A stretch of 64,000 bases of DNA, taken from Leptolyngbya iicbica LK (lineage in GTDB: Bacteria > Cyanobacteriota > Cyanobacteriia > Phormidesmidales > Phormidesmidaceae). Position 1 is the first letter of the stretch. Each line of letters starts with the position of its first letter. Below are positions 1-64,000 of the stretch, in pieces. The stretch spans positions 92,243 through 156,242 of the forward strand of contig NZ_QVFV01000008.1 of the NCBI RefSeq assembly GCF_004212215.1, written 5' to 3'. A program made the translations under genes and the position numbers. The notes under the pieces are model-generated. The model had not been told where the DNA came from and ran no database searches. It worked only from the letters and a program-made list of their open reading frames with translations.

Positions 1-231
1 CCTATCAGCGCGATAGTCACTACCTTAAGCCTCCTTTTCTCTGCTGGGAGGAATGACAACCGAACACAGACGCTAAACACGTACCCAAGGAGAGGCTAGG
101 TGAGGTCCCGTCAAGACTTCATGACAAAGCCGAGTGATTGCTTCAGTTTTATTAAAGAAGTGGCCGCTACCCCGGATCCGGCATATTAGGATGCACCTCT
201 AAGCAACCACAGCCAAGAGGGCAAAAAGCGT

Positions 232-2262
232 ATGTGTGGAATTGGTGGAGTCCTGTATGCCGATCCCCAACGACCCGTGAATCCGGAGGTGTTGGTGGGA
301 ATGGCGGCGATCCAGTATCACCGGGGGCCCGATGGTTTTGGCTATCAGGTGATCGACGATCGCGGCATTGGCTTTACCCATGCGCGACTCTCCATTATTG
401 ACCTCAATCCCGAGCGGGGACGGCAGCCCTTTCGCTCGCCCGATGGTCAGTACCTGATTGCTCACAACGGCGAATTTTACGACTACAAGCGGTTACGGGC
501 CGATCTGGCGTCACGGGGCTATCAGTTCCGTACCAAAAGCGACACCGAGTTGGTGATGCACCTGACCGATCGCTTGGGCCTCGATCAAGCCCTGCCCTGT
601 CTACGCGGTGAGTTTGCCTTTGCGCTGTATGAACGGCAGCAAGATCGACTGACCCTGGTACGCGATCGCTTTGGCATTAAACCGCTGTATTACGCGCAAA
701 TTCCTGGCGGGCTGGTGTTTGGATCAGAAATCAAAGTGGTCTTGGCCCATCCCGAAGTCAAGGCGCAGTTTTCGTCAGAGGGACTGTATCACCAGCTCAT
801 GCAAACGATGGTGCCCGGTACTACCTGCTTTGAGGGCATTTATGCGGTGGAGCCGGGGCAAAAAATTACTGTGCAGCGGCGCGATGGCGAGTTGCTGTTG
901 CACAAAGAGCAGTACTGGGATCTCGACTTTCCGCTCAAGGGCACCCGCGACCTGCACCGCAGCGAAACGGACTATATCGAAGAGTTTCGGGCGCATTTTG
1001 TCGAAGCGATTCAACTGCGGCTAGAGGCGGATGTCCCGGTGGCCTGCTATCTCTCCGGCGGCATTGATTCTTGCTCCATCATGGGGGTGGCGGCCGCCTG
1101 CCAGCAGTCCGCCGTCAAAGCGTTCACCATCGGCTTTGATGACACCGATTACGACGAAACGGCGATCGCCCGCGAAATGGCCGAGGCGGTGAAAGCCGAC
1201 CAGGACATCCTCGCGGTGGATGGCACCCAGCTCTACGACCACTTTGCCCGCACCATCTGGCACACCGAACGCAGCATCTACAACACCTTTACCGTCGCCA
1301 AAATGCTGATGAGTGAGCACGTGCGCGACGCGGGCTACAAGGTCGTGATCACGGGCGAAGGCTCCGACGAATTGTTTGCCGGGTATCCGCAACTGCGGCT
1401 CGACATGATCCTCCACGGCATGGACGACGCCACCCCCGAAGAACGCGCTGGTTTAGAAGCGTGGCTGGCGGAGAGTAATCGCCTATTTAAGGGCAATTTG
1501 CTGGCGGAAAAGCAACTCGATGATCCCGCTTTGACAGAACTCATCGGCTTTACCCCCAGCTCCCTCCAGTCTTGGCTATCCTCCGCCAGCCACGTACCGG
1601 GATTGTTGCATCCGCAGCACCGTCTGAAACTCGATGGCTATGCACCCGGACAATCCATTGCCGCCGCGTTGAATGGCGACCAACTGGACGATCGCCATCC
1701 CCTCGACAAAGCTCAGTACGTGTGGATCAAGACCCAGTTTGAGTCTCAAGTGTTGGGTTGGGCGGGCGATCGCGTCGATATGGCCAATTCCCTCGAAGCC
1801 CGTCCCGCGTTCCTCGATCATCCCCTGGTGGAATTTGCGGTGACCCTGCCTCCCTCGATGCGGTTGCGCGATCGCCAAGACAAATACATCCTGCGGGAAA
1901 CCATGAAACCGCTACTGCCGGAGACCCTATACAAGCGCCAAAAATTCGCGTTCATGGCTCCCCCCTCCCACACGGATGAAGTCAAAGAGGCCGCGATGCG
2001 ATCGCTCGCCAGCAACTACCTCTCCAAAAACCGCGTGCGGGATGCCGGATTACTCGACCCCGATGCCGTCCAGGCCATTCTGGATCGCCACGGTGATACT
2101 GCCACGCCAGTGGCTGAACGAGTCCAACTCGATGCCGTCATCAACCACATGCTGAGCGTGCAAATCTTGCACAATCATTTCGTCGCTAATGACGTGACCC
2201 AGCAAGCCCAAGCCGACGCCAAACGCTACGGCTGGTCAGCTCACGATCTGTCCGCAGTCTGA
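232..2262 (+). CDS. asnB: Asparagine synthetase, glutamine-hydrolysing
   Basis: This enzyme makes asparagine from aspartate, ATP and glutamine-derived ammonia in the cytoplasm. The protein has 676 residues and begins MCGIGG, so Cys2 becomes the N-terminal nucleophile of the class II glutamine amidotransferase domain (about residues 2-200). The synthetase domain follows, with the ATP-pyrophosphatase loop SGGIDS near residue 275 and a GEGSDELFAGYP block typical of the family. The ATG at 232 is fixed by the need for Cys2. The length is somewhat above the 550-630 residues of many AsnB proteins, mainly through a longer C-terminal part. It faces the DUF6816 gene convergently. A specialised amidotransferase of the same family cannot be excluded, but no biosynthetic cluster surrounds it. 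Confidence 0.93.
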   Translation: MCGIGGVLYADPQRPVNPEVLVGMAAIQYHRGPDGFGYQVIDDRGIGFTHARLSIIDLNPERGRQPFRSPDGQYLIAHNGEFYDYKRLRADLASRGYQFRTKSDTELVMHLTDRLGLDQALPCLRGEFAFALYERQQDRLTLVRDRFGIKPLYYAQIPGGLVFGSEIKVVLAHPEVKAQFSSEGLYHQLMQTMVPGTTCFEGIYAVEPGQKITVQRRDGELLLHKEQYWDLDFPLKGTRDLHRSETDYIEEFRAHFVEAIQLRLEADVPVACYLSGGIDSCSIMGVAAACQQSAVKAFTIGFDDTDYDETAIAREMAEAVKADQDILAVDGTQLYDHFARTIWHTERSIYNTFTVAKMLMSEHVRDAGYKVVITGEGSDELFAGYPQLRLDMILHGMDDATPEERAGLEAWLAESNRLFKGNLLAEKQLDDPALTELIGFTPSSLQSWLSSASHVPGLLHPQHRLKLDGYAPGQSIAAALNGDQLDDRHPLDKAQYVWIKTQFESQVLGWAGDRVDMANSLEARPAFLDHPLVEFAVTLPPSMRLRDRQDKYILRETMKPLLPETLYKRQKFAFMAPPSHTDEVKEAAMRSLASNYLSKNRVRDAGLLDPDAVQAILDRHGDTATPVAERVQLDAVINHMLSVQILHNHFVANDVTQQAQADAKRYGWSAHDLSAV

Positions 2263-2291
2263 CCGGCTTATTCACGCCATGCTGGCATTAT

Positions 2292-2320
2292 GCCGTTCTT
2301 AGGGGTTGGTCAACGGCTTT
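2292..2320 (+). terminator. Possible asnB terminator hairpin
   Basis: GCCGTT (2292-2297) pairs with AACGGC (2312-2317) around a 14-base loop and is followed by TTT. It lies just after the asnB stop and touches the stop codon of the convergent gene. The stem is short and the T-run weak. Confidence 0.3.
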
Positions 2321-3119
2321 AAATAGGCGTATTAATTGCGGCCAAGTCGAGCTGGTAGCGGTATAGGGCGACGGGGCGGTTCCCAGCGTCAAAATAGTTG
2401 GGCTCTTGGGGCGACAGGTAAACTGCGGTGACCTGATCGGCAGTCACATGATCGTCATCGACTTGGTGGTAAGCCGTGGTGGTTTCGACCTCGTTGAAAT
2501 AGGGCTTGCCACCACCGCGAAACATCTGTTGGAAGAATTCGGTGGTGATAAATTCAGTGTCTGAAGGGGTTTCTGTAGCGCGCCCCGTCACTGTCGATTC
2601 CAGCATGTGATAATCCGCCAAAATCGTCAGTTGGCGATTGGGATCCTTTGCATCGACGACCACTTTTTTAACCGCTTCTTCGCCGAGATAGGCCTTTGCC
2701 AAGTTCAAGCCGTTGAAGGCGCGATCGGCCACAATCTTCTCTTGAGCGAGTCGGGGCTTTAACAAAAAGCTTTGGGTATACGATGTCAGGCGGGGTTCAA
2801 ACCGCACTTTGCAGGTAATCGGCTCGTTCAACAGACTTTGGTTGCTTTCAAAGCCAGGTGTTTCAATCTCGGGGGCCAGTGGTGCGGCGATATCCACCAG
2901 GGTGCTGGTCATTTCCCACGTTCCGGCCAGCCAGTCAGGATACACGAGATCACCCGTTGCGGGTTTGGTCGGCGGTTTACTGTTCCAATCGGGAAAGGTT
3001 GCTAAGCGATCGCTCAATGGCCCCGCCCAGGCCGTGCCACTGCACAGCAACCAGACTAAGGCTAACAGCACCAACCAAACTAAATATCGACGGTTGCGCT
3101 TTGTTGGCTGTCGAGTCAT
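2319..3119 (-). CDS. DUF6816 family protein, exported, probably thylakoid-lumenal
   Basis: This is a 266-residue protein with a basic start (MTRQPTKRNRR), a hydrophobic stretch of about 20 residues and a likely signal-peptidase site at AWA-G near residue 32, so it should be exported to the lumen or periplasm. The mature part contains YPDWLAGTWEMTSTLVDIAAP, which I associate with the DUF6816 family of cyanobacteria and chloroplasts. That family has a lipocalin-like feel, but its biochemical function is not established to my knowledge. The ATG at 3119 is preceded by a GAGGTG-like ribosome site. It converges with asnB and is divergent from the serine hydrolase gene. Family assignment is from memory of the motif. 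Confidence 0.75.
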   Translation of the reverse strand: MTRQPTKRNRRYLVWLVLLALVWLLCSGTAWAGPLSDRLATFPDWNSKPPTKPATGDLVYPDWLAGTWEMTSTLVDIAAPLAPEIETPGFESNQSLLNEPITCKVRFEPRLTSYTQSFLLKPRLAQEKIVADRAFNGLNLAKAYLGEEAVKKVVVDAKDPNRQLTILADYHMLESTVTGRATETPSDTEFITTEFFQQMFRGGGKPYFNEVETTTAYHQVDDDHVTADQVTAVYLSPQEPNYFDAGNRPVALYRYQLDLAAINTPI

Positions 3120-3581
3120 ATCACCTCACCTGGCAGTCGCCAATCAATAGTGTCAAAGGTAGGGCATTCAACCTGTAACATCAAACGCATTTATCCGTGC
3201 AAACCAGGCGTTGCTGGCGAATCACTTAGATGCCCATAGGGAGGATTGGCGAGTATTTGCTAGATGGCCATCATGGCCTTTCCAGCGTGCCTGGAAATTG
3301 ATTAGAGACAAGGTGCGATCGCCCTGTGGCGTAGTAGTAAAAATCCATGATTTGACAGAGTCATGGACAAACTTTCAAAGGATGCTGCCAGTCCTGCTTG
3401 GCTGTGTCAGCAACGTCCTGCTGGTGTCTAAATCAGCGCCATTGATCTCACCACAATCATCTTTTTGCGAGAGATCGCGTGGGGTGAGGTATCCGATCGG
3501 ATCAGACTGACATACACTTGCAGTGCATCATCGGATCTCACTAACCGCAGTGTTTCCCTCCGCGTCAGGGGGCCGAGCGAA
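3120..3581. other. Divergent intergenic region
   Basis: This is non-coding sequence between two divergently read genes, so both promoters should lie here. I see a short perfect hairpin, TTCCAG-cgtgc-CTGGAA (3280-3296), one HIP1-related site and no convincing small gene. The reading frame of the downstream hydrolase stays open upstream to 3465, but that stretch does not look like coding sequence. Confidence 0.5.
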
Positions 3582-4691
3582 ATGACTGAATTACCGCTGC
3601 AATCCCTATCACAGCGCTCGCGCTATTCTGTTCACCGATCGCCTTGGTTGAGGCTAGCAGTCATTTGTGGCGGGGGCGTGATGGGGGGACTGGCCGCTTG
3701 GTTCGTGAGTGAACTTTTGCTCAACCGCGTCAGTTTTATCTGTTCGGTACCGGGATTCGCCAATCAGCAGATCGCCGCTTGTCGAGTGCCCGCAGCCAAC
3801 CTGCCGATGGTTTCGAGTATCGTCGATCCTTTCCAAAGCACAGCTGCCTGGCTGGCTCAGGCTGACGATGGGCAAGTTCAGGGCATCCCATTGCGTCCGA
3901 TGAAGGTGATGCCTGAGCAATTGCCCCAAATGCCGCCGGTAGCGATCGGGTCGACGTATCCGTTTGGACCACCCTCCTTTACTGACTCAGAACGTCTACA
4001 GGCTGTGGTCGCGCAACTAACCGCGATCGCTCAGGCGTCGGAATATCCGGTTGATGCTCTGAGTATTTCTCTCGTGGATTTGAGCACTGGAGAATACGCG
4101 GGATGGCACGATCGCACGCCACGTTATCCAGCGAGTGTCATCAAACCCTTTTGGGCGATCGCTGCCCTGGCTTACGGCGAAACCGGGCCAGATATCGAAG
4201 CCGCCATTACCCTTTCCGATAATGCGGCGTCTAATCGGCTGCTAAACGGTGTCGGCCATACAGTGATGAGAGATTACTGGCAGGCTGCAGGCTTTTCGAT
4301 TAGTGCTCAATATCCAGTCGATGTCTGGGTGAGCGATCGTCCGGGCAATCGAGTGACGACCACTGATTTGGTGCGTCTGCTGCACGATCTTCATTCACCC
4401 CAGGGTCATCCCCGGATCGCCCAGGCCATGTGGCACGACATTGAAACTGAACGTCATAATGCAGCCGGAGCCATTCAGGGCTTCCTGGGGGCGGGACTGC
4501 CGGGGGGTGCATTACTCACGAAAGTCGGGCTCACGTCCGGAGTGCGGGCAGAAATGGCGATTTTGACGCTGGATGATCGGGCTTATGCGATCGCGATCGT
4601 GGGCGCTGATTCTACCTTTGCCCAGTCCGAAAGTATTTTCCCCGCCTTTGGCGACATCCTCTTTCAGCTGTTATCGTCACCGCCTGCGTGA
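3582..4691 (+). CDS. Membrane-anchored class A beta-lactamase-like serine hydrolase
   Basis: This is a penicillin-recognising serine hydrolase, either a beta-lactamase or a D,D-peptidase-like enzyme, acting outside the cytoplasmic membrane. With the ATG at 3582 it has 369 residues. A membrane segment lies at about residues 24-46, then a linker, then the catalytic domain from about 135. The three signature motifs are visible: SVIK (Ser185, Lys188), SDN (212-214) and a KVG in place of KTG/KSG near 333. An in-frame start at 3465 exists, but the added 39 residues look like untranslated sequence. Val in the third motif is unusual and makes true beta-lactamase activity uncertain. The gene converges with psbA. 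Confidence 0.8.
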   Translation: MTELPLQSLSQRSRYSVHRSPWLRLAVICGGGVMGGLAAWFVSELLLNRVSFICSVPGFANQQIAACRVPAANLPMVSSIVDPFQSTAAWLAQADDGQVQGIPLRPMKVMPEQLPQMPPVAIGSTYPFGPPSFTDSERLQAVVAQLTAIAQASEYPVDALSISLVDLSTGEYAGWHDRTPRYPASVIKPFWAIAALAYGETGPDIEAAITLSDNAASNRLLNGVGHTVMRDYWQAAGFSISAQYPVDVWVSDRPGNRVTTTDLVRLLHDLHSPQGHPRIAQAMWHDIETERHNAAGAIQGFLGAGLPGGALLTKVGLTSGVRAEMAILTLDDRAYAIAIVGADSTFAQSESIFPAFGDILFQLLSSPPA

Positions 4692-4715
4692 GCAGAAAAA
4701 GTCTATTGGCAACTT

Positions 4716-4748
4716 AAAAAGGCGCCCCTCCGAAGAGAGACGCCTTTC
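4716..4748 (-). terminator. Rho-independent terminator of psbA
   Basis: AAAGGCG (4718-4724) pairs with CGCCTTT (4741-4747), with an inner CTC/GAG pair closing a CGAA tetraloop. Read on the minus strand, the stem runs into five Ts. It sits 33 bases beyond the psbA stop codon, the expected place for its terminator. Confidence 0.8.
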
Positions 4749-4780
4749 ATTAGGTTCTCAGACTAGCTGAGCTTCGAAGA

Positions 4781-5842
4781 CTAACCGATGATTTCGGGAG
4801 CCTCAGCCGCCGCCAAGTCGAGGGGGAAGTTGTGAGCATTACGCTCGTGCATGACTTCCATACCCAAGTTGGCGCGGTTGATCACATCCGCCCAAGTGCC
4901 AATCACCCGACCCTGAGAGTCGAGGACGGACTGGTTGAAGTTGAAACCGTTCAAGTTGAACGCCATGGTGCTAATGCCCAAAGCGGTGAACCAGATGCCA
5001 ATCACCGGCCATGCACCCAAGAAGAAGTGCAAGGAACGAGAGTTGTTGAAGCTCGCGTATTGGAAGATCAAACGACCGAAGTAGCCGTGAGCCGCCACGA
5101 TGTTGTAGGTCTCTTCTTCCTGACCAAACTTGTAGCCATAGTTCTGAGACTCGGTCTCGGTGGTCTCACGCACCAAGGAAGAGGTCACCAAGGAACCGTG
5201 CATGGCGGAGAACAAGCTGCCACCGAACACTGCTGCCACACCCAACATGTGGAAGGGGTGCATCAAGATGTTGTGCTCAGCTTGGAAAACCAACATGAAG
5301 TTGAAGGTACCGGAGATACCCAAAGGCATCCCGTCAGAGAAGGAACCCTGACCCAAGGGGTAGATCAAGAACACTGCGGTTGCAGCTGCAACGGGAGCAG
5401 AGTAAGCAACACAGATCCAAGGACGCATACCTAAGCGGTAGGACAGTTCCCATTCACGACCCATGTAGCAGAAGACGCCGATGAGGAAGTGGAAGATGAC
5501 GAACTGGTAAGGACCACCGTTGTACAACCACTCATCGAGGGAAGCGGCTTCCCAGATGGGGTAGAAGTGCAGACCGATGGCGTTGGAGGAAGGTACCACT
5601 GCACCGGAGATGATGTTGTTGCCGTACATCAAGGAGCCAGCGACGGGCTCACGGATGCCGTCGATGTCAACGGGAGGTGCGGCGATAAAGGCGATGACGA
5701 AGCAAGTGGTTGCAGCCAAGAGAGTGGGGATCATCAACACGCCGAACCAACCCACATACAGGCGGTTTTCGGTGCTGGTCACCCACTGACAGAACTGTTC
5801 CCACAAGCTAGCGCTTTGGCGCTGCTGTAAGGTAGTTGTCAT
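4781..5842 (-). CDS. psbA: Photosystem II D1 protein
   Basis: D1 is the photosystem II reaction-centre subunit that holds P680, the pheophytin, QB and most ligands of the Mn4CaO5 cluster in the thylakoid membrane. The product begins [17 protein letters not shown] and has 353 residues. Residue 130 is Glu (GREWEL), the form associated with high-light D1 variants. The Mn ligands His332, Glu333, His337, Asp342 and Ala344 are present. After the CtpA cleavage site at Ala344 the tail is only nine residues (AAEAPEIIG), against about 16 in many cyanobacteria. The ATG at 5842 has AAGGA nine bases upstream; an in-frame TTG at 5869 is not needed. D1 is usually one of several psbA copies; only one is in this window. 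Confidence 0.98.
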
Positions 5843-5945
5843 GATGAATAATTCCTTTTTCAAGGTCAATATGTACTCAGAAGTTCAAGAAACATGAACC
5901 TCTGTATAACAACATTAACGAGATTGCTGAGTTTTGTAAAGCGAA
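5843..5945 (-). promoter_or_regulatory. psbA leader and putative promoter
   Basis: On the minus strand TTTACA (5935-5940) and TATACA (5903-5908) resemble -35 and -10 boxes, but they are 26 bases apart, too far for a standard promoter. Either one belongs to a different start site or the promoter relies on other contacts. AAGGA just upstream of the ATG is the ribosome site. Confidence 0.35.
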
Positions 5946-6173
5946 TTCATGTGAAGCTCATCTTAAGAAGTCGCTCTAGCTTGCTCTGGAGCGCTTGATT
6001 GCCAGGGGGGTGCGAGACGAGCGTCCATCGTCTGATATGAGAGGCGTGTGGGCAGAGTATTTCTTTGGCGGCGGAAAGCTTCTTGTTACTTCATGAATCT
6101 GGATGATTTTGTTACGTACCTTAGAAGAGGACGAAGCGATCGCTCCGCCCCTCACGCCGAAACTACGACATTT

Positions 6174-7193
6174 ATGTTGACTGACCCGGATCGCGTCATC
6201 ACTTACAGTCCAGCGCTCACTGTAGTGCCCACCTATGAGTGCTTTAACCGCTGCACGTACTGCAACTTTCGAGCTGAGCCGGGTCAGGCTACCTGGTTGT
6301 CGCGATCGCAGCTGGCAGAGCAACTCGCCAGGGCAAAATCGCACGGCTTGGTAGAAATTTTGGTGCTGAGTGGAGAAGTCCATCCCGAGAGTCCTCGCCG
6401 GGCGGCTTGGTTGCAGCATATTGTGGATATCTGCGACTACGCTCTGCAACAAGGCTTACTGCCCCATACCAATGTGGGGCCGCTGAGTGAAATGGAAATG
6501 GCTCAATTGCGAGCGGTCAACGTTTCCATGGGATTGATGCTGGAGCAGATGACGCCTAGCCTCTTGCAGACGGTGCATCGACACGCGCCCAGTAAAGTGC
6601 CAGAACGGCGTTTGGCGCAGATTGAGCAAGCTGGGCGGCTCCGGATTCCCTTTACAACAGGACTGCTATTGGGGATTGGTGAGTCAGAGCATGATCGGCT
6701 TGAGACGCTACGGGCGATCGCTCAGAGCCATGATCGCTGGGGCCATATTCAAGAAGTGATTTTGCAGCCGCATCAACCGGGTCATCGCCAACAGCAAGCT
6801 CGCAGTGGGTTTAGTGCAGCCGCATTAGCCGAGTTTGTTAAAACGGCCAAACAATATTTGCCCGCTGAAATTACGGTGCAAATTCCTCCCAATTTAATTG
6901 CCGACCATCAATATGTATTGACGGCGATCGCCAATGGAGCGCGTGATCTTGGCGGACTGGGTCCGAAAGATGAGGTGAATCCGGACTATCACCATCCTAC
7001 GCCGGAGCGTTTGCGTCCGTTTTTGCGGTCGGCGGGGTGGCAGTTGCGTCCCCGCTTGCCGATTTATCCGCAATATGATGACTGGCTAACCCCCCAATTA
7101 CAGCAGAGGGTCAAGGCTTGGCGCGGTCGGTTAGTCGAGGCCCCCTCCCCTGACCTGACGCCACATCCCAGCTATGAAGCGGTATCTCGATAG
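6174..7193 (+). CDS. cofG: Radical SAM F0 synthase subunit CofG
   Basis: CofG, with CofH, makes the deazaflavin F0 (7,8-didemethyl-8-hydroxy-5-deazariboflavin) from tyrosine and the flavin precursor. In cyanobacteria F0 serves as a photolyase antenna. The protein has about 339 residues. The radical SAM 4Fe-4S motif CFNRCTYC lies close to the N-terminus after YSPALTVVPTYE, a CofG hallmark. I chose the ATG at 6174 because homologues start shortly before this block. The frame is open to a GTG at 6048 and an ATG at 6093, and neither can be excluded as there is no clear ribosome site. cofH is not in the window. It is divergent from psbA. Confidence 0.88.
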   Translation: MLTDPDRVITYSPALTVVPTYECFNRCTYCNFRAEPGQATWLSRSQLAEQLARAKSHGLVEILVLSGEVHPESPRRAAWLQHIVDICDYALQQGLLPHTNVGPLSEMEMAQLRAVNVSMGLMLEQMTPSLLQTVHRHAPSKVPERRLAQIEQAGRLRIPFTTGLLLGIGESEHDRLETLRAIAQSHDRWGHIQEVILQPHQPGHRQQQARSGFSAAALAEFVKTAKQYLPAEITVQIPPNLIADHQYVLTAIANGARDLGGLGPKDEVNPDYHHPTPERLRPFLRSAGWQLRPRLPIYPQYDDWLTPQLQQRVKAWRGRLVEAPSPDLTPHPSYEAVSR

Positions 7194-7203
7194 AGGAGGA
7201 TGC

Positions 7204-7248
7204 ATGCTGCGTTGTCGATCGCTGCTGGTTGGGAGTGAGCTGTTGTGA
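7204..7248 (+). CDS. Possible 14-residue leader ORF coupled to the YdcF-type gene
   Basis: A strong ribosome site (GAGGAGG) stands directly before an ATG that opens a short frame, MLRCRSLLVGSELL. Its TGA stop overlaps the GTG start of the next gene (GTGA at 7245-7248). The arrangement would allow translational coupling. It may equally be chance, or a sign that the downstream gene start has drifted. Nothing shows that the peptide itself has a function. Confidence 0.25.
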   Translation: MLRCRSLLVGSELL

Positions 7249-7886
7249 CAATGGCGATCGATGCGGTCTTGATTCCGGGGGGTGGCCTATCGGCATTGGG
7301 TGAAGTCACGCCCTGGGTACAGGCGCGATTAGAGCGGGCGATCGCCCTCCAGCCTGCCCCTCGGTGGTTTATGCCGTTGAGTGCGGGCACGACGCATAAA
7401 CCACCGCCCCTGGACGCCCACGGTTTCCCGATTTTGGAGTCGGTGGCGGCGGCCCATTACTTGCATCAGCGAGGCATTGAGGGCGATCGCATTGTGCCTG
7501 AGACGGTTTCGCTCGATACGATTGGCAACGCCTATTTTGCGCGGGTGCAGCATGTGGAGCCCCTGTAACTCAAGCGTCTGCACATCATCACCTCAGCGTT
7601 TCACCTGCCCCGAACGCAGGCAATTTTTGACTGGATTTTTTCTCTCTCCCCGCAAACGATATCCTGGCACCTCACTTTTGAAGCCGTTCCCAATGTGGGC
7701 ATGACGGCGGCTGCGTTGCAGGCCCGGTGCGATCGCGAGCAGGCCAGCTTGGTCCACTTTCAAACTTTAAAACCTCGATTTACCCATCTGGCGGCGGTTC
7801 ATCGTTGGTTATATGCCGAGCATGGGGCGTATGCGATCGCCCAGACGCCCCAACGCCTCAATAATTCCGCTTTAGAAACCTACTGA
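7245..7886 (+). pseudogene. YdcF/SanA-like (DUF218) protein gene, interrupted by an in-frame stop
   Basis: The first 107 codons give a DUF218 N-terminal half: VLIPGGG near the start, then a sugar- or nucleotide-type fold. A TAA at 7566-7568 ends it. The same frame then continues without another stop to 7886, beginning LKRLHIITSAFHLPR, the conserved S-x-H-x-x-R block of YdcF-type proteins. A CAA (Gln) to TAA change explains it, giving an intact protein of about 213 residues. Either this is a recent nonsense mutation or an assembly error. Family members are often linked to envelope metabolism, but their substrates are poorly known. GGGAG at 7231 favours the GTG start at 7245 over ATG at 7251. 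It lies 51 bases after cofG. Confidence 0.75.
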
Positions 7887-7894
7887 TGACCTGA

Positions 7895-9214
7895 TTAGTC
7901 AGCGTCAGCAGCGCGAAACTCGACCTCGCCGTTGGGGCGCAACAGCAGCAGTACGCGCTGCGGATCACCTGACGGCAGGCCGACGGTGCCAACCGGGGGA
8001 ATGCCCGTGCGATCGCGATACTCAGCCGCCAACTCATCAGCAGGGATCACGTCCACCAGAGTGCCATCAGCCGCAAATACCAGGGTGTAAGTCAACGTTT
8101 GCTCTAGATCTGCGGGGGGTGTCCAGCGATCGCGCACTTGCTGCACAAGCTCGGCCAACGATCCCGGGGCGGGTGCGATAGCGGCCCTTTGCGGAGCATT
8201 ATCGCTAAAGGTTTCAGCCGTCTCAGCCGTCGAATCAGTGGCTGCTTCAGGGCGAGCAGAGGGTTGAGCGGGCACCGCTTCAGCGGGAGCCGGAACCGAG
8301 GGAGACGCACCAGAGGAGTTCGATGCTGCGGTGGGTGAGGTCGCCGCATTGCCAGGCGCCTCATCTGAGAAGGTCTGGGAGCGGGGCTCTGACTCAGCCG
8401 GGGCAGAACTGGTGATCGGTGGTTCAGCTGTGGGCGCTGGGGCGGCGGGAACGTCGTTGGCGGCTGATGGGGCACGGGGTTCAACGGGCGCGATCGCCCC
8501 CGACTCGTCTGCTGCTGGCGCATCTGAGGGGTCAGCACTGCTGGCTTCTGATTCCTCTGAGGTGGCGATCTCCGGCTCAGCCTGTTCATCCAGCTCCAAT
8601 GAATCGGGGGAGAGCGCGGTTTCTTGATCGGCAGTCGGCCCCGGTTGAGCCGTTTCTAAACCGGTTTGCGACTGGTAATTGGGCCACAGCATAGTGGTGA
8701 CGCCCACCGCCGCCACCAAGCCTGCCGCCGTCGCCCCCCATTGCCGCCAGGGACGTCGTTGACGCGCCGCTACCAAGCTCACCGGTAGGGGCCGCACCGT
8801 CTGGTTTAGATCATCCAGCACCTGTGCTAAGTCGGCCAGTTGAATGGCACCTAACGTGATTTGGGACTGTCCGGTCGTGGTGCGATCGCGGCCCAAATGG
8901 AGAGTGTGTTGCGTGAGCCCCTGCGCTGCTAAATACGGAGCCTGGGCGGGTGCCGAACTCGCGCCATTGTCCCCAAGTTGGTCTTGCACATAGGTTTCAA
9001 CGGCCTGCAGCAAGGGGAGAAAAGAGGTGCGATCGCCCCGAATGTCAAACGGTTCGGCCTCCCCACTTAGGTCACGAATCTGAATTTGATAACGCAATAC
9101 CTGCACCACCGGTTTGTCAGACCATTGCGAAACCGCAGCTTCCCGCGTCATCACTTCGAGGGTGACGGTGGGAGCGTCGTAGCGCAAGGGGGTGAGTTGA
9201 GTGGTAGAGGTCAT
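7895..9214 (-). CDS. DUF4335 domain membrane protein, proline/alanine-rich
   Basis: This 439-residue protein is of cyanobacterial type. Its N-terminal 140 residues (LRYDAPTVTLEVM onward, with FDIRGDRTSFLPLLQAVETY) match what I know as DUF4335. A membrane segment follows at about residues 157-175 (GATAAGLVAAVGVTTMLW), then some 150 residues of Ser/Ala/Pro/Glu-rich low-complexity linker. The last 85 residues form a small folded domain (WTPPADLEQTLTYTLVF). The linker and C-terminal domain are probably on the far side of the membrane. The DUF3038 gene lies 79 bases upstream on the same strand, and the two families are commonly neighbours, so they likely act together. No function is established. 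Confidence 0.8.
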   Translation of the reverse strand: MTSTTQLTPLRYDAPTVTLEVMTREAAVSQWSDKPVVQVLRYQIQIRDLSGEAEPFDIRGDRTSFLPLLQAVETYVQDQLGDNGASSAPAQAPYLAAQGLTQHTLHLGRDRTTTGQSQITLGAIQLADLAQVLDDLNQTVRPLPVSLVAARQRRPWRQWGATAAGLVAAVGVTTMLWPNYQSQTGLETAQPGPTADQETALSPDSLELDEQAEPEIATSEESEASSADPSDAPAADESGAIAPVEPRAPSAANDVPAAPAPTAEPPITSSAPAESEPRSQTFSDEAPGNAATSPTAASNSSGASPSVPAPAEAVPAQPSARPEAATDSTAETAETFSDNAPQRAAIAPAPGSLAELVQQVRDRWTPPADLEQTLTYTLVFAADGTLVDVIPADELAAEYRDRTGIPPVGTVGLPSGDPQRVLLLLRPNGEVEFRAADAD

Positions 9215-9293
9215 CAGGCAGCGGTATTCTGATGCAGGAAATGAGCATTACAAAGATCTGGGGGCAACGGGGCACGGGGGGCGAGCGGAGACT

Positions 9294-9860
9294 TTAGCGC
9301 GATCGCTCCAGCAGGGCGAGCCACAGTTTACGAGTGCCCCCGGTTTGACTGTAAAACAGTAAATCAACCAGCAATTTGAGGGCTAAATCGCGGAGAGTGT
9401 CGGGCGAAGGTAAATCATCAGGGGTCATACGCTCCTCATAGAAATTGTTGAAGGTATCCAGATAGTCACCCAGCAGAGCCACCCGATGGGGCGGCTGTTG
9501 CTTTGCTGTTGTACTTTCTAGTTTGGTGACCGCTTCGCGAATTTTGGCTTGGTGCTGCTGGGCTAGATGCGCACTCACCAAAACCAATCCTCGCGCTTCG
9601 TCCACATCCAGCTTTTTGCGACCCTGCCCTTTGCGGAGGGGGCTCGCCTGTCGCAAGCGCCACAGGGTGACGCGATCGCCCATCAAGGTTTGCAAACCGA
9701 GTTGGGCAGCGGCCTCCAACATCGCTTCTGAGCCCAAACCCACAAGCGACTCCAACGCCAACAACACCAGATCAAGTTGGGCCTTAATACTGTCCAACTG
9801 TTCGGGTGCCGGGGTTGGCCCCAAGGGACTGGCTGGATTGGCAGACGACGAAGACTCCAC
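9294..9860 (-). CDS. DUF3038 domain protein
   Basis: This 188-residue soluble, mostly helical protein starts with GTG at 9860. The core (LDSIKAQLDLVLLALESLVGLGSEAML and later LDVDEARGLVLVSAHLA) fits the cyanobacteria-restricted DUF3038 family. It has no signal peptide or membrane segment. It is the first gene of a two-gene unit with the DUF4335 membrane protein downstream, and that pairing is the main functional clue. Its role is unknown. Confidence 0.78.
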   Translation of the reverse strand: MESSSSANPASPLGPTPAPEQLDSIKAQLDLVLLALESLVGLGSEAMLEAAAQLGLQTLMGDRVTLWRLRQASPLRKGQGRKKLDVDEARGLVLVSAHLAQQHQAKIREAVTKLESTTAKQQPPHRVALLGDYLDTFNNFYEERMTPDDLPSPDTLRDLALKLLVDLLFYSQTGGTRKLWLALLERSR

Positions 9861-9996
9861 AATGACGCCCCAACTCTACGGTACAGATTAGCGATAGATG
9901 TCGTGGTTAGGTTACCAGTCTTGAAACCGAATCCGTGACTTAAAGGGCAAGCGGTATCGGCAGGCGCGCAGAGTACAAACAGCCCCGCCCCCAGCC

Positions 9997-10713
9997 TTAA
10001 TCATTTTGAATAAAGAGCTCCATGCGATCGCCGCGAAACTGCGTCACACCGTACTCAATGGCTCGCCCATATTGATCGACATTAATCGATTCGGATACCA
10101 AGATCGGTTTAGTCGCAGGCATTCGCAAGATTCGCGCATCTTGAGCACTGGGCAAACGCGCCGACAAGCGGGTCGAGCGGCGAATATGGTCACAGTCATA
10201 TTCCGTCTGAAACAGCGCTGAAACCGAACAGTAACCCTGACAATGCTCGGCCAGTCCGGGAAATAGCGCGGCTGGAAAATAGCTCCTGGCCAAACTCAAC
10301 GGCACTTGGTCGGCCAAACTCACCCGCTCATACAGCACCACAGTTGCAGCAATCGCGATTGCTAAACTTTGAGCAATCCGGGGATCTGCGGGCAACTGGG
10401 TAACCTGTAAGATTTGCCATCGTGGCTCCACCGACTGTGCCTTCAGCGATTCGTTAAACCGCACTCGCTTACCAATAGGCACCGTAATGGGAGCCGCCAT
10501 GACAAACGTGCCTCGGCCTTGCTCGACCCGCACCGTGCCTTCCTGCCGCAGCACTTCAATGGCGCGGCGCAGGGTGTGGCGATTGACCCCAAACTGCTGG
10601 CTCAACTCAGCTTCTGTCGGCAAGCGATCGCCCACCTGAAAAACCGTATCTTGAATGTTTTGGCGCAACTCATCAGCAATTTGCTGATAAATCGGCGTGG
10701 CATCTTGGCTCAT
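9997..10713 (-). CDS. GntR-family transcriptional regulator with UTRA domain (PhnF-like)
   Basis: This is a DNA-binding repressor of the HutC/PhnF subfamily. The 238-residue product has a winged-helix GntR domain at residues 7-75 (YQQIADELR...LPTEAELSQQFGVNRHTLRRA) and a UTRA effector domain from about 90 to 235, which normally binds a small metabolite. The layout resembles PhnF, the regulator of phosphonate uptake and C-P lyase operons. No phosphonate gene lies next to it: upstream are 250 bases of apparently non-coding sequence, downstream the DUF3038 gene. It may control a distant operon or its own gene. The ligand cannot be told from the sequence. Confidence 0.85.
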   Translation of the reverse strand: MSQDATPIYQQIADELRQNIQDTVFQVGDRLPTEAELSQQFGVNRHTLRRAIEVLRQEGTVRVEQGRGTFVMAAPITVPIGKRVRFNESLKAQSVEPRWQILQVTQLPADPRIAQSLAIAIAATVVLYERVSLADQVPLSLARSYFPAALFPGLAEHCQGYCSVSALFQTEYDCDHIRRSTRLSARLPSAQDARILRMPATKPILVSESINVDQYGRAIEYGVTQFRGDRMELFIQND

Positions 10714-10964
10714 CGTCGACTCAGAAACATGCGATCGGTAGCGGCCCGAATCATCATCGCTAGCAGGCTAGCGGCTAATTCTTCCAAAACTGTACGCTAA
10801 TTCGCGATGGTCGGGCGACTGGCGACTGATTTGTCTGCTGGACAATTCTCAGTTAAAGAGGCGCGTCGCTGGTCTGAAAAGAGCATTTGCACCTTGTGCC
10901 GTCACTGCCAGATGACCAGCGAGACATTGATGCATAGAGCCGCGCTGAAGCTCACCCAGCCAAC

Positions 10965-13058
10965 TTATGGACTGAGAATGACTTGGTAAAAATCATGCTT
11001 TTGACCCAGCAAAGCGGCGCCTTCTGCCGATAAATGTCGCGCGTCGCGATATAGCGGCACATCCCCAGCATATGCCTGACAAATGCCATTTTGACAAAGC
11101 AGACTCTCTAGGCGGAGTATCCGAAATTGCCCCGCCAATTCATCGAGAAATTGATAGGCTTGAACCCGTTTATCGGACATTTCTGCTTCTAAAAAATTGC
11201 AGTTTTTCTGTGAAAGCCCGAGCCATTCAGCCCGAGTAATACAGCGACCTAAATCTAGATCATTCGTCGGGGGGGGCGACACCACGATGGGCTCAATGCC
11301 TAAACGTTGCAGTTCCCGCAGGGTCGTTTGAAATTGCTGTAACGCCAGGGTTGGGCTGGCCGTCTTGACTTCGCCATTCCGCAACAACACTTTATTTTCG
11401 CTGAGTAAGTATTGGCTAAAAGGGGATGACAAAACAGCGTATTTAACTGAATTTTGCTCTTGCTGTAGCCATTCCCTCACTTGCTGGTTAAAGGCTAAAC
11501 AGCCCTCAGCCCAACGTTTGGGATAGTTCGGTTCGGCGATCGGGGCGACATCAAAAAATGGGCCACAAACGCTTTTGGTCATTTGAATCAGCTTGACCTC
11601 GGGGTTAGAGGCCAAAATGCCTGGGGCCAGCTGCATCGCAAATGAGTCACCCCACAGCAAAATTTCAGGATTATCATCGGTGCGACATTCCGGTGCAGTG
11701 ATGGCAGCCCCGTCACACACTGAACCTAAGCCAAACACCTGAGCATTGGCTTGCTGTGCCTGAAATGCTGAATCAGCCGAATCTAGCGGGATCTGAAGAA
11801 TGGCATTGTCGTGGAGCAGACGCGCAACGGAATTTTGGCGAACTTGCCTGGCAATGGGTGTCGAGATGATCGGTGTGATGGTGTCTTGATGAAAAGTGCG
11901 GGCCGCTGCGCGATCGCTAAACCCTGCTGTTAAGTGACCCAAAATGCCAATTTCCACAAAGACCAGAGAGCCAATTAGCCAAAACAGAAAAAAAGCTTTG
12001 CGATTGACTTCACGATGATTTCGAAACGGTTTTTCGACGTATTGCCAGGTTAAATAGGCAAAGCCAAATGAGGCGATCGCTAGAATCCAGATAATGATTG
12101 GTGCTGGTTGTGTGAGGCTACGATGTCGCGCAAACACAAATAGGGGATGATGCCAAAGATAAGCCCCGTAACTGAGCAAACCAATATTGACTAATAGAGG
12201 ATGACTTAAAAAGCGACCCGCCAGCGTCTGACTAGAAGAAAAGGCTAAAATCAGCCCTGTTCCCACTGTGGGAAACAAGGCAAAAGCGCTGGGAAAAGGC
12301 AGATTACCGTTTAAAGTCAGGAGACTAGCAATGATTAAAATAAAGCCCAAGATTCCCGACAATTCTCTCACCAGAGCGGCATTCGTCTTTTGATAAGAAA
12401 AAAGCGGATAGGATGACGGCTTGTGGTTGAGCAAAGCAATGCCAATTGCGGCCCCCAGTGCTAATTCCCACAGTCGAGAGGGCAATAAATAAAAATTGGC
12501 GGTGGGAAAGGTGTATGCTCCCCACTGAGCAATCATAAAGCTCAGAATACCGACCAGAATGGTGAGGGGCAGTAGCCAACGCCGACACCAACGCCACATC
12601 AGCAATAACAGCAGCGGAAAGGTTAGATAAAATTGGCCTTCGATCGCGAGCGTCCAGGTGTGCAATAACGGTTTCAGCTCGCTGGCCGTGTCCCAATATC
12701 CGGCTTCTGACCAATACAAAATATTGGAAACAAAGTAAGGCGTGGCAATCAGGCTATGGGAAAAACTTTGCATGTCCGCCGGTTGGAGCCAAAACCAGGC
12801 TAAACTCACGCAGACCAGTATCACCAGAAACAATGCTGGCAGAATCCGACGAGCGCGGCGCTCATAAAAACCCAATAGGGAAAATCGCTGACGCTGTAGG
12901 TCGGTCAGGATGGTGAGCGCAATCAGATAGCCGCTGATCACAAAGAAGATATCAACGCCAACAAACCCGCCCTGAAAGGTTTTGACTCCAGCGTGAAAAA
13001 GAATGACAGCAACGACAGCGATCGCTCTCAGCCCATCAATTTCTGCCCGATACTGCAT
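10965..13058 (-). CDS. Membrane O-acyltransferase fused to SGNH domain (OafA/YrhL type)
   Basis: This protein transfers acyl (often acetyl) groups onto cell-surface glycans. The 697-residue product opens with YRAEIDGLRAIAVVAVILFH, the acyltransferase-3 signature. About ten membrane segments fill the first 370 residues, with FFVISGYLI in the second. The C-terminal 300 residues form an extracytoplasmic SGNH domain, with the Ser block LLWGDSFAMQL and the His block near RDARHLSAEGA. That two-part architecture is typical of OafA-like O-antigen or peptidoglycan acetylases. The GDSL hydrolase 0.9 kb away is not necessarily related. The acceptor polysaccharide is unknown. Confidence 0.9.
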   Translation of the reverse strand: MQYRAEIDGLRAIAVVAVILFHAGVKTFQGGFVGVDIFFVISGYLIALTILTDLQRQRFSLLGFYERRARRILPALFLVILVCVSLAWFWLQPADMQSFSHSLIATPYFVSNILYWSEAGYWDTASELKPLLHTWTLAIEGQFYLTFPLLLLLMWRWCRRWLLPLTILVGILSFMIAQWGAYTFPTANFYLLPSRLWELALGAAIGIALLNHKPSSYPLFSYQKTNAALVRELSGILGFILIIASLLTLNGNLPFPSAFALFPTVGTGLILAFSSSQTLAGRFLSHPLLVNIGLLSYGAYLWHHPLFVFARHRSLTQPAPIIIWILAIASFGFAYLTWQYVEKPFRNHREVNRKAFFLFWLIGSLVFVEIGILGHLTAGFSDRAAARTFHQDTITPIISTPIARQVRQNSVARLLHDNAILQIPLDSADSAFQAQQANAQVFGLGSVCDGAAITAPECRTDDNPEILLWGDSFAMQLAPGILASNPEVKLIQMTKSVCGPFFDVAPIAEPNYPKRWAEGCLAFNQQVREWLQQEQNSVKYAVLSSPFSQYLLSENKVLLRNGEVKTASPTLALQQFQTTLRELQRLGIEPIVVSPPPTNDLDLGRCITRAEWLGLSQKNCNFLEAEMSDKRVQAYQFLDELAGQFRILRLESLLCQNGICQAYAGDVPLYRDARHLSAEGAALLGQKHDFYQVILSP

Positions 13059-13423
13059 TCTAGTGCGTCGTTAAATCTTGGAAAAAACACTCAAATCTGC
13101 GCCCGATGTCAGTCGTCACACCAGCCGCCGTGACTCAGTTTATCCGCCCATCATATAAGCAGATGGCGAGGGTGTACCGAACTTTCTACTCCTAAAGAAT
13201 TCCTTCCCTATGACCAACTGGGCGATGCTGGACACAGCCCGGCATGGTGGTGCTGTTGTGACTCTGTAAGCTTTGCAAGATTGGGGACAATCGCCTGGCG
13301 ACTTGCGATCGCGTCCCGCAGGCAAGGTCGTCCCAGCGGAACTGATCTGCCCTGTATCCTATAAACAGTTCACCAAATTGCTGAACCTCTTTGTTAAAAA
13401 CGTTGTTTTGCCGTTGACTGCTA
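13059..13423. other. Divergent intergenic region
   Basis: This non-coding stretch lies between the acyltransferase (leftward) and a small membrane protein (rightward). I see one HIP1-like site and no hairpin, small gene or RNA that I can support. Confidence 0.4.
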
Positions 13424-13927
13424 ATGACAGCGGATGATCCCCGACTTGCCGAAATTCGCGACCAGCTACAGATTTATCAAGCCATTGCCCAAAGTGATTA
13501 CTCAGTGCCGCCTCGGCAAGCTTTTCCCATTGCTTCGCGGCCCGATATTGCTTTTCGCCCCAGCTGTTATCAGCTCGAACCCGTGTGGGAGCCCACAGCC
13601 ACGGCTTGGGTTTGGGAAGATGAAATTCTGTACCGTACGCCAGGCGCTTCACTCGCGACAGAAGACGTCTTAGCAGAGTTAGCTTCTTCAGGTATTTGTC
13701 TGGTTGGCAGTAATATTCGCCAAATCCAAATCGTGCCGACCGATGAGGTCTTCGCGAAGTTTCAAGCAGCGGTGACGGCTACTGAGGTCGTCGAAGAGCC
13801 GCAACCAACGGCAACAACCAATGCCGAACGCTGGAGTCAACAATGGGATTTGATTATTTGGCTGGCTTTACCCCTGTTGGCGATTAGTGCTGTAATGGTT
13901 GCGTTGAGTCGGCGATCGCCAGATTAA
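13424..13927 (+). CDS. Hypothetical tail-anchored membrane protein
   Basis: This 167-residue protein is not one I recognise. The first 130 residues are soluble and include YRTPGASLATEDVLAELASSGICLVG. A Thr/Pro-rich spacer follows, then one hydrophobic segment at about residues 144-162 (DLIIWLALPLLAISAVMVAL) and a short basic end, RRSPD. The soluble domain should therefore face the cytoplasm with a C-terminal anchor. It converges with the GDSL hydrolase gene 21 bases away. Its codon use matches the surrounding core genes, so I take it as a real gene. Confidence 0.65.
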   Translation: MTADDPRLAEIRDQLQIYQAIAQSDYSVPPRQAFPIASRPDIAFRPSCYQLEPVWEPTATAWVWEDEILYRTPGASLATEDVLAELASSGICLVGSNIRQIQIVPTDEVFAKFQAAVTATEVVEEPQPTATTNAERWSQQWDLIIWLALPLLAISAVMVALSRRSPD

Positions 13928-13948
13928 CCCCCGCGCTTGACCAGAGCA

Positions 13949-14776
13949 TTAATTAAAGAGACTATCCTCGACCGGCGGCGCGACATCGGTAGACGGTACG
14001 GTCTCAACCGCAGGGTTACAGCGTTCCGCTAGCAATGTGGTAATTGCGGTATACCAGGCGTCAGCCATTTTGTTGTAGCCACCTGCGTTTGGGTGGACCC
14101 CATCCGCCAGGTCTCCGACCTCTAAGACGCGGTGCATGTCTACGAAAGTCACTCGACGGCCTTGGTCAGCCCGCCTATCGACGATCGCCTGCACGTCTTG
14201 ACTCAAGTGGCGCGCTCGGTCGTTCGCGATCGGATCTTGTAAAGTCGGCACTGAGGCCACAATGACTTCTGAATTGGGAGCGATCGCCGTAATTTGCCCG
14301 ACGAGTGCGTCTAACCGAGCGGCCGCCCCAGCAAAATCATGAGCTTCGGGATAGAGCACATCGTTGGTACCAACCATCAACAAAACGATGTGAGGACGAC
14401 TGGCATAAAGCCAGCCTCGCACCCCTTCACGAATGAATTGAATTGCTTTGCCAGGGTGGCCCTCATGATTGCCATCAATCGTCACGGGGCCATTCACTTC
14501 TGAGCCCACCAAATCGACCATGGGGAGATCGAATAGCAGACGTTCCCACAGCCGGATACGGTAGCCCCCCGGCACCGTCGCGCCATGGGTAATCGAGTCG
14601 CCCAGCGGCATGATGCGTAACGTGGTGGCATCACAAACGGATTCTTGTTGCAAGCGGCTGAGCTGCAAAATCTGGGGGGAAGTGCTCAAAGCCCAGCCCG
14701 CCATCGGCACTGCGGCTTTGGCAAAGCAAGTGAGACCCAAAAGGGTAAACAGTAGTTTGATCAGATAAGTATTCAC
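13949..14776 (-). CDS. Secreted SGNH/GDSL-family hydrolase
   Basis: This is an esterase-type hydrolase acting outside the cytoplasm. The 275-residue product has an N-terminal hydrophobic signal (about residues 3-29). The SGNH blocks follow: I, MPLGDSITHG with the nucleophile Ser near residue 60; III, MVGTNDV; V, DGVHPNAGGYNKMAD with the catalytic Asp and His. Block spacing suits the lipase/acylhydrolase GDSL-2 group that includes rhamnogalacturonan-acetylesterase-like enzymes. The start is a GTG at 14776, the only start that keeps the signal peptide. The substrate is unknown; deacetylation of polysaccharide is a reasonable guess. Confidence 0.85.
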   Translation of the reverse strand: MNTYLIKLLFTLLGLTCFAKAAVPMAGWALSTSPQILQLSRLQQESVCDATTLRIMPLGDSITHGATVPGGYRIRLWERLLFDLPMVDLVGSEVNGPVTIDGNHEGHPGKAIQFIREGVRGWLYASRPHIVLLMVGTNDVLYPEAHDFAGAAARLDALVGQITAIAPNSEVIVASVPTLQDPIANDRARHLSQDVQAIVDRRADQGRRVTFVDMHRVLEVGDLADGVHPNAGGYNKMADAWYTAITTLLAERCNPAVETVPSTDVAPPVEDSLFN

Positions 14777-15183
14777 AACTGCTGAGAAGCCTAAATCAAA
14801 ATGATGCAGACATCAAAATTATATAGTACGTTTGAACCGCTCGCGATTTTGGCGATCGCGCTTGACGATTTCTGGCTGCCTGGATTGTGTGACCGTGCTG
14901 ACCACCGAAAGGTTCCTAAACAATAGGCTACACAATTCCTGGCTCCTGAGCATATAGGGCTAGTGTCCTGAGGATGCTGTACACACTACTGATGGTGTCC
15001 TCATGTGCAAAACGGGGATGCCATCGCCGATCTGGGCATGATAAAACTTATTAGGGTGCTACCGATGCAAAGAAACAATTTGGTCTGTAGCGACGGCAAT
15101 TGAGGCTGGTAAATCGGTAACGGTGTCGCTGCGGACTAAATGAGTGCAGCCAAGTTGTTGTTAATTTATGCCGGAGTACACCG
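14777..15183. other. Divergent intergenic region
   Basis: About 400 bases without a supported gene separate the GDSL hydrolase and the cyclase-domain gene. The last bases before 15184 hold the GGAG ribosome site of the cyclase gene. I see no stable hairpin. Confidence 0.4.
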
Positions 15184-15795
15184 ATGGAACAATTTGTGGC
15201 CACGGCTCACCCCGACGCAGAACACCTGGCCCACTTATTGCGCCAACGCCGATCGCAGCCAGCGTGGCAAACCATAGTTGATGCGGAAATTCGCGATCGC
15301 TTCCTAACCACCTGCGCCATTGTGGTCGTGGATATGGCCGACTTTTCGCGCTTGACTCAGACCGAAGGCATCATTGCCACGTTGCAGCAAATTCAAACCA
15401 TGCGCGATTTATCAGTGCCACTGATCCAAAATCGCGGCGGGCAACTGCTCAAAGTCGAGGCGGATAATTTGTACCTGAGTTTCGACAGGGCTGAGGCAGC
15501 GCTGTGGACGATGCAAGAATTGAGGGCGCATCTCAAGGTGGCCGACATTCATATCAGCGTGGGTATTGGCTATGGCGAGGTTTTGCGGGTGGGCGATCGC
15601 GACCTCTATGGTCATGAAATGAATTTGGCCTCCAAACTGGGGGAAGACCTCGCCGCTGATGATGAAATTTTGCTGACAGAGTCGGCCTATCAAGCGCTAT
15701 CAACGCAGCGATCGCAGTTCAGTAGCGTGACTCGGGCGATTTCTGATGTCACCTTTACTTACTACCAATTGCGCTCTGACACCGCGCCATCGTGA
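15184..15795 (+). CDS. Stand-alone class III nucleotide cyclase-domain protein
   Basis: This 203-residue protein is essentially one adenylate/guanylate cyclase catalytic domain with no sensor. The metal-binding Asp50 (VVVDMADFS) and Asp94 (KVEADNLYLSF) are present, as is Lys90 in the adenine-specifying position. The transition-state Asn147 is kept (HEMNLASK), but the partner Arg is Lys151. The usual GDG after Lys is EAD-N. Activity may therefore be weak or lost, or the domain may bind nucleotide as a regulator. GGAG eight bases before the ATG supports the start. A complete CyaC-type cyclase lies at 37842-41282. The gene converges with the ABC-F gene. Confidence 0.75.
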   Translation: MEQFVATAHPDAEHLAHLLRQRRSQPAWQTIVDAEIRDRFLTTCAIVVVDMADFSRLTQTEGIIATLQQIQTMRDLSVPLIQNRGGQLLKVEADNLYLSFDRAEAALWTMQELRAHLKVADIHISVGIGYGEVLRVGDRDLYGHEMNLASKLGEDLAADDEILLTESAYQALSTQRSQFSSVTRAISDVTFTYYQLRSDTAPS

Positions 15796-15881
15796 ATTCA
15801 GGAATGCCATCAGCGTTAGCTGCAGCACTAGCGGTTAAGGGCTGAGCACTTAAAAGAATCTCCCCAAGACCGAAAAGTGAC

Positions 15882-15912
15882 TGTAGGGGTTTGGCACTGC
15901 CAAACCCCTACA
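15882..15912. repeat. Perfect 15-bp inverted repeat
   Basis: TGTAGGGGTTTGGCA is followed by one base and its exact reverse complement. It lies between two convergent genes, with no flanking T-run. It may act as a two-way transcription barrier or be a dispersed palindromic repeat. Similar GGGGTTTGGCA palindromes occur in other cyanobacterial genomes to my recollection. Confidence 0.75.
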
Positions 15913-15947
15913 AGCATCTCTCTCAACTGTGCTGTGCTGCTTGCGCG

Positions 15948-17675
15948 CTATGCCTTGGCCGCTTTGCGAGCAGCGGCTTTTTCTTGCTGTTTTTCTTTTT
16001 GCTTGCGGCGTTTGGCAGACTGCTTGGCCGCCCGTTCGGCTTCGGTCACTTTACGGCGAGCCTCCTCTTTTTCTGCCTCAACCTTGTCCAGATAGTAATG
16101 ATAGTCACCGCGATAAAGCCGCAGTTCACCGTCGCGAATTTCCACAATTTTATTGGCGACTTGCGAGATGAAATAGCGATCGTGGGAGACGATGAGCACT
16201 GTCCCTTCGTACTGGCATAGTGCCGCTTCCAGCGTTTCCTTCGCGGGAATGTCGAGATGGTTGGTCGGCTCGTCCAAAATCAACAAGTTGGCTGGCTGCA
16301 CGAGCATGGCGGCCATCGCCAAACGAGCTTTTTCACCACCGCTCAAGGCTCCTACCTGTTTAAACACCATGTCGCCGCTAAAGAGGAACTGACCCAGCAG
16401 CGTCCGCACCTGCTCCATTTTCCAGTCGGGCACGATGTCTTGCACGGTGTCGAAGACGGTTTTGTCGAGGTCCAGAGCTTCGGCTTGATTTTGCTCGAAA
16501 TATTTGGGGATCACGTTGTGGCGGCCTAGACGCACGATGCCCTCGGTCGGTGCTTCGCGACCAAGAATCAGTCGTAGTAGCGTTGATTTGCCCGCTCCGT
16601 TGGGGCCGAGAAACGCGATGCGATCGCCCCGCTCAATCTCCAAGTTGGCCCCCAGGAACAAGATCTTCTCGTCATAACAGTGGGTCAAATCTTCAATGCG
16701 CACTACTTCTTCGCCACTGCGGATCGCTGGGGGAAACTGAAACTTTAGGGTCCGCACATCAGAGTCAGGCGCTTCAATTAACGCCACCTTGCTGAGCTGC
16801 TTTTCGCGGCTCTTGGCCTGGGTGCTGCGGGTAGCACTGGCGCGAAAGCGATCAATATAGGCTTGCTGTTGCGCGATGTCTTTTTGCTGCCGCTCGTAAG
16901 CGCTTTGCTGAGCCAGGCGGTTTTCGGCCTTTTGCTCTAAATACTTGGTGTAGTTGCCGAGATAAGTGGTGGAAATCCCCCGTTCAGTTTCCACAATTTG
17001 AGTACACAGGCGATCTAAAAATTCGCGATCGTGGGAGACGATGACCATTGGCGTATTCACGCCTCTGAGGTAGTTTTCCAGCCACTCAATGGTTTCCAGA
17101 TCCAGATGGTTGGTCGGCTCGTCCAGCAGCAAAATATCGGGATCTTGTAGCAGCACCTTGCCCAAGCCCATACGCATTTTCCAGCCGCCGCTAAACTCGC
17201 TGACGAGGCGATCGCCATCTTCTGGGTTAAAGCCCATTTCCGGCAAAATTTTCTCGATGCGAGCATCCAGACCATAGCCGTCCAAAGCTTCAAACTGACG
17301 CTGCTGGCGATCGAGCTCGTGAATCAAGTCTTCAAGCGTGTCAGGATCGGCCTCCTCCATGTGATGGGGAATCTCCATCAACCGCTGATGGATCGTGTTG
17401 GCCTCATGAAACACCGTCCAAAATTCATCGCGCACGGTGCGCCCTTCTTCCACTTCAAACTCTTGGTTTAAGTAGCCGATCTTGAGGCTGGCAGGGCGGA
17501 TGATGTTGCCTGTCGTCGGTTCCACATCGCCGCGAATAATCTTCAGCTGAGTTGATTTGCCAGCCCCGTTGACGCCGACTAAGCCGATGCGATCGCCGGG
17601 CTTGACCTCCCAGTTCACATCTTTGAGCACCTCGCCCGTCGGGTAAATTTTCGAAATATTTTCCAGGCGCAACAT
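15948..17675 (-). CDS. ABC-F family ATPase (Uup/EttA-like)
   Basis: ABC-F proteins are soluble twin-ATPase proteins that act on ribosomes (translation factors, antibiotic protection). The 575-residue product has two ABC domains without membrane segments: Walker A GVNGAGKS near residue 36 and GPNGAGKS near 345, each with an LSGG- or FSGG-type signature and LLLDEPTNHLD Walker B. Between them is the charged helical linker (SAYERQQKDIAQQQAYIDRF). The tail is rich in Lys/Arg/Ala. The ATG at 17675 directly opens MLRLENISK; the longer frame upstream is not coding-like. It could be Uup- or EttA-like; I cannot choose between them by eye. Confidence 0.9.
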   Translation of the reverse strand: MLRLENISKIYPTGEVLKDVNWEVKPGDRIGLVGVNGAGKSTQLKIIRGDVEPTTGNIIRPASLKIGYLNQEFEVEEGRTVRDEFWTVFHEANTIHQRLMEIPHHMEEADPDTLEDLIHELDRQQRQFEALDGYGLDARIEKILPEMGFNPEDGDRLVSEFSGGWKMRMGLGKVLLQDPDILLLDEPTNHLDLETIEWLENYLRGVNTPMVIVSHDREFLDRLCTQIVETERGISTTYLGNYTKYLEQKAENRLAQQSAYERQQKDIAQQQAYIDRFRASATRSTQAKSREKQLSKVALIEAPDSDVRTLKFQFPPAIRSGEEVVRIEDLTHCYDEKILFLGANLEIERGDRIAFLGPNGAGKSTLLRLILGREAPTEGIVRLGRHNVIPKYFEQNQAEALDLDKTVFDTVQDIVPDWKMEQVRTLLGQFLFSGDMVFKQVGALSGGEKARLAMAAMLVQPANLLILDEPTNHLDIPAKETLEAALCQYEGTVLIVSHDRYFISQVANKIVEIRDGELRLYRGDYHYYLDKVEAEKEEARRKVTEAERAAKQSAKRRKQKEKQQEKAAARKAAKA

Positions 17676-17885
17676 AGTGAAGAGTCCGATTGGGCAAACA
17701 AGGCAACTGTTAGTAGCATTAAGACGCCGATTCAGCGATGACGCCATCCACTTAACGAGTGGTGATAGCTAAGAGCTACTGCCAGCACCTTAACATTTCT
17801 TAAGGGCGGATTGCACTCTACAAGGCTCTTCCCTGAGCACCATTACCGCAAGCTAGGATCAGCAATACCAGTCATTCGCTCAGCT

Positions 17886-18212
17886 ATGAAAACGTGTCTG
17901 ATGTGGTGTATCCAAGGCTATCGTCGCTTTGTGTCGCCACTGTTCCTGCCCACCTGTCGCTATACGCCCTCATGCTCGCAATATGCCCTAGACGCCATCC
18001 AGCAATACGGGGCGAGACGGGGCGCTTGGCTGGCTTGCCGCCGTATTTTACGGTGTCATCCCTTTCATGCGGGGGGCTATGATCCCGTGCCTCAAGGATT
18101 GTGGCAAGTCGGGGAGACGTCGTTGGCAGAGGCGATCAAGCAACAATCCATCGATGCTGCCACGCCGGTGCAGGATGAAACGTCGTCCTCGGCGGCACAA
18201 CGGGAACAATAG
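17886..18212 (+). CDS. yidD: Membrane protein insertion efficiency factor YidD
   Basis: YidD is a small amphipathic membrane-associated protein that helps YidC insert membrane proteins. The product has 108 residues. The hallmark [19 protein letters not shown] is present, followed by [18 protein letters not shown]. The first 75 residues match the family; the last 30 (Ala/Ser/Gln-rich) are a variable tail. The ATG at 17886 gives the usual MK... start; the frame is open further up but the extra residues are not family-like. It is usually beside rnpA-yidC, which is not the case here. Confidence 0.93.
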
Positions 18213-18279
18213 GATATGACGCAGACATCAAGAAAATTGAGTCGTGCGGCTGGGTGCTCTTCATCACTGAACAATCGCC

Positions 18280-18564
18280 ATGATTGAAGTTCTGCTTGCG
18301 ATCGCCATCTTAGGCGCTGCCATCTGGTGGTTAAATCGGCGCAAATCTGGCAGTCGTCAGTTAGTGGCGACCCGTAGCCAGGGGGCGCGTAGCCGAGGCG
18401 CGACCGTGCCGGATAACTTGATGCGGCGACTGGATCGGTTGACGAAAGATCGTCGCGTTTCTGAACGATTGATTGAACGGAACGCTTTCAATCATCCGGG
18501 TCGTTCTAAACGTTGGTGTGTGGAAAAGGCGATTTACGATATTCAGCGCGATCGCCGTAGCTAG
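18280..18564 (+). CDS. Small single-pass membrane protein, cyanobacterial
   Basis: This 94-residue protein has an N-terminal membrane segment at residues 2-18 (IEVLLAIAILGAAIWWL) and a basic cytoplasmic part. The C-terminal half, with RLIERNAFNHPGRSKRWCVEKA ending in IYDIQRDRRS, resembles a motif I have seen in cyanobacterial hypothetical proteins (Pro-Gly-Arg-Ser, Trp, Glu-Lys-Ala, Arg-Asp-Arg). No function is known. It follows yidD by 67 bases in the same direction and may be co-transcribed with it. Confidence 0.7.
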   Translation: MIEVLLAIAILGAAIWWLNRRKSGSRQLVATRSQGARSRGATVPDNLMRRLDRLTKDRRVSERLIERNAFNHPGRSKRWCVEKAIYDIQRDRRS

Positions 18565-18742
18565 TTGAAAATCCTGAAATATGCCCACTTTTGCACATCG
18601 TTTTTATCCGCACTTCTCAGAACATTTACGGATCCTGACACGTTATGTCTGTTAGCTTAAATGAAGCCTGATCACGCTGAGTGATGTGTTCTCGTCGTGC
18701 GCTGCCTCGCTCCACTAATCGTCTGTTGCCTTCTCTATACCT

Positions 18743-19480
18743 ATGTCTCGACGTATTTTTATTGGCGATATTCATGGTCACTACGTGGGCCTGAGACATT
18801 TGCTCGACAAAGTCGATCCCACTGCGACCGATCAAGTTTATTGTGTGGGCGATCTGATTGATCGAGGCCCCCAAAGTGCCAAGGTTGTCAGCTTTGTGCG
18901 TGAGCAGGAGTTCATCTGCGTTTTAGGCAATCATGAGCAGCTGCTGCTCGACGCCTTTGCCAAAACTCAGTCCGCCACGAATATGCTGCAAGCCTGGCTT
19001 TACAGCGGCGGGCAATCGACCTTGGCCAGCTACGATCGCGATGTAGATCTGCTGTCCGAGCATATGGAATGGTTTCGGACGCTGCCGCTGCATCTGGACT
19101 TGGGCGATATTTGGCTAGTGCATGCGGGCTTAGACCCCACCCTGGCGATTGATGAGCAAACCGCGAATGAATTCTGTTGGATTCGCGATGCCTTTCACAG
19201 CGCGCCGAACCCGTACTTTCAAAACAAACTGATCATTACCGGCCACACCATCACCTTTACGTTTCCCGATATTGAGCCAGGGCAAATTGTCGAAGGGCCG
19301 GGCTGGCTAGACATTGACACAGGGGCGTATCACCCCCGCAGCGGTTGGCTGACCGCTCTGGATATTGATAACGAAATCGTGCATCAGTTCAACGTGTTTG
19401 AGGCGACATACCGCACGCGATCGCTCGAAGAGGCCTGTAGTCCCTTTACTCAGGGCCGTCGCCGCGCCACCGTTTCCTAA
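18743..19480 (+). CDS. PPP-type metallophosphatase (serine/threonine phosphatase or diadenosine tetraphosphatase-like)
   Basis: This is a dinuclear-metal phosphoesterase in the cytoplasm. The 245-residue product has the three PPP signatures in order: GDIHGHYVGL (residues 8-17), VGDLIDRGP (about 36-44) and LGNHEQLLL (about 62-70). His residues further on (VHAGLDP, GHTI) complete the metal site. The family in bacteria contains PrpA/PrpB-like protein phosphatases and ApaH-like enzymes; the sequence does not separate these. The ATG at 18743 lies directly before the catalytic domain. The gene converges with nurA with a gap of 61 bases. Confidence 0.88.
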   Translation: MSRRIFIGDIHGHYVGLRHLLDKVDPTATDQVYCVGDLIDRGPQSAKVVSFVREQEFICVLGNHEQLLLDAFAKTQSATNMLQAWLYSGGQSTLASYDRDVDLLSEHMEWFRTLPLHLDLGDIWLVHAGLDPTLAIDEQTANEFCWIRDAFHSAPNPYFQNKLIITGHTITFTFPDIEPGQIVEGPGWLDIDTGAYHPRSGWLTALDIDNEIVHQFNVFEATYRTRSLEEACSPFTQGRRRATVS

Positions 19481-19541
19481 AGTTGGCGTCCGTCTCCCCA
19501 AGATTCAACCCTTCGCACCGGGGAGCAGTTGTCGCCCAACG

Positions 19542-20735
19542 CTAAGCAATACTGCCGCGTTTTCGCGCTTCTTTGAATGAGGTCGTGACGTTTTGCAAGC
19601 CCGCGCGAATCATCTCCCGTTCGAGCAGGGCAAAAAAGCGCGTGCGATCGCCCCCTCGCACCACGGCTTGATTGTGCGCTTCTGCCAACGCGATGGGATA
19701 GCCGTAGCCCTTTTGCACTTGGGTAATCACCATCTCCAGCGCACTATCGCGCAGGGGTGGACTCAATGCGACCCATTCCGGCATTTCGACCCGCGCCACT
19801 TCGGTGCCGACATTCACGTAGCAAAAGTAAATGTGGTGAGCGCCATAGTCTTCCAAAATGCTGACGGAACTGCGCCACAGCGGTCCCCGCTGGCCGGACT
19901 CTAGCACAGTCGCCTCAAGGGCCACATCCCGTAGGGGCGAAAATACCTGACAGGGAGCGCGATCTCGCTCTTCTGCACAATGAGTCAGGCAATCGGGCAC
20001 CTCAAACGGACAGCTCTGCAACCGCAAAAAGTTCAACGCTTCCCCACTGCGAGAGGCGCTGATATAACCCACCAGGGGAATGCGCTGGGCCTGTAATCGA
20101 TCCCACGCCTCCAGAATGGGGGGCAGAATGCGATCGCGGGCCTCACGAGGCATCTCTTCTAAAAACCAGTAGATCAGGGAGCCATCGGTGAGGGCCAAGG
20201 TGGGGGGCTGGTCGTCTTCGGCAGTGTCAATTTGTAGACCCTCAGCCAAATCGGCCAGGGTTTCGACTTCGGCGACAGTGCGGCGGTGGCCCATCCACTC
20301 TTCGGTGCTGATGCCCCACTGGCGCGAAATGTAGAGGTCTTCGGGCCGATAGACCACTTCAGGCAGGCTATCCAGCAGGGGAAAGCGGCTTTGACCATAG
20401 TGCAAAATGATCCGCCCCACGTTGAGCAAGTAGCAGTAGGCAATTTCGTGGTGGCTGGGGGAAATTTGGGAGCCGTCCGTTGCCAGCACGGTATGGGCGT
20501 CGGGCGCGGCCTGGATGGGGAGACACGTATTCAACGGCTCCACGGGACAAGCCATGGCAAAGGGAATGCGATCGCGCCAGGTTTCCCACAGTTCCACCAG
20601 TTCGTCTTGATGGCCTTGAGCACGGTCCATGAGTTGGTTGGCGATGGTCACGCGCCGACCAGCGGCCTCGGCCTCATCTTTCAGATGCTGACTAATGCCC
20701 TGCATTTGTTGGGCCAGCTTCATTAAATCCAACAT
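19542..20735 (-). CDS. NurA-domain nuclease
   Basis: NurA is a 5'-3' nuclease that, with the HerA translocase, resects double-strand breaks in archaea; bacterial members are less studied. The 397-residue product contains the first metal motif LATDGSQISPSHHE (near residue 90) and a second acidic motif LTDGSLIYWFLEE (near 190). The C-terminal block LEMVITQVQKGYGYPIALAEAHNQ matches the family's conserved end. The ATG at 20735 is preceded by GGGAAGAG. No herA is in the window. The gene converges with the phosphatase. Confidence 0.82.
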   Translation of the reverse strand: MLDLMKLAQQMQGISQHLKDEAEAAGRRVTIANQLMDRAQGHQDELVELWETWRDRIPFAMACPVEPLNTCLPIQAAPDAHTVLATDGSQISPSHHEIAYCYLLNVGRIILHYGQSRFPLLDSLPEVVYRPEDLYISRQWGISTEEWMGHRRTVAEVETLADLAEGLQIDTAEDDQPPTLALTDGSLIYWFLEEMPREARDRILPPILEAWDRLQAQRIPLVGYISASRSGEALNFLRLQSCPFEVPDCLTHCAEERDRAPCQVFSPLRDVALEATVLESGQRGPLWRSSVSILEDYGAHHIYFCYVNVGTEVARVEMPEWVALSPPLRDSALEMVITQVQKGYGYPIALAEAHNQAVVRGGDRTRFFALLEREMIRAGLQNVTTSFKEARKRGSIA

Positions 20736-20937
20736 AAAAATGTCTCTTCCCAACCAGCGATGGGAATCTCCGGGAGATAGCTCGGGACTGATTCAAGGGC
20801 ATGACCCGACGGATAAATACAGTCCCTTTTAAATAGTATGCCTGAACCAGGCAAGATGTGACTGAGTTTGCTGCGGGGCGTTAAGTATCTGGTTAAGAAT
20901 TCCGTAACAGTAGCGTTGCTAGGACACTGGCGCACTA

Positions 20938-20971
20938 AGAAAAAATGGGAGTGTCGCTGCTGACACTCCCA
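20938..20971 (-). terminator. Rho-independent terminator of the HtrA protease gene
   Basis: TGGGAGTGTC (20946-20955) pairs perfectly with GACACTCCCA (20962-20971) over a six-base loop. On the minus strand the stem is followed by a run of Ts (plus-strand As at 20938-20945). It ends the protease transcript 38 bases after the stop. Confidence 0.88.
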
Positions 20972-21008
20972 CGGTGGTGTGAGTAACACTGAAATTCGGA
21001 GCCTGGGG

Positions 21009-22238
21009 TTAGCCGTTAGGTAAGGCTTCTGGCTGCACGGTAACGGTCTCGACGCGGCCATTGCGGCGCACCTGCAAGGAGAGATTTTGACCCACGCCCG
21101 CTGCTTCGACCAAGTTTTGCACTTCGGCGGCTTCGGTCACGGGTTGACCCCCCACGGAAACCAGAATGTCGCCTTGTTTGAGGCCAGCGCGAGCGGCTGG
21201 TGAGTTGCCAACCACATCAGCGATCAAAATGCCTTCTTCGTTGGCGACGTCGAGGCCCGTTTGAGCGGCGATCGCCTCTTTATTTTGGGCGGTCAGTTCC
21301 ACCATGCGGATGCCCACGTAAGGGTGAGCCACCTCACCATTGGTTACCAGCTGTTCGGCAATGCGTCCCACATCGTTAATGGGAATGGCGAAGCCGATGC
21401 CCTGGGCATTTTGAATGATGGCGGTGTTCATGCCGATGACTTCACCCCGCTCATTGAGCAAGGGACCACCGGAGTTACCGGGGTTAATGGCAGCGTCAGT
21501 TTGGATGAAATCGACGCGCTTGTCAGCGACGCCGATTTGACCACTGGTGCGGCCCGTGGCGCTGACGATGCCGACGGTGACAGTGTTGTCGAGCCCGAGG
21601 GGATTGCCGATCGCGATCGCCCATTCGCCCGGTTGCAACTGGTTCGAGTCGCTGAGAGGCACAGTGGGCAAATTATCCGCATCGATGTCAATCACCGCCA
21701 CATCCGTCAGGGGATCGGTGCCGACCACAGTGCCATCCACGACGCGACCATCTTTGAGCGTCACTTGTACGGTATCTGCCCCATCCACCACGTGGGCGTT
21801 GGTAAAGATGGTGCCGTCTTCTGACACGATGAAGCCAGAGCCGATGCCCTGCTCTACGCGCTGCTGACTCTCCGGCATGTTGCCAAAGAATTCCTGAAAG
21901 AAGGGATTTTGAAATGCCTCGGGGACGCTGCTGGTGACTGTACGCGATGCGTCAATGCGGACGACGGCTTGGCCCGCTTCCTGCACAATATCAGCAACGA
22001 AACTAGACGTGCTGGGCGCGTTGATGCGCGGAGCGATCGCGGTGGAGGGAGCCGCCTCTTCGGGTTGGCTCTGGGCCTGGGGCTCTTCCAAAAAGCTCGG
22101 CTGCATTGCTTGCAGAGCGCCCGTGCCTGCGGTGGCTAATCCGGCACCGGCAAGCATGAGGAGTAAAGATTGCCCGGTACGCGAAACCCACCGAGCGGGG
22201 TGGTGTGAGGAGTCTGTCGATGTCACGTGGTCTCTCAT
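21009..22238 (-). CDS. HtrA/Deg-family serine protease (HhoA/HhoB/DegQ type)
   Basis: This is an exported protease for misfolded envelope or lumenal proteins. The 409-residue product has an N-terminal signal or anchor (about residues 21-44), an acidic-Pro linker, then the trypsin-like domain with His149 (TNAHVV), Asp179 (LTDVAV) and Ser256 (GNSGGP). A single PDZ domain follows at about 305-400 ([17 protein letters not shown]). One PDZ domain is the cyanobacterial pattern of HhoA, HhoB and HtrA; which paralogue this is cannot be decided. It is divergent from the K+ channel gene with about 240 bases between. Confidence 0.93.
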
Positions 22239-22482
22239 GGGTGTCTCCCTGTTTGGTTTAGGGACGTTTGCTGTCTAACATTCTTAGAGTAGACAGTGGG
22301 TGTGACAGTGCTATTACAGCGATGTGATAACTCTGTGAAACTTCGAGATTTCTACGTTCAAGAGCCTTAGAGGGCGATCGCGCTGTTCGTCCTGAATCGA
22401 AAAGAGAGGGGGCGATCGTAGCCTTGGTAGCGTTTTTCACAGTTCAACCTCGCCTACGATACAGACAGTTTTGGTCACTGCC

Positions 22483-23538
22483 ATGCAAACCTCTTTTCAG
22501 CGAATTGTCACCGGCATTGCCACCTTCCTGCTGACGGTCGTCATCGCGGTCACGGGCTACGTCAGCGCCGGGTGGACGCTGCTCGATGCCATTTACATGG
22601 TGGTGATTACGATTTTTGGTGTGGGGTATGGCGAAGTGCAGCCGCTCACCTCCACCACGCTCAAAGTTTTTACCATTCTCGTCATTATTGCGGGCGTGTT
22701 GTCTGTGGCCTACACCGTATCAGGCTTTGTGCAACTCATCACCGAAGGCGAAATACGCAAGCTTCTCAACGTCAAACGTATGAACAAAGATATTGAACTG
22801 CTCGACGAACACGTCATTATTTGTGGCTTTGGGCGCATTGGTCAAATGGTGGCGCGGCAGCTCAAAGTGGCCCACCAGCCCTTCGTCGTTTTAGATAACG
22901 ACCCCGATCGCATCGAACTGGCGCGTGAGCAGGGCTACCTCATGTACCTGGGCAACGCCACCGACGAGATGAATCTGGAAGCCGTGCAAATTCAAAAGGC
23001 GAAAGTCTTAGCCACGGTGCTACCGAACGATGCCGCCAACGTCTTCATCACCCTGACAGCGCGAGAAATGAACCCCAATTTAGTCATTTTGGCGCGGGGC
23101 GAAATTCCCTCCACTGAGAAGAAGTTGCGCCTGGCAGGTGCCAATCACGTGGTGCTGCCTGCAACGATCAGCGCGGCGCGCATGGCTCATTTGATTACCA
23201 ACCCAGCGGCGGTGGATTTTTTGGCCCAGCCGGATGGACAAGCGGGTCTCAACGAGCTGTTGGCAGAACTCGACATCCAAATCCAGGAAGTCGTCATTGA
23301 GGACTCGCTGGTCGGTGGCACCATTGGCGATGTGGAAGTGCGGGGCAAAGGCACGTTCATCATCGTGGCACTCCGCCGGACTGACGGCGAAGTTATTGTG
23401 CATCCGGGTCGGAGTCTCTATCTGGCCAAGGGCGACACGCTGATGCTGATGGGACATCAAGGCGATATGCCCAACTTTGCTCAACAAGCAGCGATGCGGC
23501 GTGAAATGCGCTATCGGGGCGCTCGTTTGCGTCGGTAA
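22483..23538 (+). CDS. Two-TM potassium channel with RCK (TrkA-N/TrkA-C) domains
   Basis: This is an ion channel of the MthK/Kch layout. The 351-residue product has two membrane segments (about 10-29 and 57-82) with the pore between them. The filter reads TIFGVGYGE, close to the canonical T-x-G-Y-G-D but with Gly-Val-Gly and a final Glu. After the membrane part, the RCK Rossmann domain starts HVIICGFGRIGQMVARQL and shows a nucleotide-type acidic end (VVLDNDP). A TrkA-C domain closes the protein (about 255-335). The ATG at 22483 is chosen over a TTG at 22471. K+ selectivity is inferred from the filter. Confidence 0.88.
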   Translation: MQTSFQRIVTGIATFLLTVVIAVTGYVSAGWTLLDAIYMVVITIFGVGYGEVQPLTSTTLKVFTILVIIAGVLSVAYTVSGFVQLITEGEIRKLLNVKRMNKDIELLDEHVIICGFGRIGQMVARQLKVAHQPFVVLDNDPDRIELAREQGYLMYLGNATDEMNLEAVQIQKAKVLATVLPNDAANVFITLTAREMNPNLVILARGEIPSTEKKLRLAGANHVVLPATISAARMAHLITNPAAVDFLAQPDGQAGLNELLAELDIQIQEVVIEDSLVGGTIGDVEVRGKGTFIIVALRRTDGEVIVHPGRSLYLAKGDTLMLMGHQGDMPNFAQQAAMRREMRYRGARLRR

Positions 23539-23741
23539 GGAGAGGTTACAGCCCCTTAGACGCCAGCGATCGCCTTCACGCATTCGCTGCGCTGCCAGCA
23601 TTCAACAGTCGCTCTGGGACTTATGGGACACCAGCGGCTGCAGACATCGGTGAAATTGAGAGATTGCCCCGATCGCCCCCTAGAGTAATTGCACTTGGCA
23701 CCTACCCTTGAATTGCCGCAGCAGCAAAGAGCTTTGGGCCA

Positions 23742-24356
23742 TCAGGGTAGGCTGGGATCATCATCCCCGCTAGAACCGGACAAATCATCGATATCGGGGA
23801 GAGGACCCGTCACTAATACTGGCGTTTGGGTACTGTCTTCTTCGTTCTTCGCGACTTGAGTCACATAAATTTCAACGTCACGCTGAATGACCTCTTCCAC
23901 CTGATTCGCAAAGTCTTGAAACGCCGTCGTGTGGTTAGGATATTTAGCATAGCGACCGCTCAACTGCGAAAATTGCCAGCCATAGGTTTTGAGCGACTCT
24001 ACCGTGCGGCGATAGTGATACCAGCGCTCACCATAGTGAAAAAATTCTTCTACAGCGGCACTAACAGCCACAATCGCACTAAGGCTGATCGTGGCGTATT
24101 GTAGTGCCTTCGCAACTTTTGGATTGCCCGGATTAATCCCAATCAAAATTGGCACAATGACGCCCAGAATGATGGCTGACAAGCGGAGCCGATAATGGCG
24201 ATCGCGGCATTGATTCGCCTTCTTTTCCATCCACAGCACTTGATCTAGCCAGCGAGAGGCCAAAAATTTCCGCTGAATCGGGGTCAATTCCATCTGACCA
24301 AACAAATCATTGAAATCTTCCTTGAGAAACTCGACGTAGGGATCTTTCTTGGCCAT
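23742..24356 (-). CDS. DUF4231 (SLATT-like) two-TM membrane protein
   Basis: The 204-residue product starts at the ATG at 24356 (MAKKDPYVEFL). The layout is an N-terminal helical region (QRKFLASRWLDQVLWMEKKA), two adjacent membrane segments at about residues 65-105, then a helical region with the FHYGERWYHYRRTVESLK block typical of DUF4231. The tail is acidic, Ser/Asp-rich. DUF4231/SLATT proteins have been predicted to form pores in nucleotide-signal conflict systems, but this one has no cyclase or effector partner beside it, so a role there is only a possibility. Confidence 0.75.
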   Translation of the reverse strand: MAKKDPYVEFLKEDFNDLFGQMELTPIQRKFLASRWLDQVLWMEKKANQCRDRHYRLRLSAIILGVIVPILIGINPGNPKVAKALQYATISLSAIVAVSAAVEEFFHYGERWYHYRRTVESLKTYGWQFSQLSGRYAKYPNHTTAFQDFANQVEEVIQRDVEIYVTQVAKNEEDSTQTPVLVTGPLPDIDDLSGSSGDDDPSLP

Positions 24357-24503
24357 GGTGCGCCCTCTGATTCTGTAGTGATTGGCGGCGATCGCCACAC
24401 TTCTTTTTTACCGGGATTTCGTTCAGAATTTCCTTTTATGGCAAATTGTTTATGTTTGCGGGCTGCCGCTCATGATTGACGCGATGATCCAGCTCTGTCG
24501 CTC

Positions 24504-24530
24504 TTTTGGTGTCGATGGCCGACACCAAAA
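24504..24530. terminator. Second hairpin downstream of rpsF
   Basis: TTTTGGTGTCG (24504-24514) and CGACACCAAAA (24520-24530) form a perfect 11-bp stem with a five-base loop. It lies just beyond the main rpsF terminator and can act as a reserve terminator in either direction. Confidence 0.65.
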
Positions 24531-24532
24531 AA

Positions 24533-24567
24533 CCGCCGCTGTTGATCTGCGTGATCGACAGCGGCGG
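24533..24567 (-). terminator. Rho-independent terminator of rpsF
   Basis: CCGCCGCTGT (24533-24542) pairs with ACAGCGGCGG (24558-24567), with a GATC pair extending into the loop. On the minus strand the stem is followed by six Ts, then by the second hairpin. Confidence 0.88.
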
Positions 24568-24593
24568 CAGCAAAATATGGTGTAGCCAATTGC

Positions 24594-24971
24594 TTACGCA
24601 GCGCCTGGCGGTGGAGCCGAAGGAGACGCGCCCACCGCTTCGGCCGCAGGCAAACCATCCGATTCCGAAAAGTCTTCGGTCAACGGCACCTTGAGCGTCA
24701 AATAGCGAATGACATTTTCACTCAGACGCATCGCCCGCTCCATCGGCGCAACTACGTTGCCAGGGCCTTGATAGTTCATCTGGATGTAGATGCCTTCACG
24801 GTGGTTCTGAATTTCGTAGGCCAGACGACGCTTGCCGCGATGCTGGGTCTCTAAAATCGTCGCGCCGTTCTCTTGCAAAATTTCTTGATAACGCGCGATC
24901 TCACCATCTACGACCTCTTCTTGAATGTCGGGCCGCAGAATGTACATCGTCTCGTACATCATGCTTGTCAT
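24594..24971 (-). CDS. rpsF: 30S ribosomal protein S6
   Basis: S6 binds 16S rRNA with S18 in the platform of the small subunit. The 125-residue product begins MTSMMYETMYILRPDI and contains YEIQNHREGIYIQMNYQGP and the RLSENVIRYLTLKV end of the S6 fold. The ATG at 24971 has AAGGAG seven bases upstream, which decides it over the longer frame to 25025 and over the nearby Met codons. After the fold come about 25 Pro/Ala/Ser-rich residues, a common cyanobacterial extension. Unlike in many bacteria, rpsR and rplI are not adjacent. Confidence 0.96.
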   Translation of the reverse strand: MTSMMYETMYILRPDIQEEVVDGEIARYQEILQENGATILETQHRGKRRLAYEIQNHREGIYIQMNYQGPGNVVAPMERAMRLSENVIRYLTLKVPLTEDFSESDGLPAAEAVGASPSAPPPGAA

Positions 24972-25104
24972 AACTGTGCTCCTTGTGGACAAATGGCCTT
25001 TCCCGGTATAAATGGCCTCAGGCAACGCGCTGGTCAGTTAAGCGCTAGACGCTGGGCCGAAAGGCAAGGATCTACAATCATATCACCAGTAGTTGAAGGA
25101 ATCC

Positions 25105-25956
25105 ATGGCGCAACGGTACGTTCGAGTTCAATCGCAAGCGGGACCACTCCACTATGGTCTGTTGCAGTCTGACCGCAGCGTGCGGGTACTAGATGCGCCA
25201 CCGTGGCTCCAGGGGGAAGTCACCGATACGATCTTAGAAGCGGATAGCTATCAGCTCTTAGCCCCCTGTGCGCCATCAAAAATCATTGCTGTGGGCAAAA
25301 ACTATGCTAAACACGCCGCCGAAATGGGGGGCGATCTACCGGAAGAGCCCCTGCTGTTTATGAAGCCGTCGACCGCTGTCATTGCCACCAACACCCCGAT
25401 TCTGTATCCACCGCAATCGCAGCGGGTGGATTATGAAGGGGAACTGGCATTGGTGATTGGCGATCGCTGTCTGGACTGTGATGCCGACATGGCCCAAGAC
25501 AAAATCTGGGGCTACACCATTGCCAACGACGTCACCGCCCGCGATTTGCAAGCCCGCGATCATCAATGGATTCGGGCAAAGGGGTTCGACACATTTTGTC
25601 CCCTCGGTCCGTGGATTGTGCGCGAACTTAATCCCGAAGCCAAATTGCAGACCTTCTTGAATGAACATCCTGAACCCGTTCAAAGTGGCGAAATCAGTGA
25701 CATGATTTTTTCGCCGGAGGCGTTGGTGGCCTACATTAGCCAGATTATGACGCTCTTGCCGGGAGATGTCGTGCTGACGGGGACTCCGGCGGGAATTGGA
25801 CCACTGGCGATCGGCGATCGCGTGCGAGTCGAAATCGAAGGCATCGGCTCCCTGGAAAACTCCGTTCAGGCCCGGCCCATACCCGCCCAGTTGCTCTCGA
25901 TGGACTCGCTAGATTCTGGCGAGTCGATGGAATCCATGGAATCGCAAAGTTGGTAG
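25105..25956 (+). CDS. Fumarylacetoacetate hydrolase family protein
   Basis: The FAH family includes acylpyruvases, oxaloacetate decarboxylases and 2-hydroxyhepta-diene-dioate isomerases, all metal-dependent C-C bond enzymes. The 283-residue product has IIAVGKNYAKHAAEMG, then the metal-binding YEGELALVIG, TIANDVTARDLQ and VVLTGTPAGIGPL blocks in family order. The ATG at 25105 has AAGGA close upstream. The last 20 residues are a repetitive SMDSLDSGESMESMES tail outside the fold. Its substrate is not predictable; generic FAHD1-like acylpyruvase activity is the most likely. It converges with the tic20 gene. Confidence 0.88.
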   Translation: MAQRYVRVQSQAGPLHYGLLQSDRSVRVLDAPPWLQGEVTDTILEADSYQLLAPCAPSKIIAVGKNYAKHAAEMGGDLPEEPLLFMKPSTAVIATNTPILYPPQSQRVDYEGELALVIGDRCLDCDADMAQDKIWGYTIANDVTARDLQARDHQWIRAKGFDTFCPLGPWIVRELNPEAKLQTFLNEHPEPVQSGEISDMIFSPEALVAYISQIMTLLPGDVVLTGTPAGIGPLAIGDRVRVEIEGIGSLENSVQARPIPAQLLSMDSLDSGESMESMESQSW

Positions 25957-26024
25957 ATGGGACCGCCTCAATGCAGCATTAGCCAGCTGTTGTCACCACC
26001 TGCCGACAGACTGCCCAACAGCAA

Positions 26025-26054
26025 AAATGGCTCTCCAATGATGGAGAACCATTT
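26025..26054 (-). terminator. Terminator between FAH and tic20 genes
   Basis: AAATGG...CCATTT, with an inner TCTCC/GGAGA stem and one C-A mismatch. Read on the minus strand it ends in five Ts, so it mainly serves the Tic20 gene. It can also stop transcription from the FAH gene. Confidence 0.7.
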
Positions 26055-26096
26055 CAAGAGGATTGCCAAGACGCGACGCCGAGCGGCTAGTCAGCG

Positions 26097-26600
26097 TTAA
26101 CGCACCTGCATATGAACCGCTTCTGACAGCGTGGGAATTTCGGGATATTCGCCTCGGATGCACTGCACCACGGAGAAAGCCACCGCACTGAGAATGCCCA
26201 ACAGCACCACATTCAAAATAGTGTCCACAAAGAGCCCTGTGCCCAGTGTGGGGACTAGCACCAAATCCAGAATGATCTGTCCCAGAATCAGCAGGATATC
26301 GAGCAGAATCGCCTGCATCGTGTTGAAGCGGATGAAGTGGCTAATATTGGTATTCCGCACGACCAGCGTCAACAGCAGAATAAATACGATCAGCCCGGCG
26401 AAGGGGAAACCCGTATAAATCCGAATCAGGGGACTGAGCGGCACCAGGATGAGGCCCAAGGCCGGAAACTGAGAAAACAGGCCGATGCCGGATCTCACGG
26501 CAAAGGACATCCCCAGTAGCGAAACTTCGATGAGGGGCAGTAAATAGGGCAAGCAAGCAAAGAAGCGATCTTGTGCTGTTGTTGTGCCACGCCAGGTCAT
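26097..26600 (-). CDS. Tic20 family membrane protein (Ycf60-like)
   Basis: Tic20 is the channel-type subunit of the chloroplast inner-envelope translocon; the cyanobacterial homologues' role is not settled. The 167-residue product shows the family start (DRFFACLPYLLPLIEV), four hydrophobic segments, and the conserved HFIRFNTMQAILLDI block around residue 87. The ATG at 26600 directly opens MTWRGTTTAQDRFF. Length and topology fit the family. It stands alone as a transcription unit with its own terminator. Confidence 0.88.
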   Translation of the reverse strand: MTWRGTTTAQDRFFACLPYLLPLIEVSLLGMSFAVRSGIGLFSQFPALGLILVPLSPLIRIYTGFPFAGLIVFILLLTLVVRNTNISHFIRFNTMQAILLDILLILGQIILDLVLVPTLGTGLFVDTILNVVLLGILSAVAFSVVQCIRGEYPEIPTLSEAVHMQVR

Positions 26601-26718
26601 AGAGAGCGCTCAGCCTCCGCGAACAAATAACATTACATATGCTAACTGACAAATCGCTAGCGCACAGAAAGCACAGGTGACTTTCACATTTGCACCGATG
26701 ACCCGCCCGCTGTTTGGC

Positions 26719-26916
26719 TTAACCGATATCGGCAATTTTGAAGCCCATTTGACATTCGTACTGGGGGGGCTGTCCTTCTTGCAGATTGGTCAGAGAACGC
26801 CCACAGGTCAACCGACCGTGATGAAAACGCGGTTGCCCTCCCTGGTCTGCCATGAGGCAGGTTTGGCACACAGCGGTGGGAGCCAGCAGTTGATCCTTCA
26901 TCATGACAACCAGCAT
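26719..26916 (-). CDS. Small four-cysteine protein, cyanobacterial
   Basis: This 65-residue protein, MLVVMMKDQLLAPTAVCQTC onward, has Cys residues in a CxxC pair, then C and C further along (LTCGR, YECQMG). The pattern suggests a small zinc ribbon. I recall near-identical short proteins in many cyanobacteria (LLAPTAxCxTC...YECxMGF), which supports it as a real gene although short. A longer frame exists in another phase (to 26941) but lacks any conserved feature. The function is unknown. It lies 184 bases downstream of minC, same strand. Confidence 0.7.
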   Translation of the reverse strand: MLVVMMKDQLLAPTAVCQTCLMADQGGQPRFHHGRLTCGRSLTNLQEGQPPQYECQMGFKIADIG

Positions 26917-27100
26917 TAAATCTACCTCCCAGAATGCTCAAGCGCGTTCTTATTAAATATGAGTTTGATGTAGCTCTATTCTAGGCGAGGGGTCCCCGTA
27001 AGTTGTGTGCAAAAATACACACCTTAATGGCTGTCGGGTCTACAGCACAGGCAACTGAGGCACACGGCGACGAGCGATCGCGCCCATCCGTAGAGACCAT

Positions 27101-27907
27101 CTAGGTCTGATGCTCGGTCAGCCAGCGGGCAAATTCTTGGGCTGGGGCAATGCGAATTCCCCCTTCACCGATATAGGCGACCTCAGGCAAATATTCAGCA
27201 GGCGGATGCTCCGGTGGACGGGCCACTTTGTCCGCAATGCGGAGTTGGGTTGGCTCCATATGCAGGGTCATGATGCGACATTGGCGATTGCCTTTAGCCC
27301 CGGCGTGAGCCAAACCTTTGAGGCGGCCCCAGACGACGATATCGCCTTCGGCAATGAGGCTCCCACCCGGATTCACATCTCCAAGGATAATCACCGTGCC
27401 TGCATGGCGAATTTCCATGCCGGAGCGAATGGTACTTTGCAGATAAAGCGGATCGTCGAGGGGCGTGCCGGGCTGAGGCGTTGCTTGGGTGAGATGACTG
27501 AGTGAGGTTTGCTGTTCCACCGAGTAGCCCGCCGTCACGGCGGCCACGGCTGTCTGACGACGACTGGTGTAAACCCGCTTGAGCGTCAGGTCAACCTCGG
27601 TCAAGGCATCGACAATCATTTGCAGCTGGCGGGCATCAAGCAGGCGATCGCGGGCCATGAGATGCACCGCTGTTTGAGGTTGCCAAAAGCGCTCTCCCGC
27701 CGACAACCGATGCTTGAGCTGTTCCCACACTTCTTCCCAGGGTGAAGTTGTGCTCTCGGTCGGTTCCGGTGGCAATAGCAGTAAAGTTTTGCCATTGTCG
27801 GTCTTAAACCGCACCTGGAGAGCGGGGTCGACCTCAACTTTAGCGGGCTCTGGGGCAGCCTCGGCAGACTCAATATCCACAGTCTCTGGGGTAGAATCCA
27901 AGCTCAT
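27101..27907 (-). CDS. minC: Septum site-determining protein MinC
   Basis: MinC inhibits FtsZ assembly away from mid-cell. The 268-residue product has an N-terminal domain (about 35-125) and the highly recognisable C-terminal beta-helix (about 165-260), with GTVIILGDVNPGGSLIAEGD and GRLKGLAHAGAKGN. The ATG at 27907 (MSLDSTPETVD) is chosen because the upstream extension in frame overlaps the promoter region of the divergent tilS gene. In many cyanobacteria minC, minD and minE are adjacent; here minD and minE are absent from both sides. Confidence 0.92.
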   Translation of the reverse strand: MSLDSTPETVDIESAEAAPEPAKVEVDPALQVRFKTDNGKTLLLLPPEPTESTTSPWEEVWEQLKHRLSAGERFWQPQTAVHLMARDRLLDARQLQMIVDALTEVDLTLKRVYTSRRQTAVAAVTAGYSVEQQTSLSHLTQATPQPGTPLDDPLYLQSTIRSGMEIRHAGTVIILGDVNPGGSLIAEGDIVVWGRLKGLAHAGAKGNRQCRIMTLHMEPTQLRIADKVARPPEHPPAEYLPEVAYIGEGGIRIAPAQEFARWLTEHQT

Positions 27908-28031
27908 AGTTGGCGACAGCGTCACAATAGGGCAGTCTCGCCATGCCATCTTAGAGCAGGATGTCTGTACTGTGTTGCCCGATCGAAAAAGTTGTTGGCG
28001 GTCGGTCGGGTCGCATGAGGAGCCTACAGCC

Positions 28032-29042
28032 ATGAAGCCTTGGAGTCCTTTACACGCCCAATTGCACCAGACCTTGCGATCGCACCGCGTGGATACCCCT
28101 GCCAGACTATCCACAGGTTTATTACCCCAAGCCTCAAAGCTGTTAGTCGCCGTATCGGGGGGGCAAGACTCTCAGTGTTTGTTGCGTTTGCTGGTTGATT
28201 TGCAGCACCGATGGCAGTGGCAATTGCACACAATTCACTGCAACCATGGCTGGCGCGAGGATGCCGATGCGAATGCTGATTTTGTGGCGCAATGGGTGGC
28301 TGACCTGGGGATCGCCCACACAACGCAGGTGGCGGCGCAACCTCCCCGTAGTGAAGCGGCGGCCCGTGAGTGGCGTTATCAAGTTTTTGGGGAGATGGCG
28401 ATCGCGTTGGGCTGCACCCACGTTGTGACGGGGCATACTGCTAGCGATCGTGCCGAAACGCTCCTATTTAACCTCGTGCGCGGCAGTGGTTTGGAGGGTT
28501 TGCAAGCGTTGACTTGGTGGCGATCGCTCAGCCCTGAGACGCCCCACATTGCTCTGGTGCGTCCACTACTCGATATCACTCGCGACCAAACGGGACAGTT
28601 CTGCCAGGACTTTGGCGTGCCGATTTGGGAGGATGCGACGAACCGCGATCGCGCTTACCGCCGCAACCGCCTCCGTCTCGATGTGCTGCCGATGCTACGC
28701 ACGCAGTTCAATCCTCAAGTAGATGCGACCTTAGCCCAGACTGCGGACATTTTGGCGGCGGAGGTCGCTTACCTGCAAGCGGAAGCCAATCGAGTGTACG
28801 AACAGTGCGTGCTGAATGAGCAGATCCAACGGCGATCGCTGCGCACCATGCCTCTGGCCTTGCAACGTCGGGTCATTCGTCAGTGGCTGATGGAGCAGGT
28901 AGCGATGGCGCCCCAATTTGCTCAGGTGGAAAAAGTGGTCGCATTGCTCACGGCTCCCAATCGCAGTCAAACGGATCCCTTTCCGGGGGGCGCGATCGCG
29001 ATCGTCGATGATCCCTGGATTCGATTACAGGCTCAACCATAA
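28032..29042 (+). CDS. tilS: tRNA(Ile)-lysidine synthase
   Basis: TilS converts C34 of tRNA-Ile(CAU) to lysidine so that it reads AUA. The 336-residue product has the ATP-pyrophosphatase loop SGGQDS at residues 42-47, then the HCNHGWR and GHTASDRAETLLFNLVRGSG blocks typical of TilS, and RRNRLRLDVLP. The long C-terminal domain of the E. coli enzyme is shortened, as in other cyanobacterial members. The ATG at 28032 has GAGGAG about nine bases upstream. It is divergent from minC with 124 bases between. Confidence 0.93.
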   Translation: MKPWSPLHAQLHQTLRSHRVDTPARLSTGLLPQASKLLVAVSGGQDSQCLLRLLVDLQHRWQWQLHTIHCNHGWREDADANADFVAQWVADLGIAHTTQVAAQPPRSEAAAREWRYQVFGEMAIALGCTHVVTGHTASDRAETLLFNLVRGSGLEGLQALTWWRSLSPETPHIALVRPLLDITRDQTGQFCQDFGVPIWEDATNRDRAYRRNRLRLDVLPMLRTQFNPQVDATLAQTADILAAEVAYLQAEANRVYEQCVLNEQIQRRSLRTMPLALQRRVIRQWLMEQVAMAPQFAQVEKVVALLTAPNRSQTDPFPGGAIAIVDDPWIRLQAQP

Positions 29043-29154
29043 CGAGGCTTGAAAGCGACCGTGGCGCAATCCATAAATTGCCCCGCTGTCGACCGACGCC
29101 GGGAGTCGCGTCGCCCGGTATACTGACGGGGGAGATACAGGAGAACAAAAGGCT

Positions 29155-29793
29155 TTGGGCGTTGATCTGCGCAGCTACGTATATATTGACAGTCTGCAAC
29201 CGCAGCACGCCGCTTTCATGGGAACGGTTTCGGTAGGCTTTTTGCCCCTGCCGGGTGATTCGTCCCTGTGGCTCGAAATTTCACCGGGTATCGAAGTCAA
29301 CCGCCTGATGGATATTGCCCTGAAATCGGCGGTGGTGCGCCCCGCTGTGCTCATGGTCGAGCGCCTGTACGGCACGTTAGAAATTCACTCCAGCAGTCAA
29401 GCCGAAATCCGGGCGGCGAGTCAGGCCATGCTTGATGTCTTGGGGGTTGATCGCCGTGACTGCTTGCGGCCTCAAGTTAAGTCGAGCCAGGTCATTCGCA
29501 ACCTCGACTCGCACCATGTGCAGCTCATCAATCGCAGCCGTCGCGGCAACATGATCGTGGCGGGTCAGACGCTTTACGTGTTTGAAGTCGAGCCAGCAGC
29601 CTACGCTTCCCTGGCTGCCAACGAAGCGGAAAAAGCGGCGTTAATCAATATCTTGCAAATTACGTCGGTCGGCAGTTTTGGGCGCTTGTACCTGGGCGGC
29701 GAAGAGCGCGATATCTTAGCTGCGCAGCAAGCCGTACTCGGGGCGATGGAACGCTTGCCCGGTCGCGATCGCGACGATTTCCGTAACGAATAA
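29155..29793 (+). CDS. ccmP: Carboxysome shell protein CcmP (tandem BMC domain)
   Basis: CcmP is a trimeric, double-BMC-domain shell protein of beta-carboxysomes, thought to control metabolite passage. The 212-residue product begins [21 protein letters not shown], very close to known CcmP, and has two BMC-type halves (about 5-105 and 110-205) with [12 protein letters not shown] and [13 protein letters not shown]. The start is a TTG at 29155, supported by the match to homologues and an AGGAG 11-12 bases upstream. A TATACT hexamer lies about 35 bases before the start. The main ccm operon is not in the window, as is usual for ccmP. Confidence 0.93.
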
Positions 29794-29891
29794 CCGCCTC
29801 TCAACTTTGGCATGACGACGCAGAGGTGCGTAGGACCACCGTTGGACGACCCACGCTACGAGTTCCCCTCATTCATCAGCTGGGCAGAGCG

Positions 29892-32800
29892 CTAGGTTGT
29901 CCCCTGCTGCACCGGAATGGTGACGTGGAAGGTGGTGCCCTGCCCCGGTTGGGAATCGCAGACCAGGGTGCCCCGATGCTGCTGGGTCACGATTTGATAG
30001 CTGATGGAGAGGCCGATGCCGGTGCCTTTGCCAATCGGCTTGGTGGTGTAAAAGGGTTCGAAAATGTGCGGCTGCTTGTCTGTCGGAATGCCCGCGCCAT
30101 TGTCGGTAATGCTAATGCGGACTTGGTCGGGGATGATGGTCGTCGTGGCGATCGCGAGCTGCGGGGGCTCGATCTGATCGCCTGTTGCGAGTTTTTCATC
30201 TAGCGCATCGATCGCATTACTCAACAAATTCATAAACACCTGATTGAGCTTGCCGGCATAACATTCCACCATGGGCAGGTCGCCGTAATGACGGGTGAGT
30301 TGAATCTGGGGGCGATCGCCGTGCGCCTTGAGGCGATGCTGCAAAATCATGAGGGTACTGTCTAACCCCTCATGCAGGTTCACGGCCTTAATTTCCGCCT
30401 CGTCCATGCGCGAAAAAGTGCGCAGTGACGCCACGATACTTTTGATGCGTTCCGCTCCGATCCGCATCGATTCCAGCAGTTTGGGAAAGTCTTCGGCTAA
30501 GAAATCCAAATCCACCGCGTCGATGGCTTGTTGCAAGGTGGGCGGTGGGTCGGGGTAGGTTTGCCGATAGTGCGCGATTAACGTGAGCAAATCTTCGGTG
30601 TACTCTGCTGCGTGCACCACGTTGCCGTCAATAAAACTGACTGGATTGTTAATTTCATGGGCCACACCCGCTACAAGCTGGCCCAAACTCGACATCTTTT
30701 CCGTCTGCACGAGTTGTGATTGAGTGCGCTGCAACTCCGCCAGAGTCGCCTTGAGGTCAGCGGCTTGCTGTCGAGCTCGCACCGCATTTTCGGTGGCTTG
30801 CTCGTACAGGTCGGCCTGACCAATGGCAATGCCCACTTGGTCGGCCAAGGCTTTCAGGAGTTCGCTTTCCCCCACCGTCCACTGCCGTGGGCCACGACAT
30901 TCGTGGGCAATGAGTAACCCCCATAGCTGTTGTTTGAGCAAAATCGGCACGATGAGGTTGGCCCGCACCTGCAAGCTTTCGAGATATTGCACATGGTCAG
31001 GGTGAAAGCCTGCCTGATAAATATCGGGGATGTCGCGCACCCGGTTAGGTAAGTTGTCGTCGACCCACCCGGCTGGGAAGCAGTTATCAAGCCCCGTGGC
31101 CCCGAGAATGGAAGGCCAAGCGGGGGCGCAATCTTCGACAATGACGACTCCCTGCCCATCAGCTTGAAACCGACAGACGGCTACGCGATCGGTGATGAGT
31201 TGGCTGCGCACCGCTTCGACGGTGGTTTGTAGCAATGGCATCAGCTCTAAAGAGTGGCGAATCTGAGTCGAGATGCGATTAATTAACCCTTGGCGACGCG
31301 CGAGTTCTTGGAGTCGCGTTTCGGACTCTTTGCGGCGGGTGATATCGGTCAAGACGCCGTCAATGAGCTGCACGGTGCCGGTGCTGTCGCTGATCGGTTG
31401 TCCGGTTTCTAAGACCCAGCGGGTGCTACCGTCGGCGTGGCGAATGCGATATTCCACTTCGAAGGGTTGACGACGGCCGATCGCGGCGGTAATTTCGCGG
31501 TCCACCCGATCGCGGTCAGCCCCATGAATGAGGCGCCACTCTTCTTGGTGAATGGGATGATCCACCGGATATCCGGTCATTTCGGCGATCGCGTCACTTT
31601 GAAATAGCAGCGTCCAATTGGCGTCCGCTTTGCAGCGGTATACCGCCCCCGGAATGTTGTTGATTAAGGTGCGATTGCGCTCTTCACTCTCTTGCAGAGC
31701 GGCCTCGGCCAGGCGGCGATCAGTAATGTCGATGACGGTGCCCATGAGCCCCAGCACCAATTCGTCGGGGTCACGCCACAGGCCGCCCCGTTCTTCGACC
31801 CAGCGGATGGTGTCGTCTCCCAGCAAGAGTCGGTATTGGATTTGATACTCGTGGCCGGTATTGACCGCTTGACTGACCGCTTGTTGCAGTCGCTCGCGAT
31901 CGTGGGGATGGACATTCTGCAAATATGTGTGGAACGTGTCGCAGAAACTGACTGCCGACGCTTCAAATAATGTGCCGGGTTCTGTCGTCCAGGCCATTTG
32001 ATCCGTCGCCATGTCCCACGTCCACACCCCCATGGCCGACACCTTGAGCGCCATCCGCAACTGTCGCTCATTTTCGCGGTAAGCCTCTTCAATAGTTTTG
32101 CGCTCGGTGACATCTAGCAAAACGCCACAAAAGACGACCTCGCCCAGTTCTTGCGGCACGGGCATGGCATCTAAGCGCCACCAGCGCGTGTCGCCATTGA
32201 GGGCCACAATCCGCCCTTCAAATTTCCAGGGGCTAAGGGTTTGAGCCGCCTCGTTAATGGTGGCTTGAAAGCGTTGACTATCGCGGGGATGGAGCCGATC
32301 TAAAAAAGTTTGGGCGTCGGCCATTAACGCCGCTGGTGTCAGGCCGGTCAGGGCTTGGATGCGATCGCTCACAAAATCGATCGCATAGCCCTCATCTAGC
32401 ACCCGCAGTTGCAGCAGCGCTCCGGGAATCGTTTCCGTGATGGTGCGAAAGCGGGTTTCGTTATCCGCGATCGCCTGCTCCATCACCGCTTGTTCAATGG
32501 TGGCCGCCTCGGCTTGCTTACGGCTGGTCACATCCATCATCAGGCCATCCCACACCACCGCCCCGGTTGCGCCGACTTGGGGCCGACCAACCGTTTGGAG
32601 CCAGCCAACCTGGCCAGTGGGTTTGTAATAGCGGCCTTCCCAACGCCATGCGACTAAAGTGGCCGCCGACTCTAACAACGTCTCGGTAAATTGCGGGCGA
32701 TCGAGCGGATGAATGCGGTCTAACACCTGCGCGGCATTCGCCAAGATCAGGTCAGAGCCTAACCCAAATACCTCATACGCCCCCGGACTGATAAATCCAA

Positions 32801-33344
32801 ACTGTAAATCTCCCTGAGTCGAGCGTTGGAGTTGATAAATGACCGCTGGTACATTGGCCAACAAGGCTTCTAACTGAGCACTGGGCCAGGTCTCAGGCAA
32901 TTTACCTGAGGTAACTGCCGCACTCGCCGTGACGGCCTCTAAATAGCAAATTAATGATGCGCCATCGGCCGATACCTGAGTGCGTCGCATGGCGGTGTAG
33001 GACGACTGATGCTCCGGCGTCAACACCACCGTGACCGAATTGTTATGCCCCTGCCCGTGCCAGGTTGCCGTATCTAAAGCGGCCAACTGTTGAGCGATCG
33101 CAGGCGATAACAAGTCCGCTTCTGTTGCCCCATTTAGGTCACGACGCTGCCAGCCGACCAGTTGGCAGCAGGCCTGGTTGATAAACTGCAATCGTTGCTC
33201 ACGATCTTTGATGTAAATCGCCGTTGAGACTTCATTCAGGGCCTGATGCAGCAAATCTTGAGTGAGCTCCACAGTCGTTGTCATGTCGGGCATTGATTTG
33301 GAACGGTGATTGACCATGGCCAGTTTGATTTCAGTTTCCGCCAC
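29892..33344 (-). CDS. Multi-PAS/GAF sensor histidine kinase
   Basis: This is a soluble two-component sensor of 1150 residues. By eye it has five PAS-type domains (about 27-140, 155-280, 300-420, 430-550, 560-680), several with PAC-type ends (DVTERK, DITDRR, DITRRK), then a GAF domain (705-855), a coiled coil and the kinase core. The H-box is GVAHEINNPVSFIDG; the ATPase part has N (FMNLLSNAIDAL), G1 (DNGAGIP) and F/G2 (FEPFYTTKPIGKGTGIGL). The GAF reads YQAGFHPDHVQYLESLQVRANLIVPIL, like cyanobacteriochrome GAFs but with Asp where the bilin-binding Cys would be. The GTG at 33344 is uncertain; ATGs at 33317, 33293 and 33284 are alternatives. No partner regulator is adjacent. Confidence 0.88.
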   Translation of the reverse strand: MAETEIKLAMVNHRSKSMPDMTTTVELTQDLLHQALNEVSTAIYIKDREQRLQFINQACCQLVGWQRRDLNGATEADLLSPAIAQQLAALDTATWHGQGHNNSVTVVLTPEHQSSYTAMRRTQVSADGASLICYLEAVTASAAVTSGKLPETWPSAQLEALLANVPAVIYQLQRSTQGDLQFGFISPGAYEVFGLGSDLILANAAQVLDRIHPLDRPQFTETLLESAATLVAWRWEGRYYKPTGQVGWLQTVGRPQVGATGAVVWDGLMMDVTSRKQAEAATIEQAVMEQAIADNETRFRTITETIPGALLQLRVLDEGYAIDFVSDRIQALTGLTPAALMADAQTFLDRLHPRDSQRFQATINEAAQTLSPWKFEGRIVALNGDTRWWRLDAMPVPQELGEVVFCGVLLDVTERKTIEEAYRENERQLRMALKVSAMGVWTWDMATDQMAWTTEPGTLFEASAVSFCDTFHTYLQNVHPHDRERLQQAVSQAVNTGHEYQIQYRLLLGDDTIRWVEERGGLWRDPDELVLGLMGTVIDITDRRLAEAALQESEERNRTLINNIPGAVYRCKADANWTLLFQSDAIAEMTGYPVDHPIHQEEWRLIHGADRDRVDREITAAIGRRQPFEVEYRIRHADGSTRWVLETGQPISDSTGTVQLIDGVLTDITRRKESETRLQELARRQGLINRISTQIRHSLELMPLLQTTVEAVRSQLITDRVAVCRFQADGQGVVIVEDCAPAWPSILGATGLDNCFPAGWVDDNLPNRVRDIPDIYQAGFHPDHVQYLESLQVRANLIVPILLKQQLWGLLIAHECRGPRQWTVGESELLKALADQVGIAIGQADLYEQATENAVRARQQAADLKATLAELQRTQSQLVQTEKMSSLGQLVAGVAHEINNPVSFIDGNVVHAAEYTEDLLTLIAHYRQTYPDPPPTLQQAIDAVDLDFLAEDFPKLLESMRIGAERIKSIVASLRTFSRMDEAEIKAVNLHEGLDSTLMILQHRLKAHGDRPQIQLTRHYGDLPMVECYAGKLNQVFMNLLSNAIDALDEKLATGDQIEPPQLAIATTTIIPDQVRISITDNGAGIPTDKQPHIFEPFYTTKPIGKGTGIGLSISYQIVTQQHRGTLVCDSQPGQGTTFHVTIPVQQGTT

Positions 33345-33745
33345 CCAGATTTACCCTTTTCGCCCTGATTCAGCGTCTTTTTTGGAACCCGCCCACCCTC
33401 GCCGTTCTGGTCCAGAGGTGAGGGACTGTGGTGACCTGCGCTCGCCCTGAGTTGAGAAAAGCGCCGCCCTGGCTTCCTGGCATTCGTTCCGTTTGCTTTG
33501 GAACCTGCTGCCGCTGAACGATGCAAAACCCCCTGGCCTCTGGCTCACATCGACCGATGGCTCAATGATCCCCAGCGTGAGCACACCGGAGTATTGAGCT
33601 CACTGGGTAGTACTAATATCCCCAAATTGACCCCAAAAACTGCGATCGCGTCAGCAATCTTTGCGATTAAACCCCATGGCTTCAAGCAACATGCTCTTCA
33701 CCTTTTGGGAAGTCATAGCTGCCGCCGGGGCAACAACATCACTGG
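33345..33745. other. Intergenic region upstream of the histidine kinase
   Basis: About 400 bases separate two minus-strand genes. I see no conserved small gene or clear hairpin terminator; several short open frames here have no recognisable content. Confidence 0.4.
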
Positions 33746-34204
33746 TTAACCCGAGAAGGAGGTGATCAAATCATCGATAAATGGCACGATGAGCGCGGCA
33801 CACTCGGCGGGCAGCTCTTTTTGAATTTCCGCCTTGAGACAGGTGTAAGCGCGGGCGGCGGAGTTGCCTTTGTGAACCGCGCGAGTAATATTTTCCATCC
33901 ACAGCGAAAAGCTCTGACGAAAGACTTCTGGATCCCCCGTCAACACGGCCTTTGCAATTTCTTGCAGGGCATAACTCATGTCGCGCTTGCATTTGGCGCT
34001 ATGGGTTTGCACCTCTTGCCGATGGGTCAAGGCCAGCTGTCGCAGTGAGGCCATCACAAGGGCCTCGCCGCGTTGACTCAAGAGCTGATACGTCGCCAAA
34101 CGCGCCTTGTAAGACTGCACATAAGTTTGCAAATTCCGGAGTTCTTCATCATTGAGAAAGCGGCCATCCGCCTGGACTGCCGCATTGTGTAAGGTAGCTA
34201 ACAT
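33746..34204 (-). CDS. Phycobilisome-domain (phycobiliprotein-like) protein
   Basis: This 152-residue protein has the globin-like phycobiliprotein fold. It opens with an N-terminal helical part (AAVQADGRFLNDEELRNLQTYV, like the allophycocyanin D-G-R-Y-L block) and has the chromophore-region motif AKCKRDMSYAL with Cys72, Arg74 and Asp75. Cys72 matches the bilin-attaching Cys84 of C-x-R-D. The rest is divergent from ApcA/B/D/F and CpcA/B, and no other phycobiliprotein gene is nearby, so it is more likely a regulatory or accessory paralogue than a rod or core subunit. The ATG at 34204 has GGAGG about 12 bases upstream; it gives the normal family length. Confidence 0.75.
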   Translation of the reverse strand: MLATLHNAAVQADGRFLNDEELRNLQTYVQSYKARLATYQLLSQRGEALVMASLRQLALTHRQEVQTHSAKCKRDMSYALQEIAKAVLTGDPEVFRQSFSLWMENITRAVHKGNSAARAYTCLKAEIQKELPAECAALIVPFIDDLITSFSG

Positions 34205-34709
34205 GGTGAAAGATTGCCTCCAAAATTTGTGTGCTTCATCGGTGCGATCGCGGCTGTGAGCTAACCGCTTCGGCTGCCAAACGTTTGCCGATATCAATGA
34301 ATTGACCAGTCATCTAAGGATCAAAGCTGAGGCTTGAGAGCCTAGAAACGTCCCAGCCGCAGATTGCTGTAACGACTTGCCGCCAGTCTGCCCTTCAACA
34401 GACTTGAGGTATCGCAATATCTCTTTAAGATTCATCAAAGTTCATGTTTGCGGAGTGAGCGCTCTCGGACGGGCATCGATGAGGTGAGTGAGCGCAGCCC
34501 TGATCGTCATCGGGTGAAAGTTTCTGCCTGATCGCTCCGAGACTGCGCGAGACTGCGATCGCTGCTCCGCTCTGACTCAATCCTTCATTAAGAAATATCT
34601 CTCAAATTTAACCTTGGTTGCAGCTATGGGCCTGATCCTCAAATCACTCACAGCGTGGTGATAACTTGAGGGCTGCGACAGAATTTTCTTTTTACCAAGC
34701 GTAAATCTC
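34205..34709. other. Divergent intergenic region
   Basis: About 500 bases lie between the phycobiliprotein-like gene and the small membrane protein gene. Promoters for both should be here. I see a HIP1 site near 34555 but no hairpin or RNA gene I can support. Confidence 0.4.
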
Positions 34710-34877
34710 ATGTATCAAAAGCGCGAAAAAGACTGGCTCGGTTCCTTTGTAGTGGCTGCCATCGGCGCTGGCATTATTACGTCATTAGCAGTCGCTCAAG
34801 GACAAAGCCCCTGGTTAGCTATGGGCATTACCGGCTTTGCCGCATCCCTGGCAGTTGTAATTGATCACTATCTCTAA
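34710..34877 (+). CDS. Small membrane protein of 55 residues
   Basis: This short frame starts MYQKREKDWLGSFVVAAIGA and ends VVIDHYL. It has two hydrophobic stretches (about residues 11-29 and 36-52) around a QGQSPW turn, so it should be a membrane hairpin with a basic, cytoplasmic N-terminus. Its smooth amphipathic pattern, Gly/Ala-rich helices and complete start and stop support it as a real gene. I believe similar short proteins exist in other cyanobacteria, but this is from memory. No function is known. Confidence 0.6.
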   Translation: MYQKREKDWLGSFVVAAIGAGIITSLAVAQGQSPWLAMGITGFAASLAVVIDHYL

Positions 34878-35050
34878 AGTTCTGTTGGGTAGGCAAGTCG
34901 GCTCAGTGAGTGAGGCGAGCCCGCAGTCAAATGAGCTCACGCCATCGGCAGTCAAGCTGACCTTGATCCTTAGCTCTGTTGTTTCTGAAGCTGGTCAGTT
35001 CTGCGGGTGGCAGATGTCTCGGCCCGAGCTTTGGTCGGCATGATTTTTAC

Positions 35051-36187
35051 CTAGTCCAGATAGACTTCTAGCAGCGATAAGTCGTCGGAAAAGGTAGTGT
35101 GCTCTTGGGCGCGGCGGCTCACCTGCATCAAAATCTCGTCGATTGACTCACTCAAGTCGTGGGTTGAGAGAATCTCGATAAAGTCTTCTAGCCCCATGAT
35201 GGTGTTGTCCCACTGCTTGATTTCGTAAACACCATCGCTGAATAAGTACAGGCGACTGCCGGGGGGAATCTCGCAGCGATTCCAACTGTATTGGACGTCG
35301 GGCAGCATACCAATCGGCAATCCTGGCGTCTTCAACGGTTCCACCGAGTGCTTTTGGCCTGTCTGGGGTGAAATCAACACGGCGGGTGGATGTCCGGCAC
35401 TGGTGTACATCAGTTGGCGATTGGCGCGATTGTAGACGCCGTACCACATGGTGAAATACTTTTCATTCTGGTCGTTCATCTGAAACGTGTCGTTCAGCGC
35501 CTGGAGCACTTTTTCGGGACGATAAAAGTTCACATCGGGGAGCGCTTGCGATCGCAACATGTTCAACACAGACGTCGACAGTAGCGCTGAGCCCAGACCA
35601 TGGCCCGACACATCTAACAAATAAATCACCAGGTAATCAGGATCGAGCCAGTAAAAGTCGTAGCAGTCGCCTCCTAGCGAACTGGAGGGAATAAAGCGGG
35701 CATTGATCGGCACCTTTTTGGTGAGATCTTGCGGCAGTAGCGATCGGACATAAGCTTCTGCTTCCGCTAGTTCCGCTTGCAGTTGGGCTTTTTGGGCTTG
35801 CAAGTCTTGACGGAGCTGCAAGACTTGCTGGCAAGCTAAGAGTCGCGCGCGCAAAGTCACCTCATCCAGCGGGTAGGCGAGCCAATCGTCAACCCCCGCT
35901 GACAGTGCTGGCATCACATCAGCCAGCCGATCAGCCGCCACCAACATGAGACAAAAAAGTGGGGGAGTGTCTGGGTGCTCTTTCCAGCTCTGCCAGAGCG
36001 ATAAATCATCCGTTGCTGATGCTTGTTGCCAGTCGCCAATGATCAACAGCGGTTCACTCAAGTGGGTGAGATCAAGAGCTCGCGGGTCTTCATCCCAAAA
36101 GGTGATGTCATACTCGGCGGCGTCGAGCCACTGAAGAAGGCAATGACGAACGGCTGCATCTGAGTTGACCACCAGAATCTGCATCAT
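35051..36187 (-). CDS. Receiver-domain PP2C phosphatase (RsbU/SpoIIE type)
   Basis: This 378-residue protein combines an N-terminal receiver-like domain (1-120), a coiled coil (about 125-155) and a PPM-type phosphatase domain (160-375) of the kind that switches anti-sigma-factor antagonists. The phosphatase motifs GGDCYDFYWLDPD, DVSGHGLGSALLS and FSDGVYE carry the metal-binding Asp residues. The receiver has Asp52 at the phosphorylation site but Tyr105 instead of the invariant Lys, and Val83 in place of Ser/Thr. It may therefore not respond to phosphorylation in the normal way. ATG codons at 36187 and 36184 are both possible. It lies among signalling genes, but no anti-sigma partner is visible. 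Confidence 0.88.
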   Translation of the reverse strand: MMQILVVNSDAAVRHCLLQWLDAAEYDITFWDEDPRALDLTHLSEPLLIIGDWQQASATDDLSLWQSWKEHPDTPPLFCLMLVAADRLADVMPALSAGVDDWLAYPLDEVTLRARLLACQQVLQLRQDLQAQKAQLQAELAEAEAYVRSLLPQDLTKKVPINARFIPSSSLGGDCYDFYWLDPDYLVIYLLDVSGHGLGSALLSTSVLNMLRSQALPDVNFYRPEKVLQALNDTFQMNDQNEKYFTMWYGVYNRANRQLMYTSAGHPPAVLISPQTGQKHSVEPLKTPGLPIGMLPDVQYSWNRCEIPPGSRLYLFSDGVYEIKQWDNTIMGLEDFIEILSTHDLSESIDEILMQVSRRAQEHTTFSDDLSLLEVYLD

Positions 36188-36633
36188 CCAGAGAAATCCT
36201 ATCCAAATTGACGAACTGCCATAGTCAGGCTGACGGCTGAGTGTTGCCCCTAGCTACCACGCTTGCATAACTAAGATGACCCGCCACCAGTGGTAATGTG
36301 CCCCCAACTCACCAACCTCAATAAAATGTGCTGTTCACGCCTGACGATTCTCACAGATTAATCTGATTTTGCCGAAACGATGCATCAGGCGGCTAATGGA
36401 CTGTCAGTGGGGATAGCTACAGGTGTGCGTGATCTAACTTGAGATACGGAGATTTGGAGTCCTGGGCGCTTCTATAAAACATGCTCTGACCGGGAAAATC
36501 ATCAGTGTTAGTACCCCGTTATCGTGGGCTGTATGGAGCGATCGCTGCACACACGATACTGCTCTCTCGGCTGGCAAAACAACCGATGTAGCGCCGCTGG
36601 TAATACTGATCACTAAGCACCCGCGAGCAATGG
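36188..36633. other. Intergenic region
   Basis: About 450 bases separate the proline-rich TonB-like gene and the phosphatase gene on the same strand. There is a HIP1-type site near 36540. I see no small gene, tRNA or strong terminator. Confidence 0.4.
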
Positions 36634-37665
36634 TTATGGAGTCCCGCGCAGCTCAATGACTAGCACCACCTCGTCCGAGGCGATCGCGACCCCATCATCC
36701 TGCGCCGGTACGAGTGGTGGCAGTTGCGGTGCCAACGTTTCAATACACTGCAGAACGGCAGCAGGCACAGTAGCATTCTCCTCCCAGGGTAAAAACTGCA
36801 TGATCTGACCTTGAGCATCAATTGCTGGCCACATCGTTATCCGAACGGTCGAACCCACTGGAATCAGGCCAGTTGAGCAGGCGGCCCCTTGTAATACAGC
36901 CGCCGTCTCAGTTTGCCAACCAGGGGGTAACTGGGGCGGCTGATCGTGAATATCGGAGCCCCCCCCTGGCACTGGCTGCAAGGACCACCAAGACTGGAGT
37001 CCAGTGGCCGATGGCCCCGTTGGCCCCTCAGAAACCGGGGGGGCGTCACTATTCTCACCGCCGGAGTCACCCGGCAAACTCGGCGGCACGACAGGACTTG
37101 ACGCTTCACCGCTGGGTGGCACCGGGGTGACGGACTGTGGCGGAGACGATGTGGCGGGAGGCGACCCCGAGGGTGCAGGCGGTGGTGTGACTGTTGAGGG
37201 CGGCGGGGTCGGGGCGGCGACTGGCGGCGGAGTTGCCGGGGAAGGCGGTTGAGGTGGCGTTGGTGCTGGCACCCCTGGCGTTGTGGGGGCAACGGCAGGC
37301 GCGACGGGCTGAGTCGTCGTCGGTGTCACTGGTGTACGCGACGGCGTGGATGGTGGTGACACCGGGGCGAGTTCGCTGGTGGTGGGGACGCGCTCAGTTG
37401 CTGGCGGCGGGGGTGGGCTGGCAGCAGTATTGTCGGACTGATGGGTGGTGACCTCCTCTGCGATCGGGGTCGTCGCGGGGGTAGGCTCCGCTGTAGCGGG
37501 CGATAAGGTAATGAACTTAATCGGTACAGGCGTCGCCACCTCGCTCTGCCGCTGTTGCCAAGCGGCTAATCCCCACCAAGCCACCAGAGAGTGGAGCAGG
37601 GCAGCCGCGATCGCGCTGTTGACCCAAACCCAGCGCGGGGTCTGAAACTGATTTCGGCTCAACAC
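36634..37665 (-). CDS. Proline-rich TonB-like membrane protein
   Basis: This 343-residue protein has one N-terminal membrane segment (about 12-36). It is followed by a PVPIKFITL block, as in TonB/TolA-like proteins, then about 180 residues very rich in Pro, Thr, Ala and Ser that should span the periplasm. A small C-terminal domain of about 100 residues has two Cys residues (GAACSTGLIPVG, LQCIETLAP) that could form a disulphide. I did not find ExbB/ExbD beside it. The start is a GTG at 37665, followed by a TTG. A role as energy transducer or as a cell-wall spanning protein are both possible; the sequence does not choose. Confidence 0.6.
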   Translation of the reverse strand: MLSRNQFQTPRWVWVNSAIAAALLHSLVAWWGLAAWQQRQSEVATPVPIKFITLSPATAEPTPATTPIAEEVTTHQSDNTAASPPPPPATERVPTTSELAPVSPPSTPSRTPVTPTTTQPVAPAVAPTTPGVPAPTPPQPPSPATPPPVAAPTPPPSTVTPPPAPSGSPPATSSPPQSVTPVPPSGEASSPVVPPSLPGDSGGENSDAPPVSEGPTGPSATGLQSWWSLQPVPGGGSDIHDQPPQLPPGWQTETAAVLQGAACSTGLIPVGSTVRITMWPAIDAQGQIMQFLPWEENATVPAAVLQCIETLAPQLPPLVPAQDDGVAIASDEVVLVIELRGTP

Positions 37666-37841
37666 AGCTCTGGCAGCACCCTATCGTCACGCGACATCAT
37701 GACCTAGCTTAGCGGTTCCACACATGAGCGCCGCTCTGAGTCAACCAGTTCGCTAGATGCCACAACTCAGTCCCCGTGAATCTGGAGACACTGTCGCCAG
37801 ATTCAGCACTATGCGCCCCCGCAGACAATGCCGCTGATGGC

Positions 37842-40800
37842 TCACAGTTGAATGCTACAAACCTTGAGCGGCAGTTGGAGGCCACGGAGCTGGGCGGCAA
37901 AACACGAGACTATAGTCTCCTGGGATAAATGCTGGGCCAATGTCCAAGACACCAAAACCCCATTGGGCTCAGCCACTTCCTGGAGTCGTGAGGCGATGTT
38001 GACGCAGGGGCCGATCGCGGTATAGTCCGCCCGGACTTCTCCGCCAAACATCCCTACTACCGCGTCGCCCTGGTGAATGCCATAGCGCACCCGGATTTCG
38101 GGAATATCTTGGGTTCGCCATTTCTGATTCAGCTCATCCAGAGTGTCGTGCATGCGATGGACTGCTGCGATCGCCCGTCGGGCCTGTTCATCGGGCGGCA
38201 ATTCTTCTGGTGCGCCAAACAGCGCCAACACCCCATCCCCCATGAATTTATCGACTGTGCCACCACTGGCAAAAATCGCTTCTGTCATAGCGTTGAGATA
38301 TTCATTCAACACCTGGGCCAGGCGACGCGGGCCTAACTGATCAGACAAGGGGGTAAAGCTGACAATGTCGCTAAACAGCACCGTAATCTGGCGCGGTTCA
38401 GGTTGCAGGGCGAGTTGTAAATCTCCCGCTGCGGCTTTCGTCACCAGCGTCTCGGGCAAAAACCGCCGCAGCACCGACTCTGTCAAATACTGATTGAGTT
38501 CCCGTACCTTTTGCTCGTTGGCTTTGAGGGCCAACAAATTGCGCACTTCGGCCAGCAGTTCGCGATCGTTAAATGGTTTGCCCAAATAGGCATCTGCTCC
38601 CTGCTCGACGCCTTCAATGCGGGTTTCATCATCGACCTTGGCCGTTAACAGCACAATGGGAATGCTGCTCAAAGCTTCGGTTTGGCGAATCTGCTGCAAC
38701 AGTTCCAGCCCCGACATCCCCGGCATCATTAAATCGGTCAAAATCAAGTTGGGCGTGAAGGTTTCGAGCATCGCCAAAGCGGCGACCCCATCGTGGGCTG
38801 TGCGCACTTGATAGCCTTGGCGTTGCAATACATTCGAAATGTACGATCGCAAATCAGCATTATCATCCACCACTAGGATGTGCGGCATTCCCGTCAGCGT
38901 ATTGGATGAGGTGTTCGTCGTGATCGCTGGTGACGAGGCTTCCGGCATCATCGAGATATCAGCTAGTTCGACTTCGGCACGGCTGATCTCAATGGCAGCG
39001 GCCTGGGTCAATATTTGCTCAGCTGGTAAGTGCTGGTGGCCGGTGGGTAACGTAACCACAAAGGTTGTTCCCTGACCATGGGTTGAAGTCACATCAATGG
39101 TGCCGTGATGCAAAGACACCAGTTCTTTGACGAGGGCGAGGCCCAGCCCGGTGCCTTCATAACGCCGATTGGTCGAGCCATCGGCTTGTCGAAAGCGATC
39201 AAATAAATGAGGCAGTTGATCATCACGGATGCCGATGCCCGTATCACTGACTTTGACGACACAGTGCCCGGCTGTCGCTTCTAAAACGACGGTGATGGTA
39301 CCGCCCGCAGGCGTAAATTTCACCGCATTCGACAAGAGGTTGTAGAGCACCTTGTCGAACTTTTCGAGATCGAGAAAGGCAGTGACACCTGCCGTCAGGT
39401 GGGTCTGTAGCTGCAACCCCTGGCGTTCACAATAGGGCTGAAACGCGGTCACCACATCTTTGATAAAAGCGGCCACATCCACGGGACGAAAGGTCGGCTG
39501 CATCCGACCCGCATCCAGCCGTTGCAAATCGAGCAGTTGATTCACCAATCGCAGTAACCGCCGGGCATTGCGGAGGGCAACGGTGGACTCTTCCAGATTT
39601 AAGCCCCGCTGATGGCTGACGGCGGCTTCTAACGGACCTAAGGTCAGCGTCAGCGGGGTGCGAAACTCATGGGAAATATTTTGAAAGAATTCAGTTTTTT
39701 GGCGATCAAGCGCCATGAGTTGTTCCGTCTGCTCGCGGGTTTTTTGATACAGGCGGGATTGCTGCACCGCGATCGCCGCCTGACTCGCGACCGCCTGCGC
39801 CAACTCAATTTCTCCCGGTTGCCAGGGGTGAGGGCGATGAATATGACGGAGCGAAATGCTGCCAATAATTTGGTCCTCAGTCATCAATGGCACGACGAGT
39901 AGCGATCGCGCCCCTCCTGAGCGGAGGGGTTGATCTTGCATCGTCATTTCGGGATGCTGACTCAGATCATCAATCTGAATTGGTTGTTGCGTTGTCAATA
40001 GCTCTTGCAAGACCGGGTTTTGACTAACGGGCGTTTGCGATCGCGGCAACACCGGATCTGACTCCGAGGTGTGGGGCACCGGACTGCCGTCAGGATGGGC
40101 TTCATACAGCCCCACACACTGCATATAGTCATTGGCCGCCGTCCACAGCGACAGCACACAGCTATCAACGGATAACACCTGCCCTAGTTCCCGCGTGATC
40201 GCTGCAAAAATGGCCTGGGGCTCCAAACTAGAGCGAATGGCCTGTGTCACCGTATTGAGTAATTGTTCACGCCGCGCCAGCGCTTGCATCTGCTCGTAGG
40301 TCAGCGCTTGCGACAGGGCCAGGGCCGTTTGATCGGCAACGGTCGCCAGCAGTTGGCGATCGCCCTCATGCCAAGCCTCAACCTCGCCACAGCGATGGAG
40401 GGCTAGCACGGCCAGCGGTTGTTGTTGACTAATCAGTGGGACCAGTAAGCTAGCTTGTACATTGAGGTCAGCTAACCGACTGACAACTAAGCGATCATCG
40501 TCGTTCGTCAAGACTGTCTCAGGGCTGAGCATCGTCATCTCGGTCACCGGCCAAGCCAAGTCTGACGGCAGCAAAGGGGCTGCGCTGGTAACTTGAGCCG
40601 CATTGGTGTAAATCGTGGCGGTGACCGCAGTACTGGCGGTGCCCAACGGCTGCAAGACGCAAATATCGGCTCCCATATGCTGACCCACCGTTTCGACCAC
40701 AGTCTGCATCATTATTTGCGCTGTGGTTGCACTGCGGATGGTGTTCGTCATCGCGTTCAGCAACGTTTCTTGTTGCAAGACGCGCTCTAATTCTTCGGTG

Positions 40801-41282
40801 CGCGATCGCAATAACTGATGGGCATCCAGCGCTTGGGAGACCACCGTCTTCAGGTCCTGCGCTTCCCAGGGTTTAGTGACATATTTAAACACCTTGCCCT
40901 GGTTAATCGCCCCGACTAAATCCTCAACATCTGTATACCCCGTCAAAATGATCCGCATGATATTGGGGTATTGCACCGCTGTCTGGCGCAAAAATTCGGT
41001 GCCACTCATGCCCGGCATCCGCTGATCGGAAATAATGACCGCGACGTCTGGGTGCTCCGTGAGAGTCTCTAAAGCCGCATGACCACTTTCTGCCCGCAGT
41101 ACCTTGAACTGTCTGTAAAACGTGCGATACAGCAAATCAAGATTGTCTGGCTCATCATCGACAACCAGCAACTTGGGTTTAGTGTTAAGTTCTCGACGCG
41201 GCTTAATAGACAACCCTCGATACCTGATATTTGACGTTCCTAAAGTTGATGCACAATTCCTGATGCTCCAGGCCAGACTCAA
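37842..41282 (-). CDS. cyaC: Hybrid histidine kinase/adenylate cyclase, CyaC type
   Basis: This 1146-residue protein links two-component signalling to cAMP. Order: receiver 1 (about 37-150, with VVDDEPD, IISDQRMPG, VTKPW), two GAF domains (about 185-330 and 345-500), histidine kinase (H-box FFQNISHEFRTPLTLTLGP near 535; N, G1 DTGIGI and G2 blocks to about 755), receiver 2 (about 790-910, ILTDLMMPG, LGKPF) and a C-terminal class III cyclase (about 935-1130). The cyclase keeps both metal Asp residues (FSDIVSF, MGDG), the Lys (VDKFMGDG) and Asp (RADYTAIG) that select adenine, and Asn/Arg (VNIASRL). This matches CyaC of Anabaena and Spirulina. The start at a TTG (41282) is uncertain; another TTG lies at 41213. 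Confidence 0.9.
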   Translation of the reverse strand: MSLAWSIRNCASTLGTSNIRYRGLSIKPRRELNTKPKLLVVDDEPDNLDLLYRTFYRQFKVLRAESGHAALETLTEHPDVAVIISDQRMPGMSGTEFLRQTAVQYPNIMRIILTGYTDVEDLVGAINQGKVFKYVTKPWEAQDLKTVVSQALDAHQLLRSRTEELERVLQQETLLNAMTNTIRSATTAQIMMQTVVETVGQHMGADICVLQPLGTASTAVTATIYTNAAQVTSAAPLLPSDLAWPVTEMTMLSPETVLTNDDDRLVVSRLADLNVQASLLVPLISQQQPLAVLALHRCGEVEAWHEGDRQLLATVADQTALALSQALTYEQMQALARREQLLNTVTQAIRSSLEPQAIFAAITRELGQVLSVDSCVLSLWTAANDYMQCVGLYEAHPDGSPVPHTSESDPVLPRSQTPVSQNPVLQELLTTQQPIQIDDLSQHPEMTMQDQPLRSGGARSLLVVPLMTEDQIIGSISLRHIHRPHPWQPGEIELAQAVASQAAIAVQQSRLYQKTREQTEQLMALDRQKTEFFQNISHEFRTPLTLTLGPLEAAVSHQRGLNLEESTVALRNARRLLRLVNQLLDLQRLDAGRMQPTFRPVDVAAFIKDVVTAFQPYCERQGLQLQTHLTAGVTAFLDLEKFDKVLYNLLSNAVKFTPAGGTITVVLEATAGHCVVKVSDTGIGIRDDQLPHLFDRFRQADGSTNRRYEGTGLGLALVKELVSLHHGTIDVTSTHGQGTTFVVTLPTGHQHLPAEQILTQAAAIEISRAEVELADISMMPEASSPAITTNTSSNTLTGMPHILVVDDNADLRSYISNVLQRQGYQVRTAHDGVAALAMLETFTPNLILTDLMMPGMSGLELLQQIRQTEALSSIPIVLLTAKVDDETRIEGVEQGADAYLGKPFNDRELLAEVRNLLALKANEQKVRELNQYLTESVLRRFLPETLVTKAAAGDLQLALQPEPRQITVLFSDIVSFTPLSDQLGPRRLAQVLNEYLNAMTEAIFASGGTVDKFMGDGVLALFGAPEELPPDEQARRAIAAVHRMHDTLDELNQKWRTQDIPEIRVRYGIHQGDAVVGMFGGEVRADYTAIGPCVNIASRLQEVAEPNGVLVSWTLAQHLSQETIVSCFAAQLRGLQLPLKVCSIQL

Positions 41283-41825
41283 TCGTGCTGTCTAAAATCG
41301 ATGACCGCACAGGCACTCCATAGTTTGCCCCAGAACCCTGTCAGAAATTGCTAATTCAGCCTCAACAATTTGTCTGAGCGCCGACTCAGTCTCCCTGAGC
41401 GCCCGGGCTAGATAGTTGCCTACCAGCGGCTACACCGCTCGACTTGCTTGACTTAGACTGCACCCAGCTAACGTTGATTTGGCTGAGTTTAGATGCCTGA
41501 GTGATGGTGGCCCCAGAGTTGATCCCAGTTAGTTTTACTTCACACCTTGTGACAGTCAGGATAATTGCTGCCCCCCTTTAACCCGACCCTGAGTCGGTAC
41601 AGACGCCCCCTTGTTCAGTTCGCGATGGGCCTGATCCGGGCTCTCGTATTTTGCCAGTTAACCTGCAATCACCCCCCAATTTGAGCATCGTCTGCAGCCA
41701 CAAACAAAACATTGAGATCAGGCAGGGTAAACTGACGGATAGTTCGATATACCGGCTTGGCACACCTCTAAGAGAATGCCCAATCCTGGTGTTACAAACG
41801 CAATGCCTCGGTCACTTTGTTCCCC
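41283..41825. other. Divergent intergenic region
   Basis: About 540 bases separate the cyaC-type gene and the GNAT gene. I see no conserved small protein, tRNA or strong hairpin. Confidence 0.4.
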
Positions 41826-42461
41826 ATGCCAGTGTCTCGATCTGCTGAATTTGAATCAGTTTCGTTTTATATCCGGCCGGCAGTGCTAACGGATTTACAG
41901 GACGTGGCCACTGTTTTAGCCAGCAGCTTTTATCCGCCTTTGGGTTGGCAGCGGTGGTTGTATCCTCTGTTTCGCTTTAGCATTCACGAAGATCTGAAGC
42001 AGCGGCTACAAGGGGGACATCCGCACTATCGCTGCCTGACGGCGATCGCGCCTGATCGCATCACCCGCCAACCGACTGTCATTGGCACGGTCGAAGTCGC
42101 TTACCGTCAACCCCATTTATGGACCTTTCACCGTTTGCCCTGGGTCTACCTCTCGAACTTGGCCGTCTGCCCTCACTATCGTCGTCAGGGGGTGGCACGG
42201 CGGCTCTTGCAAGCGGCTGAGCAGCTGACTCTTGACTGGGGCTTTGGGGATTTGTCTCTGCATGTCATGACAGATAACAGCCAGGCTCGGCAGCTCTATG
42301 AGGGCATGGGGTATCAACTCCATCGGGTCGAACCGACGCTCTTGTCTCTCTTTAACTTTCAGCCCTCGCGCTTATTGTTGAGAAAGACGATCTCACCACC
42401 ACAGCGATCGTCGTCCGTTTTTCAGTATGTTGATCCCACCGCTTCGGAGCCTTCACACTGA
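41826..42461 (+). CDS. GNAT family N-acetyltransferase
   Basis: This is an acetyl-CoA-dependent acetyltransferase of unknown substrate. The 211-residue product starts at the ATG 41826 (MPVSRSAEF). The GNAT core lies at about residues 15-170: FYIRPAVLTDLQDVATVLASSF (motif C), then VYLSNLAVCPHYRRQGVARRLLQ (motif A with the acetyl-CoA loop R-R-Q-G-V-A) and DNSQARQLYEGMGYQ (motif B). The family is too broad to say what is acetylated; a protein N-terminus or a small molecule are equally possible. The gene precedes ftsW by 335 bases. Confidence 0.87.
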   Translation: MPVSRSAEFESVSFYIRPAVLTDLQDVATVLASSFYPPLGWQRWLYPLFRFSIHEDLKQRLQGGHPHYRCLTAIAPDRITRQPTVIGTVEVAYRQPHLWTFHRLPWVYLSNLAVCPHYRRQGVARRLLQAAEQLTLDWGFGDLSLHVMTDNSQARQLYEGMGYQLHRVEPTLLSLFNFQPSRLLLRKTISPPQRSSSVFQYVDPTASEPSH

Positions 42462-42607
42462 CCTCTCAGCTCACTAGCAGAGCCGGACTGCGGAGATGAA
42501 GGGGGGCTAGGAAGAATGGTCAGCCGTCATCCCTCAGAGTCTGTATAGCGAGCAGGAGGCGATCGCTGACTCAGCGCCAGGATTTTAGTGTCACAGGTTT
42601 TATGAGG

Positions 42608-42760
42608 ATTGGTATACTTGCCGCAGTTCCATCGCGGTGAAAGGAACTAATGACACTATCCTTGGCTCAATCGGGGACGCCAGACCCGTTGGTCACCCAC
42701 AGATAGTGTTGACCGCCGTAGCCTTGCGGTTGCTTTGTGGCAATGCCTTGCGCTTGCCAA
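42608..42760 (+). promoter_or_regulatory. Possible structured leader upstream of ftsW
   Basis: After a TATACT hexamer (42613-42618) come pairs that could fold: AGTTCC with GGAACT within about 25 bases, and ACACTATC (42653-42660) with GATAGTGT (42712-42719) enclosing a G/C-rich loop. The downstream ftsW start is about 80 bases further. This could be a long 5' leader or a separate small RNA; I do not recognise any known riboswitch family in it. Confidence 0.25.
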
Positions 42761-42796
42761 TCATCTCAATTTCTGGAAGGAAACGAGCCTGAACCC

Positions 42797-43996
42797 ATGG
42801 CCTCTAACGCGCGTGTGAAACTTATTCGGTATCTGCTGCCCGTCATCGATCCGGCGACTCAGCATTGGTCACGAGAATCGCGTCTTATTCGTTGGCTGAC
42901 GCTAGTGTGGTTGTCGATTGGCCTGATTACTTTGTTTTCGGCTTCTTACCCGGTTGCCCTAGCTGAAACGGGGATCGGTTGGCGATTTTTAGCGATTCAG
43001 CTGCTGTGGGTATTTTTAGGGCTCAATCTGTTTAATTGGATTGTGCGGCAGCCGATTACTAGTCTGATCCGGCTGTCGGGCATCGCCTTTTTTGTGTTGA
43101 TCGGGCTACTATTTCTGACGCTGATCCCAGCTCTGGGCGTCACGATTAATGGCGCGACGCGGTGGCTAGCTCTCGGCCCATTTTTGATCCAACCCTCAGA
43201 GCTACTAAAACCGCTGCTCGTATTGCAAGCCGCTCGACTGTTTGGCCGCTGGCCGCAGTTGTCATGGTCGACCCGGGGTTGGTGGATTGGGTTATTTGCG
43301 ATCGCGATCGCGGCCATCTTGTTGCAGCCCAACCTCAGCACCGCCGCGATTTGTGGTCTCTCTGTATGGTTAGTCGCATTGGCGGCGGGCTTGCCCTATC
43401 GGTTGCTGCTGGGCACGGCGATGACGGGGTTGACGACGGCTTTGGTGAGTCTCAGTGCCAATGCTTATCAGCGCGAGCGGATTACGGCCTTTCTCAATCC
43501 CTGGGCCGACCCCATGGGTAATGGGTATCAGCTGATTCAAAGTTTGCTGGCGATTGGCTCTGGTGGCTGGTTAGGCAGTGGCTTAGGTTTGTCAGAACAA
43601 AAACTGGACTTTTTGCCGATTCAGTACACCGATTTTATTTTTTCGGTTTACGCCGAGGAATTTGGGTTCATCGGTGGCCTCTTTTTACTTACGCTGCTAA
43701 TGTCTTATGCCACCCTGGCGACTTTGGTCGCGATGCGCATTCAGCATCCGATTCACCGTCTCATTGCGATCGGGGCCATGGTGCTCTTAGTGGGGCAATC
43801 GCTATTAAATATTGGGGTGGCGGTTGGAGCTTTGCCGACGACTGGCTTGCCATTGCCGTTGTTTAGCTATGGGGGGAGCTCGATGATTGCCAGCTTAGCG
43901 ATCGCGGCTTTGTTGACCCGCGTCGCCCGTGAAGTTAACACCGACAATGTCGTTTCCCTGCCGCTCGGGCAACCCCTCAGCAAGCCCCAAGCTTGA
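42797..43996 (+). CDS. ftsW: SEDS-family septal peptidoglycan polymerase FtsW
   Basis: FtsW polymerises lipid II into septal glycan together with FtsI. The 399-residue product has about ten membrane segments and the SEDS signatures: TINGATRWLALGPFLIQPSELLKP, then QPNLSTAA, then GGWLGSGLGLSEQKLDFLPIQYTDFIFSVYAEEFGF. The Asp in TDF is the residue I associate with catalysis. The ending GLPLPLFSYGGSSM is also typical. RodA is the alternative name; the S-Y-G-G-S-S and overall layout fit FtsW slightly better. I chose the ATG at 42797 (MASNARVKL); a frame start at 42737 adds residues without family features. It converges with the DUF3769 gene. Confidence 0.88.
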   Translation: MASNARVKLIRYLLPVIDPATQHWSRESRLIRWLTLVWLSIGLITLFSASYPVALAETGIGWRFLAIQLLWVFLGLNLFNWIVRQPITSLIRLSGIAFFVLIGLLFLTLIPALGVTINGATRWLALGPFLIQPSELLKPLLVLQAARLFGRWPQLSWSTRGWWIGLFAIAIAAILLQPNLSTAAICGLSVWLVALAAGLPYRLLLGTAMTGLTTALVSLSANAYQRERITAFLNPWADPMGNGYQLIQSLLAIGSGGWLGSGLGLSEQKLDFLPIQYTDFIFSVYAEEFGFIGGLFLLTLLMSYATLATLVAMRIQHPIHRLIAIGAMVLLVGQSLLNIGVAVGALPTTGLPLPLFSYGGSSMIASLAIAALLTRVAREVNTDNVVSLPLGQPLSKPQA

Positions 43997-44070
43997 AAGT
44001 CTCAGCAGTGAGTGTTGGCACTGGCATGGCCGAACGCTTTCGCCAGTCTTGCGCTGCAAGGTGAAGGAAC

Positions 44071-46527
44071 TTACTGCAAAACACCGCCTTCCACTTCGCG
44101 GATGTCAGCTCCCCCAAACCGAGGTGCCCGACCCGCCCAGTCAAATTCGTTGATGCGAAAGCCTAAGAAGCCCGCTGAGCGAGTTGGACTATAGCGAAGA
44201 AAGAGGCCGTAGGTTCGACGATTGTATTCAAACACGTAGTCTGTATTGATGATTTCGCCAGTGTCGAGGTTGACTGAAGTCTGGAAACCAAGGCGAAACG
44301 GCCCGTATAGCTGCTGAATGATGCCACCGCTGAGTCGATTGCTATCCACATTGCGGTCAAAGAAAAACGGTGATGTTGCGGCATCGCTGACAAACGAGCG
44401 TGTGTAAGTCACATTGAACACAGTCGAGTCGAAGAAGTCACGCGAAAAATGACCGAACTCGCCCGACAGGCGGACACTCGCCGATAGATCGTCTTGAGTG
44501 TCGTCGCTGGTGTAATACGTGTAGGTGCCCCGACCAAACAATGCTAGGCGAATATTTGGAACGCGAGGCGTGGAAGTAAATCGAAGTCCCTCTTCCGGAG
44601 TTGCCGGCAACGCCTCACCGCGCCACAGGTCAAAGCTACGACCGATGGCCACGCTGCCTTGAAATCGCCCTAGACTAGCTCGAAACGGAGGGGTTGTACT
44701 GTTGACTAGCTCAAGTCGATCAGTGTCAGCCGTAATGTATTGGGCCGCAACCTGATAACTGAAGGTAATGCCAGTATCGCCAATGCGGAAGCTAGGGGAC
44801 ACCAGTACCGCTCCAAGATTGCTCTGGACATTTTGAAAACCCAAGGAGCCATTGAAGAGGCGATCGCGGTAACTGTACTCCAGATTGAGCACGTGCCTGC
44901 CAAGTAGCTGGCGGACGCGGACGCTGGAGCGGAGTCGATCCTCCAGGTTTTGCAGATCAAGCCCTGAAAAACTAGCGTTAAATCGGACACTGGTACGTGG
45001 ACCCAGCAATCCCACCACGTCGGCTTCGAGGCCCAAATTGCTCAAAAATGATTCGTCTTCGGGGGGCGGGTCTTCACCTGCTAACAAACGCTGCACCAAG
45101 ACCTGTGGCGTGATAAATGCCCGCCATGAGCCCGCTCGATAGACCTCAAAAGAGCGTTCAACAAATAGACCATCTCGATCTGTGCCGTCGTAACCGAAGG
45201 TCACAAACAAAGGATTAGCACTCTGTTCGCCTCGGGTCAGCAAGATGCGATCGCGTAGCAGAGGCACGGTAAAGCTTTGGTCAAAAACCAGTCGGGCATT
45301 CTCGATATAGAGTTCGTCTTGCAGGTCAGTCAACCGAGTCAGAGTGGCTGAGTTACCACGAAACTCTAATTCTGGCGGCGAAAACGGGTCATTCGTCAGG
45401 CTGATTTCCTGGGCATACCAACCTTCCGCATCAAAGTCGAGTTGTGCCGCCTCAAATCGAAATCGGCGTACTGCTCCCCCCGCAGTAGGCTGGGGCAATC
45501 CTGAAGCGCTAGAAGGCACCGTGAGTCCGGTACCAAAGGAGAGGTTGCCCGTACCCTCAACATTGTTAATGGGATCAGCGGCGAGAATATCAGGATCAGT
45601 TGTGCCTGGTGTTAGGTCTCCGGCTAAATCACTCCCCGCACTGGGAATAAAGAGCGTCCCTCGGGCATCAAACAAACTGCCGGCCCCTTGAATGAGGTTG
45701 TATTCACCGCGATCAGCCTCAATCACCTGTTCTCCACGGGTGAAGAGCACATCGCCATCGACCACCACAAATCGGTTGGCTAGGTTGGCCCACAGGCGAT
45801 CTGCCCTCAAAATGCCGTTGCCCAGCCGTAACACCACATCCCCCTGGGCGGTCAGCACCTGGGTTTGGGGTTCAAACTCTTGATAGTCAGCCGTCAAATT
45901 CAACGGGGTGGGAGGACGGTTGGTGGGTTGAGTCGGCGTCAGCAACGCGCCATCAACCACCGCTCCGTTGGACCAGTCACGTTCGGGGGTGGCGGCCCGG
46001 GGATAAACGGGGCCATCCTCTTCTTCGTCTAGCGTTGTTGACGATTCAGGATCGTCGCCTTCTACCACCTCATCTTCATCCGAGTTGGTATCGGTTTGGG
46101 GCGCTTGATCGGGCGGCGGTGGGTTAGGAACGTTCTCTGCATCAGGCGCGGCATCGCGATCGCCCAATTGCGATACCCAAGGAGCCCGTATCGAAGCAAA
46201 GTTTCGTTGAGAGGGAGGAGCCGATGCCTCTTCTAAACCCAGTGGTGCGGATATAGGCTCAGCCTGGAGGAATTGGGCCTGAGTTGCCGATGCGGCTAGG
46301 GAAGGAACATCCGTCGCTCTGATGACAGAGGCGATATCGGAAAACTGCACCGGACGAGTCAACGCTTCGGGTGCTGAGAAGGCAGCCGGATCTGGCCGTC
46401 CCTGGTGAGAGGAAGTTGCCGCGCGATCGCTGGGATCAGACCGAGGTGTCGCTTCGTCCGGGGTCGCCGTCGACACTGTCTGAACAAGGGCAGGAGGAGG
46501 CAGATCAGCAGGAGGAATAAAGGGCAT
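44071..46527 (-). CDS. DUF3769 outer-membrane protein (LptD-like)
   Basis: This protein of about 818 residues is of cyanobacterial type. The N-terminal 190 residues are low-complexity, Pro/Ala/Asp-rich, with an acidic run (EDEVVEGDDPES). From about 195 comes an OstA/LptA-like region (LTADYQEFEPQTQVLTAQGDVVLRLGNGIL, then RGEQVIEADRGEYNL). The last 350 residues alternate as a beta-barrel (FNVTYTRSF, FRLGFQTSVNLDTGEI) and end in the DUF3769 domain. This is the layout expected for the cyanobacterial counterpart of the LPS-assembly protein LptD. The start at ATG 46527 has no classical signal peptide, which is odd for an outer-membrane protein; a mis-set start is possible. Confidence 0.78.
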   Translation of the reverse strand: MPFIPPADLPPPALVQTVSTATPDEATPRSDPSDRAATSSHQGRPDPAAFSAPEALTRPVQFSDIASVIRATDVPSLAASATQAQFLQAEPISAPLGLEEASAPPSQRNFASIRAPWVSQLGDRDAAPDAENVPNPPPPDQAPQTDTNSDEDEVVEGDDPESSTTLDEEEDGPVYPRAATPERDWSNGAVVDGALLTPTQPTNRPPTPLNLTADYQEFEPQTQVLTAQGDVVLRLGNGILRADRLWANLANRFVVVDGDVLFTRGEQVIEADRGEYNLIQGAGSLFDARGTLFIPSAGSDLAGDLTPGTTDPDILAADPINNVEGTGNLSFGTGLTVPSSASGLPQPTAGGAVRRFRFEAAQLDFDAEGWYAQEISLTNDPFSPPELEFRGNSATLTRLTDLQDELYIENARLVFDQSFTVPLLRDRILLTRGEQSANPLFVTFGYDGTDRDGLFVERSFEVYRAGSWRAFITPQVLVQRLLAGEDPPPEDESFLSNLGLEADVVGLLGPRTSVRFNASFSGLDLQNLEDRLRSSVRVRQLLGRHVLNLEYSYRDRLFNGSLGFQNVQSNLGAVLVSPSFRIGDTGITFSYQVAAQYITADTDRLELVNSTTPPFRASLGRFQGSVAIGRSFDLWRGEALPATPEEGLRFTSTPRVPNIRLALFGRGTYTYYTSDDTQDDLSASVRLSGEFGHFSRDFFDSTVFNVTYTRSFVSDAATSPFFFDRNVDSNRLSGGIIQQLYGPFRLGFQTSVNLDTGEIINTDYVFEYNRRTYGLFLRYSPTRSAGFLGFRINEFDWAGRAPRFGGADIREVEGGVLQ

Positions 46528-46549
46528 AGACGGCCAGCCAATCAAAACA

Positions 46550-46570
46550 AAAGCCCGACAAGCGGGCTTT
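46550..46570 (-). terminator. Hairpin between psbI and the DUF3769 gene
   Basis: AAAGCCCG (46550-46557) pairs with CGGGCTTT (46563-46570) over five bases. On the minus strand a T-rich run follows (TTTGTTTTG). It lies after psbI and before the DUF3769 start, so it may end psbI transcripts or limit read-through. Confidence 0.65.
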
Positions 46571-46685
46571 AAGATTCAGATATCAGTAGAAACCTGAAGG
46601 CAATCTTGTGTCAGCCAGATATTAAGTCGGCACGATGCTGAACGATTGATTCAGCTTTACCTGCAATATCAAGCAGATGACTGAC

Positions 46686-46802
46686 TTATTCCATGTCGGA
46701 ACGACCAGGATTACGGGAAGGATCTCCGCTCAGGAAACCAAAAATGAATAAGCCCACAAAGAAGGCCACGACGAGATAAACAACAATCTTAAGAGTCAGC
46801 AT
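46686..46802 (-). CDS. psbI: Photosystem II reaction centre protein I
   Basis: PsbI is a one-helix subunit next to D1 and CP43, present early in photosystem II assembly. The 38-residue product starts [20 protein letters not shown] and ends [13 protein letters not shown], almost identical to known PsbI in length and sequence, including the membrane helix (about residues 5-24) and the R-N-P-G-R end. The ATG at 46802 is unambiguous. It is encoded alone, on the strand of the DUF3769 gene, with a terminator-like hairpin about 115 bases downstream. Confidence 0.96.
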
Positions 46803-46953
46803 TGCAGACTTCCCATCTATAGACAGCAATCGGTAAGGTCTATCATATCGCCAAACGGCACATGCTCTTGATCGGGCCTAGCGACAGTTGCTATGACTCG
46901 GTGACGGCTGAGCAAGTTCCCTAAAGGATAAAATCGCGGATTGAGAAATTGCT

Positions 46954-49900
46954 ATGAATGATGCTTCGAGGGTTGAGAGCAAGTCTCCCAAAACCGCGAT
47001 ATCAGCAACGGTGCAACGACTCCAGGGATTGTCTCAGCGATCGCTGCAAACTGCCTGGCATCTGACTCAGGAGGATTTACCCAAGGCCGCTGTGCTGGGG
47101 CAAAATGACTGGCAATCATGGCCGATCGCCTCAACCAACGCAAGGGATCACATTGCCTGGGAACGGGGCCAAAAGCCGCTGTGGCTCTGTCAACAAATCG
47201 TGGTACCCGAAACGTTGAATGATTTCCCCCTCGAGGGGTTGACCTTGCAGTTGAGTCTGACGTGGTGGGCCGAGGCTGTCGCCATTTATGTTGACGGTGA
47301 ACTGCGACAAGAGGGCGACCTCTTCGATTACTTTGGGCGCATTAAGCTGAGCGATCGCGTTACTCCCGGCGACACCTTCCACGTCGCGATTTACCTGGTC
47401 AGCCCCGGTCATGACGACGGGGCCTTAGTGCGTTCTACCGTGATGTACGAGACAGCGAATCCAGCCCTGCCAGAGCCCGGATTCGTAGCGGATGAGCTCA
47501 CTGTGCTGCAAACCTTTGCCGACCCATTCGCGCCGGATAAGTTATCGGATCTGGCGGCGGCGATCGCTCCCCTCGATTGGACGACGGTGACTCAGCAAAC
47601 TCCTTTTCTCAAGGAACTGCGGGCCTTGCGCGATCGCCTGCAACCCTTCAGCGCTTGGATCAAGCAGCGGCAAATTACCTGCGTCGGTCATGCTCACCTT
47701 GACCTGGCGTGGCTGTGGCCTGTGGCCGATACCTGGCGGGCGGCTGAACGCACCTTTCGCTCGGTGCTGGCCCTACAGCAAGACTTTCCCGAAATGACCT
47801 ATACCCACTCCAGTCCGGCGTTGTTTGACTGGCTAGAAACCCATCAGCCGGACCTGTTTCAGGCGGTGTTAACGGCGGTCAAAGGAGGCCACTGGTCGAT
47901 TGATGCGGGGCTGTGGGTGGAACCGGAGCTCAATACCCTGGGGGGCGAGTCGTTAGCGCGGCAAATTTTGTATGGGCAGCGCTATGCCCAATCGCGGTTT
48001 GGGCAAATGAGCGCGATCGCTTGGCTCCCCGACAGTTTCGGCTTTTCTTGGCAGTTGCCGCAATTACTCAAACTAGGCGGCGTAGACTATTTTGCCACCC
48101 AAAAGCTCCGCTGGAACGAAGCCACCCCCTTTCCCCACAGTCTGTTTGAGTGGCAGGGGTTGGACGAAACGCGCATCACGAGTTTGACTCTGCCCCCCAT
48201 CGGCAGCGACATTGACGCCCCGCAAATGGCGAGTTACGCCGCCGAGTGGGAAGCGAAAACGGGCCTCACAGAAATGCTGTGGCTCCCAGGTATGGGGGAT
48301 CATGGCGGTGGTCCCACCCGCGACATGCTAGAACGGGCGCGGCGCTGGGCCGACTCCCCCTTCTTTCCTGAATTACGCTTTGATACCCCGCTGAATCACC
48401 TCCAGCGATTGACTGCAGGGACGGAAACTGTTGACTCGACGAATCGGCCACTCACTGCCAACGGGGGATCTTCATCCCAGGCGGCAACTTCGCCAACGGG
48501 TGAAGCCACGGCGACACCGCTCCCAGTCTGGAACGATGAACTGTACCTAGAGCTGCATCGCGGCTGCTACACCGTCCACGCGGATCAGAAGTGGTATAAC
48601 CGCCGCTGCGAAGATGCCCTGCGCGAAGCGGAACTGTACAGCGCGATCGCGCAAATGTTAGGCCACTTCGCCTATCCCCAAGCCGCGTTAGAAACGGCCT
48701 GGAAGCGAGTCTTGTTCAACCAATTTCACGATATTCTGCCCGGCACCGCCATCCCGGAAGTCTTTGAGACTACCAATCCTGATTGGCAAGCCGCATATGA
48801 TGCTGCTCAGGGCATCCGCACGGACGCTCTGGCGGCGATCGCGGCGCAACTGCTTCCACGCCCATTGCCTCCCACGGGCGCGATCTCGGTCTGCCTTTTT
48901 AACTCCCTCAGTTGGGAGCAGACGGCTCTGGTCGAGGTGCCGTTGGCCGATTTGCCTAATCATTCAGATTGGGGATGGCGCGTGGTTGATCCGGCAACGG
49001 GGGCAACCGTTGTTAGCCAACTCAGCCCCTACAGCGATCGCTCTGACACGCCGCCCTGCCAAGCCGCCCCACCGATGGAACGCGGCGACTATTTATTGTT
49101 TGAGGCGACTGTGCCCCCGGTGGGCTACCGTCGCTATTGGTTGGTGCCCGAGGCGACTGAGTCGACTGCCTCAGACTTGCCTCATCAGCCATCCGACCCC
49201 ACAACATTTGAATTGAAAAATGACTTTCTCAGCGCCGAGGTTGATCCCGTAAGTGGTGAGCTGCGATCGCTGACGACGCCCGCAACGCCACAGTCAGTCT
49301 TGCGAAATTCTGCCAACCAACTCCAAGCCTTTCGCGATGCTGAGCAGTACTGGGATGCGTGGGATATTGCGCCGGATTATCAAGATCATCCCTTGCCAGC
49401 GGCCACGGTGGCATCGATCACCTGGCTGGAATCAGGCCCGCTGCGGCAGCGGTTGCGCGTCGTGCGTCATGTGGCCGATTCCCGGATTCAGCAAGATTAT
49501 GTGTTGGAGCGATCGCAGCCTTACCTGAAGGTCGTGACCACGGCTGACTGGCAAGCCTGCCAAGTTGTCCTCAAAGCCGCTTTCCCCGTGACGTTTGAAG
49601 CTGAAGCCGCCACTTACGAGATTCCGTTTGGGGCGATCGCCCGCCCTACAGCACCGACCGATCCCCATGAGCAGGCCAAATGGGAAGTGCCCGCCTACCG
49701 CTGGGCAGATCTCAGCAGTGAGACCATGGGCCTCAGCATTTTGACTGACTACAAACACGGCTTTGATGCCCACCCCGACCAGTTGCGGCTGACCCTGCTG
49801 AAAGCGCCCTTGTGGCCCAATCCCCAGGCCGATCGCGGCCGCCACCAATTCACCTATGGGCTGTATCCCCACGCGGGTGACTGGCGGACGGGCCAAACGC

Positions 49901-50301
49901 CCCAGCACGCGATCGCTTTCAACACGCCCCTACAGTTGGTGGTTGGCCAGCCTGAAAATCCCGCTTTATCCACAGATGTGGAAAAGCTAGAGGGAGAAGG
50001 ACACGAGGGAAGCCTACTCCGCTGGTCAGCTGCAACGACGCACCTCGCCGCCCTGAAACAGTCTGAAGATGACCCAGGGCAGTACATTTTGCGGGTGTGG
50101 GATCTCTACGGTGCGGGAGCCCAGCTGGATGTCGACTTACTTGTTGACGGGCATCAAGTTCAGCGGACGAGTTTGTTGGAGGCAGCGATCGCCGTCGAAC
50201 AGCCCGCTCAGCTCCGACCGTGGGAAATTGCCACGTTGAAAACCCCGGCTTTCATCAACAAGTCTTGCAAGCCGCAGCCATCCGCCGCTGCATCGAAATA
50301 G
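46954..50301 (+). CDS. Glycoside hydrolase family 38 alpha-mannosidase
   Basis: This is a retaining, zinc-dependent alpha-mannosidase, probably cytoplasmic since no signal peptide is seen. The product has 1115 residues. The catalytic domain begins at about 240 with the metal-binding GHAHLDLAWLWPVADTWRAAERT. The nucleophile region reads GLWVEPELNTLGGESLARQILYGQRY; the residue usually Asp (W-V-E-x-D) is Glu here. LPGMGDHGGGPT and NRRCEDALREAE belong to the catalytic and middle domains. The C-terminal beta-sandwich domain follows from about 700. A Ser/Thr/Ala-rich insert lies near residues 490-520. The succinate dehydrogenase subunit gene follows by 42 bases but has no clear link. Confidence 0.9.
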   Translation: MNDASRVESKSPKTAISATVQRLQGLSQRSLQTAWHLTQEDLPKAAVLGQNDWQSWPIASTNARDHIAWERGQKPLWLCQQIVVPETLNDFPLEGLTLQLSLTWWAEAVAIYVDGELRQEGDLFDYFGRIKLSDRVTPGDTFHVAIYLVSPGHDDGALVRSTVMYETANPALPEPGFVADELTVLQTFADPFAPDKLSDLAAAIAPLDWTTVTQQTPFLKELRALRDRLQPFSAWIKQRQITCVGHAHLDLAWLWPVADTWRAAERTFRSVLALQQDFPEMTYTHSSPALFDWLETHQPDLFQAVLTAVKGGHWSIDAGLWVEPELNTLGGESLARQILYGQRYAQSRFGQMSAIAWLPDSFGFSWQLPQLLKLGGVDYFATQKLRWNEATPFPHSLFEWQGLDETRITSLTLPPIGSDIDAPQMASYAAEWEAKTGLTEMLWLPGMGDHGGGPTRDMLERARRWADSPFFPELRFDTPLNHLQRLTAGTETVDSTNRPLTANGGSSSQAATSPTGEATATPLPVWNDELYLELHRGCYTVHADQKWYNRRCEDALREAELYSAIAQMLGHFAYPQAALETAWKRVLFNQFHDILPGTAIPEVFETTNPDWQAAYDAAQGIRTDALAAIAAQLLPRPLPPTGAISVCLFNSLSWEQTALVEVPLADLPNHSDWGWRVVDPATGATVVSQLSPYSDRSDTPPCQAAPPMERGDYLLFEATVPPVGYRRYWLVPEATESTASDLPHQPSDPTTFELKNDFLSAEVDPVSGELRSLTTPATPQSVLRNSANQLQAFRDAEQYWDAWDIAPDYQDHPLPAATVASITWLESGPLRQRLRVVRHVADSRIQQDYVLERSQPYLKVVTTADWQACQVVLKAAFPVTFEAEAATYEIPFGAIARPTAPTDPHEQAKWEVPAYRWADLSSETMGLSILTDYKHGFDAHPDQLRLTLLKAPLWPNPQADRGRHQFTYGLYPHAGDWRTGQTPQHAIAFNTPLQLVVGQPENPALSTDVEKLEGEGHEGSLLRWSAATTHLAALKQSEDDPGQYILRVWDLYGAGAQLDVDLLVDGHQVQRTSLLEAAIAVEQPAQLRPWEIATLKTPAFINKSCKPQPSAAASK

Positions 50302-50343
50302 CATAGAGAACAGTTCACTGCCACCATTGCCGCGATCGCCCCT

Positions 50344-51042
50344 ATGGAAAATACCGTTCGCCAACCTGCCCTGCTCCAGCTCTACACCTCACCCATTGGC
50401 AAAAAGCTGATCACGGGGGTGACCGGGGTGGGGCTCGTCACCTTTGTGCTGGTGCATATGGTGGGCAACCTGCTGCTGTTTGCGGGGCACGATGCCTACA
50501 ACGCCTACGCCCATCATTTAGAAAGTTGGGGGCCACTATTGTGGCTGGTGGAATCGATCTTGGTGGCGGTGTTTGCCCTGCATGCGATCGCGGGCATTCA
50601 CATCTTTGTCAGCAAACTCAACGCCCGCCCCGACCGTTACGCGACCTACGCCAGCAAAGGCGGGCCGAGTCTGCAATCTATCAGCTCGCGCACCATGATT
50701 GTCACGGGACTGGTGTTGGCGACCTTTTTGGGGCTGCACCTGTGGAGCTTCAAGTTTGGCACCTATTACACGACGCAGCTAGCGGATGAGCCCGTCCGCG
50801 ATTTGGCGCGCCTCGTGGTGGAAAAATTTCACCATCCCCTCTACGCCTTTGGCTACAGCAGCGTCATGGTATTGCTGGGCTTTCACCTGCGCCATGGCAT
50901 TTGGAGCGCGTTGCAGTCCCTGGGGCTGCAGTCCAAAGCGATTCGCTACACCGTTTATGGCTTGAGTTTGGGAGGGGCGATCGCGATCGCTACCGGCTTT
51001 GTCTTACTCCCCCTCACCATTTACTTCGGCCTTTTAACCTAG
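50344..51042 (+). CDS. sdhC: Succinate dehydrogenase/fumarate reductase cytochrome b subunit
   Basis: This is the five-helix, haem-binding membrane anchor of class B succinate:quinone oxidoreductases. The 232-residue product has hydrophobic segments with conserved His residues in family positions: VLVHMVGNLLLF, FALHAIAGIHIF, FLGLHLWSFKF, KFHHPLYAFGYS and GFHLRHGIWSALQSLG. It begins ENTVRQPALLQLYTSPIGKKL, also typical. The flavoprotein and iron-sulphur subunits are not next to it, so the complex is encoded at separated sites, as in other cyanobacteria. Confidence 0.9.
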   Translation: MENTVRQPALLQLYTSPIGKKLITGVTGVGLVTFVLVHMVGNLLLFAGHDAYNAYAHHLESWGPLLWLVESILVAVFALHAIAGIHIFVSKLNARPDRYATYASKGGPSLQSISSRTMIVTGLVLATFLGLHLWSFKFGTYYTTQLADEPVRDLARLVVEKFHHPLYAFGYSSVMVLLGFHLRHGIWSALQSLGLQSKAIRYTVYGLSLGGAIAIATGFVLLPLTIYFGLLT

Positions 51043-51156
51043 CGATCGACCAGCCGGCGGGTAGCGCCATAGCCAACGGTACCAGCCATGTCCCCCCCTC
51101 TTGTCGCCGCTACAAACTCCGGCAGTTATAGCAAGCTGCAGTCAGGTGCCAACAGG

Positions 51157-51176
51157 CAAGGGGCTTAAGTCCCTTG
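51157..51176. repeat. Near-perfect palindrome
   Basis: CAAGGGGCTTAAGTCCCTTG is its own reverse complement apart from one G/T pair. It lies in the gap between sdhC and the dacB-type gene. It is the type of short palindrome found in several cyanobacterial intergenic regions. Confidence 0.6.
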
Positions 51177-51326
51177 TTCTCAAGCCAGAGAGATGAACGG
51201 AAATATCTGCGTGACACCATACCTCGCCCCTGGGTGAAATGTTGCTTGGAATACGGTTGCCGAATCAACGGTCGCCTTTGATGATGTTGGGGATCACCCG
51301 CGCTCAACACACACGAGGAAACAGGC

Positions 51327-52226
51327 ATGGCAAGTTGGACCCGATGGCTCGCGTCACATATGCCCAAAGTGGCGATGATGACGGGCGTCACGCTACTCGC
51401 AGGTGGGTTTGTCCGTCCATGGGTCGCACCCGCAACGGCCATTCCATTCTCCCTCGATCCTCCAATGGCCGCCCCAGATTTGCCAACAGACCGAGGGGCC
51501 GTCGAGCAGTTTTGTCCCACCGATTTGCCGGCAGCGCTGGATGCCATTGTGCGGCGATCGCAATTTGGCACCGCCGCTTGGGGCGTGGAAGTGTATGGCC
51601 TCGCCGATGAACAAGCTCTTTACACCCACAATTCTCAACGCCTTTTCATTCCCGCCTCGAATATCAAGTTGCTCACCACCGCGGCCGCGATTTACACCAT
51701 TTTGGAGCAGGCTCCTGATCGCCTCTCGTACTTTCAGGACGACCTCAATTTAGTTAATCGCGACAGCAACAATGGGCGAGCTGACGAGCTATTGCGGAAT
51801 ATTGGTGGTCAAAGCCGAGTCAAGGCCATGCTCGAACCGCTGGGGGTTGATCCCGACAGTTATGTGCAGGCCGATGGCTCCGGGCTATCGCGCAGTAATA
51901 AGGCAGAGCCCTCGACCTTTGTCGCCCTGCTCAAGGCCATGCATGCAACAGAGGAACGGGAACTGTTTTACAACTCATTGCCTATCGGCGGCGTCAGCGG
52001 CACCCTACGCAACCGCTTTAAAGGCACGATTGTGCAGGGCCAGGTGCGGGCTAAAACGGGAACGCTCAACGGGGTAAGGGCGCTATCCGGCTATTTAGAA
52101 ACGGACGATTACGGCACCGTCATTTTTAGCATTATGGTCAATCAACCTGGGCAGTCCGGCCAGAGGATGCTGGCGGCGATCGACGATATGGTCTTGACCA
52201 TGGCCCAACTCGAAGACTGCGATTGA
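51327..52226 (+). CDS. Compact D-alanyl-D-alanine carboxypeptidase (DacB/S13 type)
   Basis: This penicillin-binding hydrolase trims or cuts peptidoglycan peptides outside the membrane. The 299-residue product has a signal or anchor in its first 40 residues, the nucleophile motif SNIK (Ser111, Lys114), the second motif SNN (147-149, in VNRDSNNGRADELLR) and KTG (243-245, AKTGTLNGVRALSGYL). In full-size S13 enzymes about 240 residues (domains II and III) lie between the first two motifs; here there are only about 35. The C-terminal two-thirds match cyanobacterial DacB well, so this looks like an in-frame deletion form that still has all catalytic motifs. The ATG at 51327 has GAGGAA upstream. Confidence 0.85.
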   Translation: MASWTRWLASHMPKVAMMTGVTLLAGGFVRPWVAPATAIPFSLDPPMAAPDLPTDRGAVEQFCPTDLPAALDAIVRRSQFGTAAWGVEVYGLADEQALYTHNSQRLFIPASNIKLLTTAAAIYTILEQAPDRLSYFQDDLNLVNRDSNNGRADELLRNIGGQSRVKAMLEPLGVDPDSYVQADGSGLSRSNKAEPSTFVALLKAMHATEERELFYNSLPIGGVSGTLRNRFKGTIVQGQVRAKTGTLNGVRALSGYLETDDYGTVIFSIMVNQPGQSGQRMLAAIDDMVLTMAQLEDCD

Positions 52227-52247
52227 TTGGGTTTCAAACTACATTAG

Positions 52248-52400
52248 TCAGATCGCATGGGGACTTTTCATCGCAGCCACATCGCTCACCTGCCCCTCAA
52301 TGAGTTCAACCCGCCGCCCTTGAAAAAAGTCGAGATCAGTGAGTCGGTAGTATTCATCCCGCGTCCATAAATGCACCTGCGGTTCTGTCGTAGGTAACAT
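52248..52400 (-). pseudogene. Uma2-family restriction-endonuclease-fold protein, N-terminal remnant
   Basis: Uma2 proteins (about 190 residues) are very common in cyanobacteria and have a PD-(D/E)xK-like fold. Only about 50 residues remain here: VHLWTRDEYYRLTDLDFFQGRRVELIEGQV, which is the family's N-terminal block, then the frame stops. The rest of the domain, including the catalytic core, is missing because the dacB-type gene abuts. The remnant lies at the edge of the AT-rich two-gene island and probably marks a past insertion or deletion. Confidence 0.7.
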
Positions 52401-52488
52401 AGGCTGTCTCATCAATACTGATAGCTGAAGTTTAGCTTGTAGGAGGCGATCGCCCCACTCTGCCAACCGCCCACCGCTTCTGCAAATC

Positions 52489-53826
52489 TCATTGAGCCTC
52501 AAGATGATGCTTGACACAAGCTATCCAAGCATCCCGATTTTTATGTATGCACCACCTAACTTCAGGATACTTACTGCGCAAATTGGTTTTAGTCCATTTC
52601 AACTTTGATAGTTCCTCCCAATGATCTTTGGGCAAAAAGTAAGTGGCATGCCCATAAACAGGTTTCTCCAAAACGGCAATACTCGAATAATCAAAAATAA
52701 AACAGATATAGCCATCAAACTTATTCTCGCCAATAAAAATCTGATCTGGCAAAATCTCACGAATACTTTCAATACGCCACCACTCTAGTCGCTCATCATA
52801 AATTCTCTTAAATTGAGACCGCAAAGAATCAAAGAAAACATCTATATCTTCAGGAGTGTGCTCCTCCAAAAGCTTCCAGTTCATGAAAGTTATCGAAATT
52901 CCCTTAAAATCCTGACGTGAAGGCCTGATAAGTTTACTTTTATATTTTGCTTTATATTCATCAATCCTAGAGATTCTTTCTTTATACATTTTTATTGACT
53001 GAATATATTCTTGTTCCAAAACTTCATTCGAAGATGATTCGAAAACCCATTTGTAACCTTTTCTATATTTCTGCTTCTTGAGACCGAATTTCTCAAGGGC
53101 TGTCTTTTGGATATCCGACCAGTTTCTCCTAAGACTCTCTATCTGTTCACGCAAAGGTGGAATTTCAACAACAAGCTTGCAATACGTATCTAGCAGTTCC
53201 TTGGCCTCCGATCTAGAGGGCATTCTGCCAAGAACCATAGCCAAAGACTCACGCTCCCTTTTATTCGGCTGAATCTGCGCTATTCTTGTCTTTCCAAAAA
53301 CTTTTAACTCTTTAAAGTAACGTGATAAATCTACCGCAAGTTTATCATGATAGGTATTATTTATTTTTGTCTCTTCTTCAAAAAAATCTTCCTCTGTGAA
53401 TCCAAAAAAATCTTCATGATTCAAGGTATAAAATGGAATTTCTATAGAATAGTCTTGATAACCCATCTCCACGAAGGCAGAGATCTCAAACTCTAAAAAA
53501 GTTGCCAAGATGTATAATTGAGAATCTTTATTTTCATTGATACTGCTTGCAATCTTCTCTTTCAATTCTGCAATTTCTTGGAATTTTTCGAGAATGTGTT
53601 TCTCCATTTCTTCTAACTGTCTAAACTCTTCAATCTCCTGAAAACTTGGGATGCCAGGAGGATTTTCAAGAAAGTTGATGGCCGTTCGATTAAGCCCTTC
53701 TAGCTTTATTGATTCCAACTCCTTTATTAGCTGTTTGACTTTCTTCAAAGATTCTTTGTCTTGGCAGAGCAGCATCTTATCTAACTCTTCGCATTTCTCT
53801 AGAAAAACTGAATTCGTCAACGACAT
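52489..53826 (-). CDS. Hypothetical AT-rich protein, second of a paralogous pair
   Basis: I do not recognise this family. The 445-residue product is soluble, highly charged, with coiled-coil-like stretches (residues 65-100, 205-300). Its last 130 residues (316-444) are homologous to those of the gene just upstream: both have WKLLEE, GYICF-F, AVLEKPxYGxATYxLPxDxW, ELSKL, YPEVxxCIH and WIAxV. The N-terminal two-thirds are only weakly alike. The coding sequence is much richer in A and T than the flanks and has no HIP1 octamer, which suggests horizontal transfer. It lies 38 bases after the partner gene, so they should be co-transcribed. The ATG at 53826 has no strong ribosome site. Confidence 0.75.
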   Translation of the reverse strand: MSLTNSVFLEKCEELDKMLLCQDKESLKKVKQLIKELESIKLEGLNRTAINFLENPPGIPSFQEIEEFRQLEEMEKHILEKFQEIAELKEKIASSINENKDSQLYILATFLEFEISAFVEMGYQDYSIEIPFYTLNHEDFFGFTEEDFFEEETKINNTYHDKLAVDLSRYFKELKVFGKTRIAQIQPNKRERESLAMVLGRMPSRSEAKELLDTYCKLVVEIPPLREQIESLRRNWSDIQKTALEKFGLKKQKYRKGYKWVFESSSNEVLEQEYIQSIKMYKERISRIDEYKAKYKSKLIRPSRQDFKGISITFMNWKLLEEHTPEDIDVFFDSLRSQFKRIYDERLEWWRIESIREILPDQIFIGENKFDGYICFIFDYSSIAVLEKPVYGHATYFLPKDHWEELSKLKWTKTNLRSKYPEVRWCIHKNRDAWIACVKHHLEAQ

Positions 53827-53864
53827 ATTGCTATATTTAGGATAGGATTTTTATTATATTCAGT

Positions 53865-55226
53865 TTAGGTGTTCGGCTCGAAAGTTTTGAGAACACAAGT
53901 GTCGCCAGCTACATCCATTTCAAGACTTCGTTGAACATTGGCTATCCAACTATCAAAGTCATAATGAATACATCGTTTTACTTCAGGATATTCTGTAAGC
54001 AAAGTTCTTCTAGTCAGCTTTGACAGCTCCTTCCAATTGTCCTCAGGTAATAAGTAAGTGGCATTGCCGTATAAAGGTTTTTCCAAGACAGCAGTGTGCT
54101 TGTCTTTAAAGAGAAAACAAATGTAACCTCTAAGATTCTTATTGCCAATATAAATTGCGTTCGGACGAAGTTGATTAATCTTCTCAACTCTCTGCCAGTC
54201 GAGTTTTTCGCCATGAATATTTTCCAGGTAGGATCTCAAAGCTTTCATCAATTCTTCGAGTGAATCGTTGAGGCAATATTCTTCTAAAAGCTTCCAATCA
54301 AGTCTCTTAAGCTCTGCATCATCAGCCCAAGAGTACTCCAACTCAGGGTATTCGCTCTGTTTTGAAGCATCAGCTTTAAGTCTTGATTCTATATCTCTAG
54401 TGATCTTTAATTTTGCAATAACATCATCAACTAATCCTTGGTTCTCATGTAAAAGTGCTTTCTGCGCGTCACTCAAATACAATCGGTTTTTGTAGAACAA
54501 ATATTCGTCTGCTTTAGATTTCTCCCTCTTCATAGCCGTTCTCTTTGTGAATTCTTTTCTAAGTGTTATTAAATTTGCGTCAATTTCATCGATCTCTCTT
54601 TCCATCCTTAAAATAGGAGCGATGTGAAGTGTGAAGAATTCAGCTAAGTCGTTTAGCTCTTCACCATTGAGCTTTTTGAACGGACGCAAAGGACCACAAA
54701 ATACTTTGGAAATAAGATTGGCATTATCAAAACCGCCAAGCCCTGCTTTAAAGTCATTTTTATCAGATAACAACTGATGTTTGAAATTCCCCAAAAAATC
54801 AATAACTCCTTTTTCTCTGTCACGTTCCTGAAGAAGCCTAATCAAAGGCTTTTTTTTGTTTTCTGGCTTGTACTTGAAGAAAAATTTTGTTAATAGCTTA
54901 AAGTGTTCATATATTTCACACTTAGAAGAAGTGAGTATAGCAGCTAGAGCCTCAACAGCTTTACATCTCTGCTCCCATTGTTGGCTTGCTTCGTGCTCAT
55001 AGCTTATTATCTGCGCTTCTAAGTTGGCTAAGTCAAAATCCCTGAGCCCTCTGAACTTTGGCGGATCGTCTATCACTTTAACGATCTCAACTAAGGCTGG
55101 ATTAAGTTTGCTGTACACATTTTCTCTTAATTTCTCCAACAACTCATCTGCTTCCTCTCGTGTTAAGTGAGTTCGATTATCGAGATAATCCTCTAAAGAT
55201 CTTTGTAAGATGACAAAGCTTGACAT
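53865..55226 (-). CDS. Hypothetical AT-rich protein, first of a paralogous pair
   Basis: This 453-residue soluble protein is of unknown family. The N-terminal part is helical and Lys/Glu-rich (LTREEADELLEKLREN near residue 25; a second charged helix near 210-240). Residues 311-436 form the module shared with the next gene: WKLLEEY, RPNAIYIGNKNLRGYICFLF, AVLEKPLYGNATYLLPEDNW, ELSKL, YPEVKRCIH, SWIANV. There is no signal peptide or membrane segment. With its partner it forms an isolated two-gene unit lacking HIP1 sites, flanked by core genes (clpB on one side, dacB-type on the other) and an Uma2 remnant. A defence or conflict role is a guess from context only; no nuclease or NTPase motif is visible. 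Confidence 0.75.
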   Translation of the reverse strand: MSSFVILQRSLEDYLDNRTHLTREEADELLEKLRENVYSKLNPALVEIVKVIDDPPKFRGLRDFDLANLEAQIISYEHEASQQWEQRCKAVEALAAILTSSKCEIYEHFKLLTKFFFKYKPENKKKPLIRLLQERDREKGVIDFLGNFKHQLLSDKNDFKAGLGGFDNANLISKVFCGPLRPFKKLNGEELNDLAEFFTLHIAPILRMEREIDEIDANLITLRKEFTKRTAMKREKSKADEYLFYKNRLYLSDAQKALLHENQGLVDDVIAKLKITRDIESRLKADASKQSEYPELEYSWADDAELKRLDWKLLEEYCLNDSLEELMKALRSYLENIHGEKLDWQRVEKINQLRPNAIYIGNKNLRGYICFLFKDKHTAVLEKPLYGNATYLLPEDNWKELSKLTRRTLLTEYPEVKRCIHYDFDSWIANVQRSLEMDVAGDTCVLKTFEPNT

Positions 55227-55507
55227 AGTGAAGAATTGTGATGTCTCAAGTAATGATTTAGATTATTTCAACTCGTAGTTACTGATGCTTTACATGCATT
55301 ATGGCTTATCAGGTTTCCAGGGTAGGGCGATCGCGCCTTTTGGCATACGGCATCACGCACCTGAAAAATATCGAAATCCTTCATAGTTAATAGAGAGGCG
55401 GCGGGTCAGAACTCAGAAATGAGCGGCTGCGAGGTGAGCAAGGCTGACTTCTGATTTCTGCATACTGACTGCTTCACAGATTCTGACTAGCCGGAGACGA
55501 TACCCCT

Positions 55508-58126
55508 ATGCAACCCACCAACCCGAATCAATTTACCGAAAAGGCGTGGCAGGCCATTGTCCGCACGCCGGAAATTGCCAAAGAGTCGAAGCACCAGCAG
55601 ATTGAGAGTGAGCACCTGATGCGGGCGCTGCTGGAGCAGGAAGGCTTGGCGACCTCCGTGTTCAACAAGGCCGAAGTGAACGTGCAGAACCTGCGCGATC
55701 GCACCACCGAGTTCATCAACAAGCAGCCCAAGATCAGCAATGCGGGCGGCTCGGTGTACCTGGGCAACAGCTTGGACAAGCTGCTCGATCGCGCCGATGG
55801 CTACCGCAAAGACTTGGGCGACGAGTACATTTCCATCGAGCACCTGCTGTTGGCCTACGCGAAGGACGATCGCTTTGGGCAAGCGGTGTTCAGAGAATTT
55901 GGTTTAGACGAAAATAAGCTCAGAGGCATTATCAAAGAAGTGCGAGGGAATCAGAAAGTGACCGACCAGAACCCCGAAGGCAAGTACGAAGCGCTGGAAA
56001 AATATGGCCGCGACCTGACGGAACTGGCGCGGTTGGGCAAGCTCGACCCGGTGATTGGGCGGGACGATGAGATTCGTCGCACGATTCAGATTTTGTCGCG
56101 GCGGACGAAGAATAACCCGGTGCTGATTGGTGAACCCGGTGTCGGTAAGACCGCGATCGCCGAAGGACTGGCCCAGCGCATCGTCAGTAAAGATGTGCCG
56201 GAGTCGTTACGCGATCGCAAAATCATCGCCCTCGACATGGGTGCCCTGATTGCCGGGGCCAAGTATCGCGGCGAATTTGAGGAGCGTCTGAAGGCCGTTC
56301 TCAAGGAAGTGCAAGAGTCCGAAGGGCAGATGGTGCTGTTTATCGACGAGATTCACACCGTCGTTGGCGCGGGGGCGACCCAGGGCGCGATGGACGCCGG
56401 GAACCTGCTGAAGCCGATGCTGGCGCGGGGCGAACTGCGCTGTATTGGGGCGACGACCCTGGACGAGTACCGCAAGTACATCGAGAAGGATGCGGCTCTG
56501 GAACGCCGCTTCCAGCAGGTGTTTATCGACCAGCCCACCATTGAGGACACGATCTCGATTTTGCGGGGTCTGAAGGAGCGCTACGAAGTCCACCACGGGG
56601 TGAAGATTTCTGACAGTGCGCTGGTGGCAGCGGCGGTACTTTCCACGCGGTACATCAGCGATCGCTTCTTGCCCGACAAGGCGATCGACCTGGTGGACGA
56701 GTCCGCCGCCAAGCTGAAGATGGAAATCACCTCCAAGCCGGAAGAGTTGGACGAAGTAGATCGCAAGATCCTCCAGCTCGAAATGGAGCGGCTGTCTCTA
56801 AAGAATGAGACGGATGCGGCCTCCCTGGATCGGCTAGAACGCCTCGACAAAGAACTGGCGGATCTGAAGGAAACCCAATCCGGCCTCAACGCCCAATGGC
56901 AGTCGGAAAAAGACCTGATCGATGACATTCAAGCCCTGCGCGAAGAGTTGGATCACGTCAACATTGAAGTGCAGCAGGCCGAGCGTAACTACGACCTGAA
57001 CCGCGCCGCCGAGCTGAAGTACGGCAAGCTCACGGACCTGCAACGCAAAGTTGAGCAGGCAGAAGAGAAGCTGGAAAATGCCCAAACCAGCGGTCAATCT
57101 CTGCTGCGGGAAGAGGTGACGGAGGAAGACATCGCCGAGATCATCTCCAAGTGGACAGGCATTCCGGTGAGCAAGCTGGTGGCGTCGGAAATGGAGAAGC
57201 TGCTGCACCTGGAAGACGAACTGCACCAGCGGGTGGTCGGTCAGGAGGAAGCGGTGACGGCGGTGGCCGACGCGATTCAGCGGAGCCGCGCCGGACTCGC
57301 GGACCCCAATCGCCCCATTGCGAGCTTCATCTTCCTCGGTCCCACCGGGGTCGGGAAGACGGAACTGGCGAAGGCGCTGGCCTCCTATATGTTTGACACG
57401 GAAGACGCGATCGTCCGCATCGATATGTCCGAGTACATGGAGAAGCACGCGGTGGCGCGGCTGATCGGGGCTCCTCCCGGCTACGTCGGCTTTGAGGAAG
57501 GCGGTCAGCTCACGGAAGCGATCCGCCGTCGGCCCTACGCGGTCATCCTGTTCGACGAAATCGAGAAGGCCCACCCCGATGTGTTCAACATCATGCTGCA
57601 AATTCTGGATGATGGTCGCCTCACCGACTCCCAGGGGCGCACGGTGGATTTCCGCAACTCGGTGCTGATCATGACCAGCAACATCGGCTCCCAGTACATT
57701 CTGGATTTGGCGGGCGATGACACCAAGTACGACCTGATGCGCGATCGCGTGATGGATGCCATGCGTTCCGAGTTCCGCCCTGAGTTCCTGAACCGGGTGG
57801 ATGAGCTGATCATCTTCCACAGTTTGAAGCAGGAGCAACTGAAGGAAATCGTCAAGCTGCAAATCCAACGGCTGGAGCAGCGGTTGGGCGATCGCAAGAT
57901 GTCTCTCGTGCTCTCCGAAGACGCGCTGGATTGGGTGGCCCAGGTCGGCTACGACCCCGTCTACGGTGCTCGCCCCCTCAAGCGCGCCATCCAGAAGGAG
58001 CTAGAAACGCCCATCGCGAAGGGCATCCTGCGGGGCGATTTTGTGAACGGCGATCGGATCTACGCCGATGTGGAAAACGAACGCCTCGTCTTCAAACGTC
58101 AAGCCACTGAACTCGCGACCGTGTAG
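55508..58126 (+). CDS. clpB: Disaggregating chaperone ClpB
   Basis: ClpB is the Hsp100 ATPase that, with DnaK, pulls proteins out of aggregates. The 872-residue product has the Clp-N repeat domain (1-150), the first AAA+ domain with GEPGVGKT near residue 210 and [13 protein letters not shown], the coiled-coil middle domain (about 400-530), and the second AAA+ domain with GPTGVGKTE near 615 and [16 protein letters not shown]. The length and the M-domain separate it from ClpA and ClpC. It begins [16 protein letters not shown]. An internal start producing the shorter ClpB isoform is known in the family; I did not verify it here. Core genes like this one resume directly after the island. Confidence 0.97.
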
Positions 58127-58133
58127 CACCCAA

Positions 58134-58166
58134 AGAACCCCGGCTTCTTCGAGAAGCCGGGGTTCT
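58134..58166. terminator. Perfect 15-bp hairpin after clpB
   Basis: AGAACCCCGGCTTCT and its exact reverse complement are separated by three bases (TCG). It lies 8 bases after the clpB stop codon. No T-run follows, so it is either a terminator of the intrinsic type without a clear tract, an mRNA-stabilising stem or a dispersed repeat. Confidence 0.7.
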
Positions 58167-58220
58167 GAGCAACCTTAAGGTGATGGGCGCTGCCATCGCT
58201 ACTGCCTTTGCCAACATTCA

Positions 58221-58238
58221 GGCGCACAGCTGTGCGCC
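58221..58238. repeat. Perfect 18-bp palindrome
   Basis: GGCGCACAGCTGTGCGCC is fully self-complementary. It stands in the gap between clpB and the small lipoprotein gene, about 35 bases before the latter's start, where it could affect expression or serve as a dispersed repeat. Confidence 0.65.
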
Positions 58239-58272
58239 CCTACAGTTCACAACGATTGAATCACTAAAGCCC

Positions 58273-58698
58273 ATGAACACTCGACTATTTAGCACTCTGG
58301 GGGCGATCGCCCTCATCGGTACCACGACGGCCTGTGTGGCACCGCCCTCCACCGAAACGCCCACGGAGCGATCGGCCTATGGCGAAATCTCGCTGCCGCC
58401 CGAAAGCCAACGGTTTGGCCAAGATCTCGAAATCATCGCCATTGATGCCTTTGGCACGGCTGAAATGCCCACTGAAGGCAATTTCAACCAAGAGGTCACC
58501 ATCGTGGAACAAACCTCAACCGATGCGATTGTCACGCTCACTCAAACGGGACGCCTCGACGACTCGGTTGAGGGCGTGCGCTACTGGTTGGAATTTGACG
58601 CGGGCGAAAATGCCTGGGAAATGGTCTGGGCGGGGCGTCAGGTGCGCTGCTATCCCGGGCGTGGCTCCCAAGATTGGACTACGGAATTGTGTAACTAG
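58273..58698 (+). CDS. Small putative lipoprotein
   Basis: The 141-residue product starts at the ATG 58273 with a hydrophobic signal (MNTRLFSTLGAIALIGTTTAC) whose Cys fits a lipoprotein cleavage site, though the residue three before it (Thr) is not ideal. The mature part has a Thr/Pro-rich start, then IIAIDAFGTAE and GRLDDSVEGVRYWLEF, and two further Cys residues near the end (VRCYPG, TELCN). It resembles no family I can name. A longer frame upstream to 58180 lacks coding character. The function is unknown. Confidence 0.65.
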   Translation: MNTRLFSTLGAIALIGTTTACVAPPSTETPTERSAYGEISLPPESQRFGQDLEIIAIDAFGTAEMPTEGNFNQEVTIVEQTSTDAIVTLTQTGRLDDSVEGVRYWLEFDAGENAWEMVWAGRQVRCYPGRGSQDWTTELCN

Positions 58699-58867
58699 CG
58701 GTTTCCATCCCATTTGTTGTCGGGGTGGATGGCCGGCAGCTGTCAGAAAATGAGTTGAGCTCAGCGATCGCCCCCCTTTCTCTGGGCTCCATCAGCGACA
58801 CTCCAGACACTGTAATTGAGGCTGAAATGAGAGCATCCTGGCACCTAGACGATCTAGCTGTGCCCTG

Positions 58868-59572
58868 TTAGCCACCGATCGCGAGATAGATCCAGTAAGT
58901 CGCCATGGGAATCACCGTCGCTGCTACTAAAAACCCGACCACAATCCAGGTGGAACTGCCGCGATTTTCTTCCGTTTCTTCAGCGGAGGCGAAGGTGCTT
59001 TCCATTTCAAAGGAATTGACTTCGGCTGGCGGACCCGGATCGGTTTCACCCGACAGCACTGCGACGAGGCGATCGCTGGCGGTCAGCAATGCTTGATTAT
59101 ATTTGTTGCCCTGGCGCAGGGGAATGGCGATCGTTTCATCCACCACGCTGGTTGCGATATCTGCCGACAGCATCTCAGCAGAAGCGTCACCCACTTTGAG
59201 GGCGGCTCCATTGGTCACATCATCCAACACCAGAATGCTCTGATTGGTGCGGCTCTCGGGGGCCGGAAACCACTTTTCCATCAGGGCATCCGCAAAAGTT
59301 GCCGGGGTTTCACCATAGTCAAGGCGGTGAATGGTGACGAAGCGCACTTCATTGCCAGTGCTTTGCGCCAAGTCTTGCAGTCGTTCGGTGATTTTGCCTT
59401 CGTTGATGCGGCTAATCAGCCCGGCATCATCCACAATCCAGGTGCTATCTGACAACGGTGGGATTTGATAAACGCCCGTGGCCAACGCCGGAGCCGCGAT
59501 CGCGAGCGTGCTCACCAACAGGCAAAGAGTAAGAACAGCGCCAAAGAGTGGCTTGATTACACGGTGCAGCAT
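58868..59572 (-). CDS. psb32: Photosystem II repair protein Psb32 (TPM domain)
   Basis: Psb32 protects photosystem II from photodamage and speeds its repair. The 234-residue product has a signal peptide (MLHRVIKPLFGAVLTLCLLV... ALA near residue 31), then the TPM domain at about 40-165 (STWIVDDAGLISRINEGKITERL, TGNEVRFVTIHRLDYGE, TNQSILVLDDVTNG), and a C-terminal membrane anchor (about 207-230). This topology, lumenal TPM plus C-terminal anchor, is that of Psb32. The ATG at 59572 is chosen because it starts the signal peptide; the frame is open to 59833 without coding features. Confidence 0.87.
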   Translation of the reverse strand: MLHRVIKPLFGAVLTLCLLVSTLAIAAPALATGVYQIPPLSDSTWIVDDAGLISRINEGKITERLQDLAQSTGNEVRFVTIHRLDYGETPATFADALMEKWFPAPESRTNQSILVLDDVTNGAALKVGDASAEMLSADIATSVVDETIAIPLRQGNKYNQALLTASDRLVAVLSGETDPGPPAEVNSFEMESTFASAEETEENRGSSTWIVVGFLVAATVIPMATYWIYLAIGG

Positions 59573-59881
59573 AGAAATGATAAATGTATGGCAGCTACTC
59601 ATTACTATACTGGAATGCTTTGGCATCCGAAGCTGATTCGCATGGCGACAGCCAGGAGATCTGGGTCGTATCGGTTGAGTTTGTAGCCGTGGAAAAATCT
59701 GGTCGTTAATGCTCGAAAAACGAGCCTTGGCCGATATCGGTGCTAAATGATGGTTGGCAACGCCTGAGCCGTTGTTCATCTGACTGTAGTGAATCTTGGC
59801 TGCACTTAGCGAATAGTCATCGCTGGCAGACAACCCTTCTCAAGCAGCAGCTACCCTAGACCGCCAATAGCCCCAGCGACC

Positions 59882-62800
59882 TCATCCCAAGAGATGAAAG
59901 GCGGCGCGTACCCATGGCAGCGTGCGGTCCAGCATTGACGTGGGGGCCATAGCCTCGTCCTCGCGGGGGGGCAGGTTGCAAATTGCCCGGTCCGCATCCG
60001 TTGCTTTGCCATACTCCAGGTAGTTGTGCAACCACTCGCAGCCCCAGTCTATGAGCTCGGGCAAGGTCTCAATATCGTAGGTCTGCACGCGGCCATTCAC
60101 CACCGTCGCCACTCGCTGCCCGTCGGGACTCATGACAGCTAACTTGCCCTCATAAATCGCCAGTTGCCGTCCCTGCAAATCCCATACCCGTATCGTGCGA
60201 TCGGCTGAGGCCGTGACGACATAGGTGCCGTCGGGGCTAAACTCCGCACTGGTGACTCTATTCTCATGACCTGCTGAGACTGCCAGGGTTTGTCCAGTTG
60301 CAGTATCCCACACCCGTACTGTGCGATCGTCTGAGGCCGTGACGACCTGGGTGCCATCCGGGCTAAACGCCGCACTGGTGACGCCACCATTGTGCCCGGT
60401 CAAAGTCGCCACAGATTTCCCAGTTTTGGCATTCCATACCCGTACCGTGCCATCGTTTGAGGCTGTGACGACTTGGGTGCCATCCGGGCTAAACGCCGCA
60501 CTGTTGACGTTACTATCGTGCTCAGTCAAAGTCGCTACAGCTTTCCCGGTTGTTGCCTCCCACACCCGTGCTGTGCCATCGTTTGAGGCCGTGACGATGT
60601 AGGTGCCGTCGGGACTAAACTCCGTACTCCTGACGGCCTCTTCATGGCCAGTCAACGTGGCCATCGCTTTCCCGGTCGTGGCATCCCACACTCTGGTCAT
60701 GCCACTGTATGACGCCGTGACGACCTGGGTACCATCCGGGCTAAACCCCGCACTCCAGACGGCACCTTCATGGCCAGTCAACGTGGCCATCGCTTTCCCG
60801 GTTGTTGCCTCCCACACCCGTGCCGTGCCATCGTCTGAGGCCGTGACGACCTGGGTGCCGTCTGGATTAAACTTCGCACTAATGATCCCTCCCTCATGGC
60901 CAGTCAACGTGGCCATCGCGTTCCCGGTCGCTGCCTCCCACACCCGTGCCGTGCCATCGTCTGAGGTCGTGACGATGTAGGTGCCGTCGGGACTAAACTC
61001 CGCACTGGTAACGGCACCTTCATCGCCGGTCAACGTGGTCATCGCGTTCCCGGTTGTTGCCTCCCAGACCCGTACTGTGCCATCGTCTGAGGCGGTGACG
61101 ATGTAGGTGCCGTCGGGGCTAAACTCCGTGCTGGTGACGGCACCTACGCCCGCTAAAACTGATATTTCTTGCCCGGTCACAGCATCCCATACTCTGGTCA
61201 TGCCACTGAATGACGCAGTGACGACCTGGGTGCCATCCGGGCTAAACTCCGTACTTAAGAATGGGCTCTCGTGGCCCACTAAAGTCGCCATCGCGTTCCC
61301 GGTCGCTGCCTCCCACACCCGTGCCGTGCCATCGAGTGAAGCGGTGACGATCTGGGTGCCATCCGGGCTAAACGCTGCACTCCAGACGACACCTTCATGG
61401 CCAGTCAACGTCGTCATCACGTTCCCGGTTGTTGCCTCCCACACCCGTGCCGTGCCATCGAGTGAAGCGGTGACGATCTGGGTGCCATCCGGGCTAAACG
61501 CTGCACTTCTGATCCCTCCCGCATGGCCAGTCAACGTCGTCATCGCGTTCCCGGTCGCTGCCTCCCACACCCATGCCGTGCCATCGTCTGAGGCCGTGAC
61601 GATGTAGGTGCCGTCGGGACTAAACTCCGCACTGAAGACGCCACCTTCGTGGCCAGTCAAAGTCGCTATCGCGTTCCCGGTCGTTGCCTCCCACACCCGT
61701 GCCGTGCCATCGTCTGAGGCCGTGGTAATGTGGGTGCCGTCGGGACTAAACTCCGCACTGAAGACGGCACCTTCATGGCCAGTCAAAGTCGCTATCGCGT
61801 TCCCGGTTGTTACCTCCCACACTCGTGCCGTGCCATCGTCTGAGGCCGTGGCAATGTGGGTGCCGTCGGGACTAAACTCCGCACTGAAGACGGCACCTTC
61901 ATGGCCAGTCAAAGTCGCTATCGCGTTCCCGGTCATTGCCTCCCACACCCGTGCCGTGCCATCAAATGAGGCAGTGGTAACGTGGGTGCCGTCGGGACTA
62001 AACGCCGCACTGAAGACGGCACTTTGATGAGCTAGTAAGCGTTCCTGAGCAATCTGAGACTTAATTTGCTGCAACGCGAGTAGCGGACTAGCTGCTGGGT
62101 AGTCAGAGGTAGCCTGTAGTTCTTCCTGAACAACGATTTCATTGAGTGCAGTCCCAGCTTCCAAGGCTTTTCGTAAAGCTGCAACTGGCTCAAACCCGGC
62201 ACGATTGAGGGCTGCCGTACCTGCTTGTTCGAGGCGAGTCGCAGTTTTTGCCATCTGAATAGTTTTTTCGGCTTCAGCGAGCCGTGCTTGGGCGACCAAT
62301 CCCGCCCCCACAGCAATAATGATGCCCGCCACCGCCGTCATCGCCCCGATCGCCGCACCCCGTCGCAGCTTCTTCTCTGCCGCATCCTGCGCCGCCTGCC
62401 GCGCCGTACTCGCCCGCACATACTCCTGCTGCAAGCCCGTCGGCAACGGTTCCACCTCAGCATTAGTCACCAACCAGGCACTCGCTGTTGCCAACTCCTG
62501 ACCCCGCAGCAACAAACTCTCATCCCGCCCTTTGCGATCCCACTCACCCGCCCGCAGCAGTAAACGGGTGTGGACTTCCAAATGCTCACGATCGGTATCT
62601 AACGTGTGCAACAAATGCTGAAAATTGACCTGAAAGTCACCATCATGATCGCGAAAGTCAAGCCACTGCAGCTTCGCCAGAATGGGGTGCAGATCCGCCG
62701 TGTCGATCGGGCGATGCAGCACCGTCACGATGCGCTTGTTGAGACCGTTGGCATATTCCACCTCATCGGCACAGTAGGGCGAATTGATCGACTGCGGTGA

Positions 62801-64000
62801 GAGCACAAACAAAAATACATCCGAACTTTCAATGCCGCGATAAATTTCCTGCTGAAAGTCCGTTCCCGAGGCAATACTCTCCTGGTCAAACCAGGTGCGC
62901 TTGCCCTGAATCTGCAACGTTTCATTTAACCGCCGGGCAAAGTCTGAGTCTACCCGCGAGTAAGAGATAAACACATCCAGCGACGGGTTCGGCGGCTGCC
63001 GCAGACTCTCGGCAATAAAGGTTTGCTGCAGTTCGATGGGGGGATAGCGGTGAGTGCGGGCCACCTTCAGCCAGTTTTCCGCTCGCCGCAAGTTATAGCC
63101 CCGCAGCAGCATGGTGGGGTTCTGCTGCTGTCGCTGCCATTTCAACGCTTGGGAGAGCCAGGTTTTGTGTTCGGTGTAGTAGGCGGCGTCGGTGTTGAGA
63201 ATCTTCAGCAGTTCACTTTCATCCGCAAGATAGTCACTCTCGTTGAGGTTGTCCGTCAGGTCGATTTGTTGGAGCGATTTGAGAGACTCCGGCACCTGCG
63301 CCGGGTCAGTCGGTTGAGTGAGAATCGGAATGATCCGTTTGTGTAAGTCCAGGGCTTGCTGCAGTTCTCGCTGACAATACTCCGACTGGGCTGAAGCGGG
63401 CGACAGCATAAACAGCACGTTGTCAGCGGTTTCAATGCCCTGGGTAATGGCGCTGTGATAGTTCTGACTGGTCTGAATGTCGGTGCGGTAGTTCCATACT
63501 GTAATGCCCTGGCGCATCAAGGAGCGGCGGATTTGTTCGGCACTGTCGCGATCGCTCTCTGCATGACAGAGAAACACCTGGGTCATCAAGTTATTGGCGT
63601 TCTTGATGCTCTCGGTGATGAATTCACAATGTAGATCCGTGGGCACACAGGGCGGCTGTTCGTCGGTGAAGCGAGTGGCCAGCCAGGTGTGGGCCTGTTG
63701 GCGAGCTTGGCCGGTGAGCAGGAACTGCGATCGCTGCTGGTGCTTTTCCCAATGCAAAGCGGCGGCCAACAGCTCGGTATGCTGCCGCACGTAGTCTTGA
63801 TGGCGATCGCAGATGGCCAGCAGTCCTTGCAGTGCCGCGTCAAAGTCATCAATCCCTTCGCGGAAGTAGACCCAGTTAATCTTGCCGATGGCGGGATGCA
63901 TGTTGGGAAAGCTGGAATGCTTCCCGGCGGCCTGATACTCGGCCCACTGTGCGTCGGTCCCTTCAGGATTCCGTTCCTGCCAGGTCTCCCAGCTAATCTG
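59882..64000 (-). CDS. Multi-TIR, single-TM, WD40-repeat protein (5' end outside the window)
   Basis: The frame is open from 59882 to the window edge with no stop, so the start is missing; the ATG at 63901 is internal. The visible part encodes the tail of one TIR-associated unit, then two complete TIR domains: about 63583-63196 (MTQVFLCHAESD) and 62980-62656 (LDVFISYSRVDSD). Each keeps the Ser...Tyr-Cys...Glu pattern (SEYCQREL, SPYCADEV) whose Glu is the NADase residue in active TIRs. A membrane segment follows (about 62353-62287), then 15 WD40 repeats and one degenerate repeat. Such proteins are common in filamentous cyanobacteria and are candidate sensors for cell death or phage defence, but no experiment on this one is known to me. 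Confidence 0.88.
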   Translation of the reverse strand, partial: QISWETWQERNPEGTDAQWAEYQAAGKHSSFPNMHPAIGKINWVYFREGIDDFDAALQGLLAICDRHQDYVRQHTELLAAALHWEKHQQRSQFLLTGQARQQAHTWLATRFTDEQPPCVPTDLHCEFITESIKNANNLMTQVFLCHAESDRDSAEQIRRSLMRQGITVWNYRTDIQTSQNYHSAITQGIETADNVLFMLSPASAQSEYCQRELQQALDLHKRIIPILTQPTDPAQVPESLKSLQQIDLTDNLNESDYLADESELLKILNTDAAYYTEHKTWLSQALKWQRQQQNPTMLLRGYNLRRAENWLKVARTHRYPPIELQQTFIAESLRQPPNPSLDVFISYSRVDSDFARRLNETLQIQGKRTWFDQESIASGTDFQQEIYRGIESSDVFLFVLSPQSINSPYCADEVEYANGLNKRIVTVLHRPIDTADLHPILAKLQWLDFRDHDGDFQVNFQHLLHTLDTDREHLEVHTRLLLRAGEWDRKGRDESLLLRGQELATASAWLVTNAEVEPLPTGLQQEYVRASTARQAAQDAAEKKLRRGAAIGAMTAVAGIIIAVGAGLVAQARLAEAEKTIQMAKTATRLEQAGTAALNRAGFEPVAALRKALEAGTALNEIVVQEELQATSDYPAASPLLALQQIKSQIAQERLLAHQSAVFSAAFSPDGTHVTTASFDGTARVWEAMTGNAIATLTGHEGAVFSAEFSPDGTHIATASDDGTARVWEVTTGNAIATLTGHEGAVFSAEFSPDGTHITTASDDGTARVWEATTGNAIATLTGHEGGVFSAEFSPDGTYIVTASDDGTAWVWEAATGNAMTTLTGHAGGIRSAAFSPDGTQIVTASLDGTARVWEATTGNVMTTLTGHEGVVWSAAFSPDGTQIVTASLDGTARVWEAATGNAMATLVGHESPFLSTEFSPDGTQVVTASFSGMTRVWDAVTGQEISVLAGVGAVTSTEFSPDGTYIVTASDDGTVRVWEATTGNAMTTLTGDEGAVTSAEFSPDGTYIVTTSDDGTARVWEAATGNAMATLTGHEGGIISAKFNPDGTQVVTASDDGTARVWEATTGKAMATLTGHEGAVWSAGFSPDGTQVVTASYSGMTRVWDATTGKAMATLTGHEEAVRSTEFSPDGTYIVTASNDGTARVWEATTGKAVATLTEHDSNVNSAAFSPDGTQVVTASNDGTVRVWNAKTGKSVATLTGHNGGVTSAAFSPDGTQVVTASDDRTVRVWDTATGQTLAVSAGHENRVTSAEFSPDGTYVVTASADRTIRVWDLQGRQLAIYEGKLAVMSPDGQRVATVVNGRVQTYDIETLPELIDWGCEWLHNYLEYGKATDADRAICNLPPREDEAMAPTSMLDRTLPWVRAAFHLLG
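60151..62038 (-). repeat. Tandem 126-bp WD40-coding repeats
   Basis: Fifteen units of about 42 codons encode LTGHEGAVFSAEFSPDGT-type WD40 blades, all inside the TIR-WD40 gene. Many units differ by only a few residues and bases, which points to recent duplication and exchange between units. Fifteen blades would build two seven-blade propellers with one to spare. High identity also makes this stretch prone to assembly collapse, so the count may not be exact. Confidence 0.85.

Follow-up and report, generated by a model that had tools for sequence, protein, structure and literature searches.

The described protein closest to the locus reported here is ZorC of type I Zorya, whose EH domain (EH_Signature, PF15611; structure 8r68) lies at the C-terminus and is named for a conserved Glu and a conserved His, and whose front part is helical. 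According to published work, ZorAB recruits ZorCD, and expression of ZorCD likely causes single-strand breaks in host DNA (PMC11890865). The passages on ZorC consulted here make no statement on the role of the EH domain. A search of open-licence literature returned nothing on five member accessions of the family described below or on ZorC relatives, and the phrase "EH signature" matched a magnetotactic bacterium genome.

We analyzed a window of 64,000 nucleotides, part of contig 8 (NZ_QVFV01000008.1) of the 5.7-Mb genome of Leptolyngbya iicbica LK, in which two adjacent genes share a C-terminal module. This module resembles that of ZorC in a structural comparison and in weak hidden Markov model hits, both obtained with relatives. 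ZorC is one protein, whereas two paralogues are present here, and no relation between the front parts was detected. No zorA, zorB, or zorD was recognized by eye beside the genes at the locus, and by its neighbors the pair is not a Zorya system. We interpret the island as an accessory module that entered by lateral transfer and most likely encodes a pair directed against phages or mobile elements, with diverged fronts and a constant EH-like tail, and assign this reading a probability of about 0.42. The pair is a candidate defense module because its tail also ends a protein family that is often encoded near anti-virus genes, and because that tail resembles part of ZorC.

The gene pair and its shared module

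An earlier note on this DNA, made from the letters alone, described two adjacent, co-directional genes encoding 445 and 453 residues with a 38-base gap, and the coordinates agree exactly. The first gene of the pair, P0002 (53865..55226, minus strand), encodes 453 aa, with an N-terminal part of about residues 1-300 and an EH-like C-terminal module. The second, P0001 (52489..53826, minus strand), encodes 445 aa, with an N-terminal part that cannot be aligned with that of P0002 and the same C-terminal module. The intergenic gap spans 53827..53864 between the co-directional genes on the minus strand. Both ORFs begin with ATG and both frames are intact, with 445 codons in P0001 and 453 in P0002. 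By eye, a D-Ala-D-Ala carboxypeptidase-like ORF and ClpB flank the pair.

The module covers residues ~304-440 of P0002 (53907..54317, minus strand), as delimited in an alignment of 30 proteins, and residues ~305-445 of P0001 (52492..52914, minus strand), as delimited by comparison with P0002. BLASTP aligned P0001 315-443 with P0002 309-436 at 48% identity over ~130 aa (E 9e-39) and aligned nothing outside the C-terminal module. For the N-terminal parts, hhalign gave a probability of 0.1%, and their alignment score was equalled by 37.7% of 2000 shuffles. A shared C-terminal module behind diverged N-terminal two-thirds, as the note had it, is therefore what the two proteins display. Each N-terminal part weakly matched an overlapping stretch of a third protein, the long-type relative from Nodosilinea (shuffle fractions 0.006 and 0.036), so the two may descend from a common ancestor and have diverged strongly, instead of being unrelated domains. 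Through this relative, the common part widens to ~193-442 in P0001 and 205-437 in P0002.

The 30 aligned proteins include P0001 and P0002. The conserved positions in P0002 are W311, R346, E382, N388, Y391, W398, R418, H421, and W427. Four columns (A389, Y391, H421, and W427, P0002 numbering) are invariant in all 30 proteins, and nine further columns are at least 90% conserved. The E382 column holds E in 28 proteins and D in two, and the H421 column holds H in 30/30. The P0001 module keeps the E, H, and W; the N is replaced by H, and the R418 column holds W, immediately preceded by an R.

Neither protein reached a curated cut-off in Pfam or NCBIfam, profile searches gave no clear family match, and PHROGs and PDB sequence searches with the pair returned nothing convincing, in keeping with the note's remark that the proteins belong to no family known to its author. 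The pair belongs to a superfamily that none of the searched libraries names. Several weak candidates were rejected. The only PADLOC hit of the pair, between P0001 and RtcR (E 3.6e-4), covers 43 residues of a helical stretch and was dismissed, and the scattered hits to the mitochondrial calcium uniporter, GlcNAc 2-epimerase, and tape measure proteins were weak and short or helical. The MAG6450 family (NF046006) resembles P0002 through a weak hit on residues 313-350 (E 0.0027), but the match is short, at 38 residues only, and scored 18.2 bits against a cut-off of 40, and it was rejected as well.

The AlphaFold2 model of P0002 (mean pLDDT 56.9) is usable at the C-terminus only, where ten-residue means are 73-91 across residues 331-440. 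Because the model is poor outside this stretch, the helical character of the front part is uncertain. The model of a ~310-aa relative is fair (mean pLDDT 85.5). Foldseek returned no hit below E 0.001 with either model. Matches of P0002 to PI3K, SMC, and Lamassu coiled coils in VIA-align (Z up to 10.2) arose from long helices of the low-confidence model and were set aside.

Relatives and their genetic surroundings

Relatives of the pair are rare and scattered. Of the 63 genomes of the family, three, counting the one studied here, had a match to any part of P0001 (E ≤0.001), and the pair had no match in the other five genomes of the genus examined. Five of the 291 genomes of the class gave a match to P0002, namely its own, one with a long-type gene (G229), two with ~310-aa types (G006 and G203), and one with broken frames (G025); among the genomes searched, only its own gave a full-length match. 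A profile of the module matched in 2 of 386 genomes of the phylum, again counting its own. A scan of genome contigs gave only the Nodosilinea gene, and its narrow pattern means that this result says little on abundance.

The module also recurs outside these genomes. With whole P0002 as the query, tblastn matched 12 of 72,556 plasmid records (best E 2e-7), in which residues 303-435 alone matched. In the first nine of these records examined, the module ends proteins of 303-332 aa that carry the annotation "hypothetical protein." A ~310-aa relative as the query reached 21 of the 72,556 plasmid records, and another reached 1 of 50,697 phage records. Ten viral contigs carry a complete gene (two of them encoding the same protein) and one carries a cut copy; scans of viral contigs with whole P0001 and whole P0002 gave no match. 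Holders of the module are found in Bacillota, Pseudomonadota, Actinomycetota, Bacteroidota, Spirochaetota, Deinococcota, and Cyanobacteriota, and, as a partial match, in Chlorobiota.

The relatives take two forms. The ~310-aa plasmid and prophage family (e.g. WP_138116148.1 and WP_011669131.1) carries the same C-terminal module as the pair, but its N-terminal part is modeled as beta-rich and has no match to the pair's N-termini. The modeled secondary structure of the front parts differs between the ~310-aa form and P0002, for which the N-terminal model is of low confidence. The long-type gene of Nodosilinea sp. FACHB-131 (L003/L023) is 33-36% identical to P0001 193-442 and P0002 205-437 and has weak N-terminal similarity to the pair; it differs (as in G229) in being a single gene with an interrupted frame at another site, beside an msrA-like ORF named by eye.

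These comparisons bear on the earlier note's suggestion of a defense or conflict system in which one domain is shared and the other variable. The absence of a known family stands, as does the constant C-terminus with differing N-termini, which extends beyond the pair to the ~310-aa family, and relatives do occur near defense genes. A pair is not, however, the usual form of the homologues: the Nodosilinea gene is single, and each plasmid record holds a single module site (12/12 and 21/21). Nor are the homologues mainly single, conserved housekeeping genes.

We examined the surroundings of the gene in 17 of the 21 plasmid records, leaving out NZ_CP011933, NZ_CP043896, NZ_CP044363, and NZ_CP010358 (one twin of an examined record and three partial matches), and excluded L036 from the count as a near-copy of L015. 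An annotated restriction, DNA-methylase, toxin-antitoxin/PIN, Fic, Abi, or Lit gene was present in 14 of the 16 distinct neighborhoods (stretches of 7.4 to 14.9 kb). For controls, sixteen windows of 13.3 kb were cut from six of these plasmid records (3+3+3+3+2+2), and 4/16 contained such a gene. The difference (Fisher one-sided p 0.0005), and that within the six shared records (5/6 vs. 4/16, Fisher one-sided p 0.023), should be read as an indicative enrichment of defense-type genes near the ~310-aa relatives, since the keywords were chosen after the neighborhoods had been read, the counts were made by eye from product names, and ten of the 16 case records, small plasmids among them, have no control of their own.

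The products counted were restriction endonucleases or their subunits, DNA methylases, toxins, antitoxins, PIN/VapC, BrnT/BrnA, Fic, Abi, phage exclusion, HipA, and AIPR. Without toxin-antitoxin, PIN, Fic, HipA, and AIPR, the counts, again by eye, fall to 8/16 vs. 1/16. Two further control windows contain DUF262 genes, which were not counted and would raise the controls to 6/16. Two neighborhoods are negative (L015 and L016), two are positive by Fic alone (L009 and L014), and four by toxin-antitoxin or PIN alone (L008, L011, L013, and L031). Other neighbors include GmrSD_N and HEPN_RiboL-PSP proteins (L038), a DUF4365 protein (L026), and an AAA_15 protein with a sub-threshold OLD-like TOPRIM match (L030).

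The location of these relatives also suits a second explanation, which we consider unlikely: that the genes are cargo of mobile elements, serving plasmid or prophage maintenance, replication, or transfer, or a host role other than defense. Relatives do sit on small plasmids with replication genes, and in the viral contigs L021, L022, and L045 the gene lies on the strand opposite both neighbors. On the other side, the holders counted above are too few for a general maintenance gene, and no replication, transfer, or recombinase gene was recognized by eye among the ORFs of at least 100 aa between 49000 and 59000 of the window.

Three further arrangements were recorded among the ~310-aa relatives. 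The ~310-aa gene has a small KTSC-domain gene immediately upstream on two plasmids, one from Deinococcus and one from Rhodococcus (L016 5129-5344 and L029 6518-6736). A 5.6-kb record labeled "Bacteriophage sp." (MT838181.1, L035) holds, within 31-4739, an AAA ATPase-like ORF (by eye), an S8 subtilase, and a ~310-aa relative; none of its five ORFs of at least 80 aa was recognized as a phage gene. A partial ~310-aa match in Prosthecochloris has a diversity-generating retroelement on one side and a restriction endonuclease on the other (L034 3881-9632).

Similarity to ZorC and a possible mode of action

The reading as an anti-phage or anti-mobile-element pair draws on the similarity of the tail to ZorC. 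Among 999 chains compared with the ~310-aa model in VIA-align, the best was ZorC (8r68; Z 6.4, rmsd 3.5, 115 residues aligned), a score in the range below 8 that can mean merely a common arrangement. The alignment places residues 189-308 of the model on ZorC 288-468, and the following row restricted to these residues reaches Z 3.6. Rows for CYTH/TTM-type proteins and Med18, which concern the model's N-terminal part, had Z of 4.5 or less, and we do not claim them.

Sequence models gave a similar picture in part. In a PADLOC scan of the 30 proteins, ZorC was the sole family matched by more than one protein: four of the 30, which are related members, matched the ZorC1 model over a C-terminal stretch only (E 5.9e-4 to 3.3e-3, 14-17 bits). 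P0001 and P0002 themselves did not match it. From coordinates alone, the four matches share a register that, counted ungapped from the aligned end, puts the conserved E at 394-395, H at 433, and W at 437 of the model, and, counted from the aligned start, E at 394-398, H at 432-437, and W at 436-441. Pfam EH_Signature (PF15611) matched none of the 30 proteins at E up to 5, P0001 and P0002 included, and had no match in their own genome.

Comparison of the module profile with five to seven cyanobacterial EH proteins was not significant (hhalign probability 0.2-0.4%), and in our own profile alignment against cyanobacterial EH proteins, the score was equalled by 73 of 300 column shuffles. The best path of this non-significant alignment pairs E with E and H..W with H..W. 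The Glu-His spacing is 39 residues in P0002 and, counted by eye, 40 in a cyanobacterial EH protein (L065); the Trp follows the His by 6 residues in both of these and by 4 in the relatives that match ZorC. Because the profile comparison is not significant, the link to ZorC is probable rather than proven, and, judging from the structural match and the weak model hits, both obtained with relatives, the module probably folds like ZorC's C-terminal EH domain. Another cyanobacterium, Nostoc sp. HK-01, has an OmpA/MotB gene and an EH-type protein followed by a helicase and a DNA modification gene (L071 5324-13365), a Zorya-like operon.

In the reading that we favor, P0001 and P0002 arose by duplication, after which the front parts, probably alpha-helical and partly coiled-coil in the low-confidence model, diverged between the copies. 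Such fronts could be suited to recognizing a partner or target, for sensing or recruiting. The module would then work by analogy with ZorC, which is recruited together with ZorD to bind and degrade incoming phage DNA: a triggered front part would let the C-terminal module act on either nucleic acid or a partner nuclease. Adjacency and the shared tail suggest that P0001 and P0002 might work as a heteromer. Both the defense function and DNA as the target are our inferences, the latter by analogy.

A broader version can be put forward tentatively, and we hold it to be somewhat doubtful. The tail would define a phylum-hopping defense family that shares the EH-like part of ZorC, lacks the Zorya motor, and has exchangeable fronts, and the pair would be a two-protein version produced by duplication. 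On the same tentative footing, the tail would be the constant effector or DNA-binding part, and the fronts would be beta-rich in the ~310-aa plasmid form and probably helical in the cyanobacterial form. If this were true, the one-gene, ~310-aa EH-tailed proteins would allow the EH domain to be studied without a membrane motor, and the wide family of EH-like tails could add a defense family to current catalogues.

Composition and turnover of the site

The pair sits in a GC-poor island of approximate extent 52467..55313 (no strand assigned), as delimited by composition and by the points where blastn similarity to G046, the closest genome of the genus, breaks off. GC is 0.34-0.38 within the island vs. 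0.53-0.62 in flanking windows, and GC3 is 0.370 and 0.368 for the pair vs. 0.496-0.772 for the 23 other large ORFs of the window. Homology to G046 ends at 52448 (a 198-base piece) or 52466 (a 29-base piece) and restarts at 55314. The carboxypeptidase gene and clpB also lie close together in G046, where clpB has the opposite orientation to that in the window. They are separated there by a nucleotidyltransferase-HEPN pair, a DUF2283 protein, and two Uma2 genes. The 5 to 8 kb examined beyond the carboxypeptidase gene in three other genomes of the genus contained no clpB.

With other genes between the flanks in G046, and clpB inverted or not found nearby in relatives, the island site is a place of turnover. 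The low GC and GC3, the scattered relatives, and the different genes between the flanks in the nearest relative argue for lateral acquisition of the pair. The 198 bases at 52251-52448, which match the start region of an intact G046 Uma2 gene (L061 9269-9862) at 88%, are a truncated Uma2 remnant adjoining the island.

In G046, the nucleotidyltransferase and HEPN genes overlap (L061 4041-4725; Pfam E 5e-13 and 5e-25). Their presence at the corresponding place would fit a toxin-antitoxin or effector-immunity couple, with one paralogue damaging or arresting the cell and its partner holding the first in check by way of the module they share. The adjacency and common direction of the two genes, and their diverged fronts joined to one kind of tail, are compatible with such a couple, and several relatives lie near toxin-antitoxin genes. 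We nevertheless judge it quite improbable: the plasmid relatives occupy one place per record and the long-type gene of Nodosilinea is single, the two proteins are both large and similar in length, and no toxin family reaches its cut-off. Still less probable is a decaying, functionless remnant of a mobile element, which the scrambled site, the truncated Uma2 start alongside, and the interrupted frame of the only other long-type gene found would favor, but which is at odds with two intact frames and with the module's conserved E, H, and W, kept in both copies.

The ends of the island show no direct repeat longer than 9 bases. A 9-base direct repeat at these ends includes the octamer GCGATCGC, which we take to be HIP1, common in cyanobacteria. 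GGCGATCGC occurs at 52445 and 55326, close to the two points where homology to G046 breaks, and because the octamer is common in cyanobacteria, this coincidence may be due to chance.
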